Part shown: positions 1-64,000 of the stretch, in pieces
Numbering within the stretch: the stretch's first letter is position 1
How the letters are laid out: every line of letters starts with the position of its first letter
NCBI GenBank assembly: GCA_037482015.1
Contig: JBBFKT010000001.1
Coordinates: 840,584 to 904,583 of the forward strand
Reading direction: 5' to 3'
DNA length: 64,000 nucleotides
Origin: Thermodesulforhabdaceae bacterium
Lineage (GTDB): Bacteria > Desulfobacterota > Syntrophobacteria > Syntrophobacterales > Thermodesulforhabdaceae
Made by a program: the position numbers and the translations under genes
Notes under the pieces: model-generated
The model's database searches: none
Seen by the model: the letters and a program-made list of their open reading frames with translations, nothing else
Told to the model about the DNA's origin: nothing

Positions 1-436
1 CGGAGATGTCGCTCCACCAGAAGATTCGAGGATGTAGAGTAGAAAGTCTTGCTTTTTGGATTGAAGCAAAATGTGGGTTCATTTCTACTAGATGATACGA
101 AAGACTTTGAAAGATGGTGGAATGGGAAGCAAGGGCGGTAAGGACATCATAAGCCAGATAGCCCATGCCGGGACCAATTTCAATTATGTGAAAGTCGTTG
201 GGTTCACCCATTTCCTGCCAGATCTTTATTATATGGCGACTTAGAAGCAGACCAAAAATGTTCCCTGCGTGGGATGCGGTAAAAAAGTCGCCCTTTTGAC
301 CAATAACAGGGACATTTCTCATGTAGTATCCCAGGTTAGGCGTATAGAGAGCCATTTCCATGAATCGCTCGAAGGATATAGCACCACCGTTTGACTCAAT
401 TTCGTGAATGATCAACTCTCGGAGAAACTTTTTCAT
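1..436 (-). CDS. MidA/NDUFAF7-family SAM-dependent methyltransferase, N-terminal part (cut by window edge)
   Basis: Reading leftward from an ATG at 436, 145 residues are open to the window edge, so the 3' part is missing. The start is preceded by an AGG-containing purine stretch. The product has FFTAS at residues 51-55 and a glycine-rich EIGPGMGYL segment at about 86-94 that looks like a SAM-binding motif I. The order 'LGYY - GDFFTAS - lxxxIxxIW - EIGPGxG' is typical of the MidA/NDUFAF7 (DUF185) protein-arginine methyltransferase family. In mitochondria that family methylates a complex I subunit; the bacterial substrate is not known to me. It is divergent from the glycosyltransferase downstream. 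Confidence 0.8.
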   Translation of the reverse strand, partial: MKKFLRELIIHEIESNGGAISFERFMEMALYTPNLGYYMRNVPVIGQKGDFFTASHAGNIFGLLLSRHIIKIWQEMGEPNDFHIIEIGPGMGYLAYDVLTALASHSTIFQSLSYHLVEMNPHFASIQKARLSTLHPRIFWWSDIS

Positions 437-566
437 GGTAATGACCTGCCTTTTTGTGAGATTAACTAATCGAGGTTGGTTTTTAGCACAGTTTATTGCT
501 TTTGCAAAAGCGAACGAGGCGAGAGCGCAAGAGCATTGAAAAATAATCTGCAATATGGGGAAAGAG

Positions 567-1472
567 ATGCAGGTGAGGGAAAAAATTCTGAAAATTATCC
601 TTGGAAACAAAAAACTTCCTCGGGGAGATTTAAATGTCTGGCAGGAAGAAAATAGATACAAAATCAGTGCAGTTTTCATCTTTTACCAGCGTATAGCTCT
701 AATGGAACAGGCTCTTGAGTGGCTCAGGTGGCAGAATTTTCCTGGGAAGGATCTTGAAATCGTGCTCGTTGAAGACAGAGGTGGAAGCAGGGAAGGCAGA
801 GAGCTTTCTGCCAAATTCCCGGAGCTTTCTATAAAGTATAGTGCGCCACAGGATCCAAATGTGTGGGGTATAACCGGTTCACTTCGTAATTATGGACTGT
901 CTTTAGCTTCTGGGGAAATTGTTCTTTTCTTGGACGACGATACTTTGGTTATGGATAATGATTTTCTCTCTAAGCTGTATGGCTTTTTTGAAAATGATCT
1001 GGATCTTATGGCGGTGATTCCCAGAGGTGTCGCTTCATTTTGTCTGATAAAGCCAAGGTATCAGTATCATGATCCTCATTTCTTCACGAGTCGCTGCACT
1101 GCCTACAGGCGGCTTGAATGCCTTATACGGCTTGGAGGATTTCGATCTGATTTTGTAGGGCAAGAAGATGTGGAATTTGCTATGAGGTTCCTTGCTATGG
1201 GTTTTAAGTATATTACCACCGAGGAGTTAGTCTATTACCATCCGCCTTTACTTGTTCCCAATCTGCGTAAGCCTCAATCTGTGGGATATTCCTTTGCTAA
1301 AGCTCCCTATCCCTTTCCCGTTCGCCTTTGTTTTGCTCTTAACGGTAGCAGATGGCTTTACAGGTGGCTTTGCCCTACTTTTAAGAATCGGCAAATGGGG
1401 CGTTTCGCTCTCGGTTTTCTGCTTGGCTTTGTCAGAGGAGTTCTAGGACTTAAAAGCACGGCATATATTTGA
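567..1472 (+). CDS. Family 2 glycosyltransferase
   Basis: This is a GT-A fold glycosyltransferase of about 300 residues. It has an N-terminal AVFIFYQR beta strand, a nucleotide-sugar-binding VEDRGG region, the metal-binding LFLDDD motif near residue 125 and a GQED motif near residue 200 that would supply the catalytic base. The C-terminus carries a hydrophobic, arginine-bounded stretch and may associate with the membrane. I prefer the ATG at 567, which follows GGGGAAAGAG; an in-frame ATG at 555 has no ribosome-binding site. No other polysaccharide gene is adjacent, so the acceptor is unknown. Confidence 0.8.
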   Translation: MQVREKILKIILGNKKLPRGDLNVWQEENRYKISAVFIFYQRIALMEQALEWLRWQNFPGKDLEIVLVEDRGGSREGRELSAKFPELSIKYSAPQDPNVWGITGSLRNYGLSLASGEIVLFLDDDTLVMDNDFLSKLYGFFENDLDLMAVIPRGVASFCLIKPRYQYHDPHFFTSRCTAYRRLECLIRLGGFRSDFVGQEDVEFAMRFLAMGFKYITTEELVYYHPPLLVPNLRKPQSVGYSFAKAPYPFPVRLCFALNGSRWLYRWLCPTFKNRQMGRFALGFLLGFVRGVLGLKSTAYI

Positions 1473-1550
1473 AAGTAATGCGAAAGTAAAAATCTACTCA
1501 TGTATCAATCCAACAGGGGAGTAGCACTAAGTTGGGATAGAAGACAACTA

Positions 1551-1580
1551 AAGGGCGCAGGTAAACATATCTGCGCCCTT
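1551..1580. terminator. Bidirectional terminator hairpin between convergent genes
   Basis: A perfect 10-bp inverted repeat (AAGGGCGCAG / CTGCGCCCTT) with a 10-nt loop lies between the 3' ends of the glycosyltransferase and rpsT. The T-tracts are short on both sides, so termination strength is uncertain. Confidence 0.6.
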
Positions 1581-1607
1581 AAAGTCAAAGCACCTGAATC
1601 GGTGACC

Positions 1608-1895
1608 TTATGCTACTTGTTGATTCAAAGATGCCAAGAATTTGTTTACTTTTTGATGTAGCTTAGAGATTTCTCTTGCAGCCTTATTTTTGTGAATTGT
1701 GCCCTTCGATGCCGTCTTATCAATGATGGACATGGCTTCTTTAAACTTTTCCATAACGAGATCAGGGTTCTTTGCGAGTATAGCCATTTCGACAGTTTTG
1801 ATGGCTGTCTTCATGCGAGTCTTTCGTGCTCGATTGCGCAAACGCCTCTTTTCGCTCTGTCTGGCTCGCTTTATGGCAGATTTGTGTCTTAACAA
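1608..1895 (-). CDS. rpsT: 30S ribosomal protein S20
   Basis: This 95-residue basic protein has the S20 signature HKSAIKRARQSEKRRLRNRARKTRMKTAIKT and the KGTIHKNKAAREISKLHQKVN C-terminal helix. It binds 16S rRNA early in 30S assembly. The reading frame begins with TTG, and a strong GGGAGG stands 8 nt upstream, so the TTG start is well supported. E. coli rpsT also uses a UUG start, which takes part in its autogenous translational control. The gene is monocistronic, with a hairpin downstream and its own candidate promoter at 1960-1989. Confidence 0.97.
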   Translation of the reverse strand: MLRHKSAIKRARQSEKRRLRNRARKTRMKTAIKTVEMAILAKNPDLVMEKFKEAMSIIDKTASKGTIHKNKAAREISKLHQKVNKFLASLNQQVA

Positions 1896-1959
1896 GAGCT
1901 AATCCTCCCTTATTTTAGAATTTGATGTTTTTCGCCAAAACAAAAACGCACCGCTCCGC

Positions 1960-1989
1960 CTTTTACCGAGATCAATGTGTCGTTGTCAA
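1960..1989 (-). promoter_or_regulatory. Candidate sigma-70-type promoter for rpsT
   Basis: On the minus strand TTGACA (1989-1984) is followed after 18 bp by TAAAAG (1965-1960), about 65 nt upstream of the rpsT start. The -35 is perfect and the -10 weak. Confidence 0.45.
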
Positions 1990-2007
1990 GATGATTCCGA
2001 AAGACTG

Positions 2008-2167
2008 TTCGGAAATTATCCTTTATTTGGAATCTTTTTAAGTTCTTACGTTTTGACCACGCTGGAACAAGATCGTTGGTTGAAATAGCGCATCATATGT
2101 AGGGGCATGGCATGCCATGCCCCTACGATACGGCAACATCGGGTTATCGTCGCGATTTTTTTCGAAC
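2008..2167. repeat. Dispersed 160-bp element, copy A, with perfect 28-nt central palindrome
   Basis: This segment aligns along its whole length with 61781-61938, at roughly three-quarters identity by eye. It begins TTCGGAAATTATC and ends with a degenerate inverted copy, TTTTTTCGAAC. A perfect 28-nt palindrome sits at 2099-2126 (half-site GTAGGGGCATGGCA). It codes for nothing. Together with the rpsT promoter it accounts for the 337-bp gap between rpsT and the YkgJ gene. Confidence 0.8.
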
Positions 2168-2232
2168 AGCCTCAGATAATTCAGATGATGTCTGAAAAAT
2201 TACAAGGACACTACAGGGCGCTGAATTTCTGT

Positions 2233-2604
2233 TTATGTTCCATTTCTTGCCATCTGAGAGTAAAGAAAAAGCAACTGTTCTTCTTCCTCAGTTGAGAGAA
2301 GAACCGCAGGACGAACATTTTCAATACAGAGATAATTGGGAGATGTTCCATAGAGGCGGCATATGAAGGGCCTTACGGGGTAAATGGCACATCCTTTAGT
2401 TGTTACGTAGGGGCAGGTATTTTCGCCTTCAGAGACCTCAAAGTCGTTAACTCTTCCGGATATACCGTGTTCCTTTAGAAAGGCTTTTATTCTTGAGTCT
2501 TCTTCAGGAATTCTTGATGGAACACCAAATTTCTTACAGCATGTAATACAACCTGGGGGACAGGGAACCGATGGGATCATGCTATAAAGATCGTCTATTG
2601 TCAT
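2233..2604 (-). CDS. YkgJ-family CxxCxxCC cysteine-cluster protein
   Basis: This 123-residue protein carries the conserved cysteines of the YkgJ/Flagellin-N-methylase-like zinc/iron chelate domain: CPPGCITCC at residues 15-23, then CPYVTTKGCAIYPVRPFICRLYG. The C-x2-Y-P-x-R-P-x2-C-R spacing is diagnostic. The biochemical role of the family is poorly defined; a metal site is expected. The start is set by GGGAGGG about 8 nt before the ATG. It lies 48 nt downstream of proC on the same strand and is probably co-transcribed with it. Confidence 0.8.
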   Translation of the reverse strand: MTIDDLYSMIPSVPCPPGCITCCKKFGVPSRIPEEDSRIKAFLKEHGISGRVNDFEVSEGENTCPYVTTKGCAIYPVRPFICRLYGTSPNYLCIENVRPAVLLSTEEEEQLLFLYSQMARNGT

Positions 2605-2652
2605 GTGAACACCCTCCCTTTTGGCCTGCGTTTTTGTTATTTATCCCGTAGC

Positions 2653-3471
2653 TTACTTTTCTGCCAGTTTCTGGAGTTCGTCGGCGCGTTCTGTTGCACG
2701 TTCAACCGCTTTCATAATTATGCCTCTCAGTCCATTTTCTTCCATTACCTTTAACCCGTGTATTGTTGTCCCAGCAGGGGATGTGACCATGTCTTTTAGT
2801 GCGGCGAAATGAAGATCTCGCTGTTTTGCCAGTTCTGCCGTTCCCAGCACGGTAGAAATTACCAGTTCACGAGCCATCGGTCTTGGAATGCCCATAAGCA
2901 CTCCGGCATCCGTAAGCGCCTCAAGAAAAAGTAAAACATAGGCTGGTCCGCTACCGCTCAGCCCCGTAACGGCGTTCAGAAGCTTTTCTTCCACTTCCAA
3001 TGCTGTTCCCACAGATTTGAAAATATCCAGCGCGAGTTTCATGGTATCGTCTGTTACATGACGGTTTCTGGCGAGCGCGGAAGCCCCCTGGAGCACCAGA
3101 GCCGGTGTGTTGGGCATAACTCTAACGATGGGAATGCCTTCCGGTAGCCTTTCTTCAAGAAACTTTATGGTTATGCCGGCTGCTATGGAAATGATCAGAG
3201 GAGTTCCTTTAATGAGAGCTTTCAGGTCGCGTAGAAGTTCTTCCATATTTTGCGGCTTTACGGCGATAATTATGACGTTTGATGTGGCCACTAGATCTTC
3301 CAGGCTGTTGCAATGTCTTATTCCAAAAAGTTCGCTCAGTTCTTTTACTTTTTCCTTTATTACGTCGTAGGCGACTATTGATTCCGAAGAGAATACACCT
3401 TTTTTAATGATTCCTTCGATTAGAGCTCGCCCCATGTTTCCCGTGCCGATGAACCCGATTATTTCTTTCAT
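2653..3471 (-). CDS. proC: Pyrroline-5-carboxylate reductase
   Basis: At 272 residues this has the normal length for ProC, which reduces 1-pyrroline-5-carboxylate to proline with NAD(P)H. It has the N-terminal Rossmann motif GFIGTGNMGRALIEG, the AVKPQNMEELL segment, VRVMPNTPALVLQGASAL, and the family signature AVTGLSGSGPAYVLLFLEALTDAGVLMGIPRPMA. It is first in a leftward two-gene unit with the YkgJ gene. The role is cytoplasmic and housekeeping. Confidence 0.96.
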   Translation of the reverse strand: MKEIIGFIGTGNMGRALIEGIIKKGVFSSESIVAYDVIKEKVKELSELFGIRHCNSLEDLVATSNVIIIAVKPQNMEELLRDLKALIKGTPLIISIAAGITIKFLEERLPEGIPIVRVMPNTPALVLQGASALARNRHVTDDTMKLALDIFKSVGTALEVEEKLLNAVTGLSGSGPAYVLLFLEALTDAGVLMGIPRPMARELVISTVLGTAELAKQRDLHFAALKDMVTSPAGTTIHGLKVMEENGLRGIIMKAVERATERADELQKLAEK

Positions 3472-3566
3472 GTCTTTCCCCCATTCCTAAGAAAACCAGT
3501 TTAAGCGATAAGGACGAAAATTATTGCCCCATTATTTTATTTTGCCCCACCGCCGTTCATAAGTGT

Positions 3567-3595
3567 TTGACAATCAAGATTAACATCTGTAGGTA
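3567..3595 (+). promoter_or_regulatory. Candidate promoter for the dprA-topA-pilD-rsmE run
   Basis: TTGACA at 3567-3572, then 17 bp, then TAGGTA at 3590-3595, about 70 nt before dprA. The -35 is perfect and the -10 is poor. Confidence 0.4.
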
Positions 3596-3666
3596 TCATC
3601 TTCACAGATTTCCTGCAACATTTACGACACTAATAGAGACTAAAGGCAGGGCGTCGGTCTAAAGGG

Positions 3667-4815
3667 ATGGAAATAGAAAAAAAGATTAGCTGGCTCACAC
3701 TGGCTCTGATCCCCGAGCTGGGACCTCGATCACTTTGGAAGCTTTACCAGGCGATGGGGAGCGTTGATGCTATAATCAACGCATCGGAGGAAGAACTCTT
3801 TGCCAGGGCTCCTATCAAGCTAAAAACTGCTCGGGCGGTTGCTAGAAAGCAGACGATAAGAGATCCAGAGAATGAATTAGATCTCCTCTTAAAAAAAGGC
3901 GTGGATTTTATTACCTGGGAAGATGAAACATACCCGCCTCCTCTTCGCCATATTCCGGATCCGCCTCTTTTCTTGTTTGCCAGGGGATGCTATCGCTCAG
4001 ACCATGCAACTGCTCTGGCTATAGTGGGAACAAGAAATGCTTCGGTGAAGGGTATTCTTTTTGCGGAAAGACTCGCTTCAGATCTTGCCGCTCTGGGTAT
4101 TACTGTGGTAAGTGGGCTTGCCATTGGTATTGATTCCGCCGTCCATAGGGGAGCTTTGAAAGCAGGGGGTCAAACAATCGCAGTTATGGGATCTGGTCTT
4201 GATGTGCCTTATCCTAGAGCCAACCGCGATCTTATTGATCGCATTGCCGATTCTGGAGTGGTATTTTCTGAATATCCTCTTGGCACTCCACCAGAAAAGT
4301 GGCGGTTTCCTCTTCGAAACCGCATAGTTAGTGGTTTATCCATGGGTGTTGTTGTCGTTGAAGCTGGACTTAAAAGCGGTGCTCTTATCACTGCAAGACT
4401 GGCTCTAGATCAAGGGCGAGATGTCTTTGCCGTCCCTGGTGCGGTTTCCGATGAAAGATCTGCCGGAACGAATAAACTCATAAAGGATGGAGCCAAACTG
4501 GTCGAAGATATAAAAGACATTTTGGATGAGTATCCTTTTTTGCAAAAACTTGCTCCCCAAAACCATGTGGCGGGAAAACAGCCGGTAACACAGATGATAA
4601 ATAAAAAGGCACATTGCGAAGTGCCTTCTCAGTCTGCTGAAGGCGACGAACTGAAAGTCTTGCAGACTCTGAGTGATAAGCCTCAACATATAGACCACAT
4701 CTGTGAGAAAACCGGTCTTTCCTGTGCAACGGTTCTTTCTATTCTTACGATGCTGGAACTCAGGGGGTTGGTGCGTCAACTTCCCGGAAAGTATTTTATT
4801 AGTGAGAGGCGCTAG
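3667..4815 (+). CDS. dprA: DNA-processing protein DprA
   Basis: This 382-residue protein has the DprA/Smf layout: an N-terminal SAM-like helical region (about 1-75), then the extended Rossmann domain with GTRNASVKG, the signature SGLAIGIDSAVHRGALKAGGQTIAVMGSGLDVPYPRANRDL and SEYPLGTPPEKWRFPLRNRIVSGLS, and a C-terminal winged helix (about 320-380). DprA binds incoming single-stranded DNA and loads RecA. The gene is followed after 2 nt by topA, a common pairing, and by a prepilin peptidase gene, so a link to DNA uptake is possible but not shown here. Confidence 0.95.
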   Translation: MEIEKKISWLTLALIPELGPRSLWKLYQAMGSVDAIINASEEELFARAPIKLKTARAVARKQTIRDPENELDLLLKKGVDFITWEDETYPPPLRHIPDPPLFLFARGCYRSDHATALAIVGTRNASVKGILFAERLASDLAALGITVVSGLAIGIDSAVHRGALKAGGQTIAVMGSGLDVPYPRANRDLIDRIADSGVVFSEYPLGTPPEKWRFPLRNRIVSGLSMGVVVVEAGLKSGALITARLALDQGRDVFAVPGAVSDERSAGTNKLIKDGAKLVEDIKDILDEYPFLQKLAPQNHVAGKQPVTQMINKKAHCEVPSQSAEGDELKVLQTLSDKPQHIDHICEKTGLSCATVLSILTMLELRGLVRQLPGKYFISERR

Positions 4816-4817
4816 TT

Positions 4818-7100
4818 ATGAACAAACCTCTTTTAATTGTGGAATCTCCAACGAAAGCTAAAACCCTTGCTAAGTATCTAAAGGATACCTACGTAGTTAA
4901 AGCCAGCAAGGGACACATAAAGGATCTTCCCGAAAGCAAGCTGGGAGTTGATATAGAAAACGGTTTTCGAGCTGAATATCAAATCATTCAAGGGAAGAAA
5001 AAGATTGTCGAAGACCTTCGGAAGTCGGCTAAATCAGCAGAAAAGGTATTCCTTGGTCCGGACCCGGATCGAGAAGGTGAAGCTATAGCCTGGCATATTG
5101 CCGAAGAAATTTCCCGCAACGGTTCAGCAAAGAATCCGCCTATATACCGTGTGCTATTCTACGAACTTACTCAGAAGGGTATTGCAGAAGCGTTCAAGGC
5201 TCCGGGTGATCTCAACCGATACCTTTATGAAGCTCAGCAGGCACGGAGGATTCTCGATCGTCTGGTGGGCTATTTAATATCCCCAATTCTATGGCGCAAG
5301 GTAAAAACCGGGCTCAGTGCTGGAAGAGTCCAGTCAGTTGCTTTGAGGCTTGTTTGCGAAAGAGAGCGTGAAATTTATGCCTTTCGCCCTGAAGAGTACT
5401 GGACGGTGGATGCTCTCTTTACAAAACAAAACGATGATAAATCTTTCAAAGCCAGGTTGGTGCAGTGTTACGGAGAAAAACGCTGTGATCTTTCATCGGA
5501 AGCTGATGCCCAAAAGATAGTTGAATTGTTAAGACACAGGTCTTATGTCGTTAAAGATCTGAAGCAGAAAAAGCAGAAACAGAATCCACCGCCGCCTTTT
5601 ATAACAAGCACACTTCAGCAGGATGCTTCCAGACAATTGAGGTTTTCCCCCAGAAAAACCATGCAGATCGCTCAACAACTCTACGAAGGTGTTGAACTTC
5701 CTGACGCCGGACCCGTAGGACTTATTACTTACATGAGAACCGATTCTACTCGACTGGCTGAAGATGCCGTTAAATCTGTCCGCCAGTTTATAGCTTCTGC
5801 ATGGGGAGATGCTTTCGTGCCCGCAAAGCCTAACCAGTATAAGGTAAAAACTTCGTCCCAGGATGCTCACGAAGCTATTCGACCCACGGATGTCTTTAGA
5901 ACCCCCGATTCAGTTAAACCCTTTCTAACTCGCGATCAGTATCTTCTTTATGAATTGATCTGGAAAAGATTTGTTGCCTGTCAGATGAAGCCGGCTGATG
6001 TGGAAAAACCCACGGTGGACATTGTGCCAGAAGGGGTTGATGGGTTTGTTTTCAGGGCAACCGGTTCGGTGGTGGTCTTTCCAGGCTATCTCGTCCTTTA
6101 TCGTGAAGCTACCGATGATGAAACCTCCGAAGAAGGAGATTCTATACTTCCGCCTCTGAAATCAGGTGAATTACTGAAAATGCTCGATATAGGTGCTTCT
6201 CAGCACTTTACTCAGCCACCCAGAAGATACACCGAAGCTTCTTTAATTAAGGTGCTTGAGGATTTCGGCATTGGACGTCCCAGCACATATGCCACCATCG
6301 TTTCCACGATTCAGGAACGAGGTTATGTGGTGTCTGAAAAAAGGACACTTCGTCCTACAGAACTCGGCTTTATAGTGAACGATCTTCTCGTAAAACATTT
6401 TCCCGAAATTGTGGATGTTTCTTTTACTGCACAGATGGAAGCAAAGCTTGATGAAATATCTCGCGGCAATGGATCTCTTATTGAACTGCTCAAGGATTTT
6501 TACGATCGATTTAAGCCCATGCTGGATGAAGCTCAAGATGCAATGAGAAATCTGAGAATAGAGGGAATTCCAACCGAGCTTGAATGCCCTAAGTGTGGGA
6601 CAAAACTTGTGATTAGATGGGGTCGAACTAATGGGCCTGTTGTTGAATGTCCTCAGTGCCGATTCAGGTCGCATTATGAAAGAGGCGAACATGGGGAACT
6701 GAGGCTTGTTGCTCAGGAAGAGACCGGGGATGTTTGTGAAAAATGCGGTAAGCCTATGATCGTTAAGCATGGACGATATGGAAGCTTTATCGCCTGCAGT
6801 GGATATCCCGAATGTAAAAATACCAAGCCATTGTCTCTTGGTATCCCTTGCCCTAGGGAAAAGTGTTCAGGAGAACTGGTGGAAAGAAGATCCAAACGAG
6901 GCAAGATATTTTACGGCTGTAGCGCTTATCCTGAGTGTTCTGTTATTGTAAATGAAAAACCATATCCTAGAACCTGTCCCAAATGTGGTTATCCAATAAT
7001 GACCAAAAATAACGGCCGAGGCGGAAAAAGCCCTGCTTGGGTATGCTTAAATAAGGAATGTCGTTATCGTGAAGAAATAGAAGAGGACAGTTCGCCGTGA
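4818..7100 (+). CDS. topA: DNA topoisomerase I (type IA)
   Basis: This 760-residue type IA topoisomerase relaxes negative supercoils. The N-terminal Toprim domain shows LLIVESPTKAKTLAKYL, and the acidic DPDREGEAIAWH motif binds metal. The catalytic tyrosine is Tyr305 in GLITYMRTDSTR. IGRPSTYATIVSTIQERGYV and the AKLDEISRG region complete the core. Four C-terminal four-cysteine zinc ribbons follow (from about residue 590), starting with CPKCGTKL, CEKCGKPM, CPREKCSG and CPKCGYPI. It overlaps the next gene by GTGA, indicating translational coupling. Confidence 0.97.
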   Translation: MNKPLLIVESPTKAKTLAKYLKDTYVVKASKGHIKDLPESKLGVDIENGFRAEYQIIQGKKKIVEDLRKSAKSAEKVFLGPDPDREGEAIAWHIAEEISRNGSAKNPPIYRVLFYELTQKGIAEAFKAPGDLNRYLYEAQQARRILDRLVGYLISPILWRKVKTGLSAGRVQSVALRLVCEREREIYAFRPEEYWTVDALFTKQNDDKSFKARLVQCYGEKRCDLSSEADAQKIVELLRHRSYVVKDLKQKKQKQNPPPPFITSTLQQDASRQLRFSPRKTMQIAQQLYEGVELPDAGPVGLITYMRTDSTRLAEDAVKSVRQFIASAWGDAFVPAKPNQYKVKTSSQDAHEAIRPTDVFRTPDSVKPFLTRDQYLLYELIWKRFVACQMKPADVEKPTVDIVPEGVDGFVFRATGSVVVFPGYLVLYREATDDETSEEGDSILPPLKSGELLKMLDIGASQHFTQPPRRYTEASLIKVLEDFGIGRPSTYATIVSTIQERGYVVSEKRTLRPTELGFIVNDLLVKHFPEIVDVSFTAQMEAKLDEISRGNGSLIELLKDFYDRFKPMLDEAQDAMRNLRIEGIPTELECPKCGTKLVIRWGRTNGPVVECPQCRFRSHYERGEHGELRLVAQEETGDVCEKCGKPMIVKHGRYGSFIACSGYPECKNTKPLSLGIPCPREKCSGELVERRSKRGKIFYGCSAYPECSVIVNEKPYPRTCPKCGYPIMTKNNGRGGKSPAWVCLNKECRYREEIEEDSSP

Positions 7101-7939
7101 TATTCTCTCAGTCTAATCCCGATGCTGCAGTTCTGGTTATAATTGGTTTATTCGGAGCAATTATGGGTAGTTTCTTCAATATGCTTATTTATCGTGTTCC
7201 AAGGGGGCTCTCCATATTAGGACCGTCATCTTTTTGCCCTAATTGCACAAAATCACTTCCTTTGTGGGCGAATGTGCCAATCTTGAGTTATCTCTTGCTT
7301 CGAGGAAAATGTGCTCACTGTAAACACCCTATTCCCTTAAGGTATCTGCTTGTTGAGGTCATTACCGTTGTAACCTATGTTCTTCTTTATTATAGAAACA
7401 TCGAATACGGTATCATCCAGTGGTTTATTGAAGCAATTTTTGTTTCCCTTCTAATTGTTGTGACCTTTACGGATCTTGAGACCTATCTTATACCCGACAT
7501 TTTCTCTATTGGTGGACTTATTACAGGACTCGTGGTTAGTCCCTGGAATAGAGTAGTGACCGTAATGGATGTCTTTCTTGGAGTTTTAATAGGGGGAGGG
7601 GTGCTTTTTCTCATTGCCTACGGGTATCAAAAGGTTCGTGGAGTTGAAGGTATGGGTGGAGGCGATGTAAAGCTTCTTGCCATGATTGGAGCTTTTACCG
7701 GATGGAAAGGTGCAGTGATGGCTCTCTTTATTTCAGCCTTCACGGGCGCCATCGCAGGTCTTGTTATAATAGGGGTAAAACAATCCAAAAAAGGGGCAAA
7801 AAAGATCACTTCTGATAATATTCAAGGCCAAACTGCCCTGTCCACCATGATCCCTTATGGTCCTTTTCTCGCCTTTGGGGGACTGATTGCTCTTATCTGG
7901 AGCAGTGCATTCTGGAATTGGTATATCTCCGCTTTTTAG
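7097..7939 (+). CDS. pilD: Prepilin peptidase (A24 aspartic protease / N-methyltransferase)
   Basis: This 280-residue polytopic protein processes and N-methylates type IV pilin-like precursors at the inner membrane. The N-terminal methylase part has GSFFNMLIYRVP and a zinc site with two CxxC pairs (CPNC, CAHC). The peptidase aspartates are Asp126 in FTDLETYLIPD and Asp190 in GMGGGDVKLL. About seven or eight membrane segments are visible. It starts with GTG inside the topA stop (GTGA overlap). No pilin gene is in the window. Confidence 0.93.
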   Translation: MIFSQSNPDAAVLVIIGLFGAIMGSFFNMLIYRVPRGLSILGPSSFCPNCTKSLPLWANVPILSYLLLRGKCAHCKHPIPLRYLLVEVITVVTYVLLYYRNIEYGIIQWFIEAIFVSLLIVVTFTDLETYLIPDIFSIGGLITGLVVSPWNRVVTVMDVFLGVLIGGGVLFLIAYGYQKVRGVEGMGGGDVKLLAMIGAFTGWKGAVMALFISAFTGAIAGLVIIGVKQSKKGAKKITSDNIQGQTALSTMIPYGPFLAFGGLIALIWSSAFWNWYISAF

Positions 7940-7948
7940 GATTTTTTG

Positions 7949-8713
7949 ATGACCAGGCAGGTTTTTTTCTTACCTTCAGGTATTGCAGATAAAGTCGATG
8001 AAGAAATCGTCCTTCCCGCGGATCTTTCTCATCAGATTGTCAGAGTCCTTAAATTGGAAAAAGGGGATTTAATAGAATTAAAAGATGAAAGCGGACGGAC
8101 CTGGAGAGCTCAAATTACTCATGTGTCAAAAAAAGGGGTTCGAGTTACATTGCTGGATGAAGTCTTCCATGCCGCCGAATCTCCCCTTGAAGTTACGCTG
8201 TTTATGGCAATTGCAAGATCAGATAGGGTTGATCTTGCAATACGACAGGCTACCGAGCTTGGAGTCAAAGAAATAGTGCTGTTTCCGTCTGCTAGAAGTC
8301 CCTACAGACTCGAGAAGTTAAAAGTTCAAGATAGAGTTTCAAGGTGGAGTAAGATAGCTCAGGAAGCTGTCTGTCAATGTCGAAGGGTAAAAGTTCCCAA
8401 TATCTGGTATGGAAATGGGCTAGATGAAATTCTTGATTATGCGGAAAATGGTGAAGATTATAACATTTTGAAACTTGTTGCTTCCGAAATGGACGAGTTG
8501 CCCGGTGTTGGGGCTTTTTTCCAAAGCGGCATTAAACCTAGTTCAGTAGCTGTTGCTATAGGACCAGAAGGTGGATGGGCAGAAGAAGAACTATCCGCTT
8601 TTAAAAGCAGAAAATGGGTTCCGATATCTCTTGGTCCAAGAATTTTAAGGTATGAAACGGCTATGGTAGCAATAGTAGTTTTGTGTCAATTTTTGTGGGG
8701 TGACATGAGATAG
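7949..8713 (+). CDS. rsmE: 16S rRNA (uracil-1498-N3)-methyltransferase
   Basis: This is a SPOUT methyltransferase of about 254 residues that methylates N3 of U1498 in 16S rRNA. The N-terminal PUA-like part has HQIVRVLKLEKGD; the C-terminal knot has VAIGPEGGWAEEELSAFK and LGPRILRYETA, the RsmE signatures. The ATG at 7949, 8 nt after AGG, is preferred over the in-frame TTG at 7946. It is the last gene of the dprA-topA-pilD run. Confidence 0.94.
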   Translation: MTRQVFFLPSGIADKVDEEIVLPADLSHQIVRVLKLEKGDLIELKDESGRTWRAQITHVSKKGVRVTLLDEVFHAAESPLEVTLFMAIARSDRVDLAIRQATELGVKEIVLFPSARSPYRLEKLKVQDRVSRWSKIAQEAVCQCRRVKVPNIWYGNGLDEILDYAENGEDYNILKLVASEMDELPGVGAFFQSGIKPSSVAVAIGPEGGWAEEELSAFKSRKWVPISLGPRILRYETAMVAIVVLCQFLWGDMR

Positions 8714-8848
8714 TCTGGAAATTCCTATCTGAGGAGCGCTACCTGTCTTAAGAGAAGGATAAAATTCGTTCTTTTGCTTTCAAAAGCTAGCTCTATAGGT
8801 TATAAGAAGCAAAGAAATTGAAACGTAAAACTTTGAGGAAAGGTTGGG

Positions 8849-8929
8849 GGAACGAGTTTATTATTGGTGAGAGTGGGAAGCTCTTACCGTAGATCGTTCC
8901 TGCTTGAAAGGTCGTAAAAAAGTCTTTCA
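8849..8929 (+). promoter_or_regulatory. Structured 5' leader of the zinc-ribbon gene
   Basis: Two nested helices are visible: GGAACGA (8849-8855) with TCGTTCC (8894-8900), and inside it GGTGAGAG (8866-8873) with CTCTTACC (8881-8888, one G-U). A third hairpin, TGAAAG/CTTTCA (8905-8929), ends directly at the Shine-Dalgarno GGAGG. No known riboswitch was recognised. Confidence 0.4.
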
Positions 8930-8942
8930 GGAGGATTGATCC

Positions 8943-9587
8943 ATGAGATGTTCCAAATGTGGTTATATATCTTTTGATTATCTAGATAATTGCAAGAAGT
9001 GTGGTGCATCTTTAAGTGCGATTAGATCCGAGTTGTGTCCCTTTGAGGCTCCCCCAAAGGACTTTTTTGTATGGGAATGGCTGGGGCTTGGAGTAGGAGC
9101 CGATCAGATAGCCGAAACTATCGCTTCTCCTAGGGTATCTCAGCAGATAGAAATGGCAGTGCCCCTGGAGATTTCACTGGAAGATCAGACTGAAGAGATT
9201 ATCATCGATGATGAAGCTATTTTGGAGATCGAAAGTGAAGGACCTGTAGAGGCTGAACTGCCATCTAGTAAAGAGCAGGAGGGACTCTCTGGTGAAATAT
9301 CACTTGAACTAGAAATCCCCCTTGAGAAACAGGAATTAGTCCTGGAAGAGACTAAAGAATCTTTGGAAGTGGAAAATCTAGAAATGGTAGCTCTTAAAGA
9401 AGAACCGGGGATTACTGAAAAACGACCTGAAATGATCGAAGTGGGAGAGTCACTTGACGCTGTTCAACCTTTAGAAGATAAGCAACCTGAGATTGAAGTA
9501 TCTGCGCGAGAAGAGAAGGAAAAGGAAGAGGAAGTTGACGAAATTCTTTTGGACGAGCTTGATAAAATACTTGAAGAGGAAAAATAA
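8943..9587 (+). CDS. Zinc-ribbon protein with long acidic tail, function unknown
   Basis: This 214-residue protein begins with a compact double-CxxC ribbon (MRCSKCGYISFDYLDNCKKCGASL). From about residue 70 to the end it is extremely rich in Glu with scattered Lys, probably disordered or helical, ending EEEVDEILLDELDKILEEEK. The start is firm: AGGAGG precedes the ATG by 8 nt. I know no function. The acidic tail suggests binding to a basic partner; that is a guess. It converges on the gene at 9615. Confidence 0.65.
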   Translation: MRCSKCGYISFDYLDNCKKCGASLSAIRSELCPFEAPPKDFFVWEWLGLGVGADQIAETIASPRVSQQIEMAVPLEISLEDQTEEIIIDDEAILEIESEGPVEAELPSSKEQEGLSGEISLELEIPLEKQELVLEETKESLEVENLEMVALKEEPGITEKRPEMIEVGESLDAVQPLEDKQPEIEVSAREEKEKEEEVDEILLDELDKILEEEK

Positions 9588-9614
9588 AAGACAATCTTTG
9601 CAGATTGTAGAAGA

Positions 9615-10649
9615 TCAGCCTGATTTTCTGAAGTTGGACAATTCCGAAAGGAAGATGAGTCCTCCGATAATCATGGGGACGAGGTAGTATAAAACCCTGT
9701 AGATGAGAACGGCTACAAGGCTTTTTTCGTATTCGAGTCCCAGCAGGTAAAAGATACTTACCATTGAGCCTTCCATAATCCCCAGTCCACCGGGAATAAT
9801 GGCGATGATAGAAGTAAAAAGACTTACGCAGAATCCAATGGCAAGAATACCAAGTTTTGCTGGGCAATGAACAGCCAAGAAAGATGTTTTTAAGCAAGCG
9901 AACATAAATATCCAATCTGCCAAAGCATATAAGCTGGCATAGAGAATCTGCCTGATATTTTTTACTACGAGATCCATGCTTTTGTTAAAGTTTTCAAAGG
10001 TGGATTCTAATAGTTCAGCCTTTCTTGCAAGAAGTTTAATACGAGTAGATACTCTATGGTAAAGTCTCATTAAGAAATTTAATGTAGCAAAACGCACTGA
10101 AGCATTTACTATGAAGAAGCCCATCCAGATAAAAGTTGCCATAAGAGCCGCAATGACAACCCACGCAATCCATATCAGAATGTCTTTTTTAGCCATACCG
10201 AAGCTGTAATGGCTGTAGAAAACTGTGAAACCAGCAAAGATGAAAAAAACGGCTATGGTATTAGTAAAAAATCCATGGATGAGAGATAGGGAGAGCGTAT
10301 GTGATGGAAGAATCTTTCTTCGCGAGAGAAGGTAAATTTTTATCGCAAGACCGCTTATTCCACCTATGTTTAGAGCGTAATTGGCAACTGTTGAAACTAG
10401 AGCTATATTGAAAACATCAACCGGCTTGAGGTAGTAGTGCAAAGCGGTCAGAAGGCTCTGGAGAACTCCGGCTATACAGATATAGCTCGCCATGGCACAG
10501 AGAAAAGATAGTGTTACCCACAGCCAGTTTAGTTCTTTCAAATTGTGGTAGAAAAGTCTGATGTCTGCATGATGAAAAGTTACCCATAGTATGAAAATTC
10601 CAAAGATTAAAGAAATCGAGATGCGCAGGTTTTTTCTTATTTGAGCCAA
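9615..10649 (-). CDS. Lysylphosphatidylglycerol synthase TM-region (flippase-like) membrane protein
   Basis: About 344 residues with eight or so hydrophobic segments resemble the transmembrane (flippase) half of MprF, the UPF0104/LPG_synthase_TM family. Family features visible are ALVSTVANYALNIGGISGLAIKIYLLSR and IAIIPGGLGIMEGSMVSIFYLLGLEYEKSLVAVLIYRVLYYLVPMIIG. No aminoacyl-transferase domain is attached, so it is a stand-alone flippase-like protein, probably moving lipid or sugar-lipid. A GTG at 10664 lacks a ribosome-binding site; GGAGG falls 8 nt before an in-frame TTG at 10649, which I prefer. Confidence 0.75.
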   Translation of the reverse strand: MAQIRKNLRISISLIFGIFILWVTFHHADIRLFYHNLKELNWLWVTLSFLCAMASYICIAGVLQSLLTALHYYLKPVDVFNIALVSTVANYALNIGGISGLAIKIYLLSRRKILPSHTLSLSLIHGFFTNTIAVFFIFAGFTVFYSHYSFGMAKKDILIWIAWVVIAALMATFIWMGFFIVNASVRFATLNFLMRLYHRVSTRIKLLARKAELLESTFENFNKSMDLVVKNIRQILYASLYALADWIFMFACLKTSFLAVHCPAKLGILAIGFCVSLFTSIIAIIPGGLGIMEGSMVSIFYLLGLEYEKSLVAVLIYRVLYYLVPMIIGGLIFLSELSNFRKSG

Positions 10650-10871
10650 AGAAAGTTCCTCCACAATCGAACAGTTCTTGTTGTTTAATAAGATGGGGAA
10701 TCGCTACCTGGTCCTGGCATAGTTTTGGTTGGAGAGTTACCCAGCTAATAGTTATATTATCCAATAGATGGTTTGCCATTGTTTTATTGAGCATTTTAAG
10801 CATATTGAGTATAGTTTTAAGTTCGAGCGGTTACAAGGAAAAACTTAAGTCTTTAGCAAAAGGGGAATTAC

Positions 10872-13136
10872 TTGAACGCCTGGCGCAATCCGGTTATCAG
10901 GTTTTTCTTTACATGTTGGAAATGGTGCCGGTTGGAAAAGCTTTCTCTCGTCTGGCAATTTAGTATTCCGTTTGTTGTGTTAGCAACTCTTGGTACCTGT
11001 TTTCTTCTGTCCATTGCTATTAGAGCTCAGGATGTTTTAATGAGCCGCTACGAAGAGCGGCTTCTTATGGATGCCTATAAAGTATTTAACAATCATATTA
11101 ACCAGAAAGGTTTATGGGCTCTTAGTCTTGCCAAGACATTTGCAGCAAACGAAGAAGCCAGGAAATGCCTTAAAAATGGAGACCGTGAACGGCTCAAAAA
11201 ACTGTTTCTTCCCACATATCAAGATGTTGCCGAAAAGTTTTCTATAGCCCAATTTCACTTCCACACTAAGGACGGAAAATCCTTTCTTAGACTTCAGTCT
11301 CCTAATATCTACGGTGACGATCTGATTTCCTACCGAAAAATGATCCAGGACGTGCATCGAACAAAAGAAGGGGTTGCTGGTGTTGAAAAAGGAGTAACTG
11401 GGCTTTCTATCCGAGGTGTCGCTCCCATAATGGAAGAACAGGAATTGATAGGAACAGTGGAAATTGGCTTCAGGCTGGATTCAGCTTTTCTTGTCGCCCT
11501 CAAACAAAACATTTTCATGGAAGTAACTTTGCTTGCTATTTCGGGAACAAAAGAAACACTCGGCGTTCCACATTTTTCCTTCCAGCCTCTTGCCACAACT
11601 TTACACCCTTTCTTTGATCCTGAATCTCCAGAATACAGTCAAGTTTACAATGATGATATATACTTGCAGCGCTTTGCGGAAGATAATGGACGTTATTTTA
11701 GAGTGCTAATTGCACCTTTTAGGGACTATAAAAATAATGTTATCGGAATAGTTGAAATCGCCTTTGACCGCTCACCGCAGCTTGCAAGAGCTAAACACTA
11801 CCTTTTATGGATGATTTTTCTTGGGATCGTTGGTGTAATCCTTTCTGTATTCTCTATATATGTCGTTAGCTACTCATTTACTCGCCCTATCGTAGAAATG
11901 ATAGAATTTGCGATAAAGATTTCTTCAGGTCGTTATTCGGAAAGGCTAAGCATTCGTCCCGGAGGGGAGTTGGGTATTCTTGCCGACGCTCTAAACGACA
12001 TGATCATATCTCTTGATGAATCCCGGAGAAAACTTGAAGAATATTCCCAGAAACTTGAAGAAATGGTCAGAATTAGGACTAGAGCCCTTGAAGAATCGGA
12101 AGAGAAATACCGAACTCTCGTTGAAAATGTGCCTTTGGTGGTTTACCGTGCTCTTCCTGATGGAAAAATTGTGTTTATAAACCACCACATAGAATCTCTG
12201 GTTGGGCTTCCGGTGGATCAGGTGCTTGCAGATCGGAATTTTTACAAGGAAAAGGTAGCTCCCGAGGATAGACATAGAGTCTGGCCTCTTATGGAGCGAT
12301 GCCTTAAAGAAGGCATAGCTTTTTCTGTGGAGTATCGTATTAACAACCATCTGGGTAAAACTCTCTATGTCAGGGAGCAGGCTCTGCCGGTTGTGGATGA
12401 AAACGGAGAGGTTGAAATCATCGATGGGTTTATTGCTGATGTGTCCGATCGTTACCAGCTTCAACAGCAAATGATACGAACCGAGGAATTGAAAACCCTG
12501 AGCGAGATTTCAGCACGACTTGCTCACGAGATTCGGAATCCTCTCGCTGTTGCGGGTGGCTTTACCAGAAGACTCCTTAAAGATTTTCCTTCTGGCACAG
12601 AACAGTCGAAAAAGCTGGAAATCGTTCTTTCGGAAATTCGCAGGCTTGAAGAGATACTTTCCAAAACAATGGATTATCTGAAACCTTTCGAAATTTCCAA
12701 AAAACCCGTGGAAGTTAAGAAATACCTTGAGCAATTCTTTAATAATTATAAAAGCCTTTTTGACAAAAAAGGAATAATTTGGAGTCTATCTATACCCGAC
12801 GATCTGCCCGTTGCGATCATTGATGAAGAATTGATGGAACAGGGGCTTCGATGTATTGTAGCAACCCTTGTGGTTTATGCAGCAAACAGAGCAAGTTTTT
12901 CGTGCGTAGCAAGAAAGGAAAATCAATTTCTCTATCTGGATTTTACTGTTGAACCTGCCTTAATTTCTGATGACGACATGGAACATTTCTTTTATCCTTT
13001 CACCAGGCATCAAGAAGAAACCGAGATTATGGATTTGCCCATTGCAAAAATCGTGATTCATAAGCATGGGGGCTGGGTTGATATTTCCAGAACCAGCGAA
13101 CAAGCAATGAAGCTTACAATCGTTATGCCTTTGTAG
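10872..13136 (+). CDS. Membrane histidine-kinase-like protein with Cache, HAMP, PAS and a degenerate ATPase domain
   Basis: This 754-residue inner-membrane sensor starts at TTG after AGGGG. A first membrane helix lies near 27-49, a large periplasmic double-Cache-like domain at about 50-310 (FHFHTKDGKSFLRLQSP, GLSIRGVAPI), a second helix near 312-338, HAMP, a PAS domain near 410-530, and a HisKA dimerisation helix with the phospho-acceptor His552 in LAHEIRNPL. The C-terminal domain has lost the N box, the DxGxG loop and the GTGLGL loop; only IVIHKHGG and the tail resemble HATPase_c. It is probably a pseudokinase or a phosphorylation target. No response regulator is adjacent. Confidence 0.8.
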   Translation: MNAWRNPVIRFFFTCWKWCRLEKLSLVWQFSIPFVVLATLGTCFLLSIAIRAQDVLMSRYEERLLMDAYKVFNNHINQKGLWALSLAKTFAANEEARKCLKNGDRERLKKLFLPTYQDVAEKFSIAQFHFHTKDGKSFLRLQSPNIYGDDLISYRKMIQDVHRTKEGVAGVEKGVTGLSIRGVAPIMEEQELIGTVEIGFRLDSAFLVALKQNIFMEVTLLAISGTKETLGVPHFSFQPLATTLHPFFDPESPEYSQVYNDDIYLQRFAEDNGRYFRVLIAPFRDYKNNVIGIVEIAFDRSPQLARAKHYLLWMIFLGIVGVILSVFSIYVVSYSFTRPIVEMIEFAIKISSGRYSERLSIRPGGELGILADALNDMIISLDESRRKLEEYSQKLEEMVRIRTRALEESEEKYRTLVENVPLVVYRALPDGKIVFINHHIESLVGLPVDQVLADRNFYKEKVAPEDRHRVWPLMERCLKEGIAFSVEYRINNHLGKTLYVREQALPVVDENGEVEIIDGFIADVSDRYQLQQQMIRTEELKTLSEISARLAHEIRNPLAVAGGFTRRLLKDFPSGTEQSKKLEIVLSEIRRLEEILSKTMDYLKPFEISKKPVEVKKYLEQFFNNYKSLFDKKGIIWSLSIPDDLPVAIIDEELMEQGLRCIVATLVVYAANRASFSCVARKENQFLYLDFTVEPALISDDDMEHFFYPFTRHQEETEIMDLPIAKIVIHKHGGWVDISRTSEQAMKLTIVMPL

Positions 13137-13148
13137 TTTTTCTTATTT

Positions 13149-13254
13149 ATAGTCCGCCAATGGCTTTATAACTATGATCCACCAGATCCAAAGTTTTTGC
13201 TTGATGAGGCGAAAGCTGGGGTAGAAAGTTAAAATATTGCCGATGGCGGACTAT
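13149..13254. repeat. Long inverted repeat between convergent genes
   Basis: The arms ATAGTCCGCCA..GGC (13149-13164) and GCC..TGGCGGACTAT (13239-13254) pair over 11 bp plus 3 bp, enclosing about 74 nt. It lies between the ends of the sensor gene and the alkaline phosphatase gene. It may serve as a terminator or be a small repeat element. Confidence 0.55.
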
Positions 13255-13270
13255 GACCTCCAGGTTTATT

Positions 13271-14887
13271 CTACTTGAAATAATTTAGCGCCTTTCTAGG
13301 AATAAAGAAAGTCTTACCGTTGTCAACAATCACTCCCGGCAGTTTAACAATAGAACCGTTAACCTCTATAATGTTTTTGTTAACTGGAAATTTTGCCGCT
13401 GTTTTGCCTTTGGTAACCACGAAAACGGGGTTTGCTGGATTGGTGGAATCCTTGCTTATGTTGGCTCCTAAAGTGGTTAAATCCTTTGCTGCTGAAGTCA
13501 ATAACCTGTTTGTTGTAGCAGCAAGATCCAGGCCCATGGCTTTTTCCATATATTTTGCTATGTAGGTATTCTCTATGACTCCGGTCAAGCGCTTCTGCCT
13601 GGGAGGTGCATAAATGTAAAGCACGACATCCTCACCGGTGTGACCATTAGTTGTCCATCCGATGTGAGCTCTTTTACTAATTATGGGTCCCGCAACATAA
13701 TTAAATTTGCCAGGTTTTGCATCTTGAAGCTTTTTCAACTCTTCTTCTGTGAGATCTGAAATTCCATAATAGGTTGCCATAACATCCTTTATATTGCTCC
13801 GATCCTGGTTAAGTTTCTTTTCCAGTCCTTCCCCCGTTAGCTTGGCTTTTTTTAGCGGATCAATAAATGTAGATAGAGGCAGAGTATCATAATTTTTACT
13901 GGTTTCTTGATCGCCTATGCTGATTCCACCATTACCATGGTCAGCTACTGCTATAACAATAGTGCGTCCATCTTTTTTGGCGAAGTCTAGAGCTACCTTC
14001 ACGGCTTCGTCAAAAGCTAGAATATCGCTAATAACACCCACAGGATCATTCGCATGAGCAGCCCAGTCAATTTTGCTTCCTTCTACCATTAGAAAAAATC
14101 CTTTAGGATTTTTGGAAAGCACTTCAATAGCCTTCTTGGTCATTTCAGCTAAACTGGGTTCTTTTTCTGGATCTCGGTCAAAGTCATAACTTAGATCCTT
14201 CGGAGCAAACATTCCCCATATCTTGTTAGCAGTTGACTTTCGTAGAGCTTCGGGTGTGGTTATATAATCATATCCACTAGCTTTAATGATCTCAAGAAGG
14301 TTTTCTTTGTCTCTTCTTTCTTCAGGAGATAGAAATTTATACCCTCCAGCCAATACCACATCTATTCCGGCATAGACCTGCTGTTCCAGTATATCATCGT
14401 AGTTGTTACGGTCGGCAACATGGGCTGAGAAAGCCGCTGGGGTAGCATGAGGAAGTTCACAGGTGGCAACTAATCCTGTTGATTTTCCAGCTAGCTTTGC
14501 CGCTTCAAGGATTGTTGCAACAGGTCGTCTTTTGTCTTCCTCTGTTATTGGCTTTAGACCCGGCATTGTATTTTCGTCGGGTAGGATTCCTATGAAACCT
14601 GTGTGGGACTTAAACCCGGTTGCATAGGCTGTGCCGGCAGGAGCGGAATCAGCTATGGCTGCATCAGCTGAGTAGGTTCTTACCAGTCCAGAAGCCATTT
14701 CGTCCATTGCGAGAGGTGAACCTTTATACCAGCGGGCAAGAGTTGTTCCAGAAACGCTCATTCCATCGGGTATCATCAAGATAACGCTTTTAACATTTTG
14801 AGCACTTGATGTGGATAAAGTGCAGGTTAACATGATGAAAAGTATCATCAAAAAAAGAACAACTTTTTTGTGGCTTGTTTTTTTCAT
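13271..14887 (-). CDS. Secreted alkaline phosphatase with C-terminal stalk domain
   Basis: This 538-residue protein has a signal peptide (about 1-29, cleavage near SSA-QN). The alkaline phosphatase domain shows Asp41 in IPDGMS, the catalytic serine Ser81 in ADSAPAGTAYATG, EGSKIDWAAHANDP and AVADHGNGG, the zinc/magnesium site residues, and GWTTNGHTGEDV for the last histidine. The final 55 or so residues (VNKNIIEVNGSIVKLPGVIVDNGKTFFIPRKAL) resemble a copper-amine-oxidase-N 'stalk' domain, usual in cell-envelope proteins. The role is phosphate-ester hydrolysis outside the membrane. GGGGG precedes the ATG. No Pho box was recognised. Confidence 0.9.
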   Translation of the reverse strand: MKKTSHKKVVLFLMILFIMLTCTLSTSSAQNVKSVILMIPDGMSVSGTTLARWYKGSPLAMDEMASGLVRTYSADAAIADSAPAGTAYATGFKSHTGFIGILPDENTMPGLKPITEEDKRRPVATILEAAKLAGKSTGLVATCELPHATPAAFSAHVADRNNYDDILEQQVYAGIDVVLAGGYKFLSPEERRDKENLLEIIKASGYDYITTPEALRKSTANKIWGMFAPKDLSYDFDRDPEKEPSLAEMTKKAIEVLSKNPKGFFLMVEGSKIDWAAHANDPVGVISDILAFDEAVKVALDFAKKDGRTIVIAVADHGNGGISIGDQETSKNYDTLPLSTFIDPLKKAKLTGEGLEKKLNQDRSNIKDVMATYYGISDLTEEELKKLQDAKPGKFNYVAGPIISKRAHIGWTTNGHTGEDVVLYIYAPPRQKRLTGVIENTYIAKYMEKAMGLDLAATTNRLLTSAAKDLTTLGANISKDSTNPANPVFVVTKGKTAAKFPVNKNIIEVNGSIVKLPGVIVDNGKTFFIPRKALNYFK

Positions 14888-14899
14888 GCTAAACCCCCG

Positions 14900-14934
14900 T
14901 TGTTAATTGTTGATTGTTAATTGTTAATTATTAG
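14900..14934. repeat. Heptamer tandem repeat (TTGTTAA) in the alkaline phosphatase leader
   Basis: Four consecutive 7-nt units (TTGTTAA, TTGTTGA, TTGTTAA, TTGTTAA) and a degenerate fifth (TTATTAG) run from 14900 to 14934, 13 nt upstream of the alkaline phosphatase start. Confidence 0.75.
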
Positions 14935-15093
14935 CGGATCGAATTTACTAAGCATTATTTGTCCATTTTGTGATTCGTTAGTTAATTTTTTGTTAATTCT
15001 ACCATGGAGATCTCGCTTCAAAAAGGAAGTAGAGCATCTTTACACAGGGTTTTGTAATCATTGAAAGCATTAAAATAATCTCAAAAATTTTGC

Positions 15094-15123
15094 TTGACTA
15101 TCTTCGGAAAGCGTTAATAATAT
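15094..15123 (+). promoter_or_regulatory. Promoter of the IclR-type regulator gene
   Basis: TTGACT (15094-15099), 18-bp spacer, TAATAT (15118-15123), about 30 nt before the start codon. Confidence 0.6.
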
Positions 15124-15131
15124 CCATGTCA

Positions 15132-15155
15132 ATATAGGAAATGGTGTTCCAATAT
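15132..15155. promoter_or_regulatory. Putative IclR autoregulatory operator
   Basis: An inverted repeat ATATAGGAA (15132-15140) - 6 nt - TTCCAATAT (15147-15155), with one mismatch, lies just downstream of the -10 box. It includes the first two bases of the start codon of the regulator gene. Confidence 0.5.
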
Positions 15156-15951
15156 GAGAAACGATAAGATGTCATCCCTTGATAAGGCTCTTAGGATTCT
15201 TCAGGCTTTTTCTCTCGAAAAGCCTGAATGGGGCATTCGTGATCTTGCCGCTCAACTCTCTTTTAGCCCAGCAACAGTTCAACGACTGGTCACTACTCTA
15301 AAAGTTCACGGTTTCCTCGATCAGGACGATTCGACCAAAAAATATCGTCTGGGGCCAATCTATTTTCGGTTCGTGGAAGTCCTTCAAAGTCAGTATCCCA
15401 TTCTGAAGGAAGCTCTTCCTCTTATGCGAATTCTTTGTTCTGATACTGGCGAAACTACACACCTAAACGTAATTGACGGCAGGGAAAGGCTTTGCATCCA
15501 CAGCATAGAGTCACCCCAATACCTTAAAGCCAGTATGCCCGTCGGCAATCGATCACCACTTTATGCTGGGGCGTCTTCGAAATGTTTACTTGCATTTTCA
15601 CCGAAGGAATTCATAAAAAACTATCTTGATTCTATCGCTCTTACTCCCCTTACTTCCGCCACCATTACCAACATTGATACACTCTGGAAAGAACTGGATT
15701 TGATACGTTCCCGAGGCTTTGCCACTAGCACTGGAGAGCGAACTCCAGGGCTTTGTTCTATAAGTGTCCCAATTTTTGGTTATGGCGGGAGTTTCATAGC
15801 AGCTTTAAGCCTTGCTGTCCCTTCAGTGCGCTTTAATGACGACGAACATAGAGCGATGTGTCTTGAGAAACTTCTAAAGACCGGTGAAAAGCTTTCTCGC
15901 AAAATGGGTTACGGTGGGGAGTATCCACCCACCGTTGAACCGTTACGATAA
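15154..15951 (+). CDS. IclR-family transcriptional regulator
   Basis: This 265-residue protein has an N-terminal winged helix (SSLDKALRILQAFSLEKPEWGIRDLAAQLSFSPATVQRLVTTLKVHGFLDQD) and a C-terminal effector domain (HLNVIDGRERLCIHSIESPQYLKASMPVGNRSPLYAGASSKCLLAF, RSRGFATSTGERTPGLCSISVPIFGYGGSFIAALSLAVPSVRF). It stands 48 nt upstream of the CoA-transferase operon in the same direction and probably regulates that operon and itself. An alternative start is the ATG at 15169; both have weak ribosome-binding sites. Confidence 0.9.
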   Translation: MRNDKMSSLDKALRILQAFSLEKPEWGIRDLAAQLSFSPATVQRLVTTLKVHGFLDQDDSTKKYRLGPIYFRFVEVLQSQYPILKEALPLMRILCSDTGETTHLNVIDGRERLCIHSIESPQYLKASMPVGNRSPLYAGASSKCLLAFSPKEFIKNYLDSIALTPLTSATITNIDTLWKELDLIRSRGFATSTGERTPGLCSISVPIFGYGGSFIAALSLAVPSVRFNDDEHRAMCLEKLLKTGEKLSRKMGYGGEYPPTVEPLR

Positions 15952-15999
15952 GTCTTTGGTATTAGCGGAAATTTTAAGAGAAGCGAGGAGGTGGTTTTA

Positions 16000-17199
16000 A
16001 TGGAAAGCAGAAGGAAGGCACTGGAGGGAATAAGGGTTCTCGATCTTAGCAGAGTGCTTGCAGGACCTTACTGCACTATGATGCTTGGAGACCTTGGGGC
16101 TGATGTCATTAAAGTTGAGCGTCCGGGTGAAGGTGATGAAACTCGTGAATGGGGACCACCCGATGCTGCCGGAGAGTCGGCTTATTACCTGTGTGTAAAC
16201 CGCAACAAAAGAGATATTACCGTTGATCTTAAAACTCCCGAAGGACGGGAAATTATTAAAAAGCTCGCTGCCCGGTCTGATATTCTTGTCGAAAACTACA
16301 AGGTCGGCACATTGGCTCGGCTTGGGCTTGGATACGAAGACATAAGAAAAATAAATCCGGGCATCATCTACTGTTCCATTACGGGCTTCGGTCAGTATGG
16401 TCCTTACAAGGATAGACCCGGTTACGATTTCATAATCCAGGGCATGGGGGGGATAATGAGCATTACGGGTGATCCCGACGGACCTCCCATGAAGGTTGGA
16501 GTAGCAATAGTAGATATCACAGCCGGACTTTTTGCCTGTTCATCCATCCTTGCGGCGCTTTATCACAGAGAAAAAACCGGGGTTGGTCAGTATATAGATA
16601 TTTCTCTTCTTGATGCTGTCGTTGCCTGGCTTGCCAACGTAGGAAGCAACTATCTCATCTCTGGAGAATTACCAAAGCGATATGGCAATGCTCACCCGAA
16701 CATTGTCCCCTACGAACCTTTCCAGGCTAAGGATGGCGTGTGGATTGCCTTAGGTGTAGGAAACGATCGTCAATGGCGAGAATTCTGCCGCCTTGCAGGG
16801 CTTGAACATCTGGCAGAGGATCCTCGCTTTGCCACAAATCCTCAGCGGGTTATTCACAGAAAAGAGCTTATTCCCATCATTGCTGAAAAGATGCGAGAAC
16901 GGACATCAGATGAATGGCTTGATGAGCTTGACAAACTGAAAATCCCCTGCGGCCCTATTAATACTCTAGATCGAGTCTTTGCCGATCCACAGGTGAACGC
17001 TCGCGGAATGGTTGTGGAAGTGCCTCATCCCAAGGCTGGTAAAGTCAAGCTTGTAGCAAGTCCGATGAAGCTTTCCCTTACACCATGCACCGTCGAAAGA
17101 CATCCTCCACTGCTTGGAGAGCATACCGAAGAGGTTTTGCAAGAACTGGGCTATTCTTACGAAGAAATCAAAGCCCTGAGAGAAAAGGGGGTTATATGA
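16000..17199 (+). CDS. CaiB/BaiF (class III) CoA-transferase, probably glutarate-activating
   Basis: This 399-residue protein has the class III CoA-transferase hallmarks: LEGIRVLDLSRVLAGPYCTMMLGDLGADVIKVERP, the catalytic aspartate Asp172 in VAIVDITAG, and TGVGQYIDISLLDA. These enzymes move CoA between carboxylic acids through an aspartyl-CoA ester. The operon encodes a glutaryl-CoA dehydrogenase, so the acceptor is probably glutarate, with succinyl- or acetyl-CoA as donor (inference). Start: GAGGAGG precedes the ATG at 16000; the upstream GTG at 15991 overlaps that site. The stop overlaps the next start (ATGA). Confidence 0.88.
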   Translation: MESRRKALEGIRVLDLSRVLAGPYCTMMLGDLGADVIKVERPGEGDETREWGPPDAAGESAYYLCVNRNKRDITVDLKTPEGREIIKKLAARSDILVENYKVGTLARLGLGYEDIRKINPGIIYCSITGFGQYGPYKDRPGYDFIIQGMGGIMSITGDPDGPPMKVGVAIVDITAGLFACSSILAALYHREKTGVGQYIDISLLDAVVAWLANVGSNYLISGELPKRYGNAHPNIVPYEPFQAKDGVWIALGVGNDRQWREFCRLAGLEHLAEDPRFATNPQRVIHRKELIPIIAEKMRERTSDEWLDELDKLKIPCGPINTLDRVFADPQVNARGMVVEVPHPKAGKVKLVASPMKLSLTPCTVERHPPLLGEHTEEVLQELGYSYEEIKALREKGVI

Positions 17200-17330
17200 T
17201 TAAAGCCTTATGGATTTTAGTTACAGGATCTATCGGTGTCTTCATAGGAATGGCTGCTCTCTATCTGGCTATAAAGGCTCTTTCAGCGATTGTCAGTCGT
17301 TTTGGTGAGGAGAAAAGCAATGGAGCATAA
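17196..17330 (+). CDS. OadG-like small membrane subunit (delta) of Na+-pumping decarboxylase
   Basis: This 44-residue protein is one N-terminal membrane helix (ALWILVTGSIGVFIGMAALYLAIKAL) followed by a short charged tail. Size and position between a CoA-transferase and the beta subunit match the OadG/delta subunits that hold the decarboxylase complex together. It starts at ATG in an ATGA overlap with the CoA-transferase and overlaps the beta-subunit gene by 11 nt, so translation is probably coupled throughout. Confidence 0.8.
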   Translation: MIKALWILVTGSIGVFIGMAALYLAIKALSAIVSRFGEEKSNGA

Positions 17331-18441
17331 TTTCGTTACGGAAATGATCTATTCCTCTGGAATCTTTGGTCTTTCTTTAGGCAACGTAATCATGTGGATT
17401 ATCGGAGGAACGCTTATATATCTCGCCATTGCAAAAAAATTTGAACCTCTTCTCCTTCTTCCCATTGGGTTTGGCATTCTTGTTGCCAACCTTCCACTTA
17501 CCGATCTTATGAAGCCCGGTGAAGGACTTATATGGAGATTTTATCATTACGGCCTTCAGTGGGAAGTAATCCCGCCCCTTATTTTCCTCGGACTGGGAGC
17601 ACTTACTGATTTTGGTCCTCTTCTCTCAAGACCTTCTCTTATTTTTCTCGGTGCCGGCGCTCAAGTTGGAGTTTATATTACTTTCTTTTGTGCCAGACTT
17701 ATGGGATTTAGCTTAGAAGAATCTGCCGCTATCGGGATTATTGGCGGAGCTGATGGTCCCACAACGATTTACATTACCAGTAAACTCGCTCCCCATCTTC
17801 TTGGAAGCTGTGCTGTAGCAGCCTATTCTTATATGGCTCTGGTGCCGATTATACAGCCGCCCGTGATAAAACTTTTAACTACAAAAGCAGAGCGGCAAAT
17901 TGTGATGAAAAAATCGCGACAGGTGTCCACTAGAGAACGCATTATGTTTCCCGTAGTGGCAACTCTGGTTGTGGTTCTCCTGTTCCCTTCCTCGGCTCCT
18001 CTTATGGCTATGTTTATGTTGGGAAACCTTTTCCGAGAATCAGGCGTTGTAGAGCGCCTTTCCGGTGCTGCTCAGAATGAACTTATGAATATTGTTACCA
18101 TCTTCCTTGGAGTCTCTGTTGGAGCCACAATGAATGCTTCAACATTCCTTAAGCCCCAATCACTGATGATATTCTTTCTTGGAGCCTTTGCTTTTGCTTC
18201 CAGCACCGCAACGGGTGTCATTGTAGCAAAGATTATGAACCTTTTTTTGAAGGACAAGATCAATCCCATGATTGGAGCTGCGGGGGTGTCGGCAGTTCCA
18301 ATGTCAGCCAGGGTTGTTCATTTGATGGGACAGGAAGAAAACAAAAAGAACTATCTTTTGATGCATGCAATGGGTCCTAACATAGCAGGAGTTATCGGAA
18401 CAATTATAGCTGCGTCGATTTTTATTGGAGTTCTTAAATAA
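17320..18441 (+). CDS. Na+-pumping decarboxylase beta subunit (OadB/GcdB/MmdB type)
   Basis: This 373-residue polytopic membrane protein has about nine to eleven hydrophobic segments. The family hallmark GGADGPTTIYITSKLAPHLLGSCAVAAYSYMALVPIIQPPV carries the aspartate used in Na+ transport. NPMIGAAGVSAVPMSARVV and HAMGPNIAGVIG are also typical. It decarboxylates carboxybiotin on the carrier subunit and exports Na+. The start is ATG at 17320, after GAGGAG. The neighbouring dehydrogenase points to glutaconyl-CoA as the substrate of the complex. Confidence 0.93.
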   Translation: MEHNFVTEMIYSSGIFGLSLGNVIMWIIGGTLIYLAIAKKFEPLLLLPIGFGILVANLPLTDLMKPGEGLIWRFYHYGLQWEVIPPLIFLGLGALTDFGPLLSRPSLIFLGAGAQVGVYITFFCARLMGFSLEESAAIGIIGGADGPTTIYITSKLAPHLLGSCAVAAYSYMALVPIIQPPVIKLLTTKAERQIVMKKSRQVSTRERIMFPVVATLVVVLLFPSSAPLMAMFMLGNLFRESGVVERLSGAAQNELMNIVTIFLGVSVGATMNASTFLKPQSLMIFFLGAFAFASSTATGVIVAKIMNLFLKDKINPMIGAAGVSAVPMSARVVHLMGQEENKKNYLLMHAMGPNIAGVIGTIIAASIFIGVLK

Positions 18442-18462
18442 CATTAAAGAGGAGGTTTGAAA

Positions 18463-18678
18463 ATGGGTTGTAAGGTGCTTGCTCCGATGGTCGGAAAAAT
18501 CGTCAAAATTAAAGTCAAAGTGGGCGATAGAGTGGAAGAAGATCAGGAAATTATCGTGATGGAATCAATGAAACTGGAATCGAGTATTTTCGCACCCTGC
18601 AGCGGCGTAGTTAAAGAAATAAAGGTTTCTGAAGGGGACAGAATAGAAGAGGATGATCTACTCGCTATCATTGAATAA
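18463..18678 (+). CDS. Biotin carrier (gamma) subunit of the decarboxylase
   Basis: This 71-residue single biotinyl domain carries VMESMKLESS, with the biotinylation lysine at Lys37 and the usual EAMKM altered to ESMKL. The PMVGKIVKIKVKVGD and APCSGVVKEIKVSEGD half-repeats complete the lipoyl/biotinyl fold. There is no Ala/Pro linker, so it is a minimal stand-alone carrier shuttling CO2 from the alpha to the beta subunit. Start: GAGGAGG before the ATG at 18463. It lies 21 nt after the beta-subunit gene. Confidence 0.92.
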   Translation: MGCKVLAPMVGKIVKIKVKVGDRVEEDQEIIVMESMKLESSIFAPCSGVVKEIKVSEGDRIEEDDLLAIIE

Positions 18679-18728
18679 AGCGAAGTTACTCAGTCCAGGA
18701 TTGAGTGAAACTCAAAGGGGGTGAAGGT

Positions 18729-19886
18729 ATGATTTTTGAGCTGACAGAAGAACAAAGAATGGTGCAGGAGCAGGCCAGAAAGTTTGCGGAAACGGAAATC
18801 CTCCCTACACTCGAAGAAGAAGAAAAAAATCATGTGTTTGTGAGGGAACGAGTCCGTAAAATGGGGGAACTTGGTTTCTTTGGGTGCTGTATTCCTGAAG
18901 AATACGGCGGAAACGGGATGGGCTTCCTGGAATCGGTTCTCATGACGGAACAGATTGCAAAGGTGTCCCCTTCCTGGCGACTGCCCTTTAATATGCAAAA
19001 CATAGGTCCTGCTTTGACCGTTGCCGAATTTGGAACGGAAGAACAAAAGCAAACCTGTATTCCCAAGTGGGTATCAGGAGAATGGCTTGGTTTCTTCGCA
19101 ATTACCGAACCTAACGCAGGTTCTGATGTGGCGGGAATGCGAACTACTGCAAGAGACGGTGGAGATTGCTGGATCCTTAATGGACAGAAAATGTGGATTA
19201 CCAACGCTCCTGTGGGTGATGTGGGACTTGTTTATGCCTACACCGATCGTGAGAAAAAATATCAAGGGATGACTTGCTTTATTGTGGATATTCGCAACAC
19301 TCCCGGAATTGAAACTCGAGCTATTGAAACTAAACTGGGATTGCCCTGTTCCCCCACTGGTGAAATTATCTTTGACGATGCTCGCATTCCCAAAGATGCT
19401 GTGCTTGGCAAGGTAGGAGATGGTTTTAAGATATGCATGTGGATGCTAAATAACACTCGTCTTAGCTGTGCTGCCGGAGCCCTTGGCGTAGCGGGTGCAT
19501 GTCTGGAAGCCGCAATTAAATACTGTAACGAACGCACTCAGTTTGGTCAGCCCATAGGAAAATTTCAGATGATTCAGGCTCAGATCGCCGAAATGGTTGC
19601 AGAACACGAAGCCGCAAAACTCCTAGTTTATCAGGCGGCTTATCTAAAGGATGCGAAAAAACCTAATCAACTTCAAACATCTATTGCCAAGTATTATGCT
19701 TCGGAAGTAGCTGTCAAAGCGGCTAACGAGGCCATGAAGATTTTCGGCTCTTACGGATTTTCTACCGAATATCCTATCGCCAGGTTCTATCGCGATGTTA
19801 AATCCTATCAAATTGTTGAAGGCACATCCAACATCCAGAAACTCGTCATCTCAAGTATTGCTCTCGGTTATCAGCCGAACCGTTAA
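18729..19886 (+). CDS. Glutaryl-CoA dehydrogenase, non-decarboxylating type (acyl-CoA dehydrogenase family)
   Basis: This 385-residue FAD enzyme has TEPNAGSD and MWITNAP substrate/FAD motifs and the catalytic Glu364 in YQIVEGTSNIQ. Aligned with human glutaryl-CoA dehydrogenase, Arg84 (SWRLPFNMQ) falls on the arginine (Arg94) that binds the glutaryl carboxylate. The residue before the catalytic Glu is Val363 instead of Tyr. A Tyr-to-Val exchange is reported as the key difference of the Desulfococcus multivorans enzyme, which stops at glutaconyl-CoA. The start is ATG 18729, after GGGGGTGAAGG. Its place inside a biotin-decarboxylase operon fits that role. Confidence 0.85.
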   Translation: MIFELTEEQRMVQEQARKFAETEILPTLEEEEKNHVFVRERVRKMGELGFFGCCIPEEYGGNGMGFLESVLMTEQIAKVSPSWRLPFNMQNIGPALTVAEFGTEEQKQTCIPKWVSGEWLGFFAITEPNAGSDVAGMRTTARDGGDCWILNGQKMWITNAPVGDVGLVYAYTDREKKYQGMTCFIVDIRNTPGIETRAIETKLGLPCSPTGEIIFDDARIPKDAVLGKVGDGFKICMWMLNNTRLSCAAGALGVAGACLEAAIKYCNERTQFGQPIGKFQMIQAQIAEMVAEHEAAKLLVYQAAYLKDAKKPNQLQTSIAKYYASEVAVKAANEAMKIFGSYGFSTEYPIARFYRDVKSYQIVEGTSNIQKLVISSIALGYQPNR

Positions 19887-19921
19887 ATCTGGTCATTTAT
19901 CACTGGGGAGGGAAAAAGTTT

Positions 19922-21478
19922 ATGGTAAAGAGCTGGAAGGAGCTTATTGAGGAACTGGAGGCAAGGAAAGCTCATCTCAGAGAGGGCGGGGGGAAGGAAT
20001 TACAGGAGAAGGAGCACGCCAAAGGCAAACTTACGGCACGAGAGCGTATAGATTTGCTTTGTGATCCTGGTAGCTTTGAAGAATATGATCTTTTTGCAAC
20101 TCATATTGGGCGAGATTACGGGCTGGATAAAAAAGAACTTCCAGCCGATGGCGTGATTATTGGTCTTGGGAAAGTTAATGGCAGAGGGTGCATGATCTAC
20201 GCCGAAGATTTTACTGTTGTAGCTGGAACTTTTGGTGAGCGGCACGGTAAAAAGATTTGCAAGATCATCGACATGGCAAGAACCTATGGCTATCCTGTGG
20301 TTGGTATAAACGACTCTGGTGGAGCTAGAGTGACTGAACAGATGGGAGCTCTGTCTCAATACGGCCAACTCTTTTATCGCCATGTGCAGGCATCGGGGGT
20401 CGTTCCTCAAATTGCTCTCATTATGGGGCCTGTTGCAGGTGGACAGGCTTATTCTCCTGCTCTTATGGATTTCATATTCATGGTTGATAAGACGAGTTCC
20501 ATGTTCATAGCCGGTCCGCCTCTTGTGGAGGCAGTGGTTTATGAAAAGACGGATGAACAGTCTCTTGGGGGCCCTGAAGTCCATGCGAGGATCACTGGAG
20601 TTTCGGACGGCACATGGGCTGATGATCGAGAATGTCTTGCCAGGACTCGAGAACTTCTTTCCTACCTGCCTCTTAACAACAAAGAAAAACCCCCTTATAG
20701 AACTCCAGATGATTCGCCAGATCGCCGGACTCCAGAACTCGAAGAGATTATTCCTACGGATCAAAAGAAACTTTACAATATGAGAAAGGTGGTAGAAGCG
20801 ATTGTCGATAAGGGTTCTTTTTTCGAAATCAAAAAGGACTTTGCGACCAATCTCATCATAGGCTTTGCCAGACTTAACGGTCATGTGGTCGGGATTGTGG
20901 CAAACAACCCGTTAAAATATAATGGAGCTCTCGATTACAACGCTTCCGATAAGGGATCACGCTTCATCAGGTTCTGCGATGCTTTTAATATTCCACTTAT
21001 TAATCTTCAGGATGTGCCGGGGTTTCTCATCGGAACAAAATCAGAACATAATGCAATCATCCGTCACGGCGCAAAGATGCTTTACGCTTACGCAGAAGCA
21101 ACCGTCCCCAAGATTACCTGTGTGGTTAGGAAAGCCTACGCAGGTGGTTACCTCGCTATGTGCAGCAAGGATTTAGGAGCTGATATTGTATATGCCCTGC
21201 CCACTGCAGAAATCTGCCTTATGGGTCCTCAAGGGGCTGTGAATATACTATTCAGGAAGGAAATAGCCGCATCACCTAATCCGGAGGAAACTCGAGCGGC
21301 TCGAGAGGCTGAGTTTATGGCAAAGTATGTTAATCCGACCTATGCGGCAAGCCTTCAGCATGTGGACGACATCATTCAGCCTGCTGAACTCAGGATAAAG
21401 CTCATTAAAGCTCTTGAAATGACCCTGAACAAAGTGGAGAAATCACCTGACAGAAAGCACGGCATTACGCCGGTGTAG
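19922..21478 (+). CDS. Decarboxylase alpha subunit (carboxyltransferase), probably glutaconyl-CoA
   Basis: This 518-residue acyl-CoA carboxyltransferase has the two crotonase-like halves of the PccB/MmdA family: KLTARERIDLLCDPGSFEE, GINDSGGARVTEQMGALS, GPVAGGQAYSPALMDFIFM, and later VPGFLIGTKSEHNAIIRHGAKMLYAYAEATVPKITCVVRKAYAGGYLAM. It moves CO2 from the acyl-CoA to biotin. Sequence alone would also allow methylmalonyl-CoA as substrate; the linked dehydrogenase favours glutaconyl-CoA. It is the last gene of the operon, followed at once by a strong terminator. Confidence 0.88.
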   Translation: MVKSWKELIEELEARKAHLREGGGKELQEKEHAKGKLTARERIDLLCDPGSFEEYDLFATHIGRDYGLDKKELPADGVIIGLGKVNGRGCMIYAEDFTVVAGTFGERHGKKICKIIDMARTYGYPVVGINDSGGARVTEQMGALSQYGQLFYRHVQASGVVPQIALIMGPVAGGQAYSPALMDFIFMVDKTSSMFIAGPPLVEAVVYEKTDEQSLGGPEVHARITGVSDGTWADDRECLARTRELLSYLPLNNKEKPPYRTPDDSPDRRTPELEEIIPTDQKKLYNMRKVVEAIVDKGSFFEIKKDFATNLIIGFARLNGHVVGIVANNPLKYNGALDYNASDKGSRFIRFCDAFNIPLINLQDVPGFLIGTKSEHNAIIRHGAKMLYAYAEATVPKITCVVRKAYAGGYLAMCSKDLGADIVYALPTAEICLMGPQGAVNILFRKEIAASPNPEETRAAREAEFMAKYVNPTYAASLQHVDDIIQPAELRIKLIKALEMTLNKVEKSPDRKHGITPV

Positions 21479-21487
21479 GTTGCAAAC

Positions 21488-21530
21488 AAAACCTGGGGGA
21501 AAACTTGATCCCGCCAGGTTTTGGCTTTTT
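21488..21530 (+). terminator. Terminator of the glutarate/decarboxylase operon
   Basis: A perfect 9-bp stem, AAAACCTGG (21488-21496) with CCAGGTTTT (21514-21522), is followed by GGCTTTTT. It runs into the last codon of the convergent archaemetzincin gene. Confidence 0.8.
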
Positions 21531-22093
21531 CAGATACTCTTTTCCGCTAGTCGAACAAATCGTCTGAGAAGAAATAAACATCGATCACAAAACAAGATTG
21601 GAAGTCTATCAAGCATATCAAGGCGGGAACTGAATTTCATCAAGCAGTTTTCGTCGTCACAATGGTAAAGCGAAAAAACGTGACCTGTCTCATGGAGAAC
21701 CACCTTGACTATTCGTTCGTAAAATACATTTTCAGGCACGGCTTCCCCTATCTCGCCTCTGTGGAGTCTTGCTGTAGAGACTATGGCTGTTTTGCCTCCT
21801 AGTTGAGCTTCGCCAAAGACATAGGTGAACACTGGGATGCATATATCAACGCTGGTGATACCCACAATACAGGCATGATTTGATGATACACTCTCAAGCG
21901 CTTTCAGGATAATTCCTGCATCGTATTGTCGGCGGTCCAACAAAAAACTTTCTTCAGGAATTTCAATCTTCCCGATAATATCAACGGGAACGTCAAGCAC
22001 TCCCTGAATAGAAGCCGAAACAACTTTTGGAATAAGAGTTCCCAGCTTGCCGACGCTAACTATACCAATGATTACGGGTCGCTTTGTGATCAT
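21530..22093 (-). CDS. amzA: Archaemetzincin-family zinc metalloprotease
   Basis: This 187-residue protein has the archaemetzincin double-metal signature: HETGHVFSLYHC, then DDENCLM, then CDRC near the C-terminus, i.e. HExxH..H plus a four-cysteine structural zinc site. The metzincin glycine of HExxHxxGxxH is serine here. The N-terminal half (GIVSVGKL, IEIPEESFLLDRRQYDAGIIL) is typical of the family. It is a putative peptidase of unknown substrate. Its start is one base after the sigma-54 activator stop, so it belongs to the kinase-regulator operon. Confidence 0.85.
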   Translation of the reverse strand: MITKRPVIIGIVSVGKLGTLIPKVVSASIQGVLDVPVDIIGKIEIPEESFLLDRRQYDAGIILKALESVSSNHACIVGITSVDICIPVFTYVFGEAQLGGKTAIVSTARLHRGEIGEAVPENVFYERIVKVVLHETGHVFSLYHCDDENCLMKFSSRLDMLDRLPILFCDRCLFLLRRFVRLAEKSI

Positions 22094-22094
22094 T

Positions 22095-23456
22095 TTACTC
22101 TGTGCGACTGGAGGGAGAGAGTTGATACTTCTTTATCTTGGCATGGAGAGTCGTGCGGTTTACGCCGAGAATTTTGGCTGCCCGGCTTATATTCCAGTCG
22201 GTTTCCTGAAGAATTTTCTCAATGTGGTGACGTTCGACCTCTTCTAGAGATTTGGGTTCTTCTGATACATCGTAGATTGGTTTATGGCGCATGAGGAAGG
22301 CGAAGTCTTCTTTGGTAAGCACTCTGGATTTGGCAAGCACTACGGCTCGTTCTACAGCATTTTCTAATTCCCGGACATTACCGGGCCATTCGTAAGATCC
22401 GAGAAGATTTAGAGCGTCCTTGGATATTGTGGTAACGAGCTTGTTGGTTTCTCGCCGGAATTTCTGTAAGAAGTGCTGAGCAAGAAGAGGAATGTCTTCT
22501 TTCCTTTCCCTAAGAGGTGGCACTGGGATTTCGATGACGTTTATACGAAAGTAAAAATCTTTGCGGAACCGTCCCTGGCGAATTTCTTCTTCGAGATCTT
22601 TATGCGTAGCGGAAATAAACCTGAAATCCACGGGTATATATTCGCGTCCACCCACCCGCTGAAAACGTTTTTCTTCGAGGACGCGGAGAAGATCAACCTG
22701 CATTTTGAGAGGAATTTCGCCTATCTCATCAAGAAATAAAGTTCCACCGTGAGCTATTTCTAAGCGACCTTTACGAGCTTTGATAGCTCCAGTAAATGCA
22801 CCTGCTTCGTGTCCGAATAGCTCAGTTTCCAGCAAGCTTTCAGGAAAGGCACCGCAATTTATAGCGATAAAAGGCCCAAAGCGTCTGGAACTCTTTGCGT
22901 GAATAGCTTTTGCTATGAGTTCTTTACCCGTGCCAGTTTCTCCTCGAATTAGAACAGGTGAATCAACAGTTGCCACTTCTTCTATCATTTCAAAAAGTTT
23001 CTGCATGCAGGGTGCTGCTCCAACCAGTTCTTGGTAACGGGTGCGTTTGGATACCTGTTCTTTAAGAAAAATATTTTCGTCTATAAGCTTTTTCTGCTGG
23101 AGTAGTTTTTCAACAAGAAGAACGAGGTGTTCGGGTTCAAAAGGCTTCATTAGATAGTCGCTTGCCCCGAGTTTCATGGCTTCCACAGCGTTTTCAACAG
23201 ATCCGTAAGCGGTAATCATTACAACTAGAGTGTTAGGGTAAAGTTCTTTCAGGCTTTTCAGCACGTCTATGCCGCTCATGTCGGGCATTTTGATATCGAG
23301 GAAAACAAGGTCGTAATCTTTTTCCTTCAAGCGTTTTAGGGCTTCCGTCCCGGTTGATGCCGAATCCACATCATAACCGCCCTTTCGGAGCCATCCTATT
23401 AGAGATTCCCGCACAATCAGTTCGTCATCAACGACTAGGATACGAATGTGGGCCAT
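22095..23456 (-). CDS. NtrC-family sigma-54-dependent response regulator
   Basis: This 453-residue protein has a receiver domain (phospho-acceptor Asp in LVFLDIKMPDMSG), a AAA+ domain with Walker A GETGTGKE, the sigma-54-contacting GAFTGA loop, the Walker B LFLDEIGEI region and the R-finger region, and a C-terminal Fis-type helix-turn-helix (IEKILQETDWNISRAAKILGVNRTTLHAKIKKY). It opens sigma-54 promoters after phosphorylation. The kinase gene lies 12 nt upstream. The divergent sigma-54 promoter at 25244-25259 with an upstream inverted repeat is its obvious target. Confidence 0.95.
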   Translation of the reverse strand: MAHIRILVVDDELIVRESLIGWLRKGGYDVDSASTGTEALKRLKEKDYDLVFLDIKMPDMSGIDVLKSLKELYPNTLVVMITAYGSVENAVEAMKLGASDYLMKPFEPEHLVLLVEKLLQQKKLIDENIFLKEQVSKRTRYQELVGAAPCMQKLFEMIEEVATVDSPVLIRGETGTGKELIAKAIHAKSSRRFGPFIAINCGAFPESLLETELFGHEAGAFTGAIKARKGRLEIAHGGTLFLDEIGEIPLKMQVDLLRVLEEKRFQRVGGREYIPVDFRFISATHKDLEEEIRQGRFRKDFYFRINVIEIPVPPLRERKEDIPLLAQHFLQKFRRETNKLVTTISKDALNLLGSYEWPGNVRELENAVERAVVLAKSRVLTKEDFAFLMRHKPIYDVSEEPKSLEEVERHHIEKILQETDWNISRAAKILGVNRTTLHAKIKKYQLSPSSRTE

Positions 23457-23468
23457 GAATATTTCTCC

Positions 23469-25094
23469 TTAGCTAATAAGGTCGTCCACTTTAGGTTCAG
23501 CACAGGGTAGCCGCACAATGAAATCTGAACCCTTCCCGGGTTCGCTTACAACATAAATGCTTCCTTTGTGCTCCTTAATGATTCCGTAAACCACCGAAAG
23601 ACCAAGCCCTACACCTTTTTCCTTGCCTTTTGTGGAAAAAAACGGCTCGAAAATCTGCGAGATAAGTTCTTTTGGGATTCCTACGCCGGTATCAATAACG
23701 TCAATACGTATCTGATTTCTCGAACTCTCATAAGCACTTCTTATGGTTAGAGTTCCGCCGTTGGGCATAGCTTCGACGGCGTTAAAGACGAGATTTATAA
23801 GGCATTGCTGGATTTGTCCTGGGTCGCCGTAAACCTGGGGAAGGCTATCTGCAAGGTCGGTTACAATGTTTATTTGCTGTAAGTCCATTTTGTGTTTGCT
23901 AAGAAGTATTACCCGCTGGATGAGTTCATTTACGTCGAAGTAGCGGCGTTCCATCTTTTGCTGGCGGGCGAAGGAGAGAAGGTTACTTACTATGTTACTG
24001 CAGCGAGCCGATTCCTGATCTATAAGCTGGAGATAATATAAAAATTGCTGGCGTTCGGCATCGTCAAGGGGTGTGGAATCTTCAAAACGGTTTTTCATGA
24101 GTCGAGCAAGAGCATGAATGCCGGAAAGAGGATTGTTAATTTCATGAACCGCACTTGCGACGAGCTTTCCAAGAGCGATCATCTTATCTTCGTGGATAAG
24201 CCGAGCAAGGTCTTTTTTAAATGCTCTTGTCTTCTGTTCGACCTTTTTTTCTAATTCATCCGTAATATCTCTGACAATTTCCAGAACTGCTTCGACATTT
24301 CCCTTGGGATTCTTCAATGGAACCGTGCTGATTTCGCAATATCTTACAACGTTATTTCGATCCACATGTTCATGAATAGCATGTCCGGTTCCACCTGTTT
24401 CTATGCATTCCTTCAAAGGACAGTGGACGCCGTGGGCGTTGCAAGGTTCGGCAAAGCGGTGAGTGATCTGATAGCAGGGTTTTCCAATGACGTCTTCTTT
24501 TCTCATACCAAGCCATTCCAGAAGAGCGTCATTTACATCGAGAACCTTCATGTCAGGTTGCATAATCATTACCCGGTCTCGTATGCTTGAGAAAATCGTT
24601 TCCACGATACTCTCTATAAGTGCCAGTTGTCGCTCTCTAAAAAGCCGTTCTTCCTGGAGTTGTATCAGATCTATAAAAAGGCGAGATATGGTTGTTCCAA
24701 GGACTTTTACGGTCGGATGTCCTCCGTTGGCAAACTCTTTAAGAAGTTCTTCCCGACCTGTTAAATCTATAACCAGATCAAGTTCCGGGACCCCGTAAAG
24801 TTCCTTTGGATCCCCTAGAGTAGGGATATTTTTTTCTTTGGCGAGTTGCACTCCCACGGCTTGGTCGTTAGGATCAACCACAGCAACGATTTCGGCATTA
24901 AGCCATGGAAACCTTTCTGCATCTATCATCTCGAGTAGTGATCTACAACGCCTTCCACCCCCGATGATGGCAATTCTCATCGGCTTTTTGTTATTTTCCC
25001 CTTCGTTCCGAATCAATCTTTGTTGATCTGGCTGTGATGATGCAGGAAGGATTTTTTCTGATCTTTTTTTGGAACTACTTTTAGCCCGTCCCAT
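23469..25094 (-). CDS. Histidine kinase with N-terminal Rossmann-like and cysteine-rich PAS domains
   Basis: This 541-residue cytosolic kinase begins with about 40 basic residues. A dinucleotide-binding-like domain follows (MRIAIIGGGRRCRSLLEMID..EIVAVVDPNDQAVGVQLAKEKNIPTLGD..DLVIDLTG). Next comes a PAS domain with CYQITHRFAEPCNAHGVHCPLKEC, HisKA with His317 in SAVHEINNPLSG, and an intact HATPase_c (NLVFNAVEAMPNGG, DTGVGIP, GVGLGLSVV). No membrane segment is present. The open frame extends upstream to 25694 but that part runs antisense to the next operon; ATG 25094 is preferred, with 25145 and 24980 as alternatives. It probably senses a soluble cue, perhaps redox or a nucleotide. Confidence 0.85.
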   Translation of the reverse strand: MGRAKSSSKKRSEKILPASSQPDQQRLIRNEGENNKKPMRIAIIGGGRRCRSLLEMIDAERFPWLNAEIVAVVDPNDQAVGVQLAKEKNIPTLGDPKELYGVPELDLVIDLTGREELLKEFANGGHPTVKVLGTTISRLFIDLIQLQEERLFRERQLALIESIVETIFSSIRDRVMIMQPDMKVLDVNDALLEWLGMRKEDVIGKPCYQITHRFAEPCNAHGVHCPLKECIETGGTGHAIHEHVDRNNVVRYCEISTVPLKNPKGNVEAVLEIVRDITDELEKKVEQKTRAFKKDLARLIHEDKMIALGKLVASAVHEINNPLSGIHALARLMKNRFEDSTPLDDAERQQFLYYLQLIDQESARCSNIVSNLLSFARQQKMERRYFDVNELIQRVILLSKHKMDLQQINIVTDLADSLPQVYGDPGQIQQCLINLVFNAVEAMPNGGTLTIRSAYESSRNQIRIDVIDTGVGIPKELISQIFEPFFSTKGKEKGVGLGLSVVYGIIKEHKGSIYVVSEPGKGSDFIVRLPCAEPKVDDLIS

Positions 25095-25125
25095 CAGATT
25101 TTGATTCCTTTTTGTTGGAGTTTTC

Positions 25126-25152
25126 CAGAGTGAAGCAATTTCCATCACTCTG
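25126..25152. promoter_or_regulatory. Candidate enhancer (UAS) for the NtrC-type activator
   Basis: A perfect inverted repeat CAGAGTGA (25126-25133) - 11 nt - TCACTCTG (25145-25152) is centred about 130 bp upstream of the predicted sigma-54 transcription start. That is a usual enhancer distance. Confidence 0.6.
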
Positions 25153-25243
25153 TATAAAAATTCAACACTTTTTAAGGCTCTTTTGTCAACTTTGAATTTG
25201 GGTTTTCCCTGTAAATACTTGGTTTTGACGGACTTAACTTTTG

Positions 25244-25259
25244 TGGCACTGATATTGCT
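25244..25259 (+). promoter_or_regulatory. Sigma-54 promoter of the GcvH-like/hdrCBA operon
   Basis: TGGCAC-N5-TTGCT matches the sigma-54 -24/-12 consensus, with GG at 25245-25246 and GC at 25257-25258, 12 nt apart. Transcription should start near 25270, giving a 26-nt leader to the ATG at 25296. Confidence 0.85.
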
Positions 25260-25295
25260 AAAGATAAGATCGGACAGTTGAAAGGGGGGATTAAA

Positions 25296-26198
25296 ATGAA
25301 GCCCAAAAAAAGAACCAGGCAGGTGGTGTTTGGCATCCAGGAACAGCAATGCATCTGGATGAAGGCAGGGGTTGTTAACTTTAAGCTCTGCCAAAATGCT
25401 TATGATTGCACAACCTGTTCCTTTGATAAAGCCATGCAGAAAGCTATTCGCGAAGGAGATGCTCTTGAAAGCTGGCGCGAAGAAATGTTGCGGAATGCGC
25501 CAGAAAAGCTCTGTCGCTATGCGATTAGCGGGAATGTTGGTGCGAGGGTCTGCAGTTATGCCTATGAATGTTCCAGATGCGAGTTTGATCAAGAAATGTA
25601 TGAACGTCAGCTTACAGAGTTTCCTGGTGTGGTAAAAATTCTTATGGTGGGAGGCTTTGGGTTGGCTGTGGACTATTTTTATCATCCAGGTCATAGCTGG
25701 GCTAGAATGGAATATGGTGGGTTGGTGAGAGTAGGAATGGACGACTTTGCCTGGCGCTTGATGGGTTTCCTCGATGAGATACGTTTACCAGAAATTGGAA
25801 TGCAGATAACGGCTTCTAATAAAGGATGGGTGGTCAGGCGGGAAGAAAAAATTTCGCCGATTCTTTCGCCTGTAAGTGGAACTGTGGTTGCCCGTAATTA
25901 TAAGACGATCCTTGATCCTGATCGAGCCAAAGATGATCCTTATGGTGAAGGTTGGCTTCTTATGGTTGAGCCAGACGATCTTCGGTTGATCCCGGAGTCT
26001 TTGCTGTATCGAGAAGATGCAGAAAGCTGGTTAAAGGCAGAAGTTAGAGAACTGGATGCGATCGCTGAAGAACTCTACGGTATGGCTCTTGCCGCAACTG
26101 GTGGTGAAAGACCTGATGATATCTACGGCAATTTAAAATCTGTGGGTTGGGATCGGCTGATTGAAAAATTCTTGATACGCAAAAAAGGTATATTATAA
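25296..26198 (+). CDS. GcvH-like protein with two N-terminal four-cysteine repeats, in an Hdr operon
   Basis: This 300-residue protein has two exact C-x12-C-x5-C-x2-C repeats (Cys19/32/38/41 and Cys73/86/92/95). A glycine-cleavage-H-like domain follows (about 118-240: YHPGHSWARMEYGGLVRVGMDDFAWRLMG..ILSPVSGTVVARN..DPYGEGWLLMVEP). Where GcvH has its lipoyl lysine, eight residues before PVSG, this protein has Glu184, with Lys185 one place off, so normal lipoylation is doubtful. GcvH-like proteins occur beside hdr genes in several sulfur-metabolising bacteria. Here it may be an electron-transfer or scaffold partner of HdrABC (inference). The start is ATG 25296, after GGGGGGA. Confidence 0.75.
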   Translation: MKPKKRTRQVVFGIQEQQCIWMKAGVVNFKLCQNAYDCTTCSFDKAMQKAIREGDALESWREEMLRNAPEKLCRYAISGNVGARVCSYAYECSRCEFDQEMYERQLTEFPGVVKILMVGGFGLAVDYFYHPGHSWARMEYGGLVRVGMDDFAWRLMGFLDEIRLPEIGMQITASNKGWVVRREEKISPILSPVSGTVVARNYKTILDPDRAKDDPYGEGWLLMVEPDDLRLIPESLLYREDAESWLKAEVRELDAIAEELYGMALAATGGERPDDIYGNLKSVGWDRLIEKFLIRKKGIL

Positions 26199-26286
26199 TG
26201 TTGAATATATGAAACTAGCTTGGGAAAGCTGGAACTAAAAAATGTTGATGCAAGTCATGATGATATTAGGAGGGGTGGTAAAAATT

Positions 26287-26325
26287 ATGCGCGCTATTAT
26301 GGGTCTTAGGAGGGATTTATCATGA
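26287..26325 (+). CDS. Possible 12-codon upstream ORF before hdrC
   Basis: An ATG at 26287, preceded at 13 nt by AGGAGG, opens MRAIMGLRRDLS and stops at TGA inside ATGATG of the hdrC start. It spans the hdrC ribosome-binding site (26308-26313). It could couple or meter hdrC translation, or be chance. Confidence 0.25.
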   Translation: MRAIMGLRRDLS

Positions 26326-26918
26326 TGGAAGATAGATTCGAACAGGTGCAAGAGGAAGCTCCAAAGGAGATTAATTTCCTTCTAGCAGAAGAAATTACCA
26401 GAGAAACGGGTAATCCTGTGTTGTCCTGTTTTCAATGTAGGAAGTGCACTAACGGTTGCCCTTTGACTTTTGCGATGGATTATTATCCAGATCAGATTAT
26501 AAGGCTTATAATACTTGGGCAAGAGGATGAGGCTCTAAAAAGCCGCACTATCTGGGTTTGTTCTTCCTGCGAAACCTGCACAACCAGATGTCCGAATGGA
26601 ATAGATATTGCCGGAGTAATGGATTATCTTAAACAAAAAGCTCATAAGAAAGGTCTGGTAAACTATAAAAACAACCCCAGTTATGCTTTCCAGAAAGTTT
26701 TTCTCGAAAATATTTTTAAAACCGGGAGAGTTCACGAGCCGAAGATTCTTACTGATTATCTATTGAAATCCGGAGCATGGAAGCAAAAACTAGAAAATGG
26801 ATCGATATGGCGCGATATAAAATTGGGACTGTTTCTTTTGAAAAATCGCAGAATGAGATTGTTTCCACCTCGAGTTCATACTAATGGACACGGGCTTCCT
26901 GAGTCTAAAATGAACTAA
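26322..26918 (+). CDS. hdrC: Heterodisulfide reductase subunit C-like iron-sulfur protein
   Basis: This 198-residue protein carries two [4Fe-4S] ferredoxin motifs, CFQCRKCTNGCPL and CSSCETCTTRCPNG, in the HdrC layout, followed by NNPSYAFQKVFLENIFKTGRVHEP, typical of HdrC. HdrC passes electrons between HdrA and HdrB. Start: AGGAGG stands 8 nt before ATG 26322. The next gene, hdrB, begins 19 nt after its stop. Confidence 0.92.
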   Translation: MMEDRFEQVQEEAPKEINFLLAEEITRETGNPVLSCFQCRKCTNGCPLTFAMDYYPDQIIRLIILGQEDEALKSRTIWVCSSCETCTTRCPNGIDIAGVMDYLKQKAHKKGLVNYKNNPSYAFQKVFLENIFKTGRVHEPKILTDYLLKSGAWKQKLENGSIWRDIKLGLFLLKNRRMRLFPPRVHTNGHGLPESKMN

Positions 26919-26937
26919 TTCGGAGAGGATATGAAAG

Positions 26938-27798
26938 ATGGTTCAGGTTACGCTTTACCCAGGTTGTTCTCTCGAAGGGACGGCTAAGGATTATCGTGAT
27001 TCCCTTGAAGTTGCCTGCTCACGTCTTGGGGTTGAACTTATTGAACTTGACGGTTGGACCTGTTGTGGGGCTACGGCAGCTCACAGTTTAGACGAACTTA
27101 TTGCTCTTGAACTTCCTTCGAGAAACCTTGTGATTGCAGAGGAAAAAGGACTTGATATAGTTGTCCCCTGTGCCCTCTGCTTTAATCGACTTAAAAACGC
27201 AGAAAAACACCTTCTTCAAAATACCCATCCAGAACTCACTCAAAAATATCCTTTTCGCGGCACCGTTAAAATCTACGATCTTCTTTTCTATCTGACGACT
27301 CCTGAGATGCTCGATAAAATTTCCGATCTTATTAAAAAACCTCTCGAAGGATTAAAACTCGTCTCATATTACGGCTGTATGGTAAATCGTCCTCCAAGAA
27401 TCACGGACGCCAAAAATTATGAAAATCCCACTCAGATGGATAAGTTGGTGGAAGTTCTTGGAGCAACATCGATTGATTGGCCCTTTAAGACCGATTGTTG
27501 CGGAGCAGGACATACGGTTGCTCGACCAGATCTTGTTTTTGCCCTTGTAAAGCGCCTTTACGATAGAGCCCTTGCCCTGGGCGCAAATGGTATAGTGGTT
27601 TCATGTCAGATGTGCCACGCTAATCTCGATATGTATCAGGATCAGATTTCAGAGCATTTCGGGGAACGTTATCAGATTCCAATCTTTTATTTCACCGAAC
27701 TTATAAATCTAGCTTTAGGAGATGAACGTCAGGTTAGCTGGCTTTCTCGCCACGTGGTTGATCCCGTGCCAACCCTTAGAGAATGTGGTCTGCTGTAA
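26938..27798 (+). CDS. hdrB: Heterodisulfide reductase subunit B-like protein
   Basis: This 286-residue protein has the two cysteine-rich CCG domains: YPGCSL..WTCCGATAAHS..CALCFNRL, and YYGCMVNRPP..KTDCCGAGH..VSCQMCHANLD. In methanogen HdrB these cysteines bind the two non-cubane [4Fe-4S] clusters where disulfide reduction occurs. Organisms of this kind lack CoM/CoB, so the physiological disulfide or other acceptor is unknown. A terminator-like hairpin follows before hdrA. Confidence 0.93.
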   Translation: MVQVTLYPGCSLEGTAKDYRDSLEVACSRLGVELIELDGWTCCGATAAHSLDELIALELPSRNLVIAEEKGLDIVVPCALCFNRLKNAEKHLLQNTHPELTQKYPFRGTVKIYDLLFYLTTPEMLDKISDLIKKPLEGLKLVSYYGCMVNRPPRITDAKNYENPTQMDKLVEVLGATSIDWPFKTDCCGAGHTVARPDLVFALVKRLYDRALALGANGIVVSCQMCHANLDMYQDQISEHFGERYQIPIFYFTELINLALGDERQVSWLSRHVVDPVPTLRECGLL

Positions 27799-27826
27799 AA
27801 ATTGGTTCTCGTAGTTTATAAAATAT

Positions 27827-27868
27827 AATCCTGCTATCTCACTAACTTGTGTGATGGCGGGATTTTTT
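27827..27868 (+). terminator. Internal terminator/attenuator between hdrB and hdrA
   Basis: A 12-bp RNA stem (27827-27838 with 27853-27864, two G-U pairs) is followed by a run of T to 27868. It sits between co-directional hdrB and hdrA and would lower transcription into hdrA. Confidence 0.7.
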
Positions 27869-27890
27869 CTCTTTTTAAGAGGGGAATTTT

Positions 27891-30800
27891 ATGGGAACAG
27901 AACTTACTAAAGCTGCCGTTGCAGTTATTGGTGGGGGAATTGCTGGACTGCAGGCAAGTATTGAACTAGCTAATAGTGGTTTCCATGTGTATCTCATAGA
28001 AAAAGACATTAGCATTGGCGGTGTAATGGCTCAACTCGATAAGACCTTTCCCACCAACGACTGCTCAACTTGTATGATTTCTCCAAGGTTCCTTGAAGTT
28101 AACGCACATCCTAACATTGAGATTCTGACCCGTTCTGAAGTCATAGGTCTTTCTGGAACCCCAGGCAATTTTATTCTAAAAATTAGCAAGTTCCCCCGCT
28201 TTATTGATGAAAACCTTTGTACAGCCTGTGGACAATGTGCCAGTGTGTGTCCCATCGATCTTCCCGATACTTTTAACCAAGGGCTTTCTTTAAGGCGAGC
28301 AGCTTACAAACACTTTCCTCAAGCGATTCCCTCAGCTTATGCCATAGAAAAAGCTGGAACAGCCCCCTGTAAGGCGGCATGTCCCTCCGGGATAAGTATC
28401 GAAGGATTTATCGCTCTGATTAGAAAAGGGCTCTATGATGAAGCTATAAAGCTGATTAAGCGAGACAATCCTTTCCCGGCTGTGTGCGGCAGAGTTTGCC
28501 CCCATCCCTGTGAGACGGCATGCTATCGCGGAAGACAGGACGAACCCGTAGCGATCGAAAAGCTAAAACGCTTTGTGGCCGATCTGGATCTTTTCTCAGC
28601 TAATCCCTACGTTCCCGAAAAGAAGCCATCAAAAAATAAAAAAGTCGCTGTAGTTGGAGCCGGCCCTGCAGGGCTTACAGCGGCCTATTACCTTGCTATT
28701 GAAGGTTACGAAGTGGTTGTCTTCGAAGCTTTGGAAAAACCCGGGGGGCTACTCGAGTATGGCATTCCTTCCTTCAGGCTGGATCGGGAAGTGGTGCGTA
28801 GAGAAATTGAAATAATCAAGCAGCTTGGAGTTGAAATTAGAACAGGGGTAGCCTGGGGACGTGACTTCACTCTTTACCAGCTTCGACAGCAAGGATTTGA
28901 TGCCATTTTTGTAGGAGTAGGAGCTTGGGAACCTGTGCCGCTCGGAATTCCGGGAGAAAACCTTAAAAATGTCTATGCCGGTATAGATTTTCTAAGAGCG
29001 GTCTGTTGCGGAAGTCGGCCTTCTCCGGGTAAAAAGGTAGCTATTATCGGAGGGGGAAGCGTTGCTATCGATGCAGCGTTGACTGCTAAAAGACTAGGTG
29101 CTGAAGAAGTGACTATACTTTACCGTAGAAGCAAAGCTGAAATGCCTGTCGTATGGGAGGATCTTGAAGAAGCCGAAGAAGAGGGTATCCACATTGAGTA
29201 TTTGACCGGTTGCGTTGAAATTCTAGGAAATAAAGAAGGTGAGGTGAAAGGTCTTAAGTGCATCAGAATGAGGCTGGGGACGCCAGACGAAAGTGGAAGA
29301 CGTCGCCCCATACCCATCGAAGGAAGTTTTTTTGAATTAGAAGCCGATACTGTAATAGGAGCTATAGGTCAGCGAGTAAGATTTCCAATGCTCGATCATG
29401 AACCGTCCGAGACTCGCCTGAAACTTGACAGATGGGGCACTATCTGGGTGAACTCTAAAACTTATGAAACTTCTGTCCCTGGTATATTTGCCGCCGGTGA
29501 TGCCGTTTTAGGTCCTGCAACAGTGGTTTTAGCTATTGGATCAGCCAAAGAAGCCGCCATATCGATCGATCGTTTTCTTCAAGGGAAAGATCTTTTAGAA
29601 GGGAGGGACTTTTTCCTTTCCGTTCCTGAAAAACCCTTCCGTATAAAGCCCCGAAAGCGTCGAGTAAAATATTCAAAGATACCCTTGGAAAGACGTCTGC
29701 AATCCTTCGATGAAATATTCTTGGGATTTTCCGAGGAAGAAGCCCTTCGAGAAGCAGAAAGGTGCCTTGAATGCGGTATCTGTTCCGAATGCTACCGATG
29801 TGAAGATGTCTGCCTTGTTCACGCTGTTAACCACAGGATGAAACCGGAAGAGATTGAACTGTCCGTAGAGGGAGTGATCGTTGCCCCTGGAATTAAAACT
29901 TTCGATCCCCTTTTTAAGCAGGAATACGGTTATGGTCGATACGCCAATGTTGTGACCAGCCTTGAATTTGAAAGAATGCTTGCCGCTTCAGGTCCAACGG
30001 GAGGCGAAGTAAAGTGCCCTAAAGATGGAAGCCATCCTAAACGGATCGCCTGGATCCAATGTGTAGGATCAAGGGATTCTTCTATTGGACGGGAGTATTG
30101 TTCGGGTGTTTGCTGCATGTATTCTATGAAGCAAGCGATGGTTGCAAAGGATCATGATCCTGAAGTGGAATCGACTATTTTCTTCATCGATGTCAGAGCC
30201 ATGGGTAAGGGATTTGAACGATATTATGAGCGAGCAAAAAATCAATACGGCGTAAGGTTTGTAAAGAGTAGCATATCTCGCATAATAGAAGCCCCGGAAG
30301 GCGGAAAGATAGAAGTTTCTTATGTCGATGAATCCAACGAATTGAAAACTGAGATATTCGATCTTGTTGTTCTTTCTGTTGGTATTGTTCCGTCGCCTTT
30401 TACAGAAGATATGGCTAAAAAGTTGGGGCTCCAAACAGATCGTTATGGATTTATTGTGACCGATCCTTTCGATCCGGTTAAAACTGCTTTGCCAGGTGTT
30501 GTAGTGTGTGGGATGGCAGAGGGACCCAAAGACATACCGGATTCTGTTGTTCAAGCCTGTTCAGCTGCATCCTCCGTTCAAGAACTTCTCCGGGTGGATA
30601 AGCTCCCTGAAGCTGAGACAGAACAAGATAAAATAAAAAAGCAGGAACGTGAATCGCTCCAGATTGATGATTTCTCACCAAGAATAGGGGTCTTTGTTTG
30701 CTACTGCGGAATAAATATTGCCGGGGTAGTGGATGTAAAGGCTGTTGCTCAATATGCTCGCGCCTTGCCAAATGTTGTGCTTGCTGAAGATCTTTTATTT

Positions 30801-32375
30801 GCCTGTGCTTCCGATGGAACAAGACGAATTAGAGATGCCATTAGAGAATACAATCTAAACCGTGTCGTAGTTGCGTCCTGTTCTCCCAGGACTCACGAAC
30901 CTCTCTTCCGTAAAGTGATAGAAGATGCAGGTGTAAACAAGTATCTATTTGAAATGGCAAATATTCGAGATCAGTGTTCCTGGGTGCACGCTGATGATCC
31001 TTACAAAGCCACAAAAAAGGCGAAAAATTTAGTGCGAATGGCGGTAGCAAAAGCTCGCCTTCTTGAGCCTCTTGAAGATGTTCGTATTCCTATTCATCAA
31101 AGTGCTGTGGTGGTAGGTGGAGGACCCTCCGGCATGGTTGCAGCTCTACAGCTTGCTCGCCAGGGATATCCGGTAACGATTATCGAAAAGTCGTCAAAAC
31201 TAGGGGGGAATGCCTTACAATGGCATTATTTCCACTATTCTGGAGCTCCAGTTCAGGATTATGTAAAAGGACTTATCGAAGAAGTAACTCGCAATGAATG
31301 TATCCAGATTTTGCTGGATACTGAAGTGGTGCGATGTGAAGGCCGACCTGGAGCTTTTCTTCTTACACTTCATAAAAACCAAAAAAGAGAACAGGAGATT
31401 ATAACGGCGGGGTCTATTATTGTCGCTACCGGAGCCATAGAATACCCTGGTTCAGACTATTTACGCGGTAGTAGCGATCGAGTGCTTACTCAGAGAGAAT
31501 TTCAAAAAGCCGTGGCGATTAACGATCCCATTTTGAAAGACGCTCACAACATCGTCATGATCCAGTGTGTTGGTTCCCGAAACCCGGAACATCCTTATTG
31601 TAGCCGTATTTGTTGCACAACTGCCGTTGCTAACGCTATTTGTTACAAGGAGATGTGTCCACCTTCTCAGATAACGATCCTTTACAGAGACATTAGAACC
31701 TTTGGACATAAGGAACTACTGTATGCAGAAGCCAGAGCCATGGGAGTCAGATTTCTGCGGTTCAATGTAGAATCTCCTCCTGAAATTATTCCTCAGAAGG
31801 AGTCAGAACGTAAAGGCCCGGGAGTTTTTCGTGTCCGCTATGAAGATCCTGTACTTAATCGCACTATCTGGATTCCTGCCGACCTTGTTGTTCTTAGCAC
31901 TGGAATTGTTCCATCTGAAGACAACGAAAGGCTTTCAAAGGTTTTTAAGCTTAGTTTGGATCCCGACGGATTCTTCATGGAAGCTCACATTAAACTTAAA
32001 CCTATAGATACGGCAACACCGGGAATATTCATATGCGGTCTGGCTCAGGGGCCTAAATTCCTTGAAGAGTGCATCAGTCAGGCTAAAGGAGCTGCCGCCC
32101 GTGCATCGACTTTTCTAAGACAGAAATTTCTTACGGTCGGTGGGGCCATATCGGTAGTTAACCCTGAACAGTGTAGCCGCTGCCTCACCTGTGTTAGAAC
32201 CTGTCCTTATGGGGCACCTTCCATAATAGAGCAGAACGGACGATCAACGGCTTTCATAGATCCGGCTGTTTGTCAGGGTTGCGGTGCCTGTGTAGCTGCC
32301 TGCCCGGGTAAAGCTATTGAATTGAAACTATACACTGACGAGCAAATTCTGGCAAAGGTTAGGGCATTAGTTTAG
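27891..32375 (+). CDS. hdrA: HdrA-GltD-HdrA fusion flavoprotein (FAD/NAD(P)-dependent heterodisulfide-reductase-like subunit A)
   Basis: This 1494-residue protein is two HdrA units with a GltD/NfnB-like module inside the first. In order: an HdrA FAD site GGGIAGLQAS (about 13-22) and PTNDCSTCMISP; a [4Fe-4S] motif CTACGQCASVCPIDLP; then from about 155 the glutamate-synthase-small-subunit part with CKAACP, CGRVCPHPCETAC, FAD-binding GAGPAGL near 256 and NAD(P)-binding IIGGGSVAID near 384. HdrA resumes with CLECGICSECYRC (about 625) and YCSGVCC (about 736). A second HdrA follows, with CYCGINIAG (about 935), GGGPSG (about 1072), YCSRICC and two C-terminal ferredoxin motifs. It probably links NAD(P)H to HdrBC, possibly with electron bifurcation. 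Confidence 0.9.
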   Translation: MGTELTKAAVAVIGGGIAGLQASIELANSGFHVYLIEKDISIGGVMAQLDKTFPTNDCSTCMISPRFLEVNAHPNIEILTRSEVIGLSGTPGNFILKISKFPRFIDENLCTACGQCASVCPIDLPDTFNQGLSLRRAAYKHFPQAIPSAYAIEKAGTAPCKAACPSGISIEGFIALIRKGLYDEAIKLIKRDNPFPAVCGRVCPHPCETACYRGRQDEPVAIEKLKRFVADLDLFSANPYVPEKKPSKNKKVAVVGAGPAGLTAAYYLAIEGYEVVVFEALEKPGGLLEYGIPSFRLDREVVRREIEIIKQLGVEIRTGVAWGRDFTLYQLRQQGFDAIFVGVGAWEPVPLGIPGENLKNVYAGIDFLRAVCCGSRPSPGKKVAIIGGGSVAIDAALTAKRLGAEEVTILYRRSKAEMPVVWEDLEEAEEEGIHIEYLTGCVEILGNKEGEVKGLKCIRMRLGTPDESGRRRPIPIEGSFFELEADTVIGAIGQRVRFPMLDHEPSETRLKLDRWGTIWVNSKTYETSVPGIFAAGDAVLGPATVVLAIGSAKEAAISIDRFLQGKDLLEGRDFFLSVPEKPFRIKPRKRRVKYSKIPLERRLQSFDEIFLGFSEEEALREAERCLECGICSECYRCEDVCLVHAVNHRMKPEEIELSVEGVIVAPGIKTFDPLFKQEYGYGRYANVVTSLEFERMLAASGPTGGEVKCPKDGSHPKRIAWIQCVGSRDSSIGREYCSGVCCMYSMKQAMVAKDHDPEVESTIFFIDVRAMGKGFERYYERAKNQYGVRFVKSSISRIIEAPEGGKIEVSYVDESNELKTEIFDLVVLSVGIVPSPFTEDMAKKLGLQTDRYGFIVTDPFDPVKTALPGVVVCGMAEGPKDIPDSVVQACSAASSVQELLRVDKLPEAETEQDKIKKQERESLQIDDFSPRIGVFVCYCGINIAGVVDVKAVAQYARALPNVVLAEDLLFACASDGTRRIRDAIREYNLNRVVVASCSPRTHEPLFRKVIEDAGVNKYLFEMANIRDQCSWVHADDPYKATKKAKNLVRMAVAKARLLEPLEDVRIPIHQSAVVVGGGPSGMVAALQLARQGYPVTIIEKSSKLGGNALQWHYFHYSGAPVQDYVKGLIEEVTRNECIQILLDTEVVRCEGRPGAFLLTLHKNQKREQEIITAGSIIVATGAIEYPGSDYLRGSSDRVLTQREFQKAVAINDPILKDAHNIVMIQCVGSRNPEHPYCSRICCTTAVANAICYKEMCPPSQITILYRDIRTFGHKELLYAEARAMGVRFLRFNVESPPEIIPQKESERKGPGVFRVRYEDPVLNRTIWIPADLVVLSTGIVPSEDNERLSKVFKLSLDPDGFFMEAHIKLKPIDTATPGIFICGLAQGPKFLEECISQAKGAAARASTFLRQKFLTVGGAISVVNPEQCSRCLTCVRTCPYGAPSIIEQNGRSTAFIDPAVCQGCGACVAACPGKAIELKLYTDEQILAKVRALV

Positions 32376-32470
32376 GGGATAATTTGGGAAAGGCCTCGCT
32401 TCTATTGAGAGTGCTAGAAAAATTTTTCCATGAGGGGTTTTCCTGGCGATAGGATTACAGATATAGGATT

Positions 32471-32498
32471 GTAGGGGCGACGGATGTGTTGCCTCTAC
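32471..32498. repeat. Imperfect 28-nt palindrome related to the dispersed repeat core
   Basis: GTAGGGGC (32471-32478) and GCCTCTAC (32491-32498) form the arms, with one mismatch. Length and arm sequence match the central palindromes at 2099-2126 and 61868-61895. The remaining 197-bp gap before the cytochrome gene shows nothing else clear. Confidence 0.45.
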
Positions 32499-32572
32499 AC
32501 TGGCAAATCACATATTCGGGGTTTTTTTATTTTTGTTCAGCTTAATTTATTCTATAAGGAGGTATAGAGATA

Positions 32573-32842
32573 ATGTTTAAAAAAGCTTTTTTAATCTTGT
32601 TCTTTTTGCTTTTAGCACTTGCTTTTTTGAATATCGAAAGTTATGGAGATGACCCCAGACAGTTATTTGAAAAAAAGTGTAATGCCTGTCATTCATCAGA
32701 AAAACCTAAATCTTTAAGGAAGTCAAAACAGGACTGGGAAAAAACAGTTTTAAGGATGAAAAATAAAAAAGGCAGTAACATCTCTGATGAAGAGGCACAA
32801 ATAATCATAGAATTTCTATCTAATAATTACGGCATTAAATAA
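32573..32842 (+). CDS. Small secreted monoheme cytochrome c
   Basis: This 89-residue protein has an N-terminal hydrophobic signal (FKKAFLILFFLLLALAFLNIESYG) and one heme-attachment site, CNACH, near residue 41. A methionine at VLRMKNKKG is a candidate distal ligand, and the SDEEAQIIIEFLSNNYG helix is typical of small class I cytochromes. It would be periplasmic and an electron carrier of unknown partner. AAGGAGG precedes the ATG. It follows hdrA but is separated by about 200 bp, so a shared transcript is uncertain. Confidence 0.8.
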   Translation: MFKKAFLILFFLLLALAFLNIESYGDDPRQLFEKKCNACHSSEKPKSLRKSKQDWEKTVLRMKNKKGSNISDEEAQIIIEFLSNNYGIK

Positions 32843-32891
32843 GGGATGGTTCTTTAAAGTTAGGATGGAGGCTTGAAATATAGCATTGATT

Positions 32892-33944
32892 TTATTGTTG
32901 CAGTATAATCTTACCTCGCCCTTTGTCTATAACATGCCCTATGATGGCGGAGGCTGTAAGCCCTCGATTTCTTAGCTGTGCTACGAGGTCAAAAGCCTCC
33001 GCCTGAGGAAGACTCAGCAAAAGCCCCCCGGAAGTCTGAGGATCAGAAAGAATGTCAAGGAGAACTGAGTCAACAGAAGGGTCCACTTCAAGCTGGTGGG
33101 AGCAGAAATTTCTATTGGCGTAACTTCCAGCAGGGATAATTCCCATTGCAGCTAGATCGTAAACCCTGGAAAGTATCGGAACTGAGGAAGCTCTTACTTC
33201 TACAACCACCTTACTTGCCAAAGCCATTTCCAGGAGATGTCCAAGAAGCCCAAAGCCTGTAACATCCGTGCATCCATGAACGGTAAAGTTCCTGGCAATC
33301 TCTGAAGCGGTTTTATTCAGAGTGGCCATCCATTCCGTTGCTTCAAAAATATCGCTTTCAGAAATTAACTTTCCTTTGAGGGCTGTTGCAAGGATTCCGG
33401 TTCCGATGGGTTTTGTTAAAACGATAGCATCTCCCGGTTGAGCTCCCGCATTTGTGAGCACTTTATCGGGTTCGATGATACCCGTAACTGAAAGCCCATA
33501 TTTTATCTCTTCATCTTCCACGCTGTGCCCACCGATAAGTACGGCTCCAGCTTCGTGAATTTTATCGAGTCCTCCTCGAAGAATTTCTTTGAGGTAGGAA
33601 AGATCCATCTTTTTTGTGGGAAAACAAACAATATTCATTGCAGTAAGAGGCGTTGCTCCCATTGCGTAAATGTCACTTAGAGCATTGGCTGCAGCGATGC
33701 GTCCAAAATCATAGGGATCGTTTACCATCGGAGTAAAGAAATCTACCGTTTGCACAAGAGCAGTCTGTTCGTTGAGAAGAAACACTCCCGCATCATCGGA
33801 CGTTTCCTTTCCGACAAGAATTCTCTCGTCATGCTCCACGGGAAGATCCTTCAACAATTCTGCGAGCACGCCGGGCCCGATTTTAGCAGCTCAACCTGCC
33901 GCTTTTACCGTTTCCGCAAGATTGACCTTTTGTTGAATCGTCAT
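32892..33944 (-). CDS. selD: Selenophosphate synthase containing selenocysteine (in-frame UGA)
   Basis: The obvious open frame starts at 33869, but the SelD N-terminus continues upstream through one in-frame TGA to an ATG at 33944: MTIQQKVNLAETVKAAG-U-AAKIGPGVLAELLKDLP. The TGA (33893-33891) is codon 18 and falls on the catalytic Cys/Sec position (Cys17 in E. coli SelD). The rest is typical: DDAGVFLLNEQTALVQTVDFFTPMVNDPYDFGRIAAANALSDIYAMGATPLTAMNI and GHSVEDEEIKYGLSVTG. SelD makes selenophosphate from selenide and ATP. A stop-only reading would wrongly give a 325-residue truncated protein. The full length is 350 residues. Confidence 0.95.
33863..33893 (-). promoter_or_regulatory. Sec UGA codon and candidate bacterial SECIS hairpin of selD
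   Basis: The UGA at 33893-33891 is followed, after 11 nt, by a 5-bp hairpin CGGGC-(7-nt loop)-GCTCG at 33879-33863. Its loop begins 16 nt after the UGA, within the spacing usual for bacterial SECIS elements. Confidence 0.6.
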
Positions 33945-34006
33945 TACCTGAGATCCCCTCCGAGGAATATATATTTTGCTTAGCTGGGCATGATCAATCT
34001 GCTGCC

Positions 34007-34672
34007 TCAGGTTATCGTTATCACTTTAGTAGCTACGTCCATAGATGTGACAATGTCCAGCATGTTTGTGGTTTCACCAACTTTCTTTTTGTCAAGAAGC
34101 CCATAAAAATTCAGGCATGTTCCACAGACCAGAATGCTTATTCCAGATTTTTCAAGTTCGATCAAATCGTTAAGAACAGGTGAATCGTCTATTGTTAGTC
34201 TTACTCCCGAATTAAGAAAAACAAGTCTCCAGAGATGAGAGCCCATCTCTTTAAGAGTGGCGATGAAATTTTTCATGAGAGCTTCACCAAGTGATGGGGT
34301 ATTAGAAGTAGGTGATGGATTATTAAGATCGACATCCCTTCCCAGCCGGTCGGTTGCTATAATGATGAGGGTCTTTACAGGTAGTTCCGGTGACGTCGCC
34401 GGTATTGCGCAGGTAAGTTCGGAAGGTAAAGGCTCCTGGATAGAAGAAACACTGGTTTTTTCTTTTTCGCCTGTAATTAAAAAATCGTTTCCTTCCTGAA
34501 CGGATGAAACTCTGTAACCTGATCGGCTAAGAAATCGAGATACGTTGTCTCGAGCGGCAGGATTGTCAACACGAACTGTTATCTTGATTATACCAGGTTC
34601 TTCTATCGCTTCTTTGGTTTTTAGAACTGGAGCAGGGCAGGCTAACCCTCTACAGTCCAGGAATCGTTCCAT
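34007..34672 (-). CDS. yedF: Selenium metabolism protein YedF (TusA-like plus DsrE-like)
   Basis: This 221-residue protein has a TusA-like N-terminus (FLDCRGLACPAPVLKTKEAI) and a C-terminal DsrE/F-like domain (TLIIIATDRLGR..LGEALMKNFIATLKEMG..LVFLNSGVRLTIDDSPVLNDLIELEKSGISILVCGTCLNFYGLLDKKKVG). That two-domain form is the YedF family that co-occurs with selenium utilisation. It lies 62 nt upstream of selD on the same strand and probably handles selenium or sulfur for it. The start is ATG 34672, with GAGGTGAT upstream; the frame stays open to 34759 but the extension has no support. Confidence 0.88.
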   Translation of the reverse strand: MERFLDCRGLACPAPVLKTKEAIEEPGIIKITVRVDNPAARDNVSRFLSRSGYRVSSVQEGNDFLITGEKEKTSVSSIQEPLPSELTCAIPATSPELPVKTLIIIATDRLGRDVDLNNPSPTSNTPSLGEALMKNFIATLKEMGSHLWRLVFLNSGVRLTIDDSPVLNDLIELEKSGISILVCGTCLNFYGLLDKKKVGETTNMLDIVTSMDVATKVITIT

Positions 34673-34883
34673 CTTATCACCTCGCCTGTGAATATTCTTG
34701 CCACTTTGTTTTTCCTGTAAGGACATAGAAGCACGTCCTAAAGTGCCTCCGTTGCCCATCTAGCAAGTTGAAACTACGTTTATCAGTATCACGGCGAGGA
34801 AAAAAGCGTGCAAATAGAAAAAAGCAATACAAAGCGGATTTGTTGATCGTGATAATAGATGATGGCTCCTGTGACATCTAAAT

Positions 34884-36446
34884 CTATTTTTCTTTTAAGC
34901 TTTCTTTTTCAAGTAGATCGGTTATCTGTTTCACCGGGTAGAATGTTTCTCTTGGAACTTCAACAAAAACGGTTATCCACCAGGCCATAGACCCATTCCA
35001 CAACCCGGGATGTTCCAGAACCTTTGTTAATATTCCGTGGTGAGATTTTTCCGTGATTATGTATGAGGTTTGATCAACAAATTGAAAGAGTTGATAAGGT
35101 TTTCCGTGGCTATTTTTTAAAGCACACACTACATCTACTGGATTAAAATGGGTAGAAGCATTCCAGATTGCTACTTGTTGAGGATTATTTGAATCGATCT
35201 GTGGCTTTTCTATGATTTGTCTACATATCCACCCTTTTGGATCTTTCACCCAGAAAGGTCCTCCACCGGGTTGCCCCACATTTTGCACCATCCCGCAAAC
35301 TCGCTTGGGTCTATCAAGCAAAAAGCTGAACAGACGTTTTTTTTCGGTATTGTTCAGATTGTCGTAGTTTGGCGGAAGAACTTGTTTCCATTTTGCCCAA
35401 ACGGCTTCCGCCTTAGCAACGCCATCAGGGTCTTTTTCTAGTTGATCAAGAGCCTGGTTAAAATCTCGCTCCACAGCAATGAGCATGCCGCCCAGGATTT
35501 TTTTCCATCGCACTACTAAGGGCTTTATGTGATCTTCCGGGACATTATCGACGTTTTTTATGAAAACAATATCTCCGCCAAACTCTTGTAAGTTTTTGAG
35601 TAAAGCGCCATGGCCCCCAGGTCTTAAAAGAATCTTCCCGTCATGTCTTCGAACGAGTTCTCCCTTTTGATTCACCGCTGGAGTGTGAGTTGATGGATGT
35701 TGGATTGAGAATGAAATATTAAGATGCACTCCCTGAGCAGCGAGTCTTTTAGAAATAGTTTCTGCACGTTTTTCAAAGCGTGTAAGATGTTCTTCCGGAA
35801 CCGTGAAGTGTATTTGGCAGATACCGTTTTCGTCCGTCACATAACCTGCGGCTTCAAGAATGTGTTCGTCAAACGCTGTTAAAACTTCTTCGCCGTAACG
35901 GTGAAAGGGAAGGAGAGCTTTTGGTAACGTCCCCAATCCGAGCCCGTCGTGGTGTCTTAGTATGCCTCGAGTGATTAACTTCAAAGGGCCCTTTTCTAGT
36001 ATTTCTTCCACTGATAGCCCGTGAGATTTACACCAACTTTGCAGTTCCGGGAAGAAGGGGAATTTGCTAATGTGTTGAAAAAATTTAAGAGTGTCCTTAA
36101 GTTCCGGTTTTGTGGCTGCCTTTGAAGCAAGATCTTTTAGAGTATTAATGGAGTCGTGCTGAAAAATAAGGCACAGGGATTGGAACATTCTCGTTGCAGC
36201 CCCGGATGCTGGAACGAATTTGCTACATCGTCCCTTTAGGGCTTCGCTTTCGTAAAGTTCGATATAAGCTTCCTGATCTTCAGAACCCAGAAATTCGATA
36301 CCATCGCCCAAAGTGCATGGTCTTACAAGGTCAGGTGGATATTTTCCAGCTTCGAAGAGCGATCTGTAGCGATTAAAAATCTCAGGATCTATTCCGTGAT
36401 CGGCAAGGTAGATAAGATCTTCTTTGCTCAGTTCCCATCCTTTCAT
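34884..36446 (-). CDS. DUF4301 family protein
   Basis: This 520-residue protein matches the DUF4301 pattern as I know it: SKEDLIYLADHGIDPEIFNRYRSLFEAG, KGRCSKFVPASGAATRMFQSL near residue 75-95, LLRPGGHGALLKNLQEFGGDIVFIKNVDNVPEDH, and VCGMVQNVGQPGGGPFWVKDPKGWICRQIIEKPQID. The GASGAATRMF loop and the RPGGHGALL..DIVFIKNVDN region recall the nucleotide-sugar pyrophosphorylase fold, so a nucleotidyltransferase activity is plausible but unproved. It is the last gene of a leftward run beginning near 39194. Confidence 0.75.
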   Translation of the reverse strand: MKGWELSKEDLIYLADHGIDPEIFNRYRSLFEAGKYPPDLVRPCTLGDGIEFLGSEDQEAYIELYESEALKGRCSKFVPASGAATRMFQSLCLIFQHDSINTLKDLASKAATKPELKDTLKFFQHISKFPFFPELQSWCKSHGLSVEEILEKGPLKLITRGILRHHDGLGLGTLPKALLPFHRYGEEVLTAFDEHILEAAGYVTDENGICQIHFTVPEEHLTRFEKRAETISKRLAAQGVHLNISFSIQHPSTHTPAVNQKGELVRRHDGKILLRPGGHGALLKNLQEFGGDIVFIKNVDNVPEDHIKPLVVRWKKILGGMLIAVERDFNQALDQLEKDPDGVAKAEAVWAKWKQVLPPNYDNLNNTEKKRLFSFLLDRPKRVCGMVQNVGQPGGGPFWVKDPKGWICRQIIEKPQIDSNNPQQVAIWNASTHFNPVDVVCALKNSHGKPYQLFQFVDQTSYIITEKSHHGILTKVLEHPGLWNGSMAWWITVFVEVPRETFYPVKQITDLLEKESLKEK

Positions 36447-36455
36447 TGATCTTCC

Positions 36456-36941
36456 TTAGTACACCTGATCTGTTGAGTCTTTGATGAAATGTGTTTTACC
36501 GCCAATCCTTATAACAAAACTACCGTTTTCTTCTTCTATGAGTTGGGCTATCTGGTAATAGGCTGGTCGTGAGAATCTAGCTATGAAAAGGCCGTTACGG
36601 ATTTTGCAATAGAGCACGTTGTTTTTGCCTATAAAGAGAGTTGATGGGTTGAGAATTTCTCTTTCAGGTAGATGTTTTAAAGTTATCCACAGAGTTTTGA
36701 TTCTCTGTTCGTCTTCGTCCCAATCTACGCGAGTAATAACGAAAGGAGTATCATCAACATCTATAGGATTAAGTTTTCCCTGCCATTCAATAACGTATCC
36801 ATTTCCAGGAATGGTTTGAATATGTTCGTAGAAAAGTTGTATTATGTCTTCTCTTATGATCGGATTTCCATAATAGAACCAGTTTCCTTCCTCATCTACC
36901 CATATACCTGAATGTTCCATAAGTGGTTGCTTGTCTTCCAT
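36456..36941 (-). CDS. DUF1285-like protein
   Basis: This 161-residue protein resembles DUF1285 proteins: GIWVDEEGNWFYYGNPIIREDIIQLFYEHI, then GYVIEW..NPIDVDDTPFVITRVDWDEDE, then CKIRNGLFIARFSRPAYYQIAQLIEEENGSFVIRIGGKTHFI. The match is from memory of the motif order and not a search. No catalytic residues are evident. It sits between dtd (20 nt upstream) and the DUF4301 gene (9 nt downstream), so all three are probably co-transcribed. Confidence 0.6.
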   Translation of the reverse strand: MEDKQPLMEHSGIWVDEEGNWFYYGNPIIREDIIQLFYEHIQTIPGNGYVIEWQGKLNPIDVDDTPFVITRVDWDEDEQRIKTLWITLKHLPEREILNPSTLFIGKNNVLYCKIRNGLFIARFSRPAYYQIAQLIEEENGSFVIRIGGKTHFIKDSTDQVY

Positions 36942-36961
36942 CCTTTGCCCTCACGCTGGTC

Positions 36962-37411
36962 CTAAAACAGCTTTTTACTGTCAAGTAAGATGGTCACAGG
37001 TCCATCGTTCAGTATAAACACATCCATCATTTCTCTGAATTTACCTGTTGCAACGTTGATACCTAAAGCCCTCAGCCGCTTTACGCATTCCTCGTAAAGA
37101 ATTTCGGCTTGTTCTGGTGGGGCGGCATCAGCGAAGGAAGGGCGTCTGCCTTTGCGGCAGTCTCCGAAAAGAGTGAATTGAGATACAACAAGAATTCCGC
37201 CTTCTATGTCTAGCACTGATCGATTCATTTTGCCCTGATCATCTTCAAAAATACGAAGGTGTAAAAGTTTATCGACGATATATGAAAGGTCTTCGTCACC
37301 GTCGCTTTTACCTACTCCAAGGAAAACAAGAAGTCCCTCTCCGATAGCTCCCACAACTTCTCCCTTTACTTCAACTCGAGCTTTCTTAACTCGCTGCACA
37401 ACGGCTCTCAT
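36962..37411 (-). CDS. dtd: D-aminoacyl-tRNA deacylase
   Basis: This 149-residue protein has the DTD signatures [29 protein letters not shown], the active-site [26 protein letters not shown] and the C-terminal [11 protein letters not shown]. The last is usually N-x-GPVT and contains the cross-subunit Gly-cisPro pair. It removes D-amino acids mischarged onto tRNA. It is cytoplasmic, dimeric and of normal family length. Confidence 0.96.
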
Positions 37412-37434
37412 GATCTCTCTCCGCAGTTTTTATC

Positions 37435-38616
37435 TCAATTGCCATACAGGAACACATTTTCTCGGACTCTACAGTATTCTTCAAGTTCCTTTTGCCACTT
37501 TGCTTCGAGTTCTTCAACGGCTGTTCCCTTCTCCAGGCTCTGACGAATACTTTGGCTTCCGATGAGGATGTCTATTGGAAGCTTATTCCATTCGTATTCG
37601 TAAGGAGGATCCAGCCAGCGAAATTCTTCAGGATAGGATTTCATGAGCATTTGCAAAAGTTCTAAACCAAACCTGTAAGGCTTCCATAAGTCTTTATTTA
37701 CAATGTGTATCTGGAATCCTCCGCAAAGCTTTCCGCTCCATTTGTCATACACCGGTTCAAAGAATATCGGCCTTAAGAAGACGCCATGTTTTTCGATGCG
37801 TTCTTTGCCCCAGCAAGTTATAAATTTGTAGGGATCAATGAAAGGAGCGCCGACAATGGCAAAGGGTAGAGTGGTGCCTCGTCCTTCACTGACGTTGGTT
37901 CCCTCCAGTAAGACCGTGGCAGGATAGAGAAAAGCCGTTTCCCATGATGGCATATTCGGTGATGGAAATATCCAGAGAAGACCCGTAGATGGAAATTCAG
38001 TTCGTCTATTCCACGAATCTATGGAGATGACGGAAAGATCCAGATCGAGCTTTTTTTCCGAAGCGATCCATCTGGCAAGCTCTCCCATGGTTAATCCGTG
38101 ACGCATAGGTAGGGAATACCGTCCTACAAATGATCGAAATGACGGTTCAACGATATTTCCTTCTACTGATTCACCGTCGATGGGATTGGGTCTGTCAAGG
38201 ATTATGGCTTTTTTATCCGTTCCCGAGAGCTTTTCTAGAAAAAATCCCATGGTTATGTAGTAAGTGTAAACCCGGCACCCTACGTCCTGAAGGTCAACCA
38301 GGAGAATGTCTATTTTTTCGAGCATCTCGTCTGTTGGTGAGCGATGTTCCCCGTATAGACTATAAACCGGTATGCCAAGGTAAGGGTGAACACTGTGGTT
38401 TGATTCTTTCATGTTTGCCTGTTTTTCAGAAAAGAATCCATGCTGGGGAGAAAAAAGACAGACTATGCGAGCCCCTATACTCATTAGTTCTTCTGGCACT
38501 GAATGTAGCCTTGATGTAACCGATGCCTGGTGACATAGGAGCCCACATCTAGCCGAATAAAGCCACGATGGTGGATTAGTGATGAGTTTTTCACATCCAA
38601 GAATGGTCTTGGGCAT
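37435..38616 (-). CDS. namZ: DUF1343 protein, NamZ-type exo-beta-N-acetylmuramidase
   Basis: This 393-residue protein shows the DUF1343/NamZ signatures: FSPQHGFFSEKQAN, LGIPVYSLYG, LLVDLQDVGCRVYTYYITMGFFLEKLS, LDRPNPIDGESVEGNIVE, RHGLTMGELARWIA, PSPNMPSWETAFLYPATVLLEGTNVSEGRGTTLPFAIVGAPFI. The characterised NamZ of Bacillus subtilis releases terminal N-acetylmuramic acid from peptidoglycan fragments. There is no signal peptide at the predicted start, so the enzyme may act on imported muropeptides in the cytoplasm (inference). Confidence 0.9.
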   Translation of the reverse strand: MPKTILGCEKLITNPPSWLYSARCGLLCHQASVTSRLHSVPEELMSIGARIVCLFSPQHGFFSEKQANMKESNHSVHPYLGIPVYSLYGEHRSPTDEMLEKIDILLVDLQDVGCRVYTYYITMGFFLEKLSGTDKKAIILDRPNPIDGESVEGNIVEPSFRSFVGRYSLPMRHGLTMGELARWIASEKKLDLDLSVISIDSWNRRTEFPSTGLLWIFPSPNMPSWETAFLYPATVLLEGTNVSEGRGTTLPFAIVGAPFIDPYKFITCWGKERIEKHGVFLRPIFFEPVYDKWSGKLCGGFQIHIVNKDLWKPYRFGLELLQMLMKSYPEEFRWLDPPYEYEWNKLPIDILIGSQSIRQSLEKGTAVEELEAKWQKELEEYCRVRENVFLYGN

Positions 38617-38651
38617 TTTAGAAACCTTAAATTAAGTTGGATGTTTTCAGT

Positions 38652-39194
38652 TTAAAAGTCTATTAGTCCCTTTGCTTCGAGAGCTTTTATTATCTCCTGA
38701 GCCCAGCTTTCAAGAGATTCTGTTTTGTCTTCAATAGGGAAAATAGCTATTCGCCCCTTTGGAGTAACAATAAGTCTCAAGATGTCCCCTTTGTTGTCTG
38801 GCTGAGAGGAAATCTCAAAGATAAATCCTCCGTTTTCAATCTCCTGTTCTTTAACCACGTTGAACTGCTCGTGTAACACTTTGCGAACTTCAGCAACATA
38901 AATTTTACTTGCGTAAAACCTTATAATTGATCTTATCTCATCAGGCCATGATTTGACTTTTTTGACATGAAAAGGGCTCGGGTCAAATTCAACTTCACCA
39001 TCTCGAAAAAATATTTTTCCCTGCTCGCTCTGGAGTATAACGCCGGAGAATGTATTCATTACCTCCGGAGTTCTTCCCGTCTTCTTTTTTACATATTCGG
39101 TGAGAATCCTTGCCGCTACAGCATCAGGAATACGTTTAAGAAGCGACGTTTCCTTGATGTGTCCTACCGCTAGAGGTTTTGCCTTTGAGTTCAC
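38652..39194 (-). CDS. Hypothetical protein, about 180 residues
   Basis: I do not recognise this family. The protein is soluble and mixed alpha/beta, with no signal peptide or membrane segment. Notable segments are PDAVAARILTEYVKKKTGRTPEVMNTFSGVILQSEQGKIFFRDGEVEFDP and LRLIVTPKGRIAIFPIEDKTESLESWAQEIIKALEAKGLIDF. The open frame extends to an ATG at 39227, which has no ribosome-binding site. AAGGAG stands before an in-frame GTG at 39194, which I prefer. It leads the leftward namZ-dtd-DUF1285-DUF4301 run. Confidence 0.6.
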   Translation of the reverse strand: MNSKAKPLAVGHIKETSLLKRIPDAVAARILTEYVKKKTGRTPEVMNTFSGVILQSEQGKIFFRDGEVEFDPSPFHVKKVKSWPDEIRSIIRFYASKIYVAEVRKVLHEQFNVVKEQEIENGGFIFEISSQPDNKGDILRLIVTPKGRIAIFPIEDKTESLESWAQEIIKALEAKGLIDF

Positions 39195-39359
39195 TGAGTT
39201 AATCTCCTTTCTTTCAATTAACCTCATCTAATTATTAAAACATAATAGATAAAGTTAACTCAAACACGAATTAGAAAAAATGTGCTAGCAGTGAAATCTG
39301 CGAAAGGTTAGAATTAGCAATGATTTAACAATGTTGAACCGGAAAGGGGCGCTAGAGAT

Positions 39360-40736
39360 ATGGAAAGGAGACTTTCTATTTGTGAGATTCTACGTAAAGG
39401 AAAGGAAATTGTTGGACAAAATATGCAAATTTTCGGTTGGGTGCGGACTCGCCGTGATTCCAAAGCTGGAGTAAGCTTTGTTGAAATAAACGATGGTTCA
39501 TCGGTAAGAAATCTGCAAATTATTCTAGATCATGCTAAATTTGGTGATCCTAAGTCTTCTGAACTTTTTTCCCGGCTTCATACTGGATCATCCATCATGG
39601 TGGAAGGAGTAGTTACACCGTCGCCGGCTAAGGGACAGGAAATAGAATTCGTTGCTTCTCGAGTGGAAATTTACGGCGAAGCGGATCCATCGACCTACCC
39701 GCTTCAGAAGAAGCGCCATTCCTTTGAGTTTTTAAGACAAATTGCTCATCTTCGCCCTCGCACGAATACCATATCTGCGGTAATGCGTTTGCGGAGTGCT
39801 CTGAGTTACGCAATTCACGATTTCTTCAAAAAACGTGGGTTTTACTATATTCACACTCCTATTATTACAACCAGCGATTGTGAAGGGGCGGGAGAAGTCT
39901 TTAGAGTAACCGCAAGTAAAGATGGTGAAGAAGAATTCTTTGGACGTCCAACCTATCTCACGGTAAGTGGACAACTTCAGGCAGAAATTTACGCTCTCGC
40001 TCTCGGCAAGGTTTATACCTTTGGACCTACCTTCAGAGCCGAGAATTCCAATACCAGAAGGCATCTTGCCGAATTCTGGATGGTTGAACCGGAAGCAGCC
40101 TTTTACGACCTTAATGATGACATAGCTCTTGCCAAAGAATTTATCACTGTCATGATTGAGGCTATGTTTGTAGAATGTGAAGAGGAGCTTGCCTTTTTCC
40201 AGCGTTTTATAGACGAGCACCTGATGGATCGGTTGAATAACGTGCTTAAGAAGGGATTTGAGATTATTTCCTATACAGAAGCGATAAAGATGCTTTCTCA
40301 GCACAGTAAAGAACTAGAAGTGGTGCCTTCCTGGGGTGATGATCTGCAATCCGAGCATGAACGATTTCTTACTGAAGTGTTGGTTAATGGCCCTTTGGTG
40401 GTGATTGACTATCCAAGATCTCTTAAGCCTTTTTACATGCGTGTAAACGAGGATGGCGAAACCGTTGCAGCCATGGATATTCTGGTTCCAGCCGTAGGAG
40501 AAATTGTAGGTGGATCTCAACGAGAGGAACGCCTTGATGTGTTAATTGAACAAATGCGTCTTAAGGGAATGCAAATCGAAGGTTACGAGTGGTATCTTGA
40601 TCTTCGCCGTTACGGATCTGCTCACCATGCTGGTTTTGGTCTGGGATTGGAACGGTTTATTCAGTTTCTCACAGGTATTCAAAACATTAGAGAAACCATC
40701 CCGTTTCCTAGAACTCCCGGGCATGCTCTTTTTTAG
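39360..40736 (+). CDS. asnS: Asparaginyl-tRNA synthetase
   Basis: This 458-residue class IIb synthetase has an N-terminal OB-fold anticodon-binding domain (QIFGWVRTRRDSKAGVSFVEINDGSS). Class II motif 2 (TFGPTFRAENSNTRRHLAEFWMVEPE) and motif 3 (GFGLGLERFIQFLTGIQNIRETIPFPRTPGHALF) are present. RLRPRTNTISAVMRLRSALSYAIHDFF and the TPIITTSDCEGAGEVFRVT segment distinguish AsnRS from AspRS. GGAAAGGGG precedes the start. It charges tRNA-Asn directly. Confidence 0.96.
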   Translation: MERRLSICEILRKGKEIVGQNMQIFGWVRTRRDSKAGVSFVEINDGSSVRNLQIILDHAKFGDPKSSELFSRLHTGSSIMVEGVVTPSPAKGQEIEFVASRVEIYGEADPSTYPLQKKRHSFEFLRQIAHLRPRTNTISAVMRLRSALSYAIHDFFKKRGFYYIHTPIITTSDCEGAGEVFRVTASKDGEEEFFGRPTYLTVSGQLQAEIYALALGKVYTFGPTFRAENSNTRRHLAEFWMVEPEAAFYDLNDDIALAKEFITVMIEAMFVECEEELAFFQRFIDEHLMDRLNNVLKKGFEIISYTEAIKMLSQHSKELEVVPSWGDDLQSEHERFLTEVLVNGPLVVIDYPRSLKPFYMRVNEDGETVAAMDILVPAVGEIVGGSQREERLDVLIEQMRLKGMQIEGYEWYLDLRRYGSAHHAGFGLGLERFIQFLTGIQNIRETIPFPRTPGHALF

Positions 40737-40823
40737 CTTTTCTCACTTTTTGGACTATCAAGTTCCAAAAGGTGTGTTAGTTTAAAATTACAGATTTTAA
40801 TTATTTTCATGGAGGTTCTAAAA

Positions 40824-41270
40824 ATGTGCACTCATCAAAAAATTATGTGTCAGTGCGGGTTAGGCGTGGCGTATTTGTTCTACCGTGACGACATTCTTCC
40901 TGAGGAAACAGTGGTCAGTATTTACTGTCCCGCCTGCAGCCATATGACTGAGTGGGATCCTTCTTCAATGATTCGGGATGTTGGTTGGATCATCCAGTAT
41001 GATATGGACGTAGCGCGATTTTATCTTAAAAAGAAAGGCATTGTTTATAGGGATGATCAGGTATCTCCAGAATTTGTTTTCTTTGAAGATTACTGTTCAT
41101 GGTATGGGTTGACCCCTACCGATATAGAAGAGAATGCGCATCTTGCAAAGGAGCTCGAAGATCTTAAGCGGCAAGACCTTCGACTATATTTTGAAACTTT
41201 TAAAAAACGTCGAATTAACCGTGTTAATGAATTGAAGGCTCAAGGATATTTGAAGGCTCTTAGAGCCTAG
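40824..41270 (+). CDS. Cysteine-rich hypothetical protein
   Basis: This 148-residue protein is not recognised. The N-terminal third has four or five cysteines in ribbon-like pairs (MCTHQKIMCQCGLG and YCPACSHMTEWD) that could bind zinc. The rest is helical and charged (LAKELEDLKRQDLRLYFETFKKRRINRVNELKAQGYLKALRA). The start is ATG 40824: GGAGG stands 8 nt before it, within an upstream in-frame ATG at 40809 that I reject. It lies 32 nt before the DUF3786 gene and probably opens that operon. Confidence 0.6.
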   Translation: MCTHQKIMCQCGLGVAYLFYRDDILPEETVVSIYCPACSHMTEWDPSSMIRDVGWIIQYDMDVARFYLKKKGIVYRDDQVSPEFVFFEDYCSWYGLTPTDIEENAHLAKELEDLKRQDLRLYFETFKKRRINRVNELKAQGYLKALRA

Positions 41271-41302
41271 CTTTAGTTGACAAATGAAAGGTTAGAGAAA
41301 TT

Positions 41303-42166
41303 ATGGCTGTTCAGCCAAAAGCCTTGTCATCAAAGGAACATCTTGTCCCGCTAACCTTGTATCAATTGACGCCGCGAACGAACTGCGGCGACTGTGGACT
41401 GGCTTCCTGCCTTGCTTTTGCTACTCAGGTCGTAAAAGGAGAAATTCCGGTTGATGAGTGTCCTCATTTAGATCCACAGGTTCGAGAAAATGTTCGAGCA
41501 AAGGTGGCTTCACAGCTCGGAGAAGGCTTTGGCCTGAAAAAGGAAGATTTTCAAATCGCTCTGGATTATCTTTTTGAAGAACTAAGAAAGATCGGCCTTG
41601 ATGATTGCTCTCGACGCTGTGACTTGCCTGTAGAAAACCGTGGGGGAGAAAAAGGGCTTATCCTTCCTTTCCTTAGCTTCAAGCTTTGGGTTACCGAACA
41701 TGATATTAGCGTCATGGACTCCGAAATTACGCTGGATCCGTGGGAGAAGATCTTCTGTCTTAACTATTTAATTCGTAAACACGGAAAACCTTCAGGAGAA
41801 TGGGTGGGACTGGAAAGTATTCCGGGATCGGTATCTAAGGCAAGAAATGTTCGAATTTACTGCGAAAAGCCTCTTGGAGAACTAATCAGCGGCAGAATGG
41901 AAGAATTTACCGGGCGAGTTAAAGACTTGGGAGCAAAAATCGTTAAAGAAGAAAGTGCCGATCTGTGCTTGCAGTTCGACATTTTCCCTGAACTTTCTAT
42001 ACGCATTCTTTTCTGGGACGCTCAACCTGAGGACGGATTTGAAGCCCGGGTGAAGTTTCTCTTTGATAAAAATGTGCTTGAGATTATCGATCTTGAAAGT
42101 TTATGGTTTGCCTGTCAAAAACTTACTGATCGAATCATTAGTGTTGCCAAGAGTGAAGGGGCTTAA
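41303..42166 (+). CDS. DUF3786 protein with N-terminal [4Fe-4S] motif
   Basis: This 287-residue protein starts with a four-cysteine iron-sulfur motif like that of the corrinoid Fe-S protein and RnfB (NCGDCGLASCLAFATQVVKGEIPVDECPHL). A DUF3786 domain follows (about 120-285: DPWEKIFCLNYLIRKHGKPSGEWVGLESIPGS, LCLQFDIFPELSIRILFWDAQPEDGFEARVKFLFDKNVLEIIDLESLWF). The family is found in anaerobes and lacks an assigned function. It is 6 nt upstream of the phosphoesterase gene. Confidence 0.75.
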   Translation: MAVQPKALSSKEHLVPLTLYQLTPRTNCGDCGLASCLAFATQVVKGEIPVDECPHLDPQVRENVRAKVASQLGEGFGLKKEDFQIALDYLFEELRKIGLDDCSRRCDLPVENRGGEKGLILPFLSFKLWVTEHDISVMDSEITLDPWEKIFCLNYLIRKHGKPSGEWVGLESIPGSVSKARNVRIYCEKPLGELISGRMEEFTGRVKDLGAKIVKEESADLCLQFDIFPELSIRILFWDAQPEDGFEARVKFLFDKNVLEIIDLESLWFACQKLTDRIISVAKSEGA

Positions 42167-42172
42167 CAATTG

Positions 42173-43171
42173 ATGGCGGCATGGAAAGCAAAGGATTATC
42201 AAGGAATCCTTTTTGTTGGTGATCCCCATGTGGCATCTTTTGCGCCTGGTTACAGACGGGATAATTATCCGGAAACCGTCATTGAAAAGCTATCTTTTGC
42301 TATGAACTATGCACGGCAACACAATCTTATGCCTGTAATTTTGGGCGATCTTTTTCATGTTCCAAGAAATAACCCGAATTACCTGCTCGTGGAATTGATC
42401 CGCCTTTTCAAACCACTTATTCCCTGGGTCTTGTTGGGAAACCACGACAAACATGAGGCTCGCTTTACTCCAGATGTTTCCATTGCCGTGCTGGAAGAAG
42501 CCGGAGTTATCAGGCTCATTAAAGATGACGGTCCTGTGGATGTTGTATCCGTTTGTGGACGTTCAATACTTTTAGGAGCTTCCCCTGACTGGACTCCCCT
42601 TCCTGCCGAAGTTTCCGAAGATGATCGAAGGAAGTGTGATTTGGTTGTGTGGATCAGTCATCATAACCTTCTGTTCGATGAAATTATTGAAGACACGCCC
42701 GGCCCTCAACCTAGAATAAAGGGCTTTGATCTTCGAGAAATTCCCGGTGTCGATGTGGTTGTGAACGGCCATCTTCATAAACCTCGCCCGCCAGTTCAAA
42801 AGGGTAAAACTCTGTGGCTTAACCCCGGAAGTCTTGTAAGAATTATAAGGAGCGCTTCAATTAAAGATGTAAAACCTTCAATTACTGCACTTTTATACAA
42901 TGGTGAACAGCCCTATTTTGAAACTATTGATGTGCCACACAAACCTTTCGAAGAAGTCTTTTATCCCTTTCCTGAACCAGGAGAATTTTACATAGAAACG
43001 GTTGATGGAGAATCAAGATTTATCCGTGGGCTCGAAAATCTAGCTCTAAGAAGAACCGCCGAGGGCATCGGGTTGAGACAATTTTTAGAGGTTAATCTGA
43101 ATATGGCAGATCCTGTGGACAAAGAAATCTGGGAGCTTTATCAGGAGGCGGTAAGCAATGAATCGAAGTGA
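42173..43171 (+). CDS. SbcD/Mre11-like metallophosphoesterase
   Basis: This 332-residue protein has the calcineurin-like metal motifs in order: GDPHV (Asp17, His19), GDLFH, GNHDKHEA, WISHH and GHLHKPRP. The motif spacing, with the C-terminal FEEVFYPFPEPGEFYIETVDG part, is that of SbcD/Mre11 nucleases rather than small phosphatases. The next two genes encode a coiled coil and an SbcC-like ATPase half, which supports a DNA-end-processing role. ATG 42173 is preferred over the TTG at 42170. It overlaps the next gene by 14 nt. Confidence 0.8.
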   Translation: MAAWKAKDYQGILFVGDPHVASFAPGYRRDNYPETVIEKLSFAMNYARQHNLMPVILGDLFHVPRNNPNYLLVELIRLFKPLIPWVLLGNHDKHEARFTPDVSIAVLEEAGVIRLIKDDGPVDVVSVCGRSILLGASPDWTPLPAEVSEDDRRKCDLVVWISHHNLLFDEIIEDTPGPQPRIKGFDLREIPGVDVVVNGHLHKPRPPVQKGKTLWLNPGSLVRIIRSASIKDVKPSITALLYNGEQPYFETIDVPHKPFEEVFYPFPEPGEFYIETVDGESRFIRGLENLALRRTAEGIGLRQFLEVNLNMADPVDKEIWELYQEAVSNESK

Positions 43172-43457
43172 TGATGAAATCTTAAAAGAACTTGAAGCGC
43201 TTAAAGCTGAATATGCAAAACTTGATAAAAAACGAATTGAAACGGCGACTCATCTAAAAAGTCGCGAGGAGCAATTGAAGGAACTAAAGGCAAAAGCCGA
43301 GGCTACTTACGGAACCAGTGATTTGAATCAATTGCGAGATCTCCTTGAAAAATGGAGGCGTGAGAACGAAGAAAAGGTAAAGCTTTACCGGGAACATATT
43401 GAAGAGATCAAGGAAAAGCTAAAAGAACTTGAAGGCGGGAACGAAAGTGGACGTTAG
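43158..43457 (+). CDS. Small coiled-coil protein of the SbcCD-like cluster
   Basis: This 99-residue protein is almost entirely coiled coil (ILKELEALKAEYAKLDKKRIETATHLKSREEQLKELKAKAEA, then LRDLLEKWRRENEEKVKLYREHIEEIKEKLKELEGG), with a short break at TYGTSDLN. It begins inside the phosphoesterase gene and overlaps the start of the SbcC-like gene. It could be the detached coiled-coil arm of a split SbcC. AGGAGG stands about 9 nt before the ATG. Confidence 0.75.
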   Translation: MNRSDDEILKELEALKAEYAKLDKKRIETATHLKSREEQLKELKAKAEATYGTSDLNQLRDLLEKWRRENEEKVKLYREHIEEIKEKLKELEGGNESGR

Positions 43458-44118
43458 AAATGCAACTCTAAACGAACAGGATGAAATTTTTCAAGCTGCT
43501 GAAGAAGTTCGCCAGCGATTTAATATTCTTAAGAGCGATTTAGAGAATTATCGCCGAAAATGTGCTGATCTGGAGCAGGAACTTCAGGAAATAAACGGTT
43601 TTCTTGAACTTCAACCATACATCGCAGACCGTCTTGAGAAGCTTTCGCTCAAGGTATTTGTAGAAAGGTTAAGGGATGTTGAAGAAAATCTATCCTACGC
43701 TTTGCAAGATGTGCTAGGGCAAGATTTGAAAGTTAAATCTGATGTAGATGTAAAACACGGTAAAATCTGGATCCAGTTTTATGTTGAGCGAGACGGGCAT
43801 AGGGAAGATATTCTTCGAGGCCAGGGTGGTTCAGTCTGTAATATTCTATCCGTGGGGCTTCGCCTAATAGCTTTGTCACAACTTGATGAAAAACATCATA
43901 GAAGGTTCGTTGTTCTGGATGAACAGGATTGTTGGCTGAGACCGGATCTTGTTCCTCGGTTTATGAGAATCATTCACCGCATAGCCGAAAAATTGTCTTA
44001 TCAGGTGCTGGTAATAAGCCACCATGATATAGATCTATTTCGAGATTACGCAGACCGTATTTATAGGTTAGTTGTAGATGATGGAAGCGGCAGCGTGAGG
44101 ATTCAACAGATTTTTTAG
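43447..44118 (+). CDS. SbcC/Rad50-like C-terminal ATPase half, lacking Walker A
   Basis: This protein of about 223 residues starts with a short coiled coil (EEVRQRFNILKSDLENYRRKCADLEQELQEI). It ends as the C-terminal lobe of an SMC/Rad50-type ATPase: signature-like GQGGSVCNILSVGLRLIAL (125-143), Walker B FVVLDEQDC (Asp158, Glu159), and the H-loop VISHHD (His192). No P-loop GxxGxGKS is present here or in either neighbouring gene. It may pair with a separate N-terminal half elsewhere or have lost ATP hydrolysis. The start could be GTG 43447 or TTG 43429; neither is certain. Confidence 0.75.
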   Translation: MDVRNATLNEQDEIFQAAEEVRQRFNILKSDLENYRRKCADLEQELQEINGFLELQPYIADRLEKLSLKVFVERLRDVEENLSYALQDVLGQDLKVKSDVDVKHGKIWIQFYVERDGHREDILRGQGGSVCNILSVGLRLIALSQLDEKHHRRFVVLDEQDCWLRPDLVPRFMRIIHRIAEKLSYQVLVISHHDIDLFRDYADRIYRLVVDDGSGSVRIQQIF

Positions 44119-44159
44119 GTTTTGGTGCAAATTGTTAACTGTAGTTGGGGGCTTGTCTA

Positions 44160-46142
44160 ATGAATGAGAAGCGTAGAATTACCGTAGGGCTTGGAATTCG
44201 CTGGTTTGGTGTAATTATTTCGGCTTTGCTTTGCCTTTCATGTGCTGCAACGATGGATTCTGGTTATTACGGTGGGGAACAGCGGTATTATCCTTCCTAT
44301 CCCAGACCTGGAATGGTTCCTCCTAAGCAGTTTATTGATGAAACTGCTAACATGATGAGTCAGGCTGAGCGACTGGAAAAGGAAGGGAACGTCGCTGAAG
44401 CGGCAAATCTTTACTACAGAATTGCCACATCTTATCCAGGAAGCACTGTGGCTCCAGTTGCTTTGGATCGCCTGGGACAGATTATGTTACAGCAGGGAAG
44501 ATGGCACGATGCCGCTGTTTATTATCTCTATCTCGTAAACAATTACCCACAATGGAATGGAGTGGGAGAGGCTTACTATAGCCTTACAAAAGCTTTTCTA
44601 ATGGAACGAAGAGTCCGGGAAGCAATTGATGCTGGTAAAAAAGTATCTGACGTTGGGAAAAGGAACTTTGTTCTTGGCATTGCAATAAGTCAGGACGGAA
44701 ACATAAGGAAAGCTGTGAATTATCTTAATGCGGCTTTGCAGCAGCCCAGTATGAGAGTTCCTGACGAAGCGGCTGATGCTATGGTTTTTATGAGCAAATC
44801 GCTTGATGAAAGGCAACTTAGATCGATATTAGCTGATAAGAACTCATCACCGGATTTAAGGCTTTTTGCTCAGGCTAGTCTTGGAAAGCAACTTATGGAT
44901 ACTGGCCGTGTGGCAGAAGGCAAAGAACTTCTGAGAGCGACGGTCGAAAGTGCAGGAGCGGGACATTACCTTGCTTCTGCTTTTCAAAAAATTTCTGGTA
45001 TGGCTCCAACTGTTGCAACTCAACAGCCGGTTCGTCCCAGCGAACCGTTAAACGTTATTGTGGGTGAACCGGGTGATCCCAGAAGAATAGGGCTTATGGT
45101 GCCTCTTAGTGGTAGCGCCAGTGGGTATGGGTATCAGGTCATGAGAGGGGCATCGCTTGCTGTGGCGCTGTGGAACGAACAACACCCTGATGATCCGGTT
45201 GAATTGATCGTGCAGGATACACCTCCCGAAGCTCAATCAACTCTGAAAGGTTTTGAAAAACTCGTCAACGAAGACAAAGTTATTGCCGTAGTTGGTCCTA
45301 TGAGCCGTCAGGGAGTGGAGGCATTAGAAAGCACAGGACAACCTTTACCTGCTCTTACCTTTGCTCTTGTTCCTGGTGATTCAACAGGAGGAGGATCATT
45401 TGTTGTTAAATTCCTTCCCGATGTCCGATCTGTAGTTGATCGAATTGCCGATTATGCTGTAGGAACTCTTGGCTACAAAACCTTCGGTATTTTTTATCCC
45501 GATGAAAGTTTTGGTCGGCAGACCAGGGATGCTTTCTTACAAGCTGTTCAGGCAAGAGGTGGACAGGTAGTTGCTCAGGCATCATACTCTCCGGGAACGA
45601 CTAATTTCAAAAACTTTATTGATAAGCTTTACGGGGAAAAGAAAGAAGGAAAGACTGTTCTTGATACCCCTCCCTTTCAGGCTTTGTTTCTTCCCGATGA
45701 CTTGAAGACCGTCTCACTTATTGTGCCTCAACTGGTGCAAGCTAATTTGGTAGGGGTTACTTTTATAGGTTCCCATTTGTGGGATAATCCCAAGTTTTCA
45801 AGTCTTTCGGGAGGGTATCTTGATGGAGCCTACTATGTGACGCCCTATTTTAACCAGGAAACCAGTGAAGTTTTTTCGGCTTTTAAGTCCAGGTTTCAGG
45901 CGATGTATAAATCTTTACCCCAATTTTTAGAAGCAGCGGGATACGATGCTGTTACAATTATTTTGCAGATAAGACATCGTGCTGAAAAAACCAGAGCAGG
46001 GCTCATGCTAGCAGTTCAACAGGGGTTTGCACCTTCCGGAAGCATTACAGGAGTTAGAAAAATAGATCCTTACGGAGTTGTTGATAGATCTTACAAAGTG
46101 ATAACCGTAAAGGGATCGGAACCTGTTAAGGTATCAGAATAA
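44160..46142 (+). CDS. LpoA-like penicillin-binding-protein activator lipoprotein (TPR plus periplasmic binding domain)
   Basis: This 660-residue envelope protein has an N-terminal signal ending VIISALLCLSCAA, a somewhat atypical lipobox with Cys at -3. A TPR-type helical region follows (about 60-280: AERLEKEGNVAEAANLYYRIATSYPGS, GRWHDAAVYYLYLVNNYPQ). A type 1 periplasmic-binding fold fills about 295-650 (GEPGDPRRIGLMVPLSGSASGYGYQVMRGASLAVALWNEQ, IAVVGPMSRQGV, KTFGIFYPDESFGRQTRDAFLQAV). This resembles LpoA, the outer-membrane activator of PBP1a, or a Leu/Ile/Val-type binding protein. Start ATG 44160, with GGGGG at 8 nt. Confidence 0.8.
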   Translation: MNEKRRITVGLGIRWFGVIISALLCLSCAATMDSGYYGGEQRYYPSYPRPGMVPPKQFIDETANMMSQAERLEKEGNVAEAANLYYRIATSYPGSTVAPVALDRLGQIMLQQGRWHDAAVYYLYLVNNYPQWNGVGEAYYSLTKAFLMERRVREAIDAGKKVSDVGKRNFVLGIAISQDGNIRKAVNYLNAALQQPSMRVPDEAADAMVFMSKSLDERQLRSILADKNSSPDLRLFAQASLGKQLMDTGRVAEGKELLRATVESAGAGHYLASAFQKISGMAPTVATQQPVRPSEPLNVIVGEPGDPRRIGLMVPLSGSASGYGYQVMRGASLAVALWNEQHPDDPVELIVQDTPPEAQSTLKGFEKLVNEDKVIAVVGPMSRQGVEALESTGQPLPALTFALVPGDSTGGGSFVVKFLPDVRSVVDRIADYAVGTLGYKTFGIFYPDESFGRQTRDAFLQAVQARGGQVVAQASYSPGTTNFKNFIDKLYGEKKEGKTVLDTPPFQALFLPDDLKTVSLIVPQLVQANLVGVTFIGSHLWDNPKFSSLSGGYLDGAYYVTPYFNQETSEVFSAFKSRFQAMYKSLPQFLEAAGYDAVTIILQIRHRAEKTRAGLMLAVQQGFAPSGSITGVRKIDPYGVVDRSYKVITVKGSEPVKVSE

Positions 46143-46227
46143 TTGAGGTTTGCTTCAGAAATAGACTCCCAGATTTATTGACGGCTTTACACGGAGCGGT
46201 TATGGCTTGATGGGAGGGATTTAAAAA

Positions 46228-46773
46228 ATGAAGAAAGTGTTTTTTTGTCTGATAACAACTTTCTTTGCTATTTTTGTTGTTTCATCGGCTTTTGCGATAG
46301 AGCAGGCACAAAGGATAAGCGACAGAGAAATAATTGAACGACTCACGAAAGTCGAAACAAAACTTGAAGAAAACCAGAAAGCAGTTTTGCAAAGAATTGA
46401 TGATCTCGAAAAGCGTTTTGAACAGCGGTTTGAAGAAATCGACAAACGTTTTGAAGAGATGAATAAACGCTTCGATCAACGTTTTGCGGAGATAGATAAA
46501 CGTTTTGAAGAGATCAACAGGCGTATTGATCAACGTTTTGAAGATCTTAACAAACAACTTGATCGATTGACAGCGGTATTTACGGCTATTGTTGTAGCCG
46601 TTATAGGATTTGCATACTGGGACAGAAGAACTATTATAAAAAAGGCCAAAGAAGAGGCTCTAGCTGAACTCAGGAAAAAAGACAAATCTAAAGATCTTAT
46701 TAATGTCCTCCTTGAACTTGCCAAGACTGACGACCGTCTGGCAAAGGTTTTGAGGCAGTTCAACATCTTGTAG
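46228..46773 (+). CDS. Coiled-coil membrane protein, tandem paralogue 1
   Basis: This 181-residue protein has a signal-like N-terminus (FFCLITTFFAIFVVSSAFA). A long coiled coil built from 11-residue repeats follows (RFEQRFEEIDKRFEEMNKRFDQRFAEIDKRFEEINRRIDQRFEDLNKQ), then one membrane helix (TAVFTAIVVAVIGFAYW), then a charged C-terminal domain (KDLINVLLELAKTDDRLAKVLRQFNIL). Function is unknown; it may be an envelope scaffold. The next gene is a near-identical paralogue lacking 22 coil residues. GGGAGGG precedes the ATG. Confidence 0.7.
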   Translation: MKKVFFCLITTFFAIFVVSSAFAIEQAQRISDREIIERLTKVETKLEENQKAVLQRIDDLEKRFEQRFEEIDKRFEEMNKRFDQRFAEIDKRFEEINRRIDQRFEDLNKQLDRLTAVFTAIVVAVIGFAYWDRRTIIKKAKEEALAELRKKDKSKDLINVLLELAKTDDRLAKVLRQFNIL

Positions 46774-46827
46774 AACTTTGAAAATATCTGGCCTGGTTTA
46801 AGCGTCAGTTTTTCATGGGAGGTATTG

Positions 46828-47307
46828 ATGAAGAAAGTAATTTTCTTCCTTATTTTGCTTGTATCGATGGCCTTTTTTGTCTGTCCCGGTTTTGCGATAG
46901 AACAAGCAGAAAGGATAAGCGACAGGGAGATAATTGAACGACTCACGAAGGTCGAAACAAAACTCGAAGAAAATCAGAAAGCCGTTTTGCAAAGAATTGA
47001 AGATCTTGAGAAACGCTTTGAACAGCGTTTTGCGGAGATCGACAAGCGTTTTGAAGAAATAAATAGACGTTTCGAAGATCTCAACAGACAACTTGATCGG
47101 TTGACGGCGGTATTTACGGCTATTGTTGTAACCGTTATAGGATTTGCATACTGGGACAGAAGAACTATTATAAAGAAGGCTAAAGAAGAGGCTCTGGCTG
47201 AACTCAGGAAAGAAGACAAATCCAAAGATCTTATTAATGTCCTCCTTGAACTTGCCAAAACCGACGACCGTCTGGCAAAGGTCTTGAGACAATTTAATAT
47301 TTTGTAA
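46828..47307 (+). CDS. Coiled-coil membrane protein, tandem paralogue 2
   Basis: This 159-residue protein is colinear with the preceding gene: same signal, same ISDREIIERLTKVETKLEENQKAVLQRI start, same membrane helix and a near-identical C-terminal 70 residues. It lacks 22 residues, two 11-residue coil units. GGGAGG precedes the ATG at 46828. The pair arose by tandem duplication with later loss or gain of coil repeats. Mixed oligomers of the two are conceivable. Confidence 0.7.
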   Translation: MKKVIFFLILLVSMAFFVCPGFAIEQAERISDREIIERLTKVETKLEENQKAVLQRIEDLEKRFEQRFAEIDKRFEEINRRFEDLNRQLDRLTAVFTAIVVTVIGFAYWDRRTIIKKAKEEALAELRKEDKSKDLINVLLELAKTDDRLAKVLRQFNIL

Positions 47308-47414
47308 ACTGTGATGTGTTTGAGAAATATGGTAGCCTTGCAAAAAATGGCTGGTTGCTTTATTATAAAAACGCTATTTTGTTTCTCTATATTAAAAATA
47401 ACATAATTAGGAAA

Positions 47415-47543
47415 AGAGGTGGCGTAGGTCACCTCTATGATTTGTGGCTTTCCCAAAATTCCGCCTGCTGGGGCATTGGGAAAGCCCGGAAGGGCGGATG
47501 ATAAATACCCCAGCCTCAAACTATGCAAAATGCGTAGTTTGAG
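47415..47543 (+). promoter_or_regulatory. Complex structured leader with interleaved inverted repeats (candidate RNA element)
   Basis: Directly upstream of the FmdB-type gene lie a hairpin (AGAGGTG/CACCTCT, 47415-47436) and an 11-bp perfect stem (GGCTTTCCCAA 47446-47456 with TTGGGAAAGCC 47476-47486). The 19-nt loop of that stem pairs downstream twice: TCCGCC 47460-47465 with 47493-47498, and GCTGGGG 47467-47473 with 47508-47514. A 9-bp hairpin (47515-47543) ends 15 nt before the start codon. No known riboswitch class was recognised. Confidence 0.6.
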
Positions 47544-47558
47544 CAATCAAGCGTGAAG

Positions 47559-47843
47559 ATGCCCATTTACGAATACGAATGCACAAGTTGCGGTAAGATC
47601 ACTGAGGTAATGCAGAAGTTTTCCGATGCACCCCTTACAACTTGCCCTTCCTGTGGGGGATCGCTCAGAAAGCTTATCTCTCTCAGCACGTTTCATCTAA
47701 AAGGAACTGGATGGTATGTGACAGATTATGCTCATAAATCCCAGGGTTATTCGCCATCCAAATCTAAAGAGAAAGATTCGTCGACTTCTTCGTCGGGAGA
47801 AAGCTCCTCTTCGTCTAAAAGTTGTTCATCCTGTGGGGATTAA
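47559..47843 (+). CDS. FmdB-family zinc-ribbon protein
   Basis: This 94-residue protein begins [41 protein letters not shown], the FmdB/CxxC_CxxC regulatory-protein ribbon. [14 protein letters not shown] and a Ser/Lys-rich tail ending in SCSSCGD follow. The family was named for putative regulators of formamidase genes; most members have no proven role. ATG 47559 matches the invariant MPIYEYxC start, whereas the in-frame GTG at 47553 does not. The structured leader ends 15 nt upstream. A strong terminator follows. Confidence 0.88.
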
Positions 47844-47873
47844 GTGTTGAAAAAGATTTTTTGAAGGCAAATT

Positions 47874-47909
47874 GGGGCAGCTTTTTTAAATTGCGCGCTG
47901 CCCCTTTTT
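47874..47909 (+). terminator. Rho-independent terminator after the FmdB-type gene
   Basis: GGGGCAGC (47874-47881) and GCTGCCCC (47897-47904) form a perfect 8-bp stem followed by TTTTT. Confidence 0.85.
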
Positions 47910-47914
47910 GTTTA

Positions 47915-49042
47915 TCAGCTAAGCATAGACCATACTTCGTCTGCAAGACCAATTGATCTAGTGGCTTCAAATAGTTTGATAGCCTCTTCGTAAACCTGCC
48001 AGGTTATCCGTTCCTTGTATTCTCTACCAATGGCGTTTAGTTTAGCTACAAATACTTTGTTAGCTTTTTTAATGTTTCCACCGACATTTCCTGTTTCTTT
48101 TGCCCATGCCCAGATTTCTTCCCATAGTTCGTCGGGAATGCCACGATAGGGTCTTTTTATATAGCCCTTATCTTCGGTGGTTATAGCGTTTCCGTTTTCG
48201 TTCATGGCAAATCCAAAGGAAATATTTTGCCAGAATGTGCCTACATTGCCCTTACGAATACCATAATTTATAAAAGAAGAGATTTTTTCCAAGGAAGTGC
48301 CAGTAATACCGTGTTGAGCAATATCCACAGACCAGGGTTGAATAGCCTTCCAAATCTCAAGCGTTAAATCAAGCTGGATACCTTCTTTTGCCGTGCCAAA
48401 ATAGGTTCCGTGGATTGATCCATTGTTGATTGCAAGCAAATCTGGATGAATGCCTCTTTTGACCAGTTCCCTGATGAACCATTCGGCTTCGTCAGGCTTA
48501 GTGAATCCTTCAGCGCTGCCGCTCTTGGCTCCAATTTCTCCAAGTTCCACTTCAAGACAAAAACCAGCTTCCACTATTGGTTTGGCGAGTTCAGAAGTCG
48601 CTTCAAGGTTGAGTTCATTTTCCATGTGAGATGCATCGATAGCAAAAGATGTGAAACCTGCTTCCATTTCTTCCCGGATGAGCGCTCTTACCCCTTCTTT
48701 CTCGCCCGGGTTTTTCACCGTGATATGATCTCCATGAATGGCGAAAGGCACGTCGGTGTTTCCCAGCCTCTCATTTTCTCGAATGATGAATTCCACAAAA
48801 GATGCAGGTGTGAAATCTGTATAACCCAGTTCCGACTTTGCTATTTCATACATAACCGGAGCTTTTGTTGCCATGGATGCTCGCACAAGACCTTCAACGG
48901 GAAGACGACATCGAATATTTGCTGCCATAATCATGGTTTTATTTTTCCTTGCTGCTTGAATAAGAGCTTTTCCGTTTACAAGTGGAACAGAGCAGGAAGG
49001 AAAACGCTTTTTGACATTGTCTGGACGAACATCTTTTTTCAT
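47915..49042 (-). CDS. fba: Class II fructose-bisphosphate aldolase
   Basis: This 375-residue zinc aldolase shows FAIHGDHITV (zinc-ligand histidine), SFAIDASHMENELNLEAT, EVELGEIGAKSG, LAINNGSIHGTY and IAQHGITGT. It cleaves or forms fructose 1,6-bisphosphate in glycolysis and gluconeogenesis. It is longer at its C-terminus than the E. coli enzyme, as in one class II subfamily, so a related sugar-phosphate substrate is possible. Start ATG 49042: AAGGAGG stands 8 nt upstream, and the further open frame to 49081 lies across that site. Confidence 0.88.
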   Translation of the reverse strand: MKKDVRPDNVKKRFPSCSVPLVNGKALIQAARKNKTMIMAANIRCRLPVEGLVRASMATKAPVMYEIAKSELGYTDFTPASFVEFIIRENERLGNTDVPFAIHGDHITVKNPGEKEGVRALIREEMEAGFTSFAIDASHMENELNLEATSELAKPIVEAGFCLEVELGEIGAKSGSAEGFTKPDEAEWFIRELVKRGIHPDLLAINNGSIHGTYFGTAKEGIQLDLTLEIWKAIQPWSVDIAQHGITGTSLEKISSFINYGIRKGNVGTFWQNISFGFAMNENGNAITTEDKGYIKRPYRGIPDELWEEIWAWAKETGNVGGNIKKANKVFVAKLNAIGREYKERITWQVYEEAIKLFEATRSIGLADEVWSMLS

Positions 49043-49238
49043 GGTTAAACCTCCTTCGTTAAAGTCTTCCCAGATGGACAATCGTATTCGCTATCCCGTT
49101 CGGTCTTTACTTTAACAAGAATCAGTAATTTCTAAAAGTCTTTAGGCTCATCTTACGCCATATATTATGTGTCAGATTAGGAATTTTTTTAGCCTTTGTT
49201 TTGGTATTTGTTAAGTTAAGTATGTCGAATAGAAAGAA

Positions 49239-49266
49239 CTCCAAAAAATCCATTTGGAGATTTTTT
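49239..49266 (+). terminator. Terminator-like hairpin in the leader of the radical SAM gene
   Basis: CTCCAAA (49239-49245) and TTTGGAG (49253-49259) form a 7-bp stem followed by ATTTTTT, 34 nt before the start codon. The gene upstream is divergent, so there is no upstream transcript to end. Attenuation is therefore likely. Confidence 0.5.
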
Positions 49267-49300
49267 ACCATAAAACTTCATAGGTATTGAGGGTTGTTTT

Positions 49301-50395
49301 ATGGGGACATGTAGATTTTGTAATAAAACACATCCGGAAATATCTTCAGAATTAAGCCTCTGTGCATACTGCATAAGACAAAAACCCGAGGATGCCTTAG
49401 CGGTTGCGGCCGAGGTTCATAAAAGTTCAAGGAAGAAGTTTCGACTGCTAGCAGTTCCCCCTAAAACCCTGGGAGGTGTTGCCTGCAAAGTCTGTCTTAA
49501 TGCCTGTGTTATTGGCGAAGGAGAGCTGGGATATTGTGGTCTCAGGAAGAACATCGGAGGAAAACTTTCTCCTGAATTCGAACTTGGAAAGCTATCTTTT
49601 TATCACGACCCTCTTCCTACAAACTGCGTTGCAGACTGGGTTTGCCCTGGTGGCACAGGCAGTGGATATCCTAAATACGCTTACAAAAGAGGCCCGGAAT
49701 ACGGCTATAAAAATCTGGCGATATTTTTTCACACTTGTTCTTTCAACTGTCTTTTTTGTCAGAATTGGCACTTTAAGGAGGAACTTCATTACGGTAGGCT
49801 TTTTGCTCCTGAAGATATGGGTTTTTTGCTGGATGAAGCTACGTCCTGCATCTGCTTCTTTGGCGGCGATCCAAGTTCTCAAATGCCTTTTTCTATAGCT
49901 TTTTCAAAGTTTGCGCTGGAAAAAAGAAAGGGGAAAATACTAAGAATATGCTTTGAAACCAACGGTTCTATGAATGAAAAACTGTTGGACGAAGCTTTTG
50001 ACCTTGTGCTTGAATCCGGAGGCTGCATTAAGTTCGATTTAAAAGTCTGGGATGAAAATCTCCATAAGGTTCTTACTGGTCAGTCAAATAAAACCACATT
50101 GAAAAACTTTGCAAGACTTGCAGAAAGAATAAAAGAAAGACCTGAGCCTCCTCCACTTGTGGCAAGCACTCTTCTTGTGCCAGGTTATGTGACCGAAGAA
50201 GAAGTAGAGAATATCGCCAGGTTTATAGCCGATCTTAATCCAGATATTCCCTATGCTCTTCTTGCTTTTTATCCTCAGTTCTACTTCCACGATCTTCCCG
50301 TAACGAGAAGAGAGACAGCTCTTAGATGCAAAGAAGTGGCAATCAGGACAGGACTAAAAAATGTAAGGCTTGGGAATATACACCTGCTACGGTAA
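49301..50395 (+). CDS. Radical SAM protein, PflA-like
   Basis: This 364-residue protein has the radical SAM cluster motif CSFNCLFCQNW near residue 145. In front of it is a cysteine-rich N-terminal region (CRFCNKTHP..CAYCIRQ; GVACKVCLNACVIGEGELGYCGLR) that could hold another cluster or zinc. FFGGDPSSQMPF and ICFETNG are the SAM-binding beta strands. This is the layout of PflA-like radical SAM proteins related to the AmmeMemoRadiSam group. It may activate a glycyl-radical enzyme or modify a protein; the target is not in the window. Confidence 0.82.
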   Translation: MGTCRFCNKTHPEISSELSLCAYCIRQKPEDALAVAAEVHKSSRKKFRLLAVPPKTLGGVACKVCLNACVIGEGELGYCGLRKNIGGKLSPEFELGKLSFYHDPLPTNCVADWVCPGGTGSGYPKYAYKRGPEYGYKNLAIFFHTCSFNCLFCQNWHFKEELHYGRLFAPEDMGFLLDEATSCICFFGGDPSSQMPFSIAFSKFALEKRKGKILRICFETNGSMNEKLLDEAFDLVLESGGCIKFDLKVWDENLHKVLTGQSNKTTLKNFARLAERIKERPEPPPLVASTLLVPGYVTEEEVENIARFIADLNPDIPYALLAFYPQFYFHDLPVTRRETALRCKEVAIRTGLKNVRLGNIHLLR

Positions 50396-50416
50396 GGATG
50401 GTAGCCCACTCTGGTT

Positions 50417-50461
50417 AAAGCCGGTTAAGTATCTGGAAAATTCCCTCATTTTCGGCTTTTT
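50417..50461 (+). terminator. Weak terminator after the radical SAM gene
   Basis: AAAGCCG (50417-50423) pairs with CGGCTTT (50453-50459) followed by TT. The loop is 29 nt and holds a small GGAA/TTCC helix. Confidence 0.4.
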
Positions 50462-50478
50462 GCCCTGTTCAGTTCTAT

Positions 50479-50856
50479 TTACTTTACCAGCCCTATAGCC
50501 TTTGCCAAAAACTCCAGGGCATTCTGGTTTAAGAAGATTATCGTGAAAAACAATATCACGAACATTATGGTGAACTTACGGTCTAATCGGGTTATCTCCG
50601 TTTCTATCTTGCCAAGGAGTTCAATTTTGACTTTTTCTATCTCGCCTGTTAACTGAATCTTCACGTTCTCAAGTTCTAACTTTGTAGGCACTTCCCTGAG
50701 CAGTTCGGTTTTCAGTTCTTCCTTTGTCTGATGCCACTTGTTTGTTATTTCATTGCCTATTACTGACTCGAGAGACTTTATTACTGTTTTGGCATCTTCC
50801 TTTCCGAAAATCTTCTCAAACACCTCGTAAATATCTAATGGCAGTGTGACCGGCAT
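50479..50856 (-). CDS. DUF1640-like coiled-coil, tail-anchored protein
   Basis: This 125-residue protein has an N-terminal helical region (DIYEVFEKIFGKEDAKTVIKSLESVIGNEI), a central coiled coil with alternating ENVKIQLTGEIEKVKIELLGKIETEI repeats, and one C-terminal membrane helix (FTIMFVILFFTIIFLN). It resembles the DUF1640/CCDC90-type small proteins of thermophiles and mitochondria. Function is unknown. GGAGG precedes the ATG. Confidence 0.65.
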   Translation of the reverse strand: MPVTLPLDIYEVFEKIFGKEDAKTVIKSLESVIGNEITNKWHQTKEELKTELLREVPTKLELENVKIQLTGEIEKVKIELLGKIETEITRLDRKFTIMFVILFFTIIFLNQNALEFLAKAIGLVK

Positions 50857-51172
50857 ATAGCCTCCTTAAGTTGTCTTATGCCAGGCTAAATCCCTTCAAT
50901 CTTTCATCATAAGGCTATCTTCCATAAATAATACAACCTCCTTGCATGAAACATAGCAAACGTTAGTCATACAAACAACTATAAAGGAAGAACGGCAAAT
51001 ATTCCGAATAGAAGATAATCCTGGAATGATCTCAAGAAAAGTTGACATTATAGACCGTAGGCGGTTAGATTTGAGCGTGAAAAATATCTCGTTTAGCATC
51101 CTTGAAGGATCTTTGAAACCAGAGTTTTATTAGCCATTACCCGCATTAAAGACTCCATGAAGGAGGACACCA
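50857..51172. other. 316-bp intergenic region
   Basis: This divergent region holds the cooS promoter (51042-51070). No other gene is supported; a 67-codon minus-strand frame at 50896-51099 has no ribosome-binding site or recognisable domain. Confidence 0.5.
51042..51070 (+). promoter_or_regulatory. Promoter of cooS
   Basis: TTGACA (51042-51047), 17 bp, TTAGAT (51065-51070), about 100 nt upstream of the cooS start. Confidence 0.6.
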
Positions 51173-53044
51173 ATGCATCACGACGTCCCAACAATTACCG
51201 AAGATGGCCGCCTTATGATAAAGAAAGCGGCGGCAGACGGTGTGGAAACCGTATGGGATCGTTACCAGGCTCAGCTTCCCCAGTGCGGCTTTTGCGAACT
51301 GGGATTAAGCTGCCGAAACTGTGTCATGGGTCCTTGCCGTATAGATCCCTTCGGCGAAGGACCCCAAAAGGGTGTTTGTGGAGCCGATGCCGACATTATA
51401 GTCGCAAGAAACCTTGGACGGATGATTGCCTCAGGATCAGCATCCCATTCCGATCACGGAAGAGACCTCGTTGAGGTGCTCCGTAGCGTAGCAGAAAATA
51501 AAGCCCCAGGATACAGAATCTCCAGCGAGGAAAAGTTAAAAAAGGTTGCCGTAGAACTTGGCATAAATGCCGATGGAATGAGCGTTAACGAAATAGCTTT
51601 GAAGCTAGCCGAAGCCCTTGAAGAAGACTTTGGCACTAAAAAGCGAGAAGTGTCTTTTGTTGCCAGAGCCCCCAAAGACCGACGTGAACTCTGGGCAAAA
51701 CTTGGCATTACCCCACGAGGCATCGACCGGGAAGTTGTCGAAATGATGCACCGCACTCACATGGGAGTGGATAATGACTGGATAAGTCTGCTACTTCACG
51801 GCCTTAGAACTGCTCTTGCTGACGGCTGGGGTGGGTCTATGATCGCTACCGAAGTTTCCGACATCCTTTTCGGTGTGCCAAAACCCGTCCCGTCCGAAGT
51901 CAACCTTGGAGTGCTTAAAGAAGATCAAGTCAATATCATTCTTCATGGACATAATCCTCTTGTTTCCGAAATGATCGCTCAGGCGTCGCAGGATCCCGAT
52001 CTGATTGCTCTTGCCAGAGAAGTCGGTGCCGCAGGGATCAACCTTGCAGGGCTATGCTGCACGGGGAACGAACTCCTGATGCGTCGTGGCATTCCCATGG
52101 CCGGTAACCACCTTATGACCGAACTCACCATAGCCACCGGAGCTGTGGAAATGGTGATCGTTGACTATCAATGCATTATGCCATCACTCGGAACTGTTGC
52201 TACCTGCTATCACACCAAGCTGATTTCCACTTCCGATAAAGCAAAATTCCCCGGAATGACACATAAAGAGTTTCATCCTGAAAACGCTCGAGAGCTAGCT
52301 CGAGAAATTATCAAAGAAGCTGTTGAAAATTTCAAAAATCGCATCCCCGAAAAAGTCTTCATCCCCGTAAAGCCTGTTAAAATCTTTAGCGGCTTTAGCG
52401 TGGAATCGCTACTGGATGCACTTGGTGGCTCTCTGGATCCTCTGGTTGACGCAATTAAATCTGGAGCCATAAAAGGGGCTGTCGGTGTAGTTGGATGCAA
52501 TAATCCCAAGATTAAACACGACTATGGTCATGTGACTCTGACGAAAGAGCTTATTAAAAATGACATTCTTGTTGTAGATACGGGCTGTGCGGCTGTGGCT
52601 CATGGTAAAGCCGGTCTTAAACAGCTCGAAGCAGCCCGTCTCGCCGGCAACGGTCTTAGAAAAATCTGCGAAGCGCTCTCCATTCCTCCTGTTCTTCATG
52701 TGGGAAGCTGTGTTGATAACGTGCGGATTCTTGTCCTTGCGGCGGCTTTAGCAAATCATATCGGTGCCGATATGTCCGCTCTACCTCTTGCTGCTGCAGC
52801 CCCTGAGTGGTATTCCGAAAAAGCGGTTTCTATAGCCTGTTATGCCGTAGCATCTGGTATCTTCACAGTCCTGGGTGTAACACCGCCTGTGCTTGGAAGC
52901 CGTAACATCGCAAAACTTCTGACCGAAGACCTTGAAAAGGTGGTAGGAGCAAAATTTGCCGTGGAACCAGATCCTCAGAAGGCTGCTCGCTTGATTATAG
53001 ATCACATTGCGGCAAAACGGGTAGCTCTGGGACTTTCGGCTTAG
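51173..53044 (+). CDS. cooS: Anaerobic Ni carbon monoxide dehydrogenase, catalytic subunit
   Basis: This 623-residue protein has the N-terminal B/D-cluster cysteines (QCGFCELGLSCRNCVMGPCRIDPFGEGPQKGVCGADAD) and the C-cluster ligand segments: HGHNPLVSE, GINLAGLCCTGNELLMRRGIPMAGNH, VDYQCIMPSL, VGCNNPKIKHDYGHV, DTGCAAVAHGKAG and LHVGSCVDN. It oxidises CO to CO2 or runs in reverse. No cooF, cooC, hydrogenase or acs gene is beside it, so its electron partner is encoded elsewhere. GGAGGA precedes the ATG. Confidence 0.96.
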   Translation: MHHDVPTITEDGRLMIKKAAADGVETVWDRYQAQLPQCGFCELGLSCRNCVMGPCRIDPFGEGPQKGVCGADADIIVARNLGRMIASGSASHSDHGRDLVEVLRSVAENKAPGYRISSEEKLKKVAVELGINADGMSVNEIALKLAEALEEDFGTKKREVSFVARAPKDRRELWAKLGITPRGIDREVVEMMHRTHMGVDNDWISLLLHGLRTALADGWGGSMIATEVSDILFGVPKPVPSEVNLGVLKEDQVNIILHGHNPLVSEMIAQASQDPDLIALAREVGAAGINLAGLCCTGNELLMRRGIPMAGNHLMTELTIATGAVEMVIVDYQCIMPSLGTVATCYHTKLISTSDKAKFPGMTHKEFHPENARELAREIIKEAVENFKNRIPEKVFIPVKPVKIFSGFSVESLLDALGGSLDPLVDAIKSGAIKGAVGVVGCNNPKIKHDYGHVTLTKELIKNDILVVDTGCAAVAHGKAGLKQLEAARLAGNGLRKICEALSIPPVLHVGSCVDNVRILVLAAALANHIGADMSALPLAAAAPEWYSEKAVSIACYAVASGIFTVLGVTPPVLGSRNIAKLLTEDLEKVVGAKFAVEPDPQKAARLIIDHIAAKRVALGLSA

Positions 53045-53080
53045 CGGAAAAAACAAGGAATATTGCCCAAGGAGCAAAGA

Positions 53081-54811
53081 ATGACAAAAAGTCCTTATTC
53101 GAAATGGCGCCTTTTCATTGATATTGCAAGGGGTAAAGAAAAGGCGGAGAAGTGTTTCCGAAACGTTAAGATTGTTAATCCGCTAACCGGTCAGATTGAA
53201 GAAACAGACTTTGCCGTGCACGAAGGAATTATTGTAGGTTGTGGGGATTACGATGCTCATGAAAACATTGATTGTCGAGGTTCCTACGCCTGCGCCGGGT
53301 TCATTGAAGGGCATATTCACATAGAAAGTTCTCTTCTAACTCCCGAAGGTTTTGCCGAATCGGTTGCTCCTTGGGGAACAACAACCGTTATTGCCGACCC
53401 TCACGAAATTGCCAATGTATGCGGAACCGAAGGGATTTCCTATGTGTTAGATGCGGCTAGATTGGTTGCTCACATCGTTGATATTTTTGTGATGCTTCCG
53501 AGCTGTGTTCCTGCATCACCGCTGGAGACATCCGGAGCAAAACTTGATGCGGTGGATTTGTTTGATCTTGCCCGCGATGAACGAGTGCTTGGGCTTGGCG
53601 AACTGATGAATTTCCCTGGTGTTTTATCCGCTGATAAATCCATATGGGAAAAGGTATTTCTTTTTAGCGATTGTTCAATTGATGGGCATTCTCCCTTTCT
53701 TTCTGGCAAAGACCTTAATGCCTATATTCTGGCGGGAGTTCAGTCTGATCATGAATGCACAAGGCTTGAAGAAGCTAGAGAGAAACTTTCGCGTGGAATG
53801 TGGATTATGATTCGGGAGGGAAGCCAGACTAAAGATCTGGAAAATCTCATCAGTCTTGTGGACGATACCACCTGGCATCGCTGTCTTTTTGTAAGCGATG
53901 ATAGACATCCCGATGATCTTTTAAGACTGGGGCATTTGAATATTCAGGTGAACAGCGCAATGGAGTTGGGCCTTTCTCCCGTAAGAGCTCTTACTCTTGC
54001 TACCTGGACGCCGGCTCTGGCTTTTGGGTTGAAAGATCGGGGAGCGATTATTCCGGGAATGCTTGCAGATTTTTCCCTGAGCCCGACTCTTAAACCCTGG
54101 GTGCCGGAAAGAGTCTTCAAGCGAGGTTGTGAAGTCGCAAGAAATGGAAAACTCATTGAAGCCTGTTCTGTTAGAGCACCAAAACCACAGAGCCCGATGA
54201 AAATAGATATTGTGACGCCGTCTTATTTTGCCGTAAAAGCTCAGGGATCCCATATCCGGGTCATTGGACTTAAGGAAAATTCCATTGTAACCGAAAGCCT
54301 CATTGAACCTGTAACCGTGAGAGATGGGATGGCAGTAAGCGATCCCGATAGAGATATCCTCAAGGTAGCTGTCTGGAATCGCTATGAGCCGGGAACATTA
54401 CCAGTTGTGGGATTTTGCAAGGGACTTGGGCTTAAACGTGGGGCTTTAGCTTCCACGGTGGCTCATGATAACCATAACCTGATAGTTGTGGGAACATCCG
54501 ATGAGTTGATGGCAGTTGCGGCTGAGGCTTTGAGGAAGGTCTGTGGAGGCTTGGCAGTGGCTGCATCTCCTGACGATGTCCTGATCTTGCCTCTCGAAGT
54601 AGCAGGACTCATGACTGACGCACCACTCGAAGTTGTTGCTCATCGCCTAGAAGAACTTAAGGAAAAAGCTCGTTTGCTCGGATCTTCTATGGAAAACCCC
54701 TTTATGGCACTCTCTTTTCTTGCTCTTCCTGTTATCCCCTTTCTTAAAATCACCGATCGGGGGCTTGTTGACGTAGAACAGTTTTCCTTTGTGCCCCTTT
54801 TTGTGGACTAG
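53081..54811 (+). CDS. ade: Adenine deaminase
   Basis: This 576-residue amidohydrolase converts adenine to hypoxanthine. It has GFIEGHIHIESSLLTPEGFAE (metal ligands), TTTVIADPHEIANVCG, LGELMNFPGV, DGHSPFLSG, the FVSDDRHPDDL aspartate segment and the C-terminal Ade domain (LASTVAHDNHNLIVVG). These match AdeC/YerA-type adenine deaminases. ATG 53081 follows AAGGAG; the upstream TTG at 53063 is rejected. It lies 36 nt after cooS in the same direction. Its stop overlaps the convergent smr gene by 4 nt. Confidence 0.93.
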   Translation: MTKSPYSKWRLFIDIARGKEKAEKCFRNVKIVNPLTGQIEETDFAVHEGIIVGCGDYDAHENIDCRGSYACAGFIEGHIHIESSLLTPEGFAESVAPWGTTTVIADPHEIANVCGTEGISYVLDAARLVAHIVDIFVMLPSCVPASPLETSGAKLDAVDLFDLARDERVLGLGELMNFPGVLSADKSIWEKVFLFSDCSIDGHSPFLSGKDLNAYILAGVQSDHECTRLEEAREKLSRGMWIMIREGSQTKDLENLISLVDDTTWHRCLFVSDDRHPDDLLRLGHLNIQVNSAMELGLSPVRALTLATWTPALAFGLKDRGAIIPGMLADFSLSPTLKPWVPERVFKRGCEVARNGKLIEACSVRAPKPQSPMKIDIVTPSYFAVKAQGSHIRVIGLKENSIVTESLIEPVTVRDGMAVSDPDRDILKVAVWNRYEPGTLPVVGFCKGLGLKRGALASTVAHDNHNLIVVGTSDELMAVAAEALRKVCGGLAVAASPDDVLILPLEVAGLMTDAPLEVVAHRLEELKEKARLLGSSMENPFMALSFLALPVIPFLKITDRGLVDVEQFSFVPLFVD

Positions 54812-55569
54812 AGCGGGTAATCTCTCACCATAAACCGTCCTTTTTTCTTTACTCGCTTCAGTAGAACATAAAATGCTCCTAGTCCACCATCACAGGCTCT
54901 TGCTGATGAAAATGCAAGCACAATGTTTTTCAAAGGATACTGAGTAAGCCATCGAATAAGCCCTTCTTTTAAGACTGGTTTTTTTTCAGCGGAATTGAGT
55001 CCTCGACCTGGTATGATAAGCACACATCGATCGCCTCTCATGTAAGCTCTTTCCAGAAAAGTGATGACCCTGGTCTGAGCCTCTTTTTTAGTGTATCCAT
55101 GCAGATCGAGATAATCCTGATAGCTGAATTCCCCGCGGCGTAACTTGCGAAGGACCTGATAGGGAAGTCCCTGAACAGCGCCTTCCACATATTCATCAGT
55201 GTAGTATAGATCAAAGGTTGTGCTTCCAGAACCAGAAGCTAATTCCAAAAGTTCAGCATAAGCTTCCATTTCAGAAACCATGAAGTGCTGAGGAACTTTG
55301 TTAGTTGGCCTAGGGGGAGGAATACGTTCGCCTTCGGCATCATTTTTAGGTAGAGGTTTAACGTCTTTCATCGCTTCAGCAAAGAGAAACTCTTCACTCA
55401 TCTCTTGCATGGGATGCTCGATTGTGATTTTATTAGCGGCGTCTTTCGATGGTTTTTTTACTTCCAGAAAGACCTTGTTTTTTAATTTTTCAAACGGGGT
55501 GTAAAAGGGACTTGAAGATAATGGATGCGGATCACTTTTCCCGTGATTTTTCTTCTTGTGTTGGCTCAT
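54808..55569 (-). CDS. Smr-domain endonuclease-like protein
   Basis: This 253-residue protein has a disordered, basic N-terminal half and a C-terminal Smr domain: LDLHGYTKKEAQTRVITFLERAYMRGDRCVLIIPGRGLNS, ending FSSARACDGGLGAFYVLLKR. The LDxH and GxG motifs are those of the MutS2-C/SmrA-type nucleases acting on branched DNA or mRNA. Start ATG 55569 follows AAAGGAG; this forces a 49-nt head-to-head overlap with the divergent rnd gene. Confidence 0.88.
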   Translation of the reverse strand: MSQHKKKNHGKSDPHPLSSSPFYTPFEKLKNKVFLEVKKPSKDAANKITIEHPMQEMSEEFLFAEAMKDVKPLPKNDAEGERIPPPRPTNKVPQHFMVSEMEAYAELLELASGSGSTTFDLYYTDEYVEGAVQGLPYQVLRKLRRGEFSYQDYLDLHGYTKKEAQTRVITFLERAYMRGDRCVLIIPGRGLNSAEKKPVLKEGLIRWLTQYPLKNIVLAFSSARACDGGLGAFYVLLKRVKKKGRFMVRDYPL

Positions 55570-56453
55570 CGGCTGTTTCTCCTTTCTCCATAGATTGCAT
55601 TGAAGTCATCACAACCGATGATGCTTTGAGCCATCTCGTTGTAAGCCTCAAAGGCGAACGGCAACTTGCTGTTGATACAGAATCCAACGGTTTTTACGCC
55701 TACCATGAAAAAACCTGCCTTATTCAGCTTTCCAACGGGGTGAAGAATTATATCATCGATCCACTTTCTGTAAAGAATTGTTCACATCTCACGGAGCTTT
55801 TTTCGGATCCCAACATAGAGAAAATCTTGCACCATGGCGTTAATGACATTTCGGGTTTGAAGCATGATTTTGGGCTTTCCTTTGTAAACATTTTTGATAC
55901 TTCTGTGGCTTGTCAGCTTGTCGGTATCAAACGCCGTGGACTTGCGTCTCTGCTATCACTCTATTTCGGCATATCAATCAACAAAAAAGGACAGCATTAT
56001 GACTGGTCTCGCCGCCCTCTTGATAAAAATTTGCTAATCTATGCAGCGGTGGATGTGTTTTATCTAATTCCTTTAGCTGAAAAGTTGAAGAAGGAACTCA
56101 AAAAAATCGGTCGTCTTGAAAAAGCCTGGGAACTTTCCCAGGCTGTTGCATCCCGTATTGTTCCGAAGCGCCGATTTTCAGTCAACGGTTACCTACACAT
56201 GGACTGTTATAAGGAACTCGATGAACGGGATAAAAAGATTGTTCGTAGGCTTTACCGGCTTCGGGATGAATTTGCCAGGCAGTGGGACAGAGCTCCCTTC
56301 AGAGTCTTAAGTGATGATACTATTTTCAGGATAGTCTCTGTTAAACCTTGCACGTTTGAAGAACTTGAGAAGGTGAAAGGTGTTCCTGCAAGGTTACAAC
56401 GTGGGCAGTTTGGAAATATGATTCTCAAGATAGTACAGGAAGGAATCTTATGA
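55521..56453 (+). CDS. rnd: Ribonuclease D (3'-5' exonuclease with HRDC)
   Basis: This 310-residue protein has the DEDDy exonuclease motifs: LAVDTESNGFY, LHHGVNDISGLKHDFGL and LLIYAAVDVFYLIPL. LASLLSLYFGISINKKGQHYDWSRRPL is the RNase D central segment. An HRDC domain occupies the C-terminus (LRDEFARQWDRAPFRVLSDDTIFRIVSVKPCTFEELEKVKGV). The family trims tRNA and other RNA 3' ends. No methionine follows ATG 55521 before the first conserved block, so that start is likely. The stop overlaps the ycaO start (ATGA). Confidence 0.92.
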   Translation: MDADHFSRDFSSCVGSSAVSPFSIDCIEVITTDDALSHLVVSLKGERQLAVDTESNGFYAYHEKTCLIQLSNGVKNYIIDPLSVKNCSHLTELFSDPNIEKILHHGVNDISGLKHDFGLSFVNIFDTSVACQLVGIKRRGLASLLSLYFGISINKKGQHYDWSRRPLDKNLLIYAAVDVFYLIPLAEKLKKELKKIGRLEKAWELSQAVASRIVPKRRFSVNGYLHMDCYKELDERDKKIVRRLYRLRDEFARQWDRAPFRVLSDDTIFRIVSVKPCTFEELEKVKGVPARLQRGQFGNMILKIVQEGIL

Positions 56454-58213
56454 AAATCCCAAAACCAGATTCTCGTATAAGACTCAGAAGCGTTTACAAA
56501 GCCTACCGCTACGATCAGGATAAAACTCGCTCCCCGGAAGATACAATTGCCTGGGTAAAAGAACGATTCCGTCTCTCAGGATTTGATATTCTTGCTCAGA
56601 CTCTTCGCATTGATACGGGACGGTTGGGCATACCTGTTTACATAAGTCGCTGCGGAACCGATGCAATGACTATTATTGGAACCAGAAAGCAGATGGGAAA
56701 GGGGGCTACGCCGGCTCAGTCTGAAGCAAGTGCTTTGATGGAACTTGCTGAACGTTTTAGTTTCTTTTCCTACATAAAAGAACATCCTCGCATTGAAGCT
56801 ACTTGGAAAGAAATTGCTGATGACGCAATTTCTGTAAAACATTTCCTTATGTCTATCCATGATGATGTGACAGATGAAGATTTAGCCAGGGCTTTTCTCG
56901 AAACGGTTCCCTTGAGATGGGTTCCTGCTTTGAATGTGGCAGAAAATCGTAGCCAATGGGTGCCGTTGGACTGGTTTTATCTTATTAATGAATATAACGG
57001 TCCTGCCGCTGGTAACACCATTGAAGAGGCTATTATCCAAAGCCTTTGTGAGGTAGTAGAGCGGCATGTCGGGACGGTAATAAGTTTTGGCGAGCTTCCA
57101 ACTCCCCTGATAGATCCAGAAACAGTTCAGTCAGAGGCTGGAAAAGAGCTTTTAAGAAAGTATAGAGCCCAGAATATTAAATTATTCCTTCGGGATTTTT
57201 CTATGGATACAGGAATTCCGTCAGTTGGAGTTCTTGCCTATGATCCAGCTACATTCCCCAAAAGAAGTGAGATTGTATTCACAGTTGGCACAACAACTCA
57301 TCCTGAAACATCTCTTTGTAGAGCTCTCACGGAGGTGGCTCAGCTTGCAGGCGATTTTCAGAATCGCACATCTTACAAGCCAACCTTTCCAAAATATCAA
57401 TCTTTAGATGAAGCGTCCTACCTTACAACCAGCAACGGTGTTCCTGTGGTTTCTCTTTCTAGTCTTCCTTCTGTAGCTCACGATGATCTTTTGATAGAGA
57501 TTACTCGAGCCGCGGAAGTTCTTAAAAAGCGAAAAGGATGGGATATCTTCGTAGTGAATATTACTCATCCTATACTTGGCGTTCCAGCCGTTTATTCTAT
57601 TATTCCGGGAGCTCACTTTCTTGACCGTGCTACAGGAACAGATTTTCCACAACATATGGCTAGAACTCTTTTACTTGGGCTTGATCCGCAAGAAGCTTCA
57701 AATTATATTAGATACCTTATAAGAGTTTTTGGAAGGCGATATGACCTTCTATTTTTTTGTGGTTATGCTGAAGCTCAACTTGGAGCCTTTAAAGATGCAC
57801 TGGAACTATACGAACAGGCTTTGGTGGAAGCGCCCTCTCCTTCGGCTGAAAAAGCAAGTATTATGATAAATATGGCATCCTGTTGGAAAGATCTCGGGGA
57901 TTACAATCAGGCTCTTAGATGCCTTGAGTCTGTTGAACAGGAAGCTTATATTTTAAAGGAATTCCATCATCTGAAGGGGGTGTGTTATTATCATCTGGGG
58001 TTGTTTGAGAAGGCGATTGAGTGTTTTGAACGGGCTATTGAAATAGATCCAGGTTCTGCAATTGACTATGCAAATATTGCATCGAGTCTTAGAAAACTGG
58101 GGCACGAGAAAGAGGCGGTAGCTCTTTACCAAATGTCTCTCGAAATGGATCCTTCTCTGGAATTTGCCAGGAAAGCTCTAAAAGAACTAAGCGAACACTG
58201 TTACTGGGATTAG
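56450..58213 (+). CDS. YcaO-domain ATP-dependent cyclodehydratase-like protein with C-terminal TPRs
   Basis: This 587-residue protein has a YcaO domain at about 50-420, with acidic ATP/Mg-binding motifs SEASALMELAERFSFF, EEAIIQSLCEVVERH and SLCRALTEVAQLAGDF. It continues into three or more TPRs from about 430 (GAFKDALELYEQALVEAP, GLFEKAIECFERAIEIDPGSA, GHEKEAVALYQMSLEMDPS). YcaO proteins activate peptide amides with ATP to make azolines, thioamides or amidines. No precursor peptide, TfuA or McjB-like partner is adjacent, and the C-terminal Pro-rich tail of RiPP YcaOs is absent. Overlap with rnd suggests a link to RNA metabolism (inference). Confidence 0.85.
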   Translation: MKIPKPDSRIRLRSVYKAYRYDQDKTRSPEDTIAWVKERFRLSGFDILAQTLRIDTGRLGIPVYISRCGTDAMTIIGTRKQMGKGATPAQSEASALMELAERFSFFSYIKEHPRIEATWKEIADDAISVKHFLMSIHDDVTDEDLARAFLETVPLRWVPALNVAENRSQWVPLDWFYLINEYNGPAAGNTIEEAIIQSLCEVVERHVGTVISFGELPTPLIDPETVQSEAGKELLRKYRAQNIKLFLRDFSMDTGIPSVGVLAYDPATFPKRSEIVFTVGTTTHPETSLCRALTEVAQLAGDFQNRTSYKPTFPKYQSLDEASYLTTSNGVPVVSLSSLPSVAHDDLLIEITRAAEVLKKRKGWDIFVVNITHPILGVPAVYSIIPGAHFLDRATGTDFPQHMARTLLLGLDPQEASNYIRYLIRVFGRRYDLLFFCGYAEAQLGAFKDALELYEQALVEAPSPSAEKASIMINMASCWKDLGDYNQALRCLESVEQEAYILKEFHHLKGVCYYHLGLFEKAIECFERAIEIDPGSAIDYANIASSLRKLGHEKEAVALYQMSLEMDPSLEFARKALKELSEHCYWD

Positions 58214-58316
58214 TTCCGGCCAAATAAGATAACAGCAAATCTATCAGATCTAGATGAATAAATGGTGGTGATGGCAATAGCTTTTTATTGGATATTGTGT
58301 TTTGGGAGCCTGCTGA

Positions 58317-59504
58317 ATGAATGTTTACAACAATATTAGAAAATCTCTAGAAACTAGCAGAAATAGAATTGGAGCTACCCCTGAAAATGCTCAGAAGCTC
58401 AGAATAAAGCGGTTCTTTCTGGGCTTCTTGTCATATACAGTATTATGGGGTGTGATTATTAGCTGCTATTTCTGGGGCATATTCAGGCTGACACTTGTTC
58501 AAACAATTGCTTTTATTTTGTCCAGCCTGGTACCTAACGCCATATTCTACTGGATGTTTCGAACTGGGTTCAATAAAAGATTCAAAGACCCTAGTTTAAC
58601 CCAGCTTCAGATTGCTGTGGGTATTGTGTTTGCTGGAATTACTATCTATTTAATGAATGCTTACCGTGGAATCGTTCTCATTATGTATTTCATTGCCTTC
58701 ATATTCGGGGTTTTCAGGTTTGATAGGCGGCAGTTCCTGTTTATGACTTTTTTTGCTGTGACAACCTATGGGATAGCTATATCCGCTTTGTGGTTAAGCC
58801 ATCCAGAACTTGTGGAGTTGAAATTCGAGATACTCCAGGGTGTCACGCTGATTTTTACATTAGTTTGGTTTTCCTTTATTGGGGACTATATAAGTTCTCT
58901 CAGGAAAAAACTTATTAAAGGTTATGCTGAAATTTCTATTGCCTATAGAAGACTGGAACACCTGGCTCGACATGACTACCTTACCGGTGTGTTTAACCGC
59001 ATGGGCATTATGGAGTTTCTTGAACTGGAAATTGAAAGAGCTAACCGCTACGGTACTACTTTTTCAGTTTGTATTGCCGATATTGACTGGTTCAAACGTA
59101 TAAATGATACTTTTGGACATGCCGTTGGAGACTCAGTGTTAAAAGCTTTTGTGGATATCTTGTCTTCATGCACAAGAAAAACAGATGTTGTTGGGCGTTA
59201 TGGAGGAGAAGAGTTTCTTATCGTTTTGGCTGAAACACCTCTTGAGTTTGCCACGGTTTGTTTGGATCGGTGTAGAATGGAAATTGAGGAAGCATCCTTT
59301 CCTGGATTGCCGGAAGATTATCGAGTGACAGCCTCTTTTGGGGCAACTGAATATCTGCCGGGAGAAAGTATTGACAATTTGCTATCGAGAGCGGACAGGG
59401 CGCTCTACAGGGCAAAGTTTTTAGGTAAAAACAGAGTTGTCGCTATAATCCCAAACGATGATGAAAATGAGACTGTTATCCCCTCTGCGGAGCGGTCTTT
59501 ATGA
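58317..59504 (+). CDS. Membrane-bound diguanylate cyclase
   Basis: This 395-residue protein has six hydrophobic segments in the first 205 residues, a short linker coil, and a GGDEF domain: HDYLTGVFNRMGIMEFLELE and the active-site GRYGGEEFLIVL (GGEEF at 296-300). An inhibitory I-site RKTD stands at 287-290, exactly five residues upstream. It should make cyclic di-GMP and be product-inhibited. Its stop overlaps the start of the dynamin-like gene (ATGA), so the two are translationally coupled. Confidence 0.92.
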   Translation: MNVYNNIRKSLETSRNRIGATPENAQKLRIKRFFLGFLSYTVLWGVIISCYFWGIFRLTLVQTIAFILSSLVPNAIFYWMFRTGFNKRFKDPSLTQLQIAVGIVFAGITIYLMNAYRGIVLIMYFIAFIFGVFRFDRRQFLFMTFFAVTTYGIAISALWLSHPELVELKFEILQGVTLIFTLVWFSFIGDYISSLRKKLIKGYAEISIAYRRLEHLARHDYLTGVFNRMGIMEFLELEIERANRYGTTFSVCIADIDWFKRINDTFGHAVGDSVLKAFVDILSSCTRKTDVVGRYGGEEFLIVLAETPLEFATVCLDRCRMEIEEASFPGLPEDYRVTASFGATEYLPGESIDNLLSRADRALYRAKFLGKNRVVAIIPNDDENETVIPSAERSL

Positions 59505-61735
59505 TAAACTTTTCAGAAACTGTTACCGAGTATGCCAAAAAAATAGAAGGGGTTCTTGAAACTGTTGCTAATCAGGGATTAATAGCCACTGAAGAGCTAT
59601 CTTCATGGATTGATCAGCTTAAAGCTATACAGGATGCGATCTCCGGACGTGTTGTTCGCATAGCCGTAACAGGAGCAGTCAAATCTGGAAAGAGCACTCT
59701 TGTGAATGCCCTTTTAGGTGAGGATTTACTGAAACGTGGTGCTGGTATAGTGACATCCTGTGTGACTCGCATCCGAACCACCAGGGACGAAAAGGGTGGC
59801 TGGGCGGAATTTAAATCCTGGAAAGAAATAAATAGTGATATTACAAAGACTTACTGTGGGTTGAGGTTGTTAGACCAGGAAGACTTTCCTTATAGAGACA
59901 AATTGGAAATAAGGAGCAAATCTGATCGAGATCTTATAAAAAGGCTTCTAGAACAACTTAGAAAGTCACAAAGTTTGGGAAGGCTTTCTTTCGATCCATA
60001 TAGCATGATGCTTTATAGCTACCTTGAAGGTTATGAGTATTTTGAAAATATGCTTGATACTGATACTCCGGTGAGGCGCCTTTTTAATGAACTCAGTCTT
60101 CCCGAACATCAAATTTATGTGAGTTCAGAACATCTCTGGGTTTTTACGAAGGACATAAAACTCTTTTTCCCCACGCCATGGCTTAGAGAAAATGTGGAAA
60201 TTGCCGATTGCCAGGGGGGTGATTCTCCCAATCCGGCTCATTTTGCGCTCCTTCAAGACTACCTTGTTCGTTGTCACGGCGTAATTTATGTGATCCAGAG
60301 CAGAGTGGGGCTCCGAAATGCCGATTTTAGAATATTGGGCTTAATAAAGAAATTGGGACTTATGCCCATGACCGCAGTAGTGATTAACATGGACATGAGT
60401 GAACACGAGTCACGGGACGATTTTGAAAGACTAAGAAATAGAATCAAGGATGAACTGGGCTGGTTTGGTCAGGATGTGCCTGTTTACGCTGTGGCGGCAC
60501 TTCCGGAAATGGTGGCGACTGTAGGGGAAGGGGCTAACCCTTTGGAACGAGAAAGAACCCTTTTTTGGGCAGAAAGAATTCCTGAACTTTGCGACCTTTC
60601 GAGGAGAGAATTAGGAACCCTTAAAGAGCATATCCAGCGAATGGTGGACTCCAGCACTGAAGAACTCCTTAACGGATGTTGCTCCCGACTTTTTTTTCTC
60701 GCGACGCAGATGTGTAACGCCTTTCAAGCGCGTATCCAGATGTTCAGTATGGATGTTAAAGAACTGATTTCAGCCGTTGAAGATTTAGCAAAATGTCAGG
60801 CTGTTTTGAAGGCGACCCTGGATACTTTTGAGAGGGCAGTTGCGGAATTTGCTGTTTCGGCGGTTAATGATGCAAGATATGAAGTTTTACGATTCTTTGA
60901 TCCCGAAAAGAGCCCTCTAGTTGGAGAAGTCCTGGATGCAATAGATAGCTATCAATGTCGGGCTGGGGAAGATATAAGTGATCCTAGACATCTTCCGCAA
61001 AAGCTTTACGAATTTTATATAGAGGTAAGAAATGAACTTGCTCGAGTTGTTGCCGAAAAAGCTCATGGCATAATCGTTGAATTTTCTAGAACTCAAGAGC
61101 GAGCCATATACGAAAAATTAAGACAAATCTTTCAAACCTTCATGTCGGTTTTTAAAGTGGCCTTTGATGGATACCAGAAAACTTTTTCTGAGAAGTTGGG
61201 TTTTGAAATAAAAGCTATATCTTACGATCTTCCTAAGGATTGGAAAAATCTGCATGATCTTTACCCTCCTTCTCTTGGTTTATTTGTTCAAGAGCAAGGT
61301 TTGGGGATGGTTACCCTTTTAGTTAAGTTCGGTCTTGGAAAAGCCATTGATACTCTTTCCAGTCTTCGAGATAAGTTGGGACGTCGTCGTAGCAGTAAAA
61401 GGCTTAAAGGTTCTTATAGAAAAGGATTCCGGAGCGAAGCTGAGCAGCTTGTAAAAAGTGAAGTGCGGGCGGAGATGCTTGATGCCTTTGATTGGTATGC
61501 GGACAAATTTATGAAGGAATACCTTTTCCCACTTATTGATAACGGCATAATCTGGCTGATTCGTGAGATACGGCTTAGAGTCGAAACATCGATGATCGAT
61601 TTCCATCACGTAGTTGAAATGAGCCGCCTCCGTAGCGAAGAGCGAGATCAGCAGATAAAAATTCTGGAAGATGCTACAGAACGGCTTAAAGAGCTTTCTT
61701 TAAATCTGGCTACAAAATTAAAGGATTCCGGTTAG
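59501..61735 (+). CDS. Dynamin-like / large GTPase
   Basis: This 744-residue protein has a P-loop GAVKSGKSTLVN (from residue 58), TSCVTRIRT as a G2-like threonine, DCQGG (236-240) as G3, and a non-canonical G4 NMDM (296-299) in place of N/TKxD. Long helices follow, with a hydrophobic segment at about 600-620 (LFVQEQGLGMVTLLVKFGLG) that could be a membrane paddle. This resembles bacterial dynamin-like proteins involved in membrane remodelling. It is coupled to a diguanylate cyclase gene, an unusual partner. Confidence 0.8.
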   Translation: MINFSETVTEYAKKIEGVLETVANQGLIATEELSSWIDQLKAIQDAISGRVVRIAVTGAVKSGKSTLVNALLGEDLLKRGAGIVTSCVTRIRTTRDEKGGWAEFKSWKEINSDITKTYCGLRLLDQEDFPYRDKLEIRSKSDRDLIKRLLEQLRKSQSLGRLSFDPYSMMLYSYLEGYEYFENMLDTDTPVRRLFNELSLPEHQIYVSSEHLWVFTKDIKLFFPTPWLRENVEIADCQGGDSPNPAHFALLQDYLVRCHGVIYVIQSRVGLRNADFRILGLIKKLGLMPMTAVVINMDMSEHESRDDFERLRNRIKDELGWFGQDVPVYAVAALPEMVATVGEGANPLERERTLFWAERIPELCDLSRRELGTLKEHIQRMVDSSTEELLNGCCSRLFFLATQMCNAFQARIQMFSMDVKELISAVEDLAKCQAVLKATLDTFERAVAEFAVSAVNDARYEVLRFFDPEKSPLVGEVLDAIDSYQCRAGEDISDPRHLPQKLYEFYIEVRNELARVVAEKAHGIIVEFSRTQERAIYEKLRQIFQTFMSVFKVAFDGYQKTFSEKLGFEIKAISYDLPKDWKNLHDLYPPSLGLFVQEQGLGMVTLLVKFGLGKAIDTLSSLRDKLGRRRSSKRLKGSYRKGFRSEAEQLVKSEVRAEMLDAFDWYADKFMKEYLFPLIDNGIIWLIREIRLRVETSMIDFHHVVEMSRLRSEERDQQIKILEDATERLKELSLNLATKLKDSG

Positions 61736-61780
61736 ATCCGAAGGGATGGTTATTTTGAGCAAGTTCACAGTTTGATGTTA

Positions 61781-61938
61781 TTCGGAAATTATCCCTTATT
61801 TTGGATTTTTTTAACTCCCTATGTTTTGATGACGTTGAAACAGGATCGTTGGAGTAGAGCCTCATGGGTAGGGGCATGGCATGCCATGTCCCTAAGATAG
61901 GTCAACCGCGATGGTTATCAGCGCGATCTTTTCCGAAC
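61781..61938. repeat. Dispersed 160-bp element, copy B
   Basis: This aligns end to end with 2008-2167. It starts TTCGGAAATT and ends with the inverted TTTTCCGAAC, and its central palindrome (61868-61895) carries two changes relative to the perfect copy A. Confidence 0.8.
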
Positions 61939-62032
61939 ATCCTTTCTCAGTTTTGAGTTCTACAAAATTTTTAGAACGCCCTTGTTATAAAATCTAGTTT
62001 AAGTGAGTTTATCACCTTCGTCTGTTTAATTT

Positions 62033-62122
62033 ATGCAACACTTTCCTTCCAGATTGCTTCATTGCAACACATTATTTCAAGCCCCCAGAGATAACCCCGT
62101 AGCAAACTATTGCATAATGCAA
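62033..62122. promoter_or_regulatory. Repeated TTGCAAC-type sites, candidate enhancer of a sigma-54 promoter
   Basis: ATGCAACAC (62033-62041), ATTGCAACAC (62061-62070) and the near-perfect palindrome TTGCATAATGCAA (62110-62122) lie about 75-165 bp upstream of the sigma-54-like promoter. Confidence 0.5.
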
Positions 62123-62196
62123 CGATTTTGATGTGTGTTTTGAGTTTGTAACCTAATTGTTCAATGATCACAGGATCTTAATCTCGGAAATATTTT

Positions 62197-62212
62197 GGGC
62201 ACGATTCTTGAG
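62197..62212 (+). promoter_or_regulatory. Sigma-54-like promoter of the small membrane protein / TauE operon
   Basis: GGGCACG-N4-TTGAG has GG at 62198-62199 and GA at 62210-62211 with the obligatory 12-nt spacing. The -12 element has A in place of C. Confidence 0.55.
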
Positions 62213-62274
62213 AAAGACACAGGTGGATGATGCCTTAAGGCTAATGAATAGACAGTTTATAAGGAGGAGAGAAT

Positions 62275-62589
62275 ATGGCAAGAGAAAATGTAGCGAAGAA
62301 TCATTTACTTAGGAAGGTTATAGGTTATGGAGTCCTGACCGCAACTCTGTATGCTGCTGTGTTTTTGAATTCTACGACAATCTTAAAATTATGCGCCAAA
62401 GGTGGGATTTACGCAGCTTTTCCAATAGCTATAGCTTTTGTGTTTTCCTTTGCTCACGGTGCTTTCGCTAACTATCTTTGGCAGTTTCTCGGAATTGAAG
62501 CTTTGAAGCAGCCTAAAGTGGAAGCCGAAAAGGTGGCAGAAGTGGCAAAGAGGCCGGAGGTCAGGAGAAGACCAAGAATTCAGGCATAA
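62275..62589 (+). CDS. Small membrane protein preceding the TauE/SafE permease
   Basis: This 104-residue protein has two membrane segments (VIGYGVLTATLYAAVFLNS; GGIYAAFPIAIAFVFSFAHGAFANYLW) and a charged Lys/Glu/Arg tail. I know no assigned function. It lies 24 nt before the permease gene and shares its promoter, so it is probably an accessory of the permease. Start: AAGGAGGAG before ATG 62275. Confidence 0.7.
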   Translation: MARENVAKNHLLRKVIGYGVLTATLYAAVFLNSTTILKLCAKGGIYAAFPIAIAFVFSFAHGAFANYLWQFLGIEALKQPKVEAEKVAEVAKRPEVRRRPRIQA

Positions 62590-62613
62590 ACATAAAAGAA
62601 AGGAGATGGAAAT

Positions 62614-63708
62614 ATGCAGGACTTGTTTAATAGTGCAAACTTCATTGATTTAGATGTATGGGCGATTTTATTCCTGGTAATAGTTGGGTTTATTGGTGGG
62701 CTGGTCAGCGGTTTTATCGGTTCTGGAGGAGCCTTTGTGCTTACTCCTGGTATGATGAGCCTTGGAGTTCCAGGATCAGTGGCTGTAGCAAGCAATATGT
62801 GTCATAAATTTCCTAAGGCTTTGGTTGGAGCTTACAAACGCTGGAAATATGGCCAGGTGGATATCAAGCTTGGACTTGCGATGGCTCTTTTTGCTAGCGT
62901 TGGTGTGCAAGTGGGGATAAAGATTCAGCATATGGTGCTCGAAAAATGGGGTAAAGCCGGTTCTAACCTTTATGTGAGTGTTGCTTTTATAGTTGTTCTT
63001 CTTACCGTTGGAGGCTATGTGCTGTGGGATGCCTACAAAAGCATTAGAGGTAACAACATAACCAAAGTTCAGGGAAGCTCTTCCCTTGCTAAGAAGCTCC
63101 AATCCATATATCTTCCGCCCATGATTCACTTCAAAACAGCTAATGTGCGAATTTCTCTCTGGGTGGTTCTTCCTGTGGGATTTGCAACCGGTATGCTTGC
63201 AGCCACCATTGCCGTTGGAGGCTTTATCGGTGTGCCTGGCATGATGTATGTTATCGGAGCTTCGAGTCTTGTGGCGTCTGCGACGGAACTTGTCGTTGCT
63301 TTCTGTATGGGACTTGGAGGTTCAATAAACTGGGCGATACACGGCATGATTGATATTCGTCTTACCCTTCTTATTCTCCTTGGGTCGCTTTTGGGTGTTC
63401 AGTTGGGAGCTATTGGCACCACTTACGTCAAGGAATACATGATTAAGGTTGTTATGGGCACCATTATGTACATAGTGGTTATAAGTAGGTTTTTTGCTGT
63501 TCCGCGATATCTCACGCAGTTGAATCTTATTTCTATGCCTGAAAAGACCCTTAAGATTCTTGACATAGTTAGTTTTCTATTCATGTGCCTTGCCCTTTTG
63601 ACTGGAGCTGTAATAATTCTTTCGAACATGTGGATTGCGAGAAAGCGAGCTATTAAAGCAGCGGAGGAAGCGGCGCATCAAGTGGAAGAAGTTGCCAGCA
63701 CTGCCTAG
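62614..63708 (+). CDS. TauE/SafE-family permease (sulfite/organosulfonate exporter type)
   Basis: This 364-residue permease has about eight membrane segments. It shows the duplicated TauE/SafE motif, first as GFIGGLVSGFIGSGGAFVLTPGMMSLGVPGSVAVASNMCHKFPKALVGAYKRW and again as VGFATGMLAATIAVGGFIGVPGMMYVIGASSLVASATELVVAFCMG. Family members export sulfite or sulfoacetate or import related anions. In a probable sulfate reducer a sulfur-oxyanion substrate is likely but not proved. AAGGAG precedes the ATG. Confidence 0.88.
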   Translation: MQDLFNSANFIDLDVWAILFLVIVGFIGGLVSGFIGSGGAFVLTPGMMSLGVPGSVAVASNMCHKFPKALVGAYKRWKYGQVDIKLGLAMALFASVGVQVGIKIQHMVLEKWGKAGSNLYVSVAFIVVLLTVGGYVLWDAYKSIRGNNITKVQGSSSLAKKLQSIYLPPMIHFKTANVRISLWVVLPVGFATGMLAATIAVGGFIGVPGMMYVIGASSLVASATELVVAFCMGLGGSINWAIHGMIDIRLTLLILLGSLLGVQLGAIGTTYVKEYMIKVVMGTIMYIVVISRFFAVPRYLTQLNLISMPEKTLKILDIVSFLFMCLALLTGAVIILSNMWIARKRAIKAAEEAAHQVEEVASTA

Positions 63709-63746
63709 TGACTTTGCTACCCTTCCATCATAACCCCCAAGACCCC

Positions 63747-63786
63747 GGCGGGAGCACAACGTAGTTCAATGCTCCCGCCTTATAAT
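63747..63786 (+). terminator. Terminator after the TauE/SafE gene
   Basis: A perfect 10-bp stem, GGCGGGAGCA (63747-63756) with TGCTCCCGCC (63770-63779), is followed by TTATAATTT. The T-tract is short. Confidence 0.7.
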
Positions 63787-63878
63787 TTAACCGTTATCTC
63801 TTTAGATCCTTGAGCAAAGTTCAAAAATATTTAAAAACAAAAATGGTAATAAAAAGAAGGCCATTGTGAGGTGCCCAA

Positions 63879-64000
63879 ATGATCAAAAAAAAACCCAGGT
63901 TTGCCCTGAACATTCGCCAGAAGGTCGTTTTAAGCTTTATTTTTTACGCTCTGGTGGTTCTCACCATAGGTTATTATTCGTACACTAACTTGGAAAGAAT
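63879..64000 (+). CDS. Membrane sensor protein, probably histidine kinase, N-terminal part (cut by window edge)
   Basis: ATG 63879, with GAGGTG 6 nt upstream, opens a frame to the window end: 40 residues with a basic start (MIKKKPRFALNIRQKVV) and one membrane helix (LSFIFYALVVLTIGYYSY). The N-terminus looks like that of periplasmic-sensing kinases or chemoreceptors. If it is an NtrB-type kinase it may control the sigma-54-like promoter at 62197-62212 through a regulator outside the window. Confidence 0.6.
   Translation, partial: MIKKKPRFALNIRQKVVLSFIFYALVVLTIGYYSYTNLER

Follow-up and report, generated by a model that had tools for sequence, protein, structure and literature searches.

A candidate sigma-54 circuit linking a divergent two-component system to the gcvH-hdrCBA operon of a Thermodesulforhabdaceae bacterium

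In a Thermodesulforhabdaceae bacterium, an operon for a GcvH-like protein and Hdr subunits lies back to back with the genes of a two-component system, which raises the question of whether the latter controls the former and through which DNA elements. We analyzed this locus within a stretch of 64,000 nt (referred to as the window) and compared it with the corresponding loci of relatives. The features identified are collected in Table 1.

Table 1 Features of the gcvH-hdrCBA locus, with positions given in the window.
Feature	Position	Strand	Remarks
Archaemetzincin-type zinc peptidase (M54)	21530..22093	-	third gene of the regulator operon
NtrC-type response regulator	22095..23456	-	receiver, sigma-54 AAA+, Fis-type HTH
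Sensor histidine kinase, 541 aa	23469..25094	-	predicted Rossmann (GGGxxC), PAS, HisKA, HATPase
8-bp inverted repeat CAGAGTGA (25126-25133)-N11-TCACTCTG (25145-25152)	25126..25152	.	present; overlap with the operator probably fortuitous
Operator half 1 TGAAGCAATTTCCATCA, proposed NtrC-type regulator site	25131..25147	.	palindromic EM, tandem scan, cross-family test
Operator half 2 TGTATAAAAATTCAACA, proposed	25151..25167	.	same basis as half 1; block kept in same-genus relative
Sigma-54 (-24/-12) promoter TGGCACtgataTTGCT (TGGCACTGATATTGCT)	25244..25259	+	exact consensus, position conserved
GcvH-like protein, 300 aa	25296..26198	+	Cys-rich N-terminal half (8 Cys) plus GcvH fold
HdrC-like iron-sulfur subunit	26322..26918	+	
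HdrB-like subunit	26938..27798	+	two CCG domains
Large HdrA, 1494 aa	27891..32375	+	inserted GltD-type NAD(P)H/flavin module, HdrL-like

Genes on the two sides of the intergenic region

The kinase, regulator, and peptidase genes are tightly spaced on the minus strand. The receiver, sigma-54 AAA+, and Fis-type HTH domains of the regulator, with the kinase gene adjacent, are those of an NtrC-type two-component system, and a hydropathy scan found no membrane segment in the kinase (maximum over 19 residues, 1.12). The divergent soluble kinase and NtrC-type activator named in the first-pass annotation of this DNA are thus borne out by their domains, by the lack of a membrane segment, and by the conserved arrangement. 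The archaemetzincin gene, missed there, is by gene order a constant part of the cassette. Its product scores 143.3 against an NCBIfam cut-off of 145 and lies above the cut-off of Pfam M54. The HExxHx5HC and structural CxxC zinc ligands are kept in all aligned members, and the Gly of the HExxHxxGxxHC motif is Ser in the window protein. The peptidase gene is single-copy, and most related loci have it alongside the two-component system.

The sensor half of the kinase offers hints to its signal. Fold searches were swamped by PAS domains and barely probed the Rossmann half, for which a profile search was used. The N-terminus matches the profile of an acetaldehyde dehydrogenase (1nvm_B, E 5e-5); GFO_IDH_MocA is below cut-off in the window protein and is found with E values up to 0.1 in 20 of 25 members, and the GGGxxC loop is present in the loci of the order. 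The N-terminal domain, which resembles NAD-binding Rossmann families, is predicted to be of the NAD type. The PAS domain carries C-x4-H-x5-C-x6-C and HEH motifs, which almost every aligned member of the order retains and which possibly form a metal or thiol redox site. Together, the Rossmann and Cys/His PAS domains make a redox or NAD(H) signal likely, and the switching by a cytosolic signal put forward in the first-pass annotation would follow from this domain architecture. A similar Cys-rich PAS recurs in longer kinases of Desulfobacca-type loci.

On the other side, the GcvH fold of the first plus-strand product is supported by PF01597 (E 1e-17) and by Foldseek (TMt 0.89 to 1onl_A). The lipoyl lysine is absent: Glu occupies that column in the window protein, and the column is not Lys across the family, with the f1 and f2 proteins (two families of the order) having a Lys one residue further on. 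By this test, the protein is GcvH-like and no lipoate carrier. Its Cys-rich half is conserved over the order, and the structure model of that half is of low confidence. No MvhD domain is listed among the proteins of the operon. The genome contains dsrA, which marks the organism as of the sulfate-reducer type.

Promoter and tandem palindromes upstream of gcvH

Sigma-54 promoters follow the consensus TGGCAC-N5-TTGCW, in which the -24 GG and the -12 GC are separated by 10 bp. Upstream of gcvH, TGGCAC (25244-25249) and TTGCT (25255-25259) stand in the correct register, with GG at 25245-25246 and GC at 25257-25258, and form the only zero-mismatch match in the window. The promoter of the first-pass annotation is thus right in sequence and spacing. 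The distance of 26 nt given there fits the predicted leader only if transcription starts at about 25270, where we indeed predict the +1, and 36 nt separate the end of the site itself from the ATG at 25296. Eight exact matches occur in the 2.7-Mb genome, against one for a reversed control pattern, and the best score of the intergenic region is equalled by 0.3% of dinucleotide shuffles. The remaining exact matches include sites before a putative flagellin, a flagellar cap protein, and other genes (translations judged by eye), as expected of a working sigma-54 consensus. RpoN is encoded in the genome (Sigma54_DBD E 2.7e-65), as are about 21 sigma-54 activators.

The site is conserved in position: among 20 orthologous loci of the order, 19 have their best sigma-54-like match 53-161 nt before the gcvH start, and the exception (L138) has a near-equal site about as far away. 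The sites are exact in L124 and L126, deviate by one mismatch in L127, L129, L130, L133, L135, and L136, and are weak in L132, L134, L137, L138, and L140. At the level of the phylum, GcvH-like homologues were found in 68 of 395 genomes, many of them preceded by sigma-54-like sites. A functionless chance match might be suspected given the shortness of the consensus and the single genomic match of the reversed pattern, yet the constancy of position among the orthologous loci leaves that explanation hardly any credit.

The enhancer was a different matter. The first-pass annotation had placed it in the 8-bp inverted repeat, whose arms are present and perfect and whose distance from the promoter is plausible. 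However, an equally long repeat appears in 101 of 1000 dinucleotide shuffles of the intergenic region, and the left arm is lost in the same-genus relative and in the other relatives examined. A genome search allowing three mismatches returned 82 matches per strand, compared with 74 for the control, which are chance numbers. An enhancer function of this repeat is very improbable, and we rejected it on the strength of the shuffles and the non-conservation. The conserved element, at 25131-25167, overlaps the repeat partly and in a different register.

Phylogenetic footprinting resolved this element into two 17-bp imperfect palindromes, TGTnG-N7-CnACA, placed 20 bp apart, i.e., two helical turns. 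A palindromic EM search of the f1 and f2 upstream regions produced the 17-mer TGTnn-(A/T)7-nnACA with a score of 68, against 21-24 for shuffles, and tandem copies were then seen by inspection. A matrix built from seven loci found tandem copies in the held-out loci L128, L129, L130, L132, and L136. The fair test is the cross-family one, because the matrix rows were picked after the alignment had been seen: when training is restricted to f1, or to a single f2 genus, the resulting matrices recover the tandem copies of the other group at dinucleotide-shuffle p values of 0-0.0025 (at most 1 in 400 as good), and a model that had seen only another family finds the sites of the window about 5 sd over shuffles. 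Across the 1.58 Mb of fetched locus DNA, the top tandem matches lie upstream of gcvH, including new ones in L119, L120, and L131, and versions spaced by 21 or 24 bp occur in L142, L021, L028, and L029. Relatives across the phylum carry the same or single palindrome copies upstream of sigma-54-gcvH/hdr promoters. The genome of the window holds one exact and one two-mismatch match to the tandem pattern, and the control holds none.

NtrC-type regulators usually bind upstream at dyad-symmetric sites paired on one face of the DNA, which the two palindromes match at the sequence level. The center of the element is about 96 bp from the GG of the -24 element, and 37 bp separate the element from the start of the kinase operon. 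The tandem palindromes appear to be the better enhancer candidate.

Target and binder of the operator

Families f1 and f2 retain the same gene order, with archaemetzincin-regulator-kinase transcribed away from [sigma-54]-gcvH-hdrC-hdrB-hdrA. In family f3 and Desulfobacca-type genomes, the regulator cassette stays with the gcvH-like genes, often together with the sigma-54 site, and hdrCBA is not alongside; some of these loci have a separate gcvH-hdrA operon. From this comparison, the conserved target would be the gcvH-like gene, joined by hdrCBA only in some families, a point that the first-pass annotation missed. One may then ask whether the circuit controls gcvH, with its Cys-rich domain, and not Hdr, the hdrCBA genes being transcribed largely from an internal sigma-70 promoter. 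In addition to the f3 and Desulfobacca-type arrangement, a gap of 123 nt between gcvH and hdrC and an 11/12 sigma-70-like match at the end of gcvH (TTGATA-16-TATAAT, 26172-26199) speak for this, and the match could start hdrCBA separately, so that hdrCBA might depend incompletely on sigma-54. Nevertheless, sigma-70-like matches in the region are no more numerous than chance, and hdrC follows gcvH by only 9-30 nt in L125, L126, and L127, where the genes look co-transcribed. We consider control of gcvH without Hdr unlikely, while granting it a real share of probability. The counts of intrinsic terminators and of extra promoters within the operon are near chance. A 12-codon ORF, MRAIMGLRRDLS, lies at 26287-26325 with a good ribosome site, and its stop overlaps the hdrC start as ATGA; a translational coupling to hdrC is possible.

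Concerning the binder, the position of the element is ambiguous in divergent loci, where it hugs the kinase start (about 13-95 bp from the start of kinase homology, even with gcvH more than 400 bp off) and overlaps the promoter region of that operon. The palindromes could thus mainly autoregulate the kinase-regulator-peptidase operon, with another enhancer-binding protein activating the gcvH sigma-54 promoter, and the number of activators in the genome means that another could act there. The loci L028, L029, and L142 argue against this: their regulator operon is co-directional and upstream, but the element still adjoins the gcvH sigma-54 site, 227-404 bp before gcvH, and no top match is found before the kinase. 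Moreover, single palindromes in L032 and L035 sit before gcvH-hdrA operons. In part of f3, the recognition helix of the regulator reads SRVTLH or SRITLH in place of NRTTLH, and the operator of these loci reads TGTnnAnnnnCTTAACA. The co-directional loci and this joint change of helix and operator point to the regulator of the cassette as the binder and to gcvH as its target, and leave the autoregulatory explanation improbable. Upstream of gcvH in L138-L141, an operator variant with a CTTAACA half is accompanied by an altered HTH recognition helix in the regulator.

Proposed circuit and related systems

The preferred explanation, which we hold with high confidence on the basis of sequence comparison, is a dedicated kinase/NtrC-sigma-54 switch of gcvH-hdrCBA acting via the tandem palindromes. 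RNA polymerase with sigma-54 would transcribe gcvH-hdrCBA from the promoter at 25244-25259, which would be opened by the divergently encoded regulator (22095-23456) once phosphorylated by the cytosolic kinase (23469-25094). The regulator would bind as two dimers, one at each palindrome (25131-25147 and 25151-25167), and reach the polymerase by DNA looping; it may also adjust its own operon nearby. The kinase probably reads the cytosolic redox state through its presumed NAD-type Rossmann and Cys/His PAS domains. From the sequence elements and their conservation, we infer binding, activation, and signal, and we regard the circuit as probably real, with an ordinary mechanism. The single occurrence of the tandem site in the genome suggests a circuit that serves this operon only, in keeping with the "self-contained" circuit of the first-pass annotation. 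Its idea of two-component control of gcvH-hdr through sigma-54 agrees with the conserved gene order, promoter, and operator; the enhancer it named was wrong.

Several known systems resemble parts of this locus. In Desulfovibrio vulgaris, the response regulator DVU2394 controls the adh-hdr operon DVU2405-2397 (PMC3333781) and is termed sigma 54-dependent (PMC8319347), so that, in the passages drawn on here, a sigma-54-type response regulator again governs an hdr-containing operon in a sulfate reducer. As described in these passages, its target includes an alcohol dehydrogenase, its site is a direct repeat in contrast to the tandem palindromes of the window, and GcvH-like and archaemetzincin genes are not mentioned (PMC3333781, PMC8319347). 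DVU3142, predicted by comparative genomics and a conserved upstream site to regulate the divergent ohc electron-transport operon (PMC4641369), likewise pairs a sigma-54 activator with a divergent electron-transfer operon and was approached in the same way, but regulator, redox complex, and operator differ. HdrL, an HdrA/glutamate-synthase fusion encoded in Desulfobacterium autotrophicum (PMC2702500), resembles the large HdrA with its NAD(P)H-binding insert; it pairs with MvhD, whereas the HdrA of the window is encoded with HdrC, HdrB, and the GcvH-like protein. The LbpA proteins of the sulfur-oxidising Hdr pathway (PMC6067878) are also GcvH-fold proteins encoded with Hdr-like genes. LbpA binds lipoate, unlike the window protein with its Glu and Cys-rich domain. 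In the open-licence literature, we found no description of archaemetzincin or GcvH-like genes in connection with sigma-54 or Hdr regulation in the phylum, nor of the cassette.

The new part is the composition and breadth of the cassette and the corrected operator. A regulon of energy metabolism that recurs in sulfate-reducing and syntrophic lineages thereby gains a concrete promoter and operator. As a more speculative extension, which we consider less likely than not, the cassette may be a redox signalling module found throughout the Desulfobacterota. Its soluble kinase would sense the NAD(H) pool (Rossmann plus metal/thiol PAS) and, together with the NtrC-type regulator and the zinc peptidase, would adjust GcvH-like proteins that lack lipoate as well as NAD(P)H-linked Hdr complexes; the peptidase would act on GcvH-like proteins, Hdr proteins, or regulators. 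The timing at which Hdr-type electron transfer is switched on becomes directly testable, and the motif can be used to find the regulon in cultured relatives. In L028 (5708-8792) and L029 (4967-8103), four tandem GcvH-like paralogues stand behind one sigma-54-like site and palindromes.

Follow-up and report, generated by a model that had tools for sequence, protein, structure and literature searches.

What is the knotted RNA that lies directly 5′ of an fmdB-type gene in a Thermodesulforhabdaceae bacterium, and how did it come to stand beside a start codon? Within the window, as we call the whole 64,000-nucleotide stretch of DNA analyzed here, a sequence-only reading had described an 11-bp stem (A) with a 19-nt loop whose two halves pair with downstream segments over 6 bp (B) and 7 bp (C), and had suggested either a riboswitch or a structured mobile-element end. 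When the window sequence was read again, all of these pairings were found exactly as drawn, in the order A-B-C-A′-B′-C′ and followed by a hairpin (D), and the fmdB ATG (47559-47561) does begin 15 nt past the end of hairpin D. The nested fold alone was 4.5 sd below dinucleotide shuffles. Two flanking hairpins had been thought to complete a 129-nt unit; hairpin D is conserved, whereas the hairpin on the 5′ side is absent from the other three copies in the same genome and was rejected as a component of the family. Because this 5′ hairpin (47415-47436) is not common to other copies, the conserved unit spans about 47446-47543 (Table 1).

Table 1. Features at the fmdB locus, in window positions, and copies of the RNA in the window genome.
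Feature	Location	Strand or orientation	Remarks
Stem A, 5′ arm	47446..47456	+	11 bp with 47476-47486, 19-nt loop; covariation at 11/11 pairs
Stem A, 3′ arm	47476..47486	+	Pairs with 47446-47456
Pairing B, loop side, UCCGCC (conserved core CCGCC)	47460..47465	+	6 bp; 5′ half of A loop
Pairing B, downstream side, GGCGGA	47493..47498	+	6 bp with 47460-47465
Pairing C, loop side, GCUGGGG	47467..47473	+	7 bp; 3′ half of A loop
Pairing C, downstream side, CCCCAGC	47508..47514	+	7 bp with 47467-47473
B′-C′ linker, ends in conserved AAAUA	47499..47507	+	9-12 nt in all copies
Hairpin D, 12 bp (47515-47526 with 47532-47543)	47515..47543	+	Sequence variable, pairing kept; double changes at 12/12 pairs
5′ hairpin, window copy only	47415..47436	+	5′ arm AGAGGTG resembles the former fmdB Shine-Dalgarno
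Leader ORF, 39 codons, across whole element	47437..47556	+	Stops 2 nt before fmdB ATG; putative function
fmdB-type zinc-ribbon gene	47559..47843	+	Pfam PF09723 Zn_ribbon_8, E 3.7e-19
Own-genome copy	window	sense	5′ of fmdB
Own-genome copy	L002	sense	5′ of DRG/TGS-type GTPase gene
Own-genome copy	L003	sense	Between rplU and rpmA, 5′ of rpmA
Own-genome copy	L004	sense	5′ of Cas_APE2256 CRISPR-associated gene

The three further copies in the window genome (G000) are 78-80% identical to the window copy, and all four lie in sense orientation just 5′ of a start codon. A first covariance model, built from these four copies and run on 148 relatives, gave matches in further genomes, several of them strong, and the core sequence pattern matched at least 119 stretches of public genomes. 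One pattern match (L116) was discarded as a chance match. No sign of a viral origin was found, the core pattern having no match in IMG/VR. Homologues occur in Aquificota, Thermoanaerobacterales and Desulfobacterota. Among the matches listed, those with names (Caldanaerobacter, Thermoanaerobacter, Carboxydothermus, Caldicoprobacter, Fervidicola, Coprothermobacteraceae, Caldisericum, Aquificaceae, Hydrogenothermaceae, Thermodesulfobacteriaceae, Desulfofervidaceae and comparable lineages that are thermophilic or come from hot sites) are either thermophiles or MAGs from clades in which thermophily prevails, a few MAG names being uninformative. A second covariance model found the RNA in 83 of 136 Aquificota genomes, with a maximum of 35 copies in one, in searches that favor intact copies, and so under-count decayed relics, and that covered several incomplete MAGs.

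Neither the window RNA nor the RNA in 14 homologous loci matched Rfam at gathering score, and RAGATH-18 was absent among the Rfam matches in those loci; the matches seen around the window copy at a low threshold seem to be due to chance. The proposed Rfam search thus assigned no known class, and the covariation search proposed alongside it found homologues with compensatory changes in all four helices, at every pair in A and D. Across 75 aligned copies, 95.0% of cells were paired, compared with 71.0% in shuffles, double-change cells numbered 552 versus 146, and no more than 51% paired when the partners were slid. In 72 non-redundant copies, the stem A arms gave -16.7 kcal/mol when paired with their own partner versus -7.7 kcal/mol with a foreign one, and only 3.6% of foreign arms paired equally well. 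Pairing C was complete (7/7) in 71 of these 72 copies, although its sequence varied (GCTGGGG/CCCCAGC, GTTGGGG/CCCCAAC, GCCGGGG/CCCCGGC, GCTGGAG/CTCCAGC, GGTGGGG/CCCCACC and GCCGGAG/CTCCGGC). In the 72-copy set the search pattern itself dictated pairing B, and the variation in B therefore comes from model-found copies, where it was either CCGCC/GGCGG or GCGCC/GGCGC; the compensated form GCGCC/GGCGC occurred in 15 of 52 parsed copies of four genomes (G217, G190, G224 and G150). These compensated variants in B and C indicate that both crossing pairings are real. With its strong covariation and no match in Rfam, the RNA upholds the suggestion of a new structured RNA 5′ of genes and, judged from sequence, very probably represents an undescribed family of omega-RNA, all of its helices being backed by covariation.

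The crossing of B and C had been taken to imply that they compete. The crossing is there, but every copy keeps both pairings, with a 1-nt spacer between B and C and, in the 72 copies, a B′-C′ linker of 9-12 nt ending in AATA or AGTA. Given these constraints, it appears at least as likely that B and C form together, as an ABCABC pseudotrefoil. That topology is known but rare, with 51 RNAs listed (PMC3390330), and it is in topology, rather than in any established sequence relation, that the family resembles those RNAs.

Many copies proved to belong to a mobile element. About half of the pattern-found copies, among the matches listed, had a conserved coding sequence ahead of them, which encodes a TnpB of about 500 aa (TIGR01765, E 1.5e-24; TIGR01766, E 9.7e-19), and some of these full-length homologues also contained an IS607 serine recombinase (NF033518, E 2.1e-46; Resolvase domain). 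The full-length homologues form the right end of an IS607 element in the order serine recombinase, TIGR01765-type TnpB, RNA. The search for tnpA and tnpB near other copies was thus productive, and the notion of a structured mobile-element end survives in spirit, with an IS607 element (serine recombinase, GG crossover) in place of the IS200/IS605 type that had been named. A TCAA after the last hairpin, also pointed out in that connection, plays no visible part, and IS607 ends follow GG. Full-length copies carry an extra upstream hairpin with a CUUGG or CCUGG loop complementary to a CCAGG at the 3′/guide boundary; the complementarity, read from the sequence, is nearly invariant, and CCAGG was present in 54 of 59 full-length copies among the matches listed. 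This arrangement is what the guide-flanking pseudoknot known for TnpB reRNAs would lead one to expect (PMC10711439). A transposon origin of the scaffold is well supported, and the window RNA is very probably the omega-RNA (reRNA) scaffold of an IS607 transposon with a TIGR01765-type TnpB.

The new family shares several properties with the reRNAs of the IS607 elements ISXfa1 (PMC10711439) and ISFba1 (RAGATH-18; PMC11061315): it lies 3′ of tnpB, is pseudoknotted, has a right-flank G(G) as part of the scaffold and goes with a probable GG crossover. It differs from them in secondary structure, its ABCABC core being missed by Rfam RAGATH-18, in its TIGR01765-type TnpB of about 500 aa and in its many solo copies without tnpB. 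With the omega-RNA of the IS200/IS605 element ISDra2 (PMC10097598) it has in common a right-end guide scaffold and a pseudoknot beside the guide, whereas its recombinase is a serine enzyme rather than Y1 (HUH) and insertion is at GG/Shine-Dalgarno rather than after a Y1 target motif.

Eight left ends of elements (L049, L137, L148, L063, L110, L133, L062 and L100) were preceded by GGAGG, and the full-length RNA ends in CCAGG just before the start codon, indicating that the elements sit in Shine-Dalgarno (SD) sites. Insertion into the SD in turn explains the sense orientation just 5′ of start codons. IS607 recombination takes place at GG without target duplication (PMC6188088), and the TAM of the ISFba1 IS607 TnpB is AGGAG (PMC11061315), an SD-like motif that parallels the SD targeting of the new family. 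In a Desulfobacterales MAG, full-length elements were located 5′ of fmdB (twice) and htpX (L035, L112 and L055), genes that have solos in the window genome and Aquificaceae.

At the window locus, the comparison with relatives locates the insertion near the old SD. The fmdB genes of four relatives have no RNA and carry a strong SD directly before the ATG (GGGGGAGG, GGGAGG, TGGAGG and CAGGAGG), with GGGAGGTGG/TGGAGGTGG immediately 5′ of the ATG. In the window, a matching AGAGGTGG stands 5′ of the element, at 47415-47422, and is paired there with CACCTCT. A plain SD before the ATG in the relatives, together with an SD upstream of the element in the window, points to insertion between the ribosome-binding site and the start codon, and we consider it highly likely that the fmdB copy arose by insertion at the SD. 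Neither tnpB nor tnpA is found alongside the window copy, which is not 3′ of a tnpB inside an IS607 element, and a profile search of the window genome found no TIGR01765 TnpB. The only TnpB there is a Zn-ribbon TnpB of another IS607. This separate IS607-type element (L151; G000:C2, about 88 kb) encodes a serine recombinase of 191 aa and the Zn-ribbon TnpB of 519 aa, and the end of its tnpB overlaps the start of the next gene.

The absence of a TIGR01765 TnpB extends beyond the window genome. A TIGR01765 match was absent from 14 of 33 RNA-carrying genomes, including the complete one-contig genomes G083 and G119, in family searches that can miss diverged TnpB. TIGR01765 TnpB was also absent from G190, with 18 copies of the RNA, and from G217, a 1.5-Mb genome in which all 35 matches are on contig C1. 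The genes behind the RNA in G217 include hfq (twice), rpsU, rpmF, rplY, rpsT, rpsR, rpsK, rpoA, infC, rho, ndk, ftsH, trxA, transaldolase and thiG, and presumably glyA, ilvC and nuoB, which were identified by N-terminal sequence only. Over all copies, the downstream genes are varied (ribosomal proteins, hfq, rpoA, rho, htpX, mreB, fmdB and a CRISPR-associated gene); the names htpX, mreB and hpf are our own assignments from sequence, made without a family search. These genes have no metabolic theme in common, which argues against the suggested riboswitch responding to metals, cofactors or C1 metabolites; on the evidence at hand, the RNA is not a metabolite riboswitch.

The explanation that we favor, with a probability of roughly 0.6, is that the RNA is a leader module, derived from omega-RNA, that stands alone and is maintained in cis although its nuclease is gone. 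IS607/TnpB elements would insert in sense orientation at the GG of an SD, so that the scaffold lands 3′ of the ribosome-binding site and 5′ of the start codon, and the window genome, like other thermophiles, would then have lost tnpA and tnpB. The compact scaffold (the A/B/C pseudoknot with hairpin D) would be kept as a module of the translation-initiation region and become part of the mRNA. There it may act in cis and independently of TnpB, as a heat-stable structure beside the start codon with an influence on mRNA stability and/or access to the start site; a short leader ORF might provide coupling, or a protein might recognize the conserved core. All solos would, on this explanation, derive from the transposon rather than from an older leader captured by it, and they were probably retained for a cis role through an effect on stability or initiation.

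Features of the leaders bear on parts of this mechanism. An ATG-started ORF runs across the element in 40 of 97 solos versus 18 in simple shuffles and in many cases stops close to the following start codon; since the shuffle does not preserve the core, the excess is only suggestive, and suggests possible translational coupling. A conserved leader peptide was rejected, the frames differing between copies so that there is no common peptide. SD-like motifs were not enriched overall on either side of the element, downstream motifs included, and retention of the old SD upstream, tried as a universal rule, was not significant overall, although fmdB and some G217 copies show it plainly. Of 13 strong predicted promoters, 8 put the transcript start at stem A. 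In G217, a predicted promoter start fell at stem A for only 6 of 28 copies, and operons enclose several of the copies there; a general rule that the promoter ends at stem A was therefore abandoned, as it holds for a subset only.

Solo copies could instead be neutral relics, right ends left after IS607 insertion into an SD and deletion of tnpA and tnpB, with no host function. Insertion at SD sites is directly visible, and at two loci (L081, + copy; L126, - copy) partial deletions have joined IS607 recombinase remnants directly to the RNA, possible intermediates toward solos. The fmdB copy is missing in relatives, so that locus gives no evidence of conservation. SD targeting alone could explain both position and orientation, strong SDs could explain the housekeeping bias, and highly expressed genes may simply be better SD targets. 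Against neutral decay, however, the 35 G217 copies are structurally intact without a TIGR01765 TnpB. The same orthologous genes carry the RNA across genera of Aquificota, namely hfq (G217, G190, G150 and G162), rpsT and rpmF (G217 and G190), rho (G217 and G224), infC (L033 and L215) and, at five loci, htpX (L052, L053, L084, L118 and L149), with helices that differ but are compensated. In seven G217 copies (L201, L203, L207, L208, L210, L211 and L212), the core is 93% identical and the D hairpins, at 49%, have diverged yet all fold, which looks like homogenization of the core or selection by a common partner and is hard to explain as decay. Finally, guide-side features were lost and the core was not: the CUUGG/CCUGG hairpin and the CCAGG of full-length homologues are missing from the window copy and from most solos. 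Among the matches listed, 42 of 61 copies of the solo class, which includes some truncated full-length copies, had no CCAGG-like motif, and CCAGG was kept in 4 of 30 G217 copies. We consider a neutral origin of this kind unlikely.

It is more doubtful still that the solos are trans-acting guides serving a TnpB, or a nuclease-dead TnpB of the TldR kind, encoded elsewhere, with the sequence after the RNA as target. The full-length homologues do have the architecture of TnpB guide RNAs, some hosts encode a TIGR01765 TnpB, and G217 contains five TnpB ORFs of another type. However, five genomes (G001, G083, G119, G190 and G224) had no TIGR01766 match at all, the CCAGG and its partner hairpin are mostly missing in solos, and the 'guide' would equal the start region of the gene itself. 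In TldR systems, nuclease-dead TnpB and guide RNAs (PMC13418256), parts of TnpB elements have likewise been exapted for host gene control, whereas here the RNA is kept in cis and several hosts have no detectable TnpB. Least probable is an older protein- or ligand-sensing cis-regulatory leader that IS607 took up to form its right end: recurrent translation and stress genes (hfq, infC, rho, rpoA, ribosomal proteins, hpf and htpX), the conserved core with its unpaired AAAUA and, for some copies, a promoter that ends at stem A would suit it, but the gene set has no common metabolite theme, SD targeting explains the placement, and nothing alike appears in Rfam or in a term search of an Aquificales ncRNA survey (PMC4227106).

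An ambitious form of the leader-module explanation, to which we give somewhat less than even odds, has a TnpB-independent module widespread in the mRNAs of thermophiles, with a triple-crossing pseudoknot at the start codon and, in the 1.5-Mb genome, a 35-gene regulon of translation, transcription and core metabolism genes. The guide system of type V CRISPR descends from TnpB guide RNAs, and we know of no earlier case in which a host kept the guide scaffold rather than the nuclease. If the leader-module explanation is true, this would have happened on a genome-wide scale. The locus also adds an omega-RNA family of rare pseudoknot topology that is absent from Rfam, shows IS607 elements landing in SD sites, and makes it possible to test directly whether structure in a leader supports gene expression at high temperature.

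In the window itself, two tandem and very similar coiled-coil ORFs of 181 and 160 aa (46228-46773 and 46825-47307) lie directly 5′ of the element, and a large ORF at 51173-53044 is, by our assignment from sequence resemblance, presumably an anaerobic carbon-monoxide dehydrogenase.
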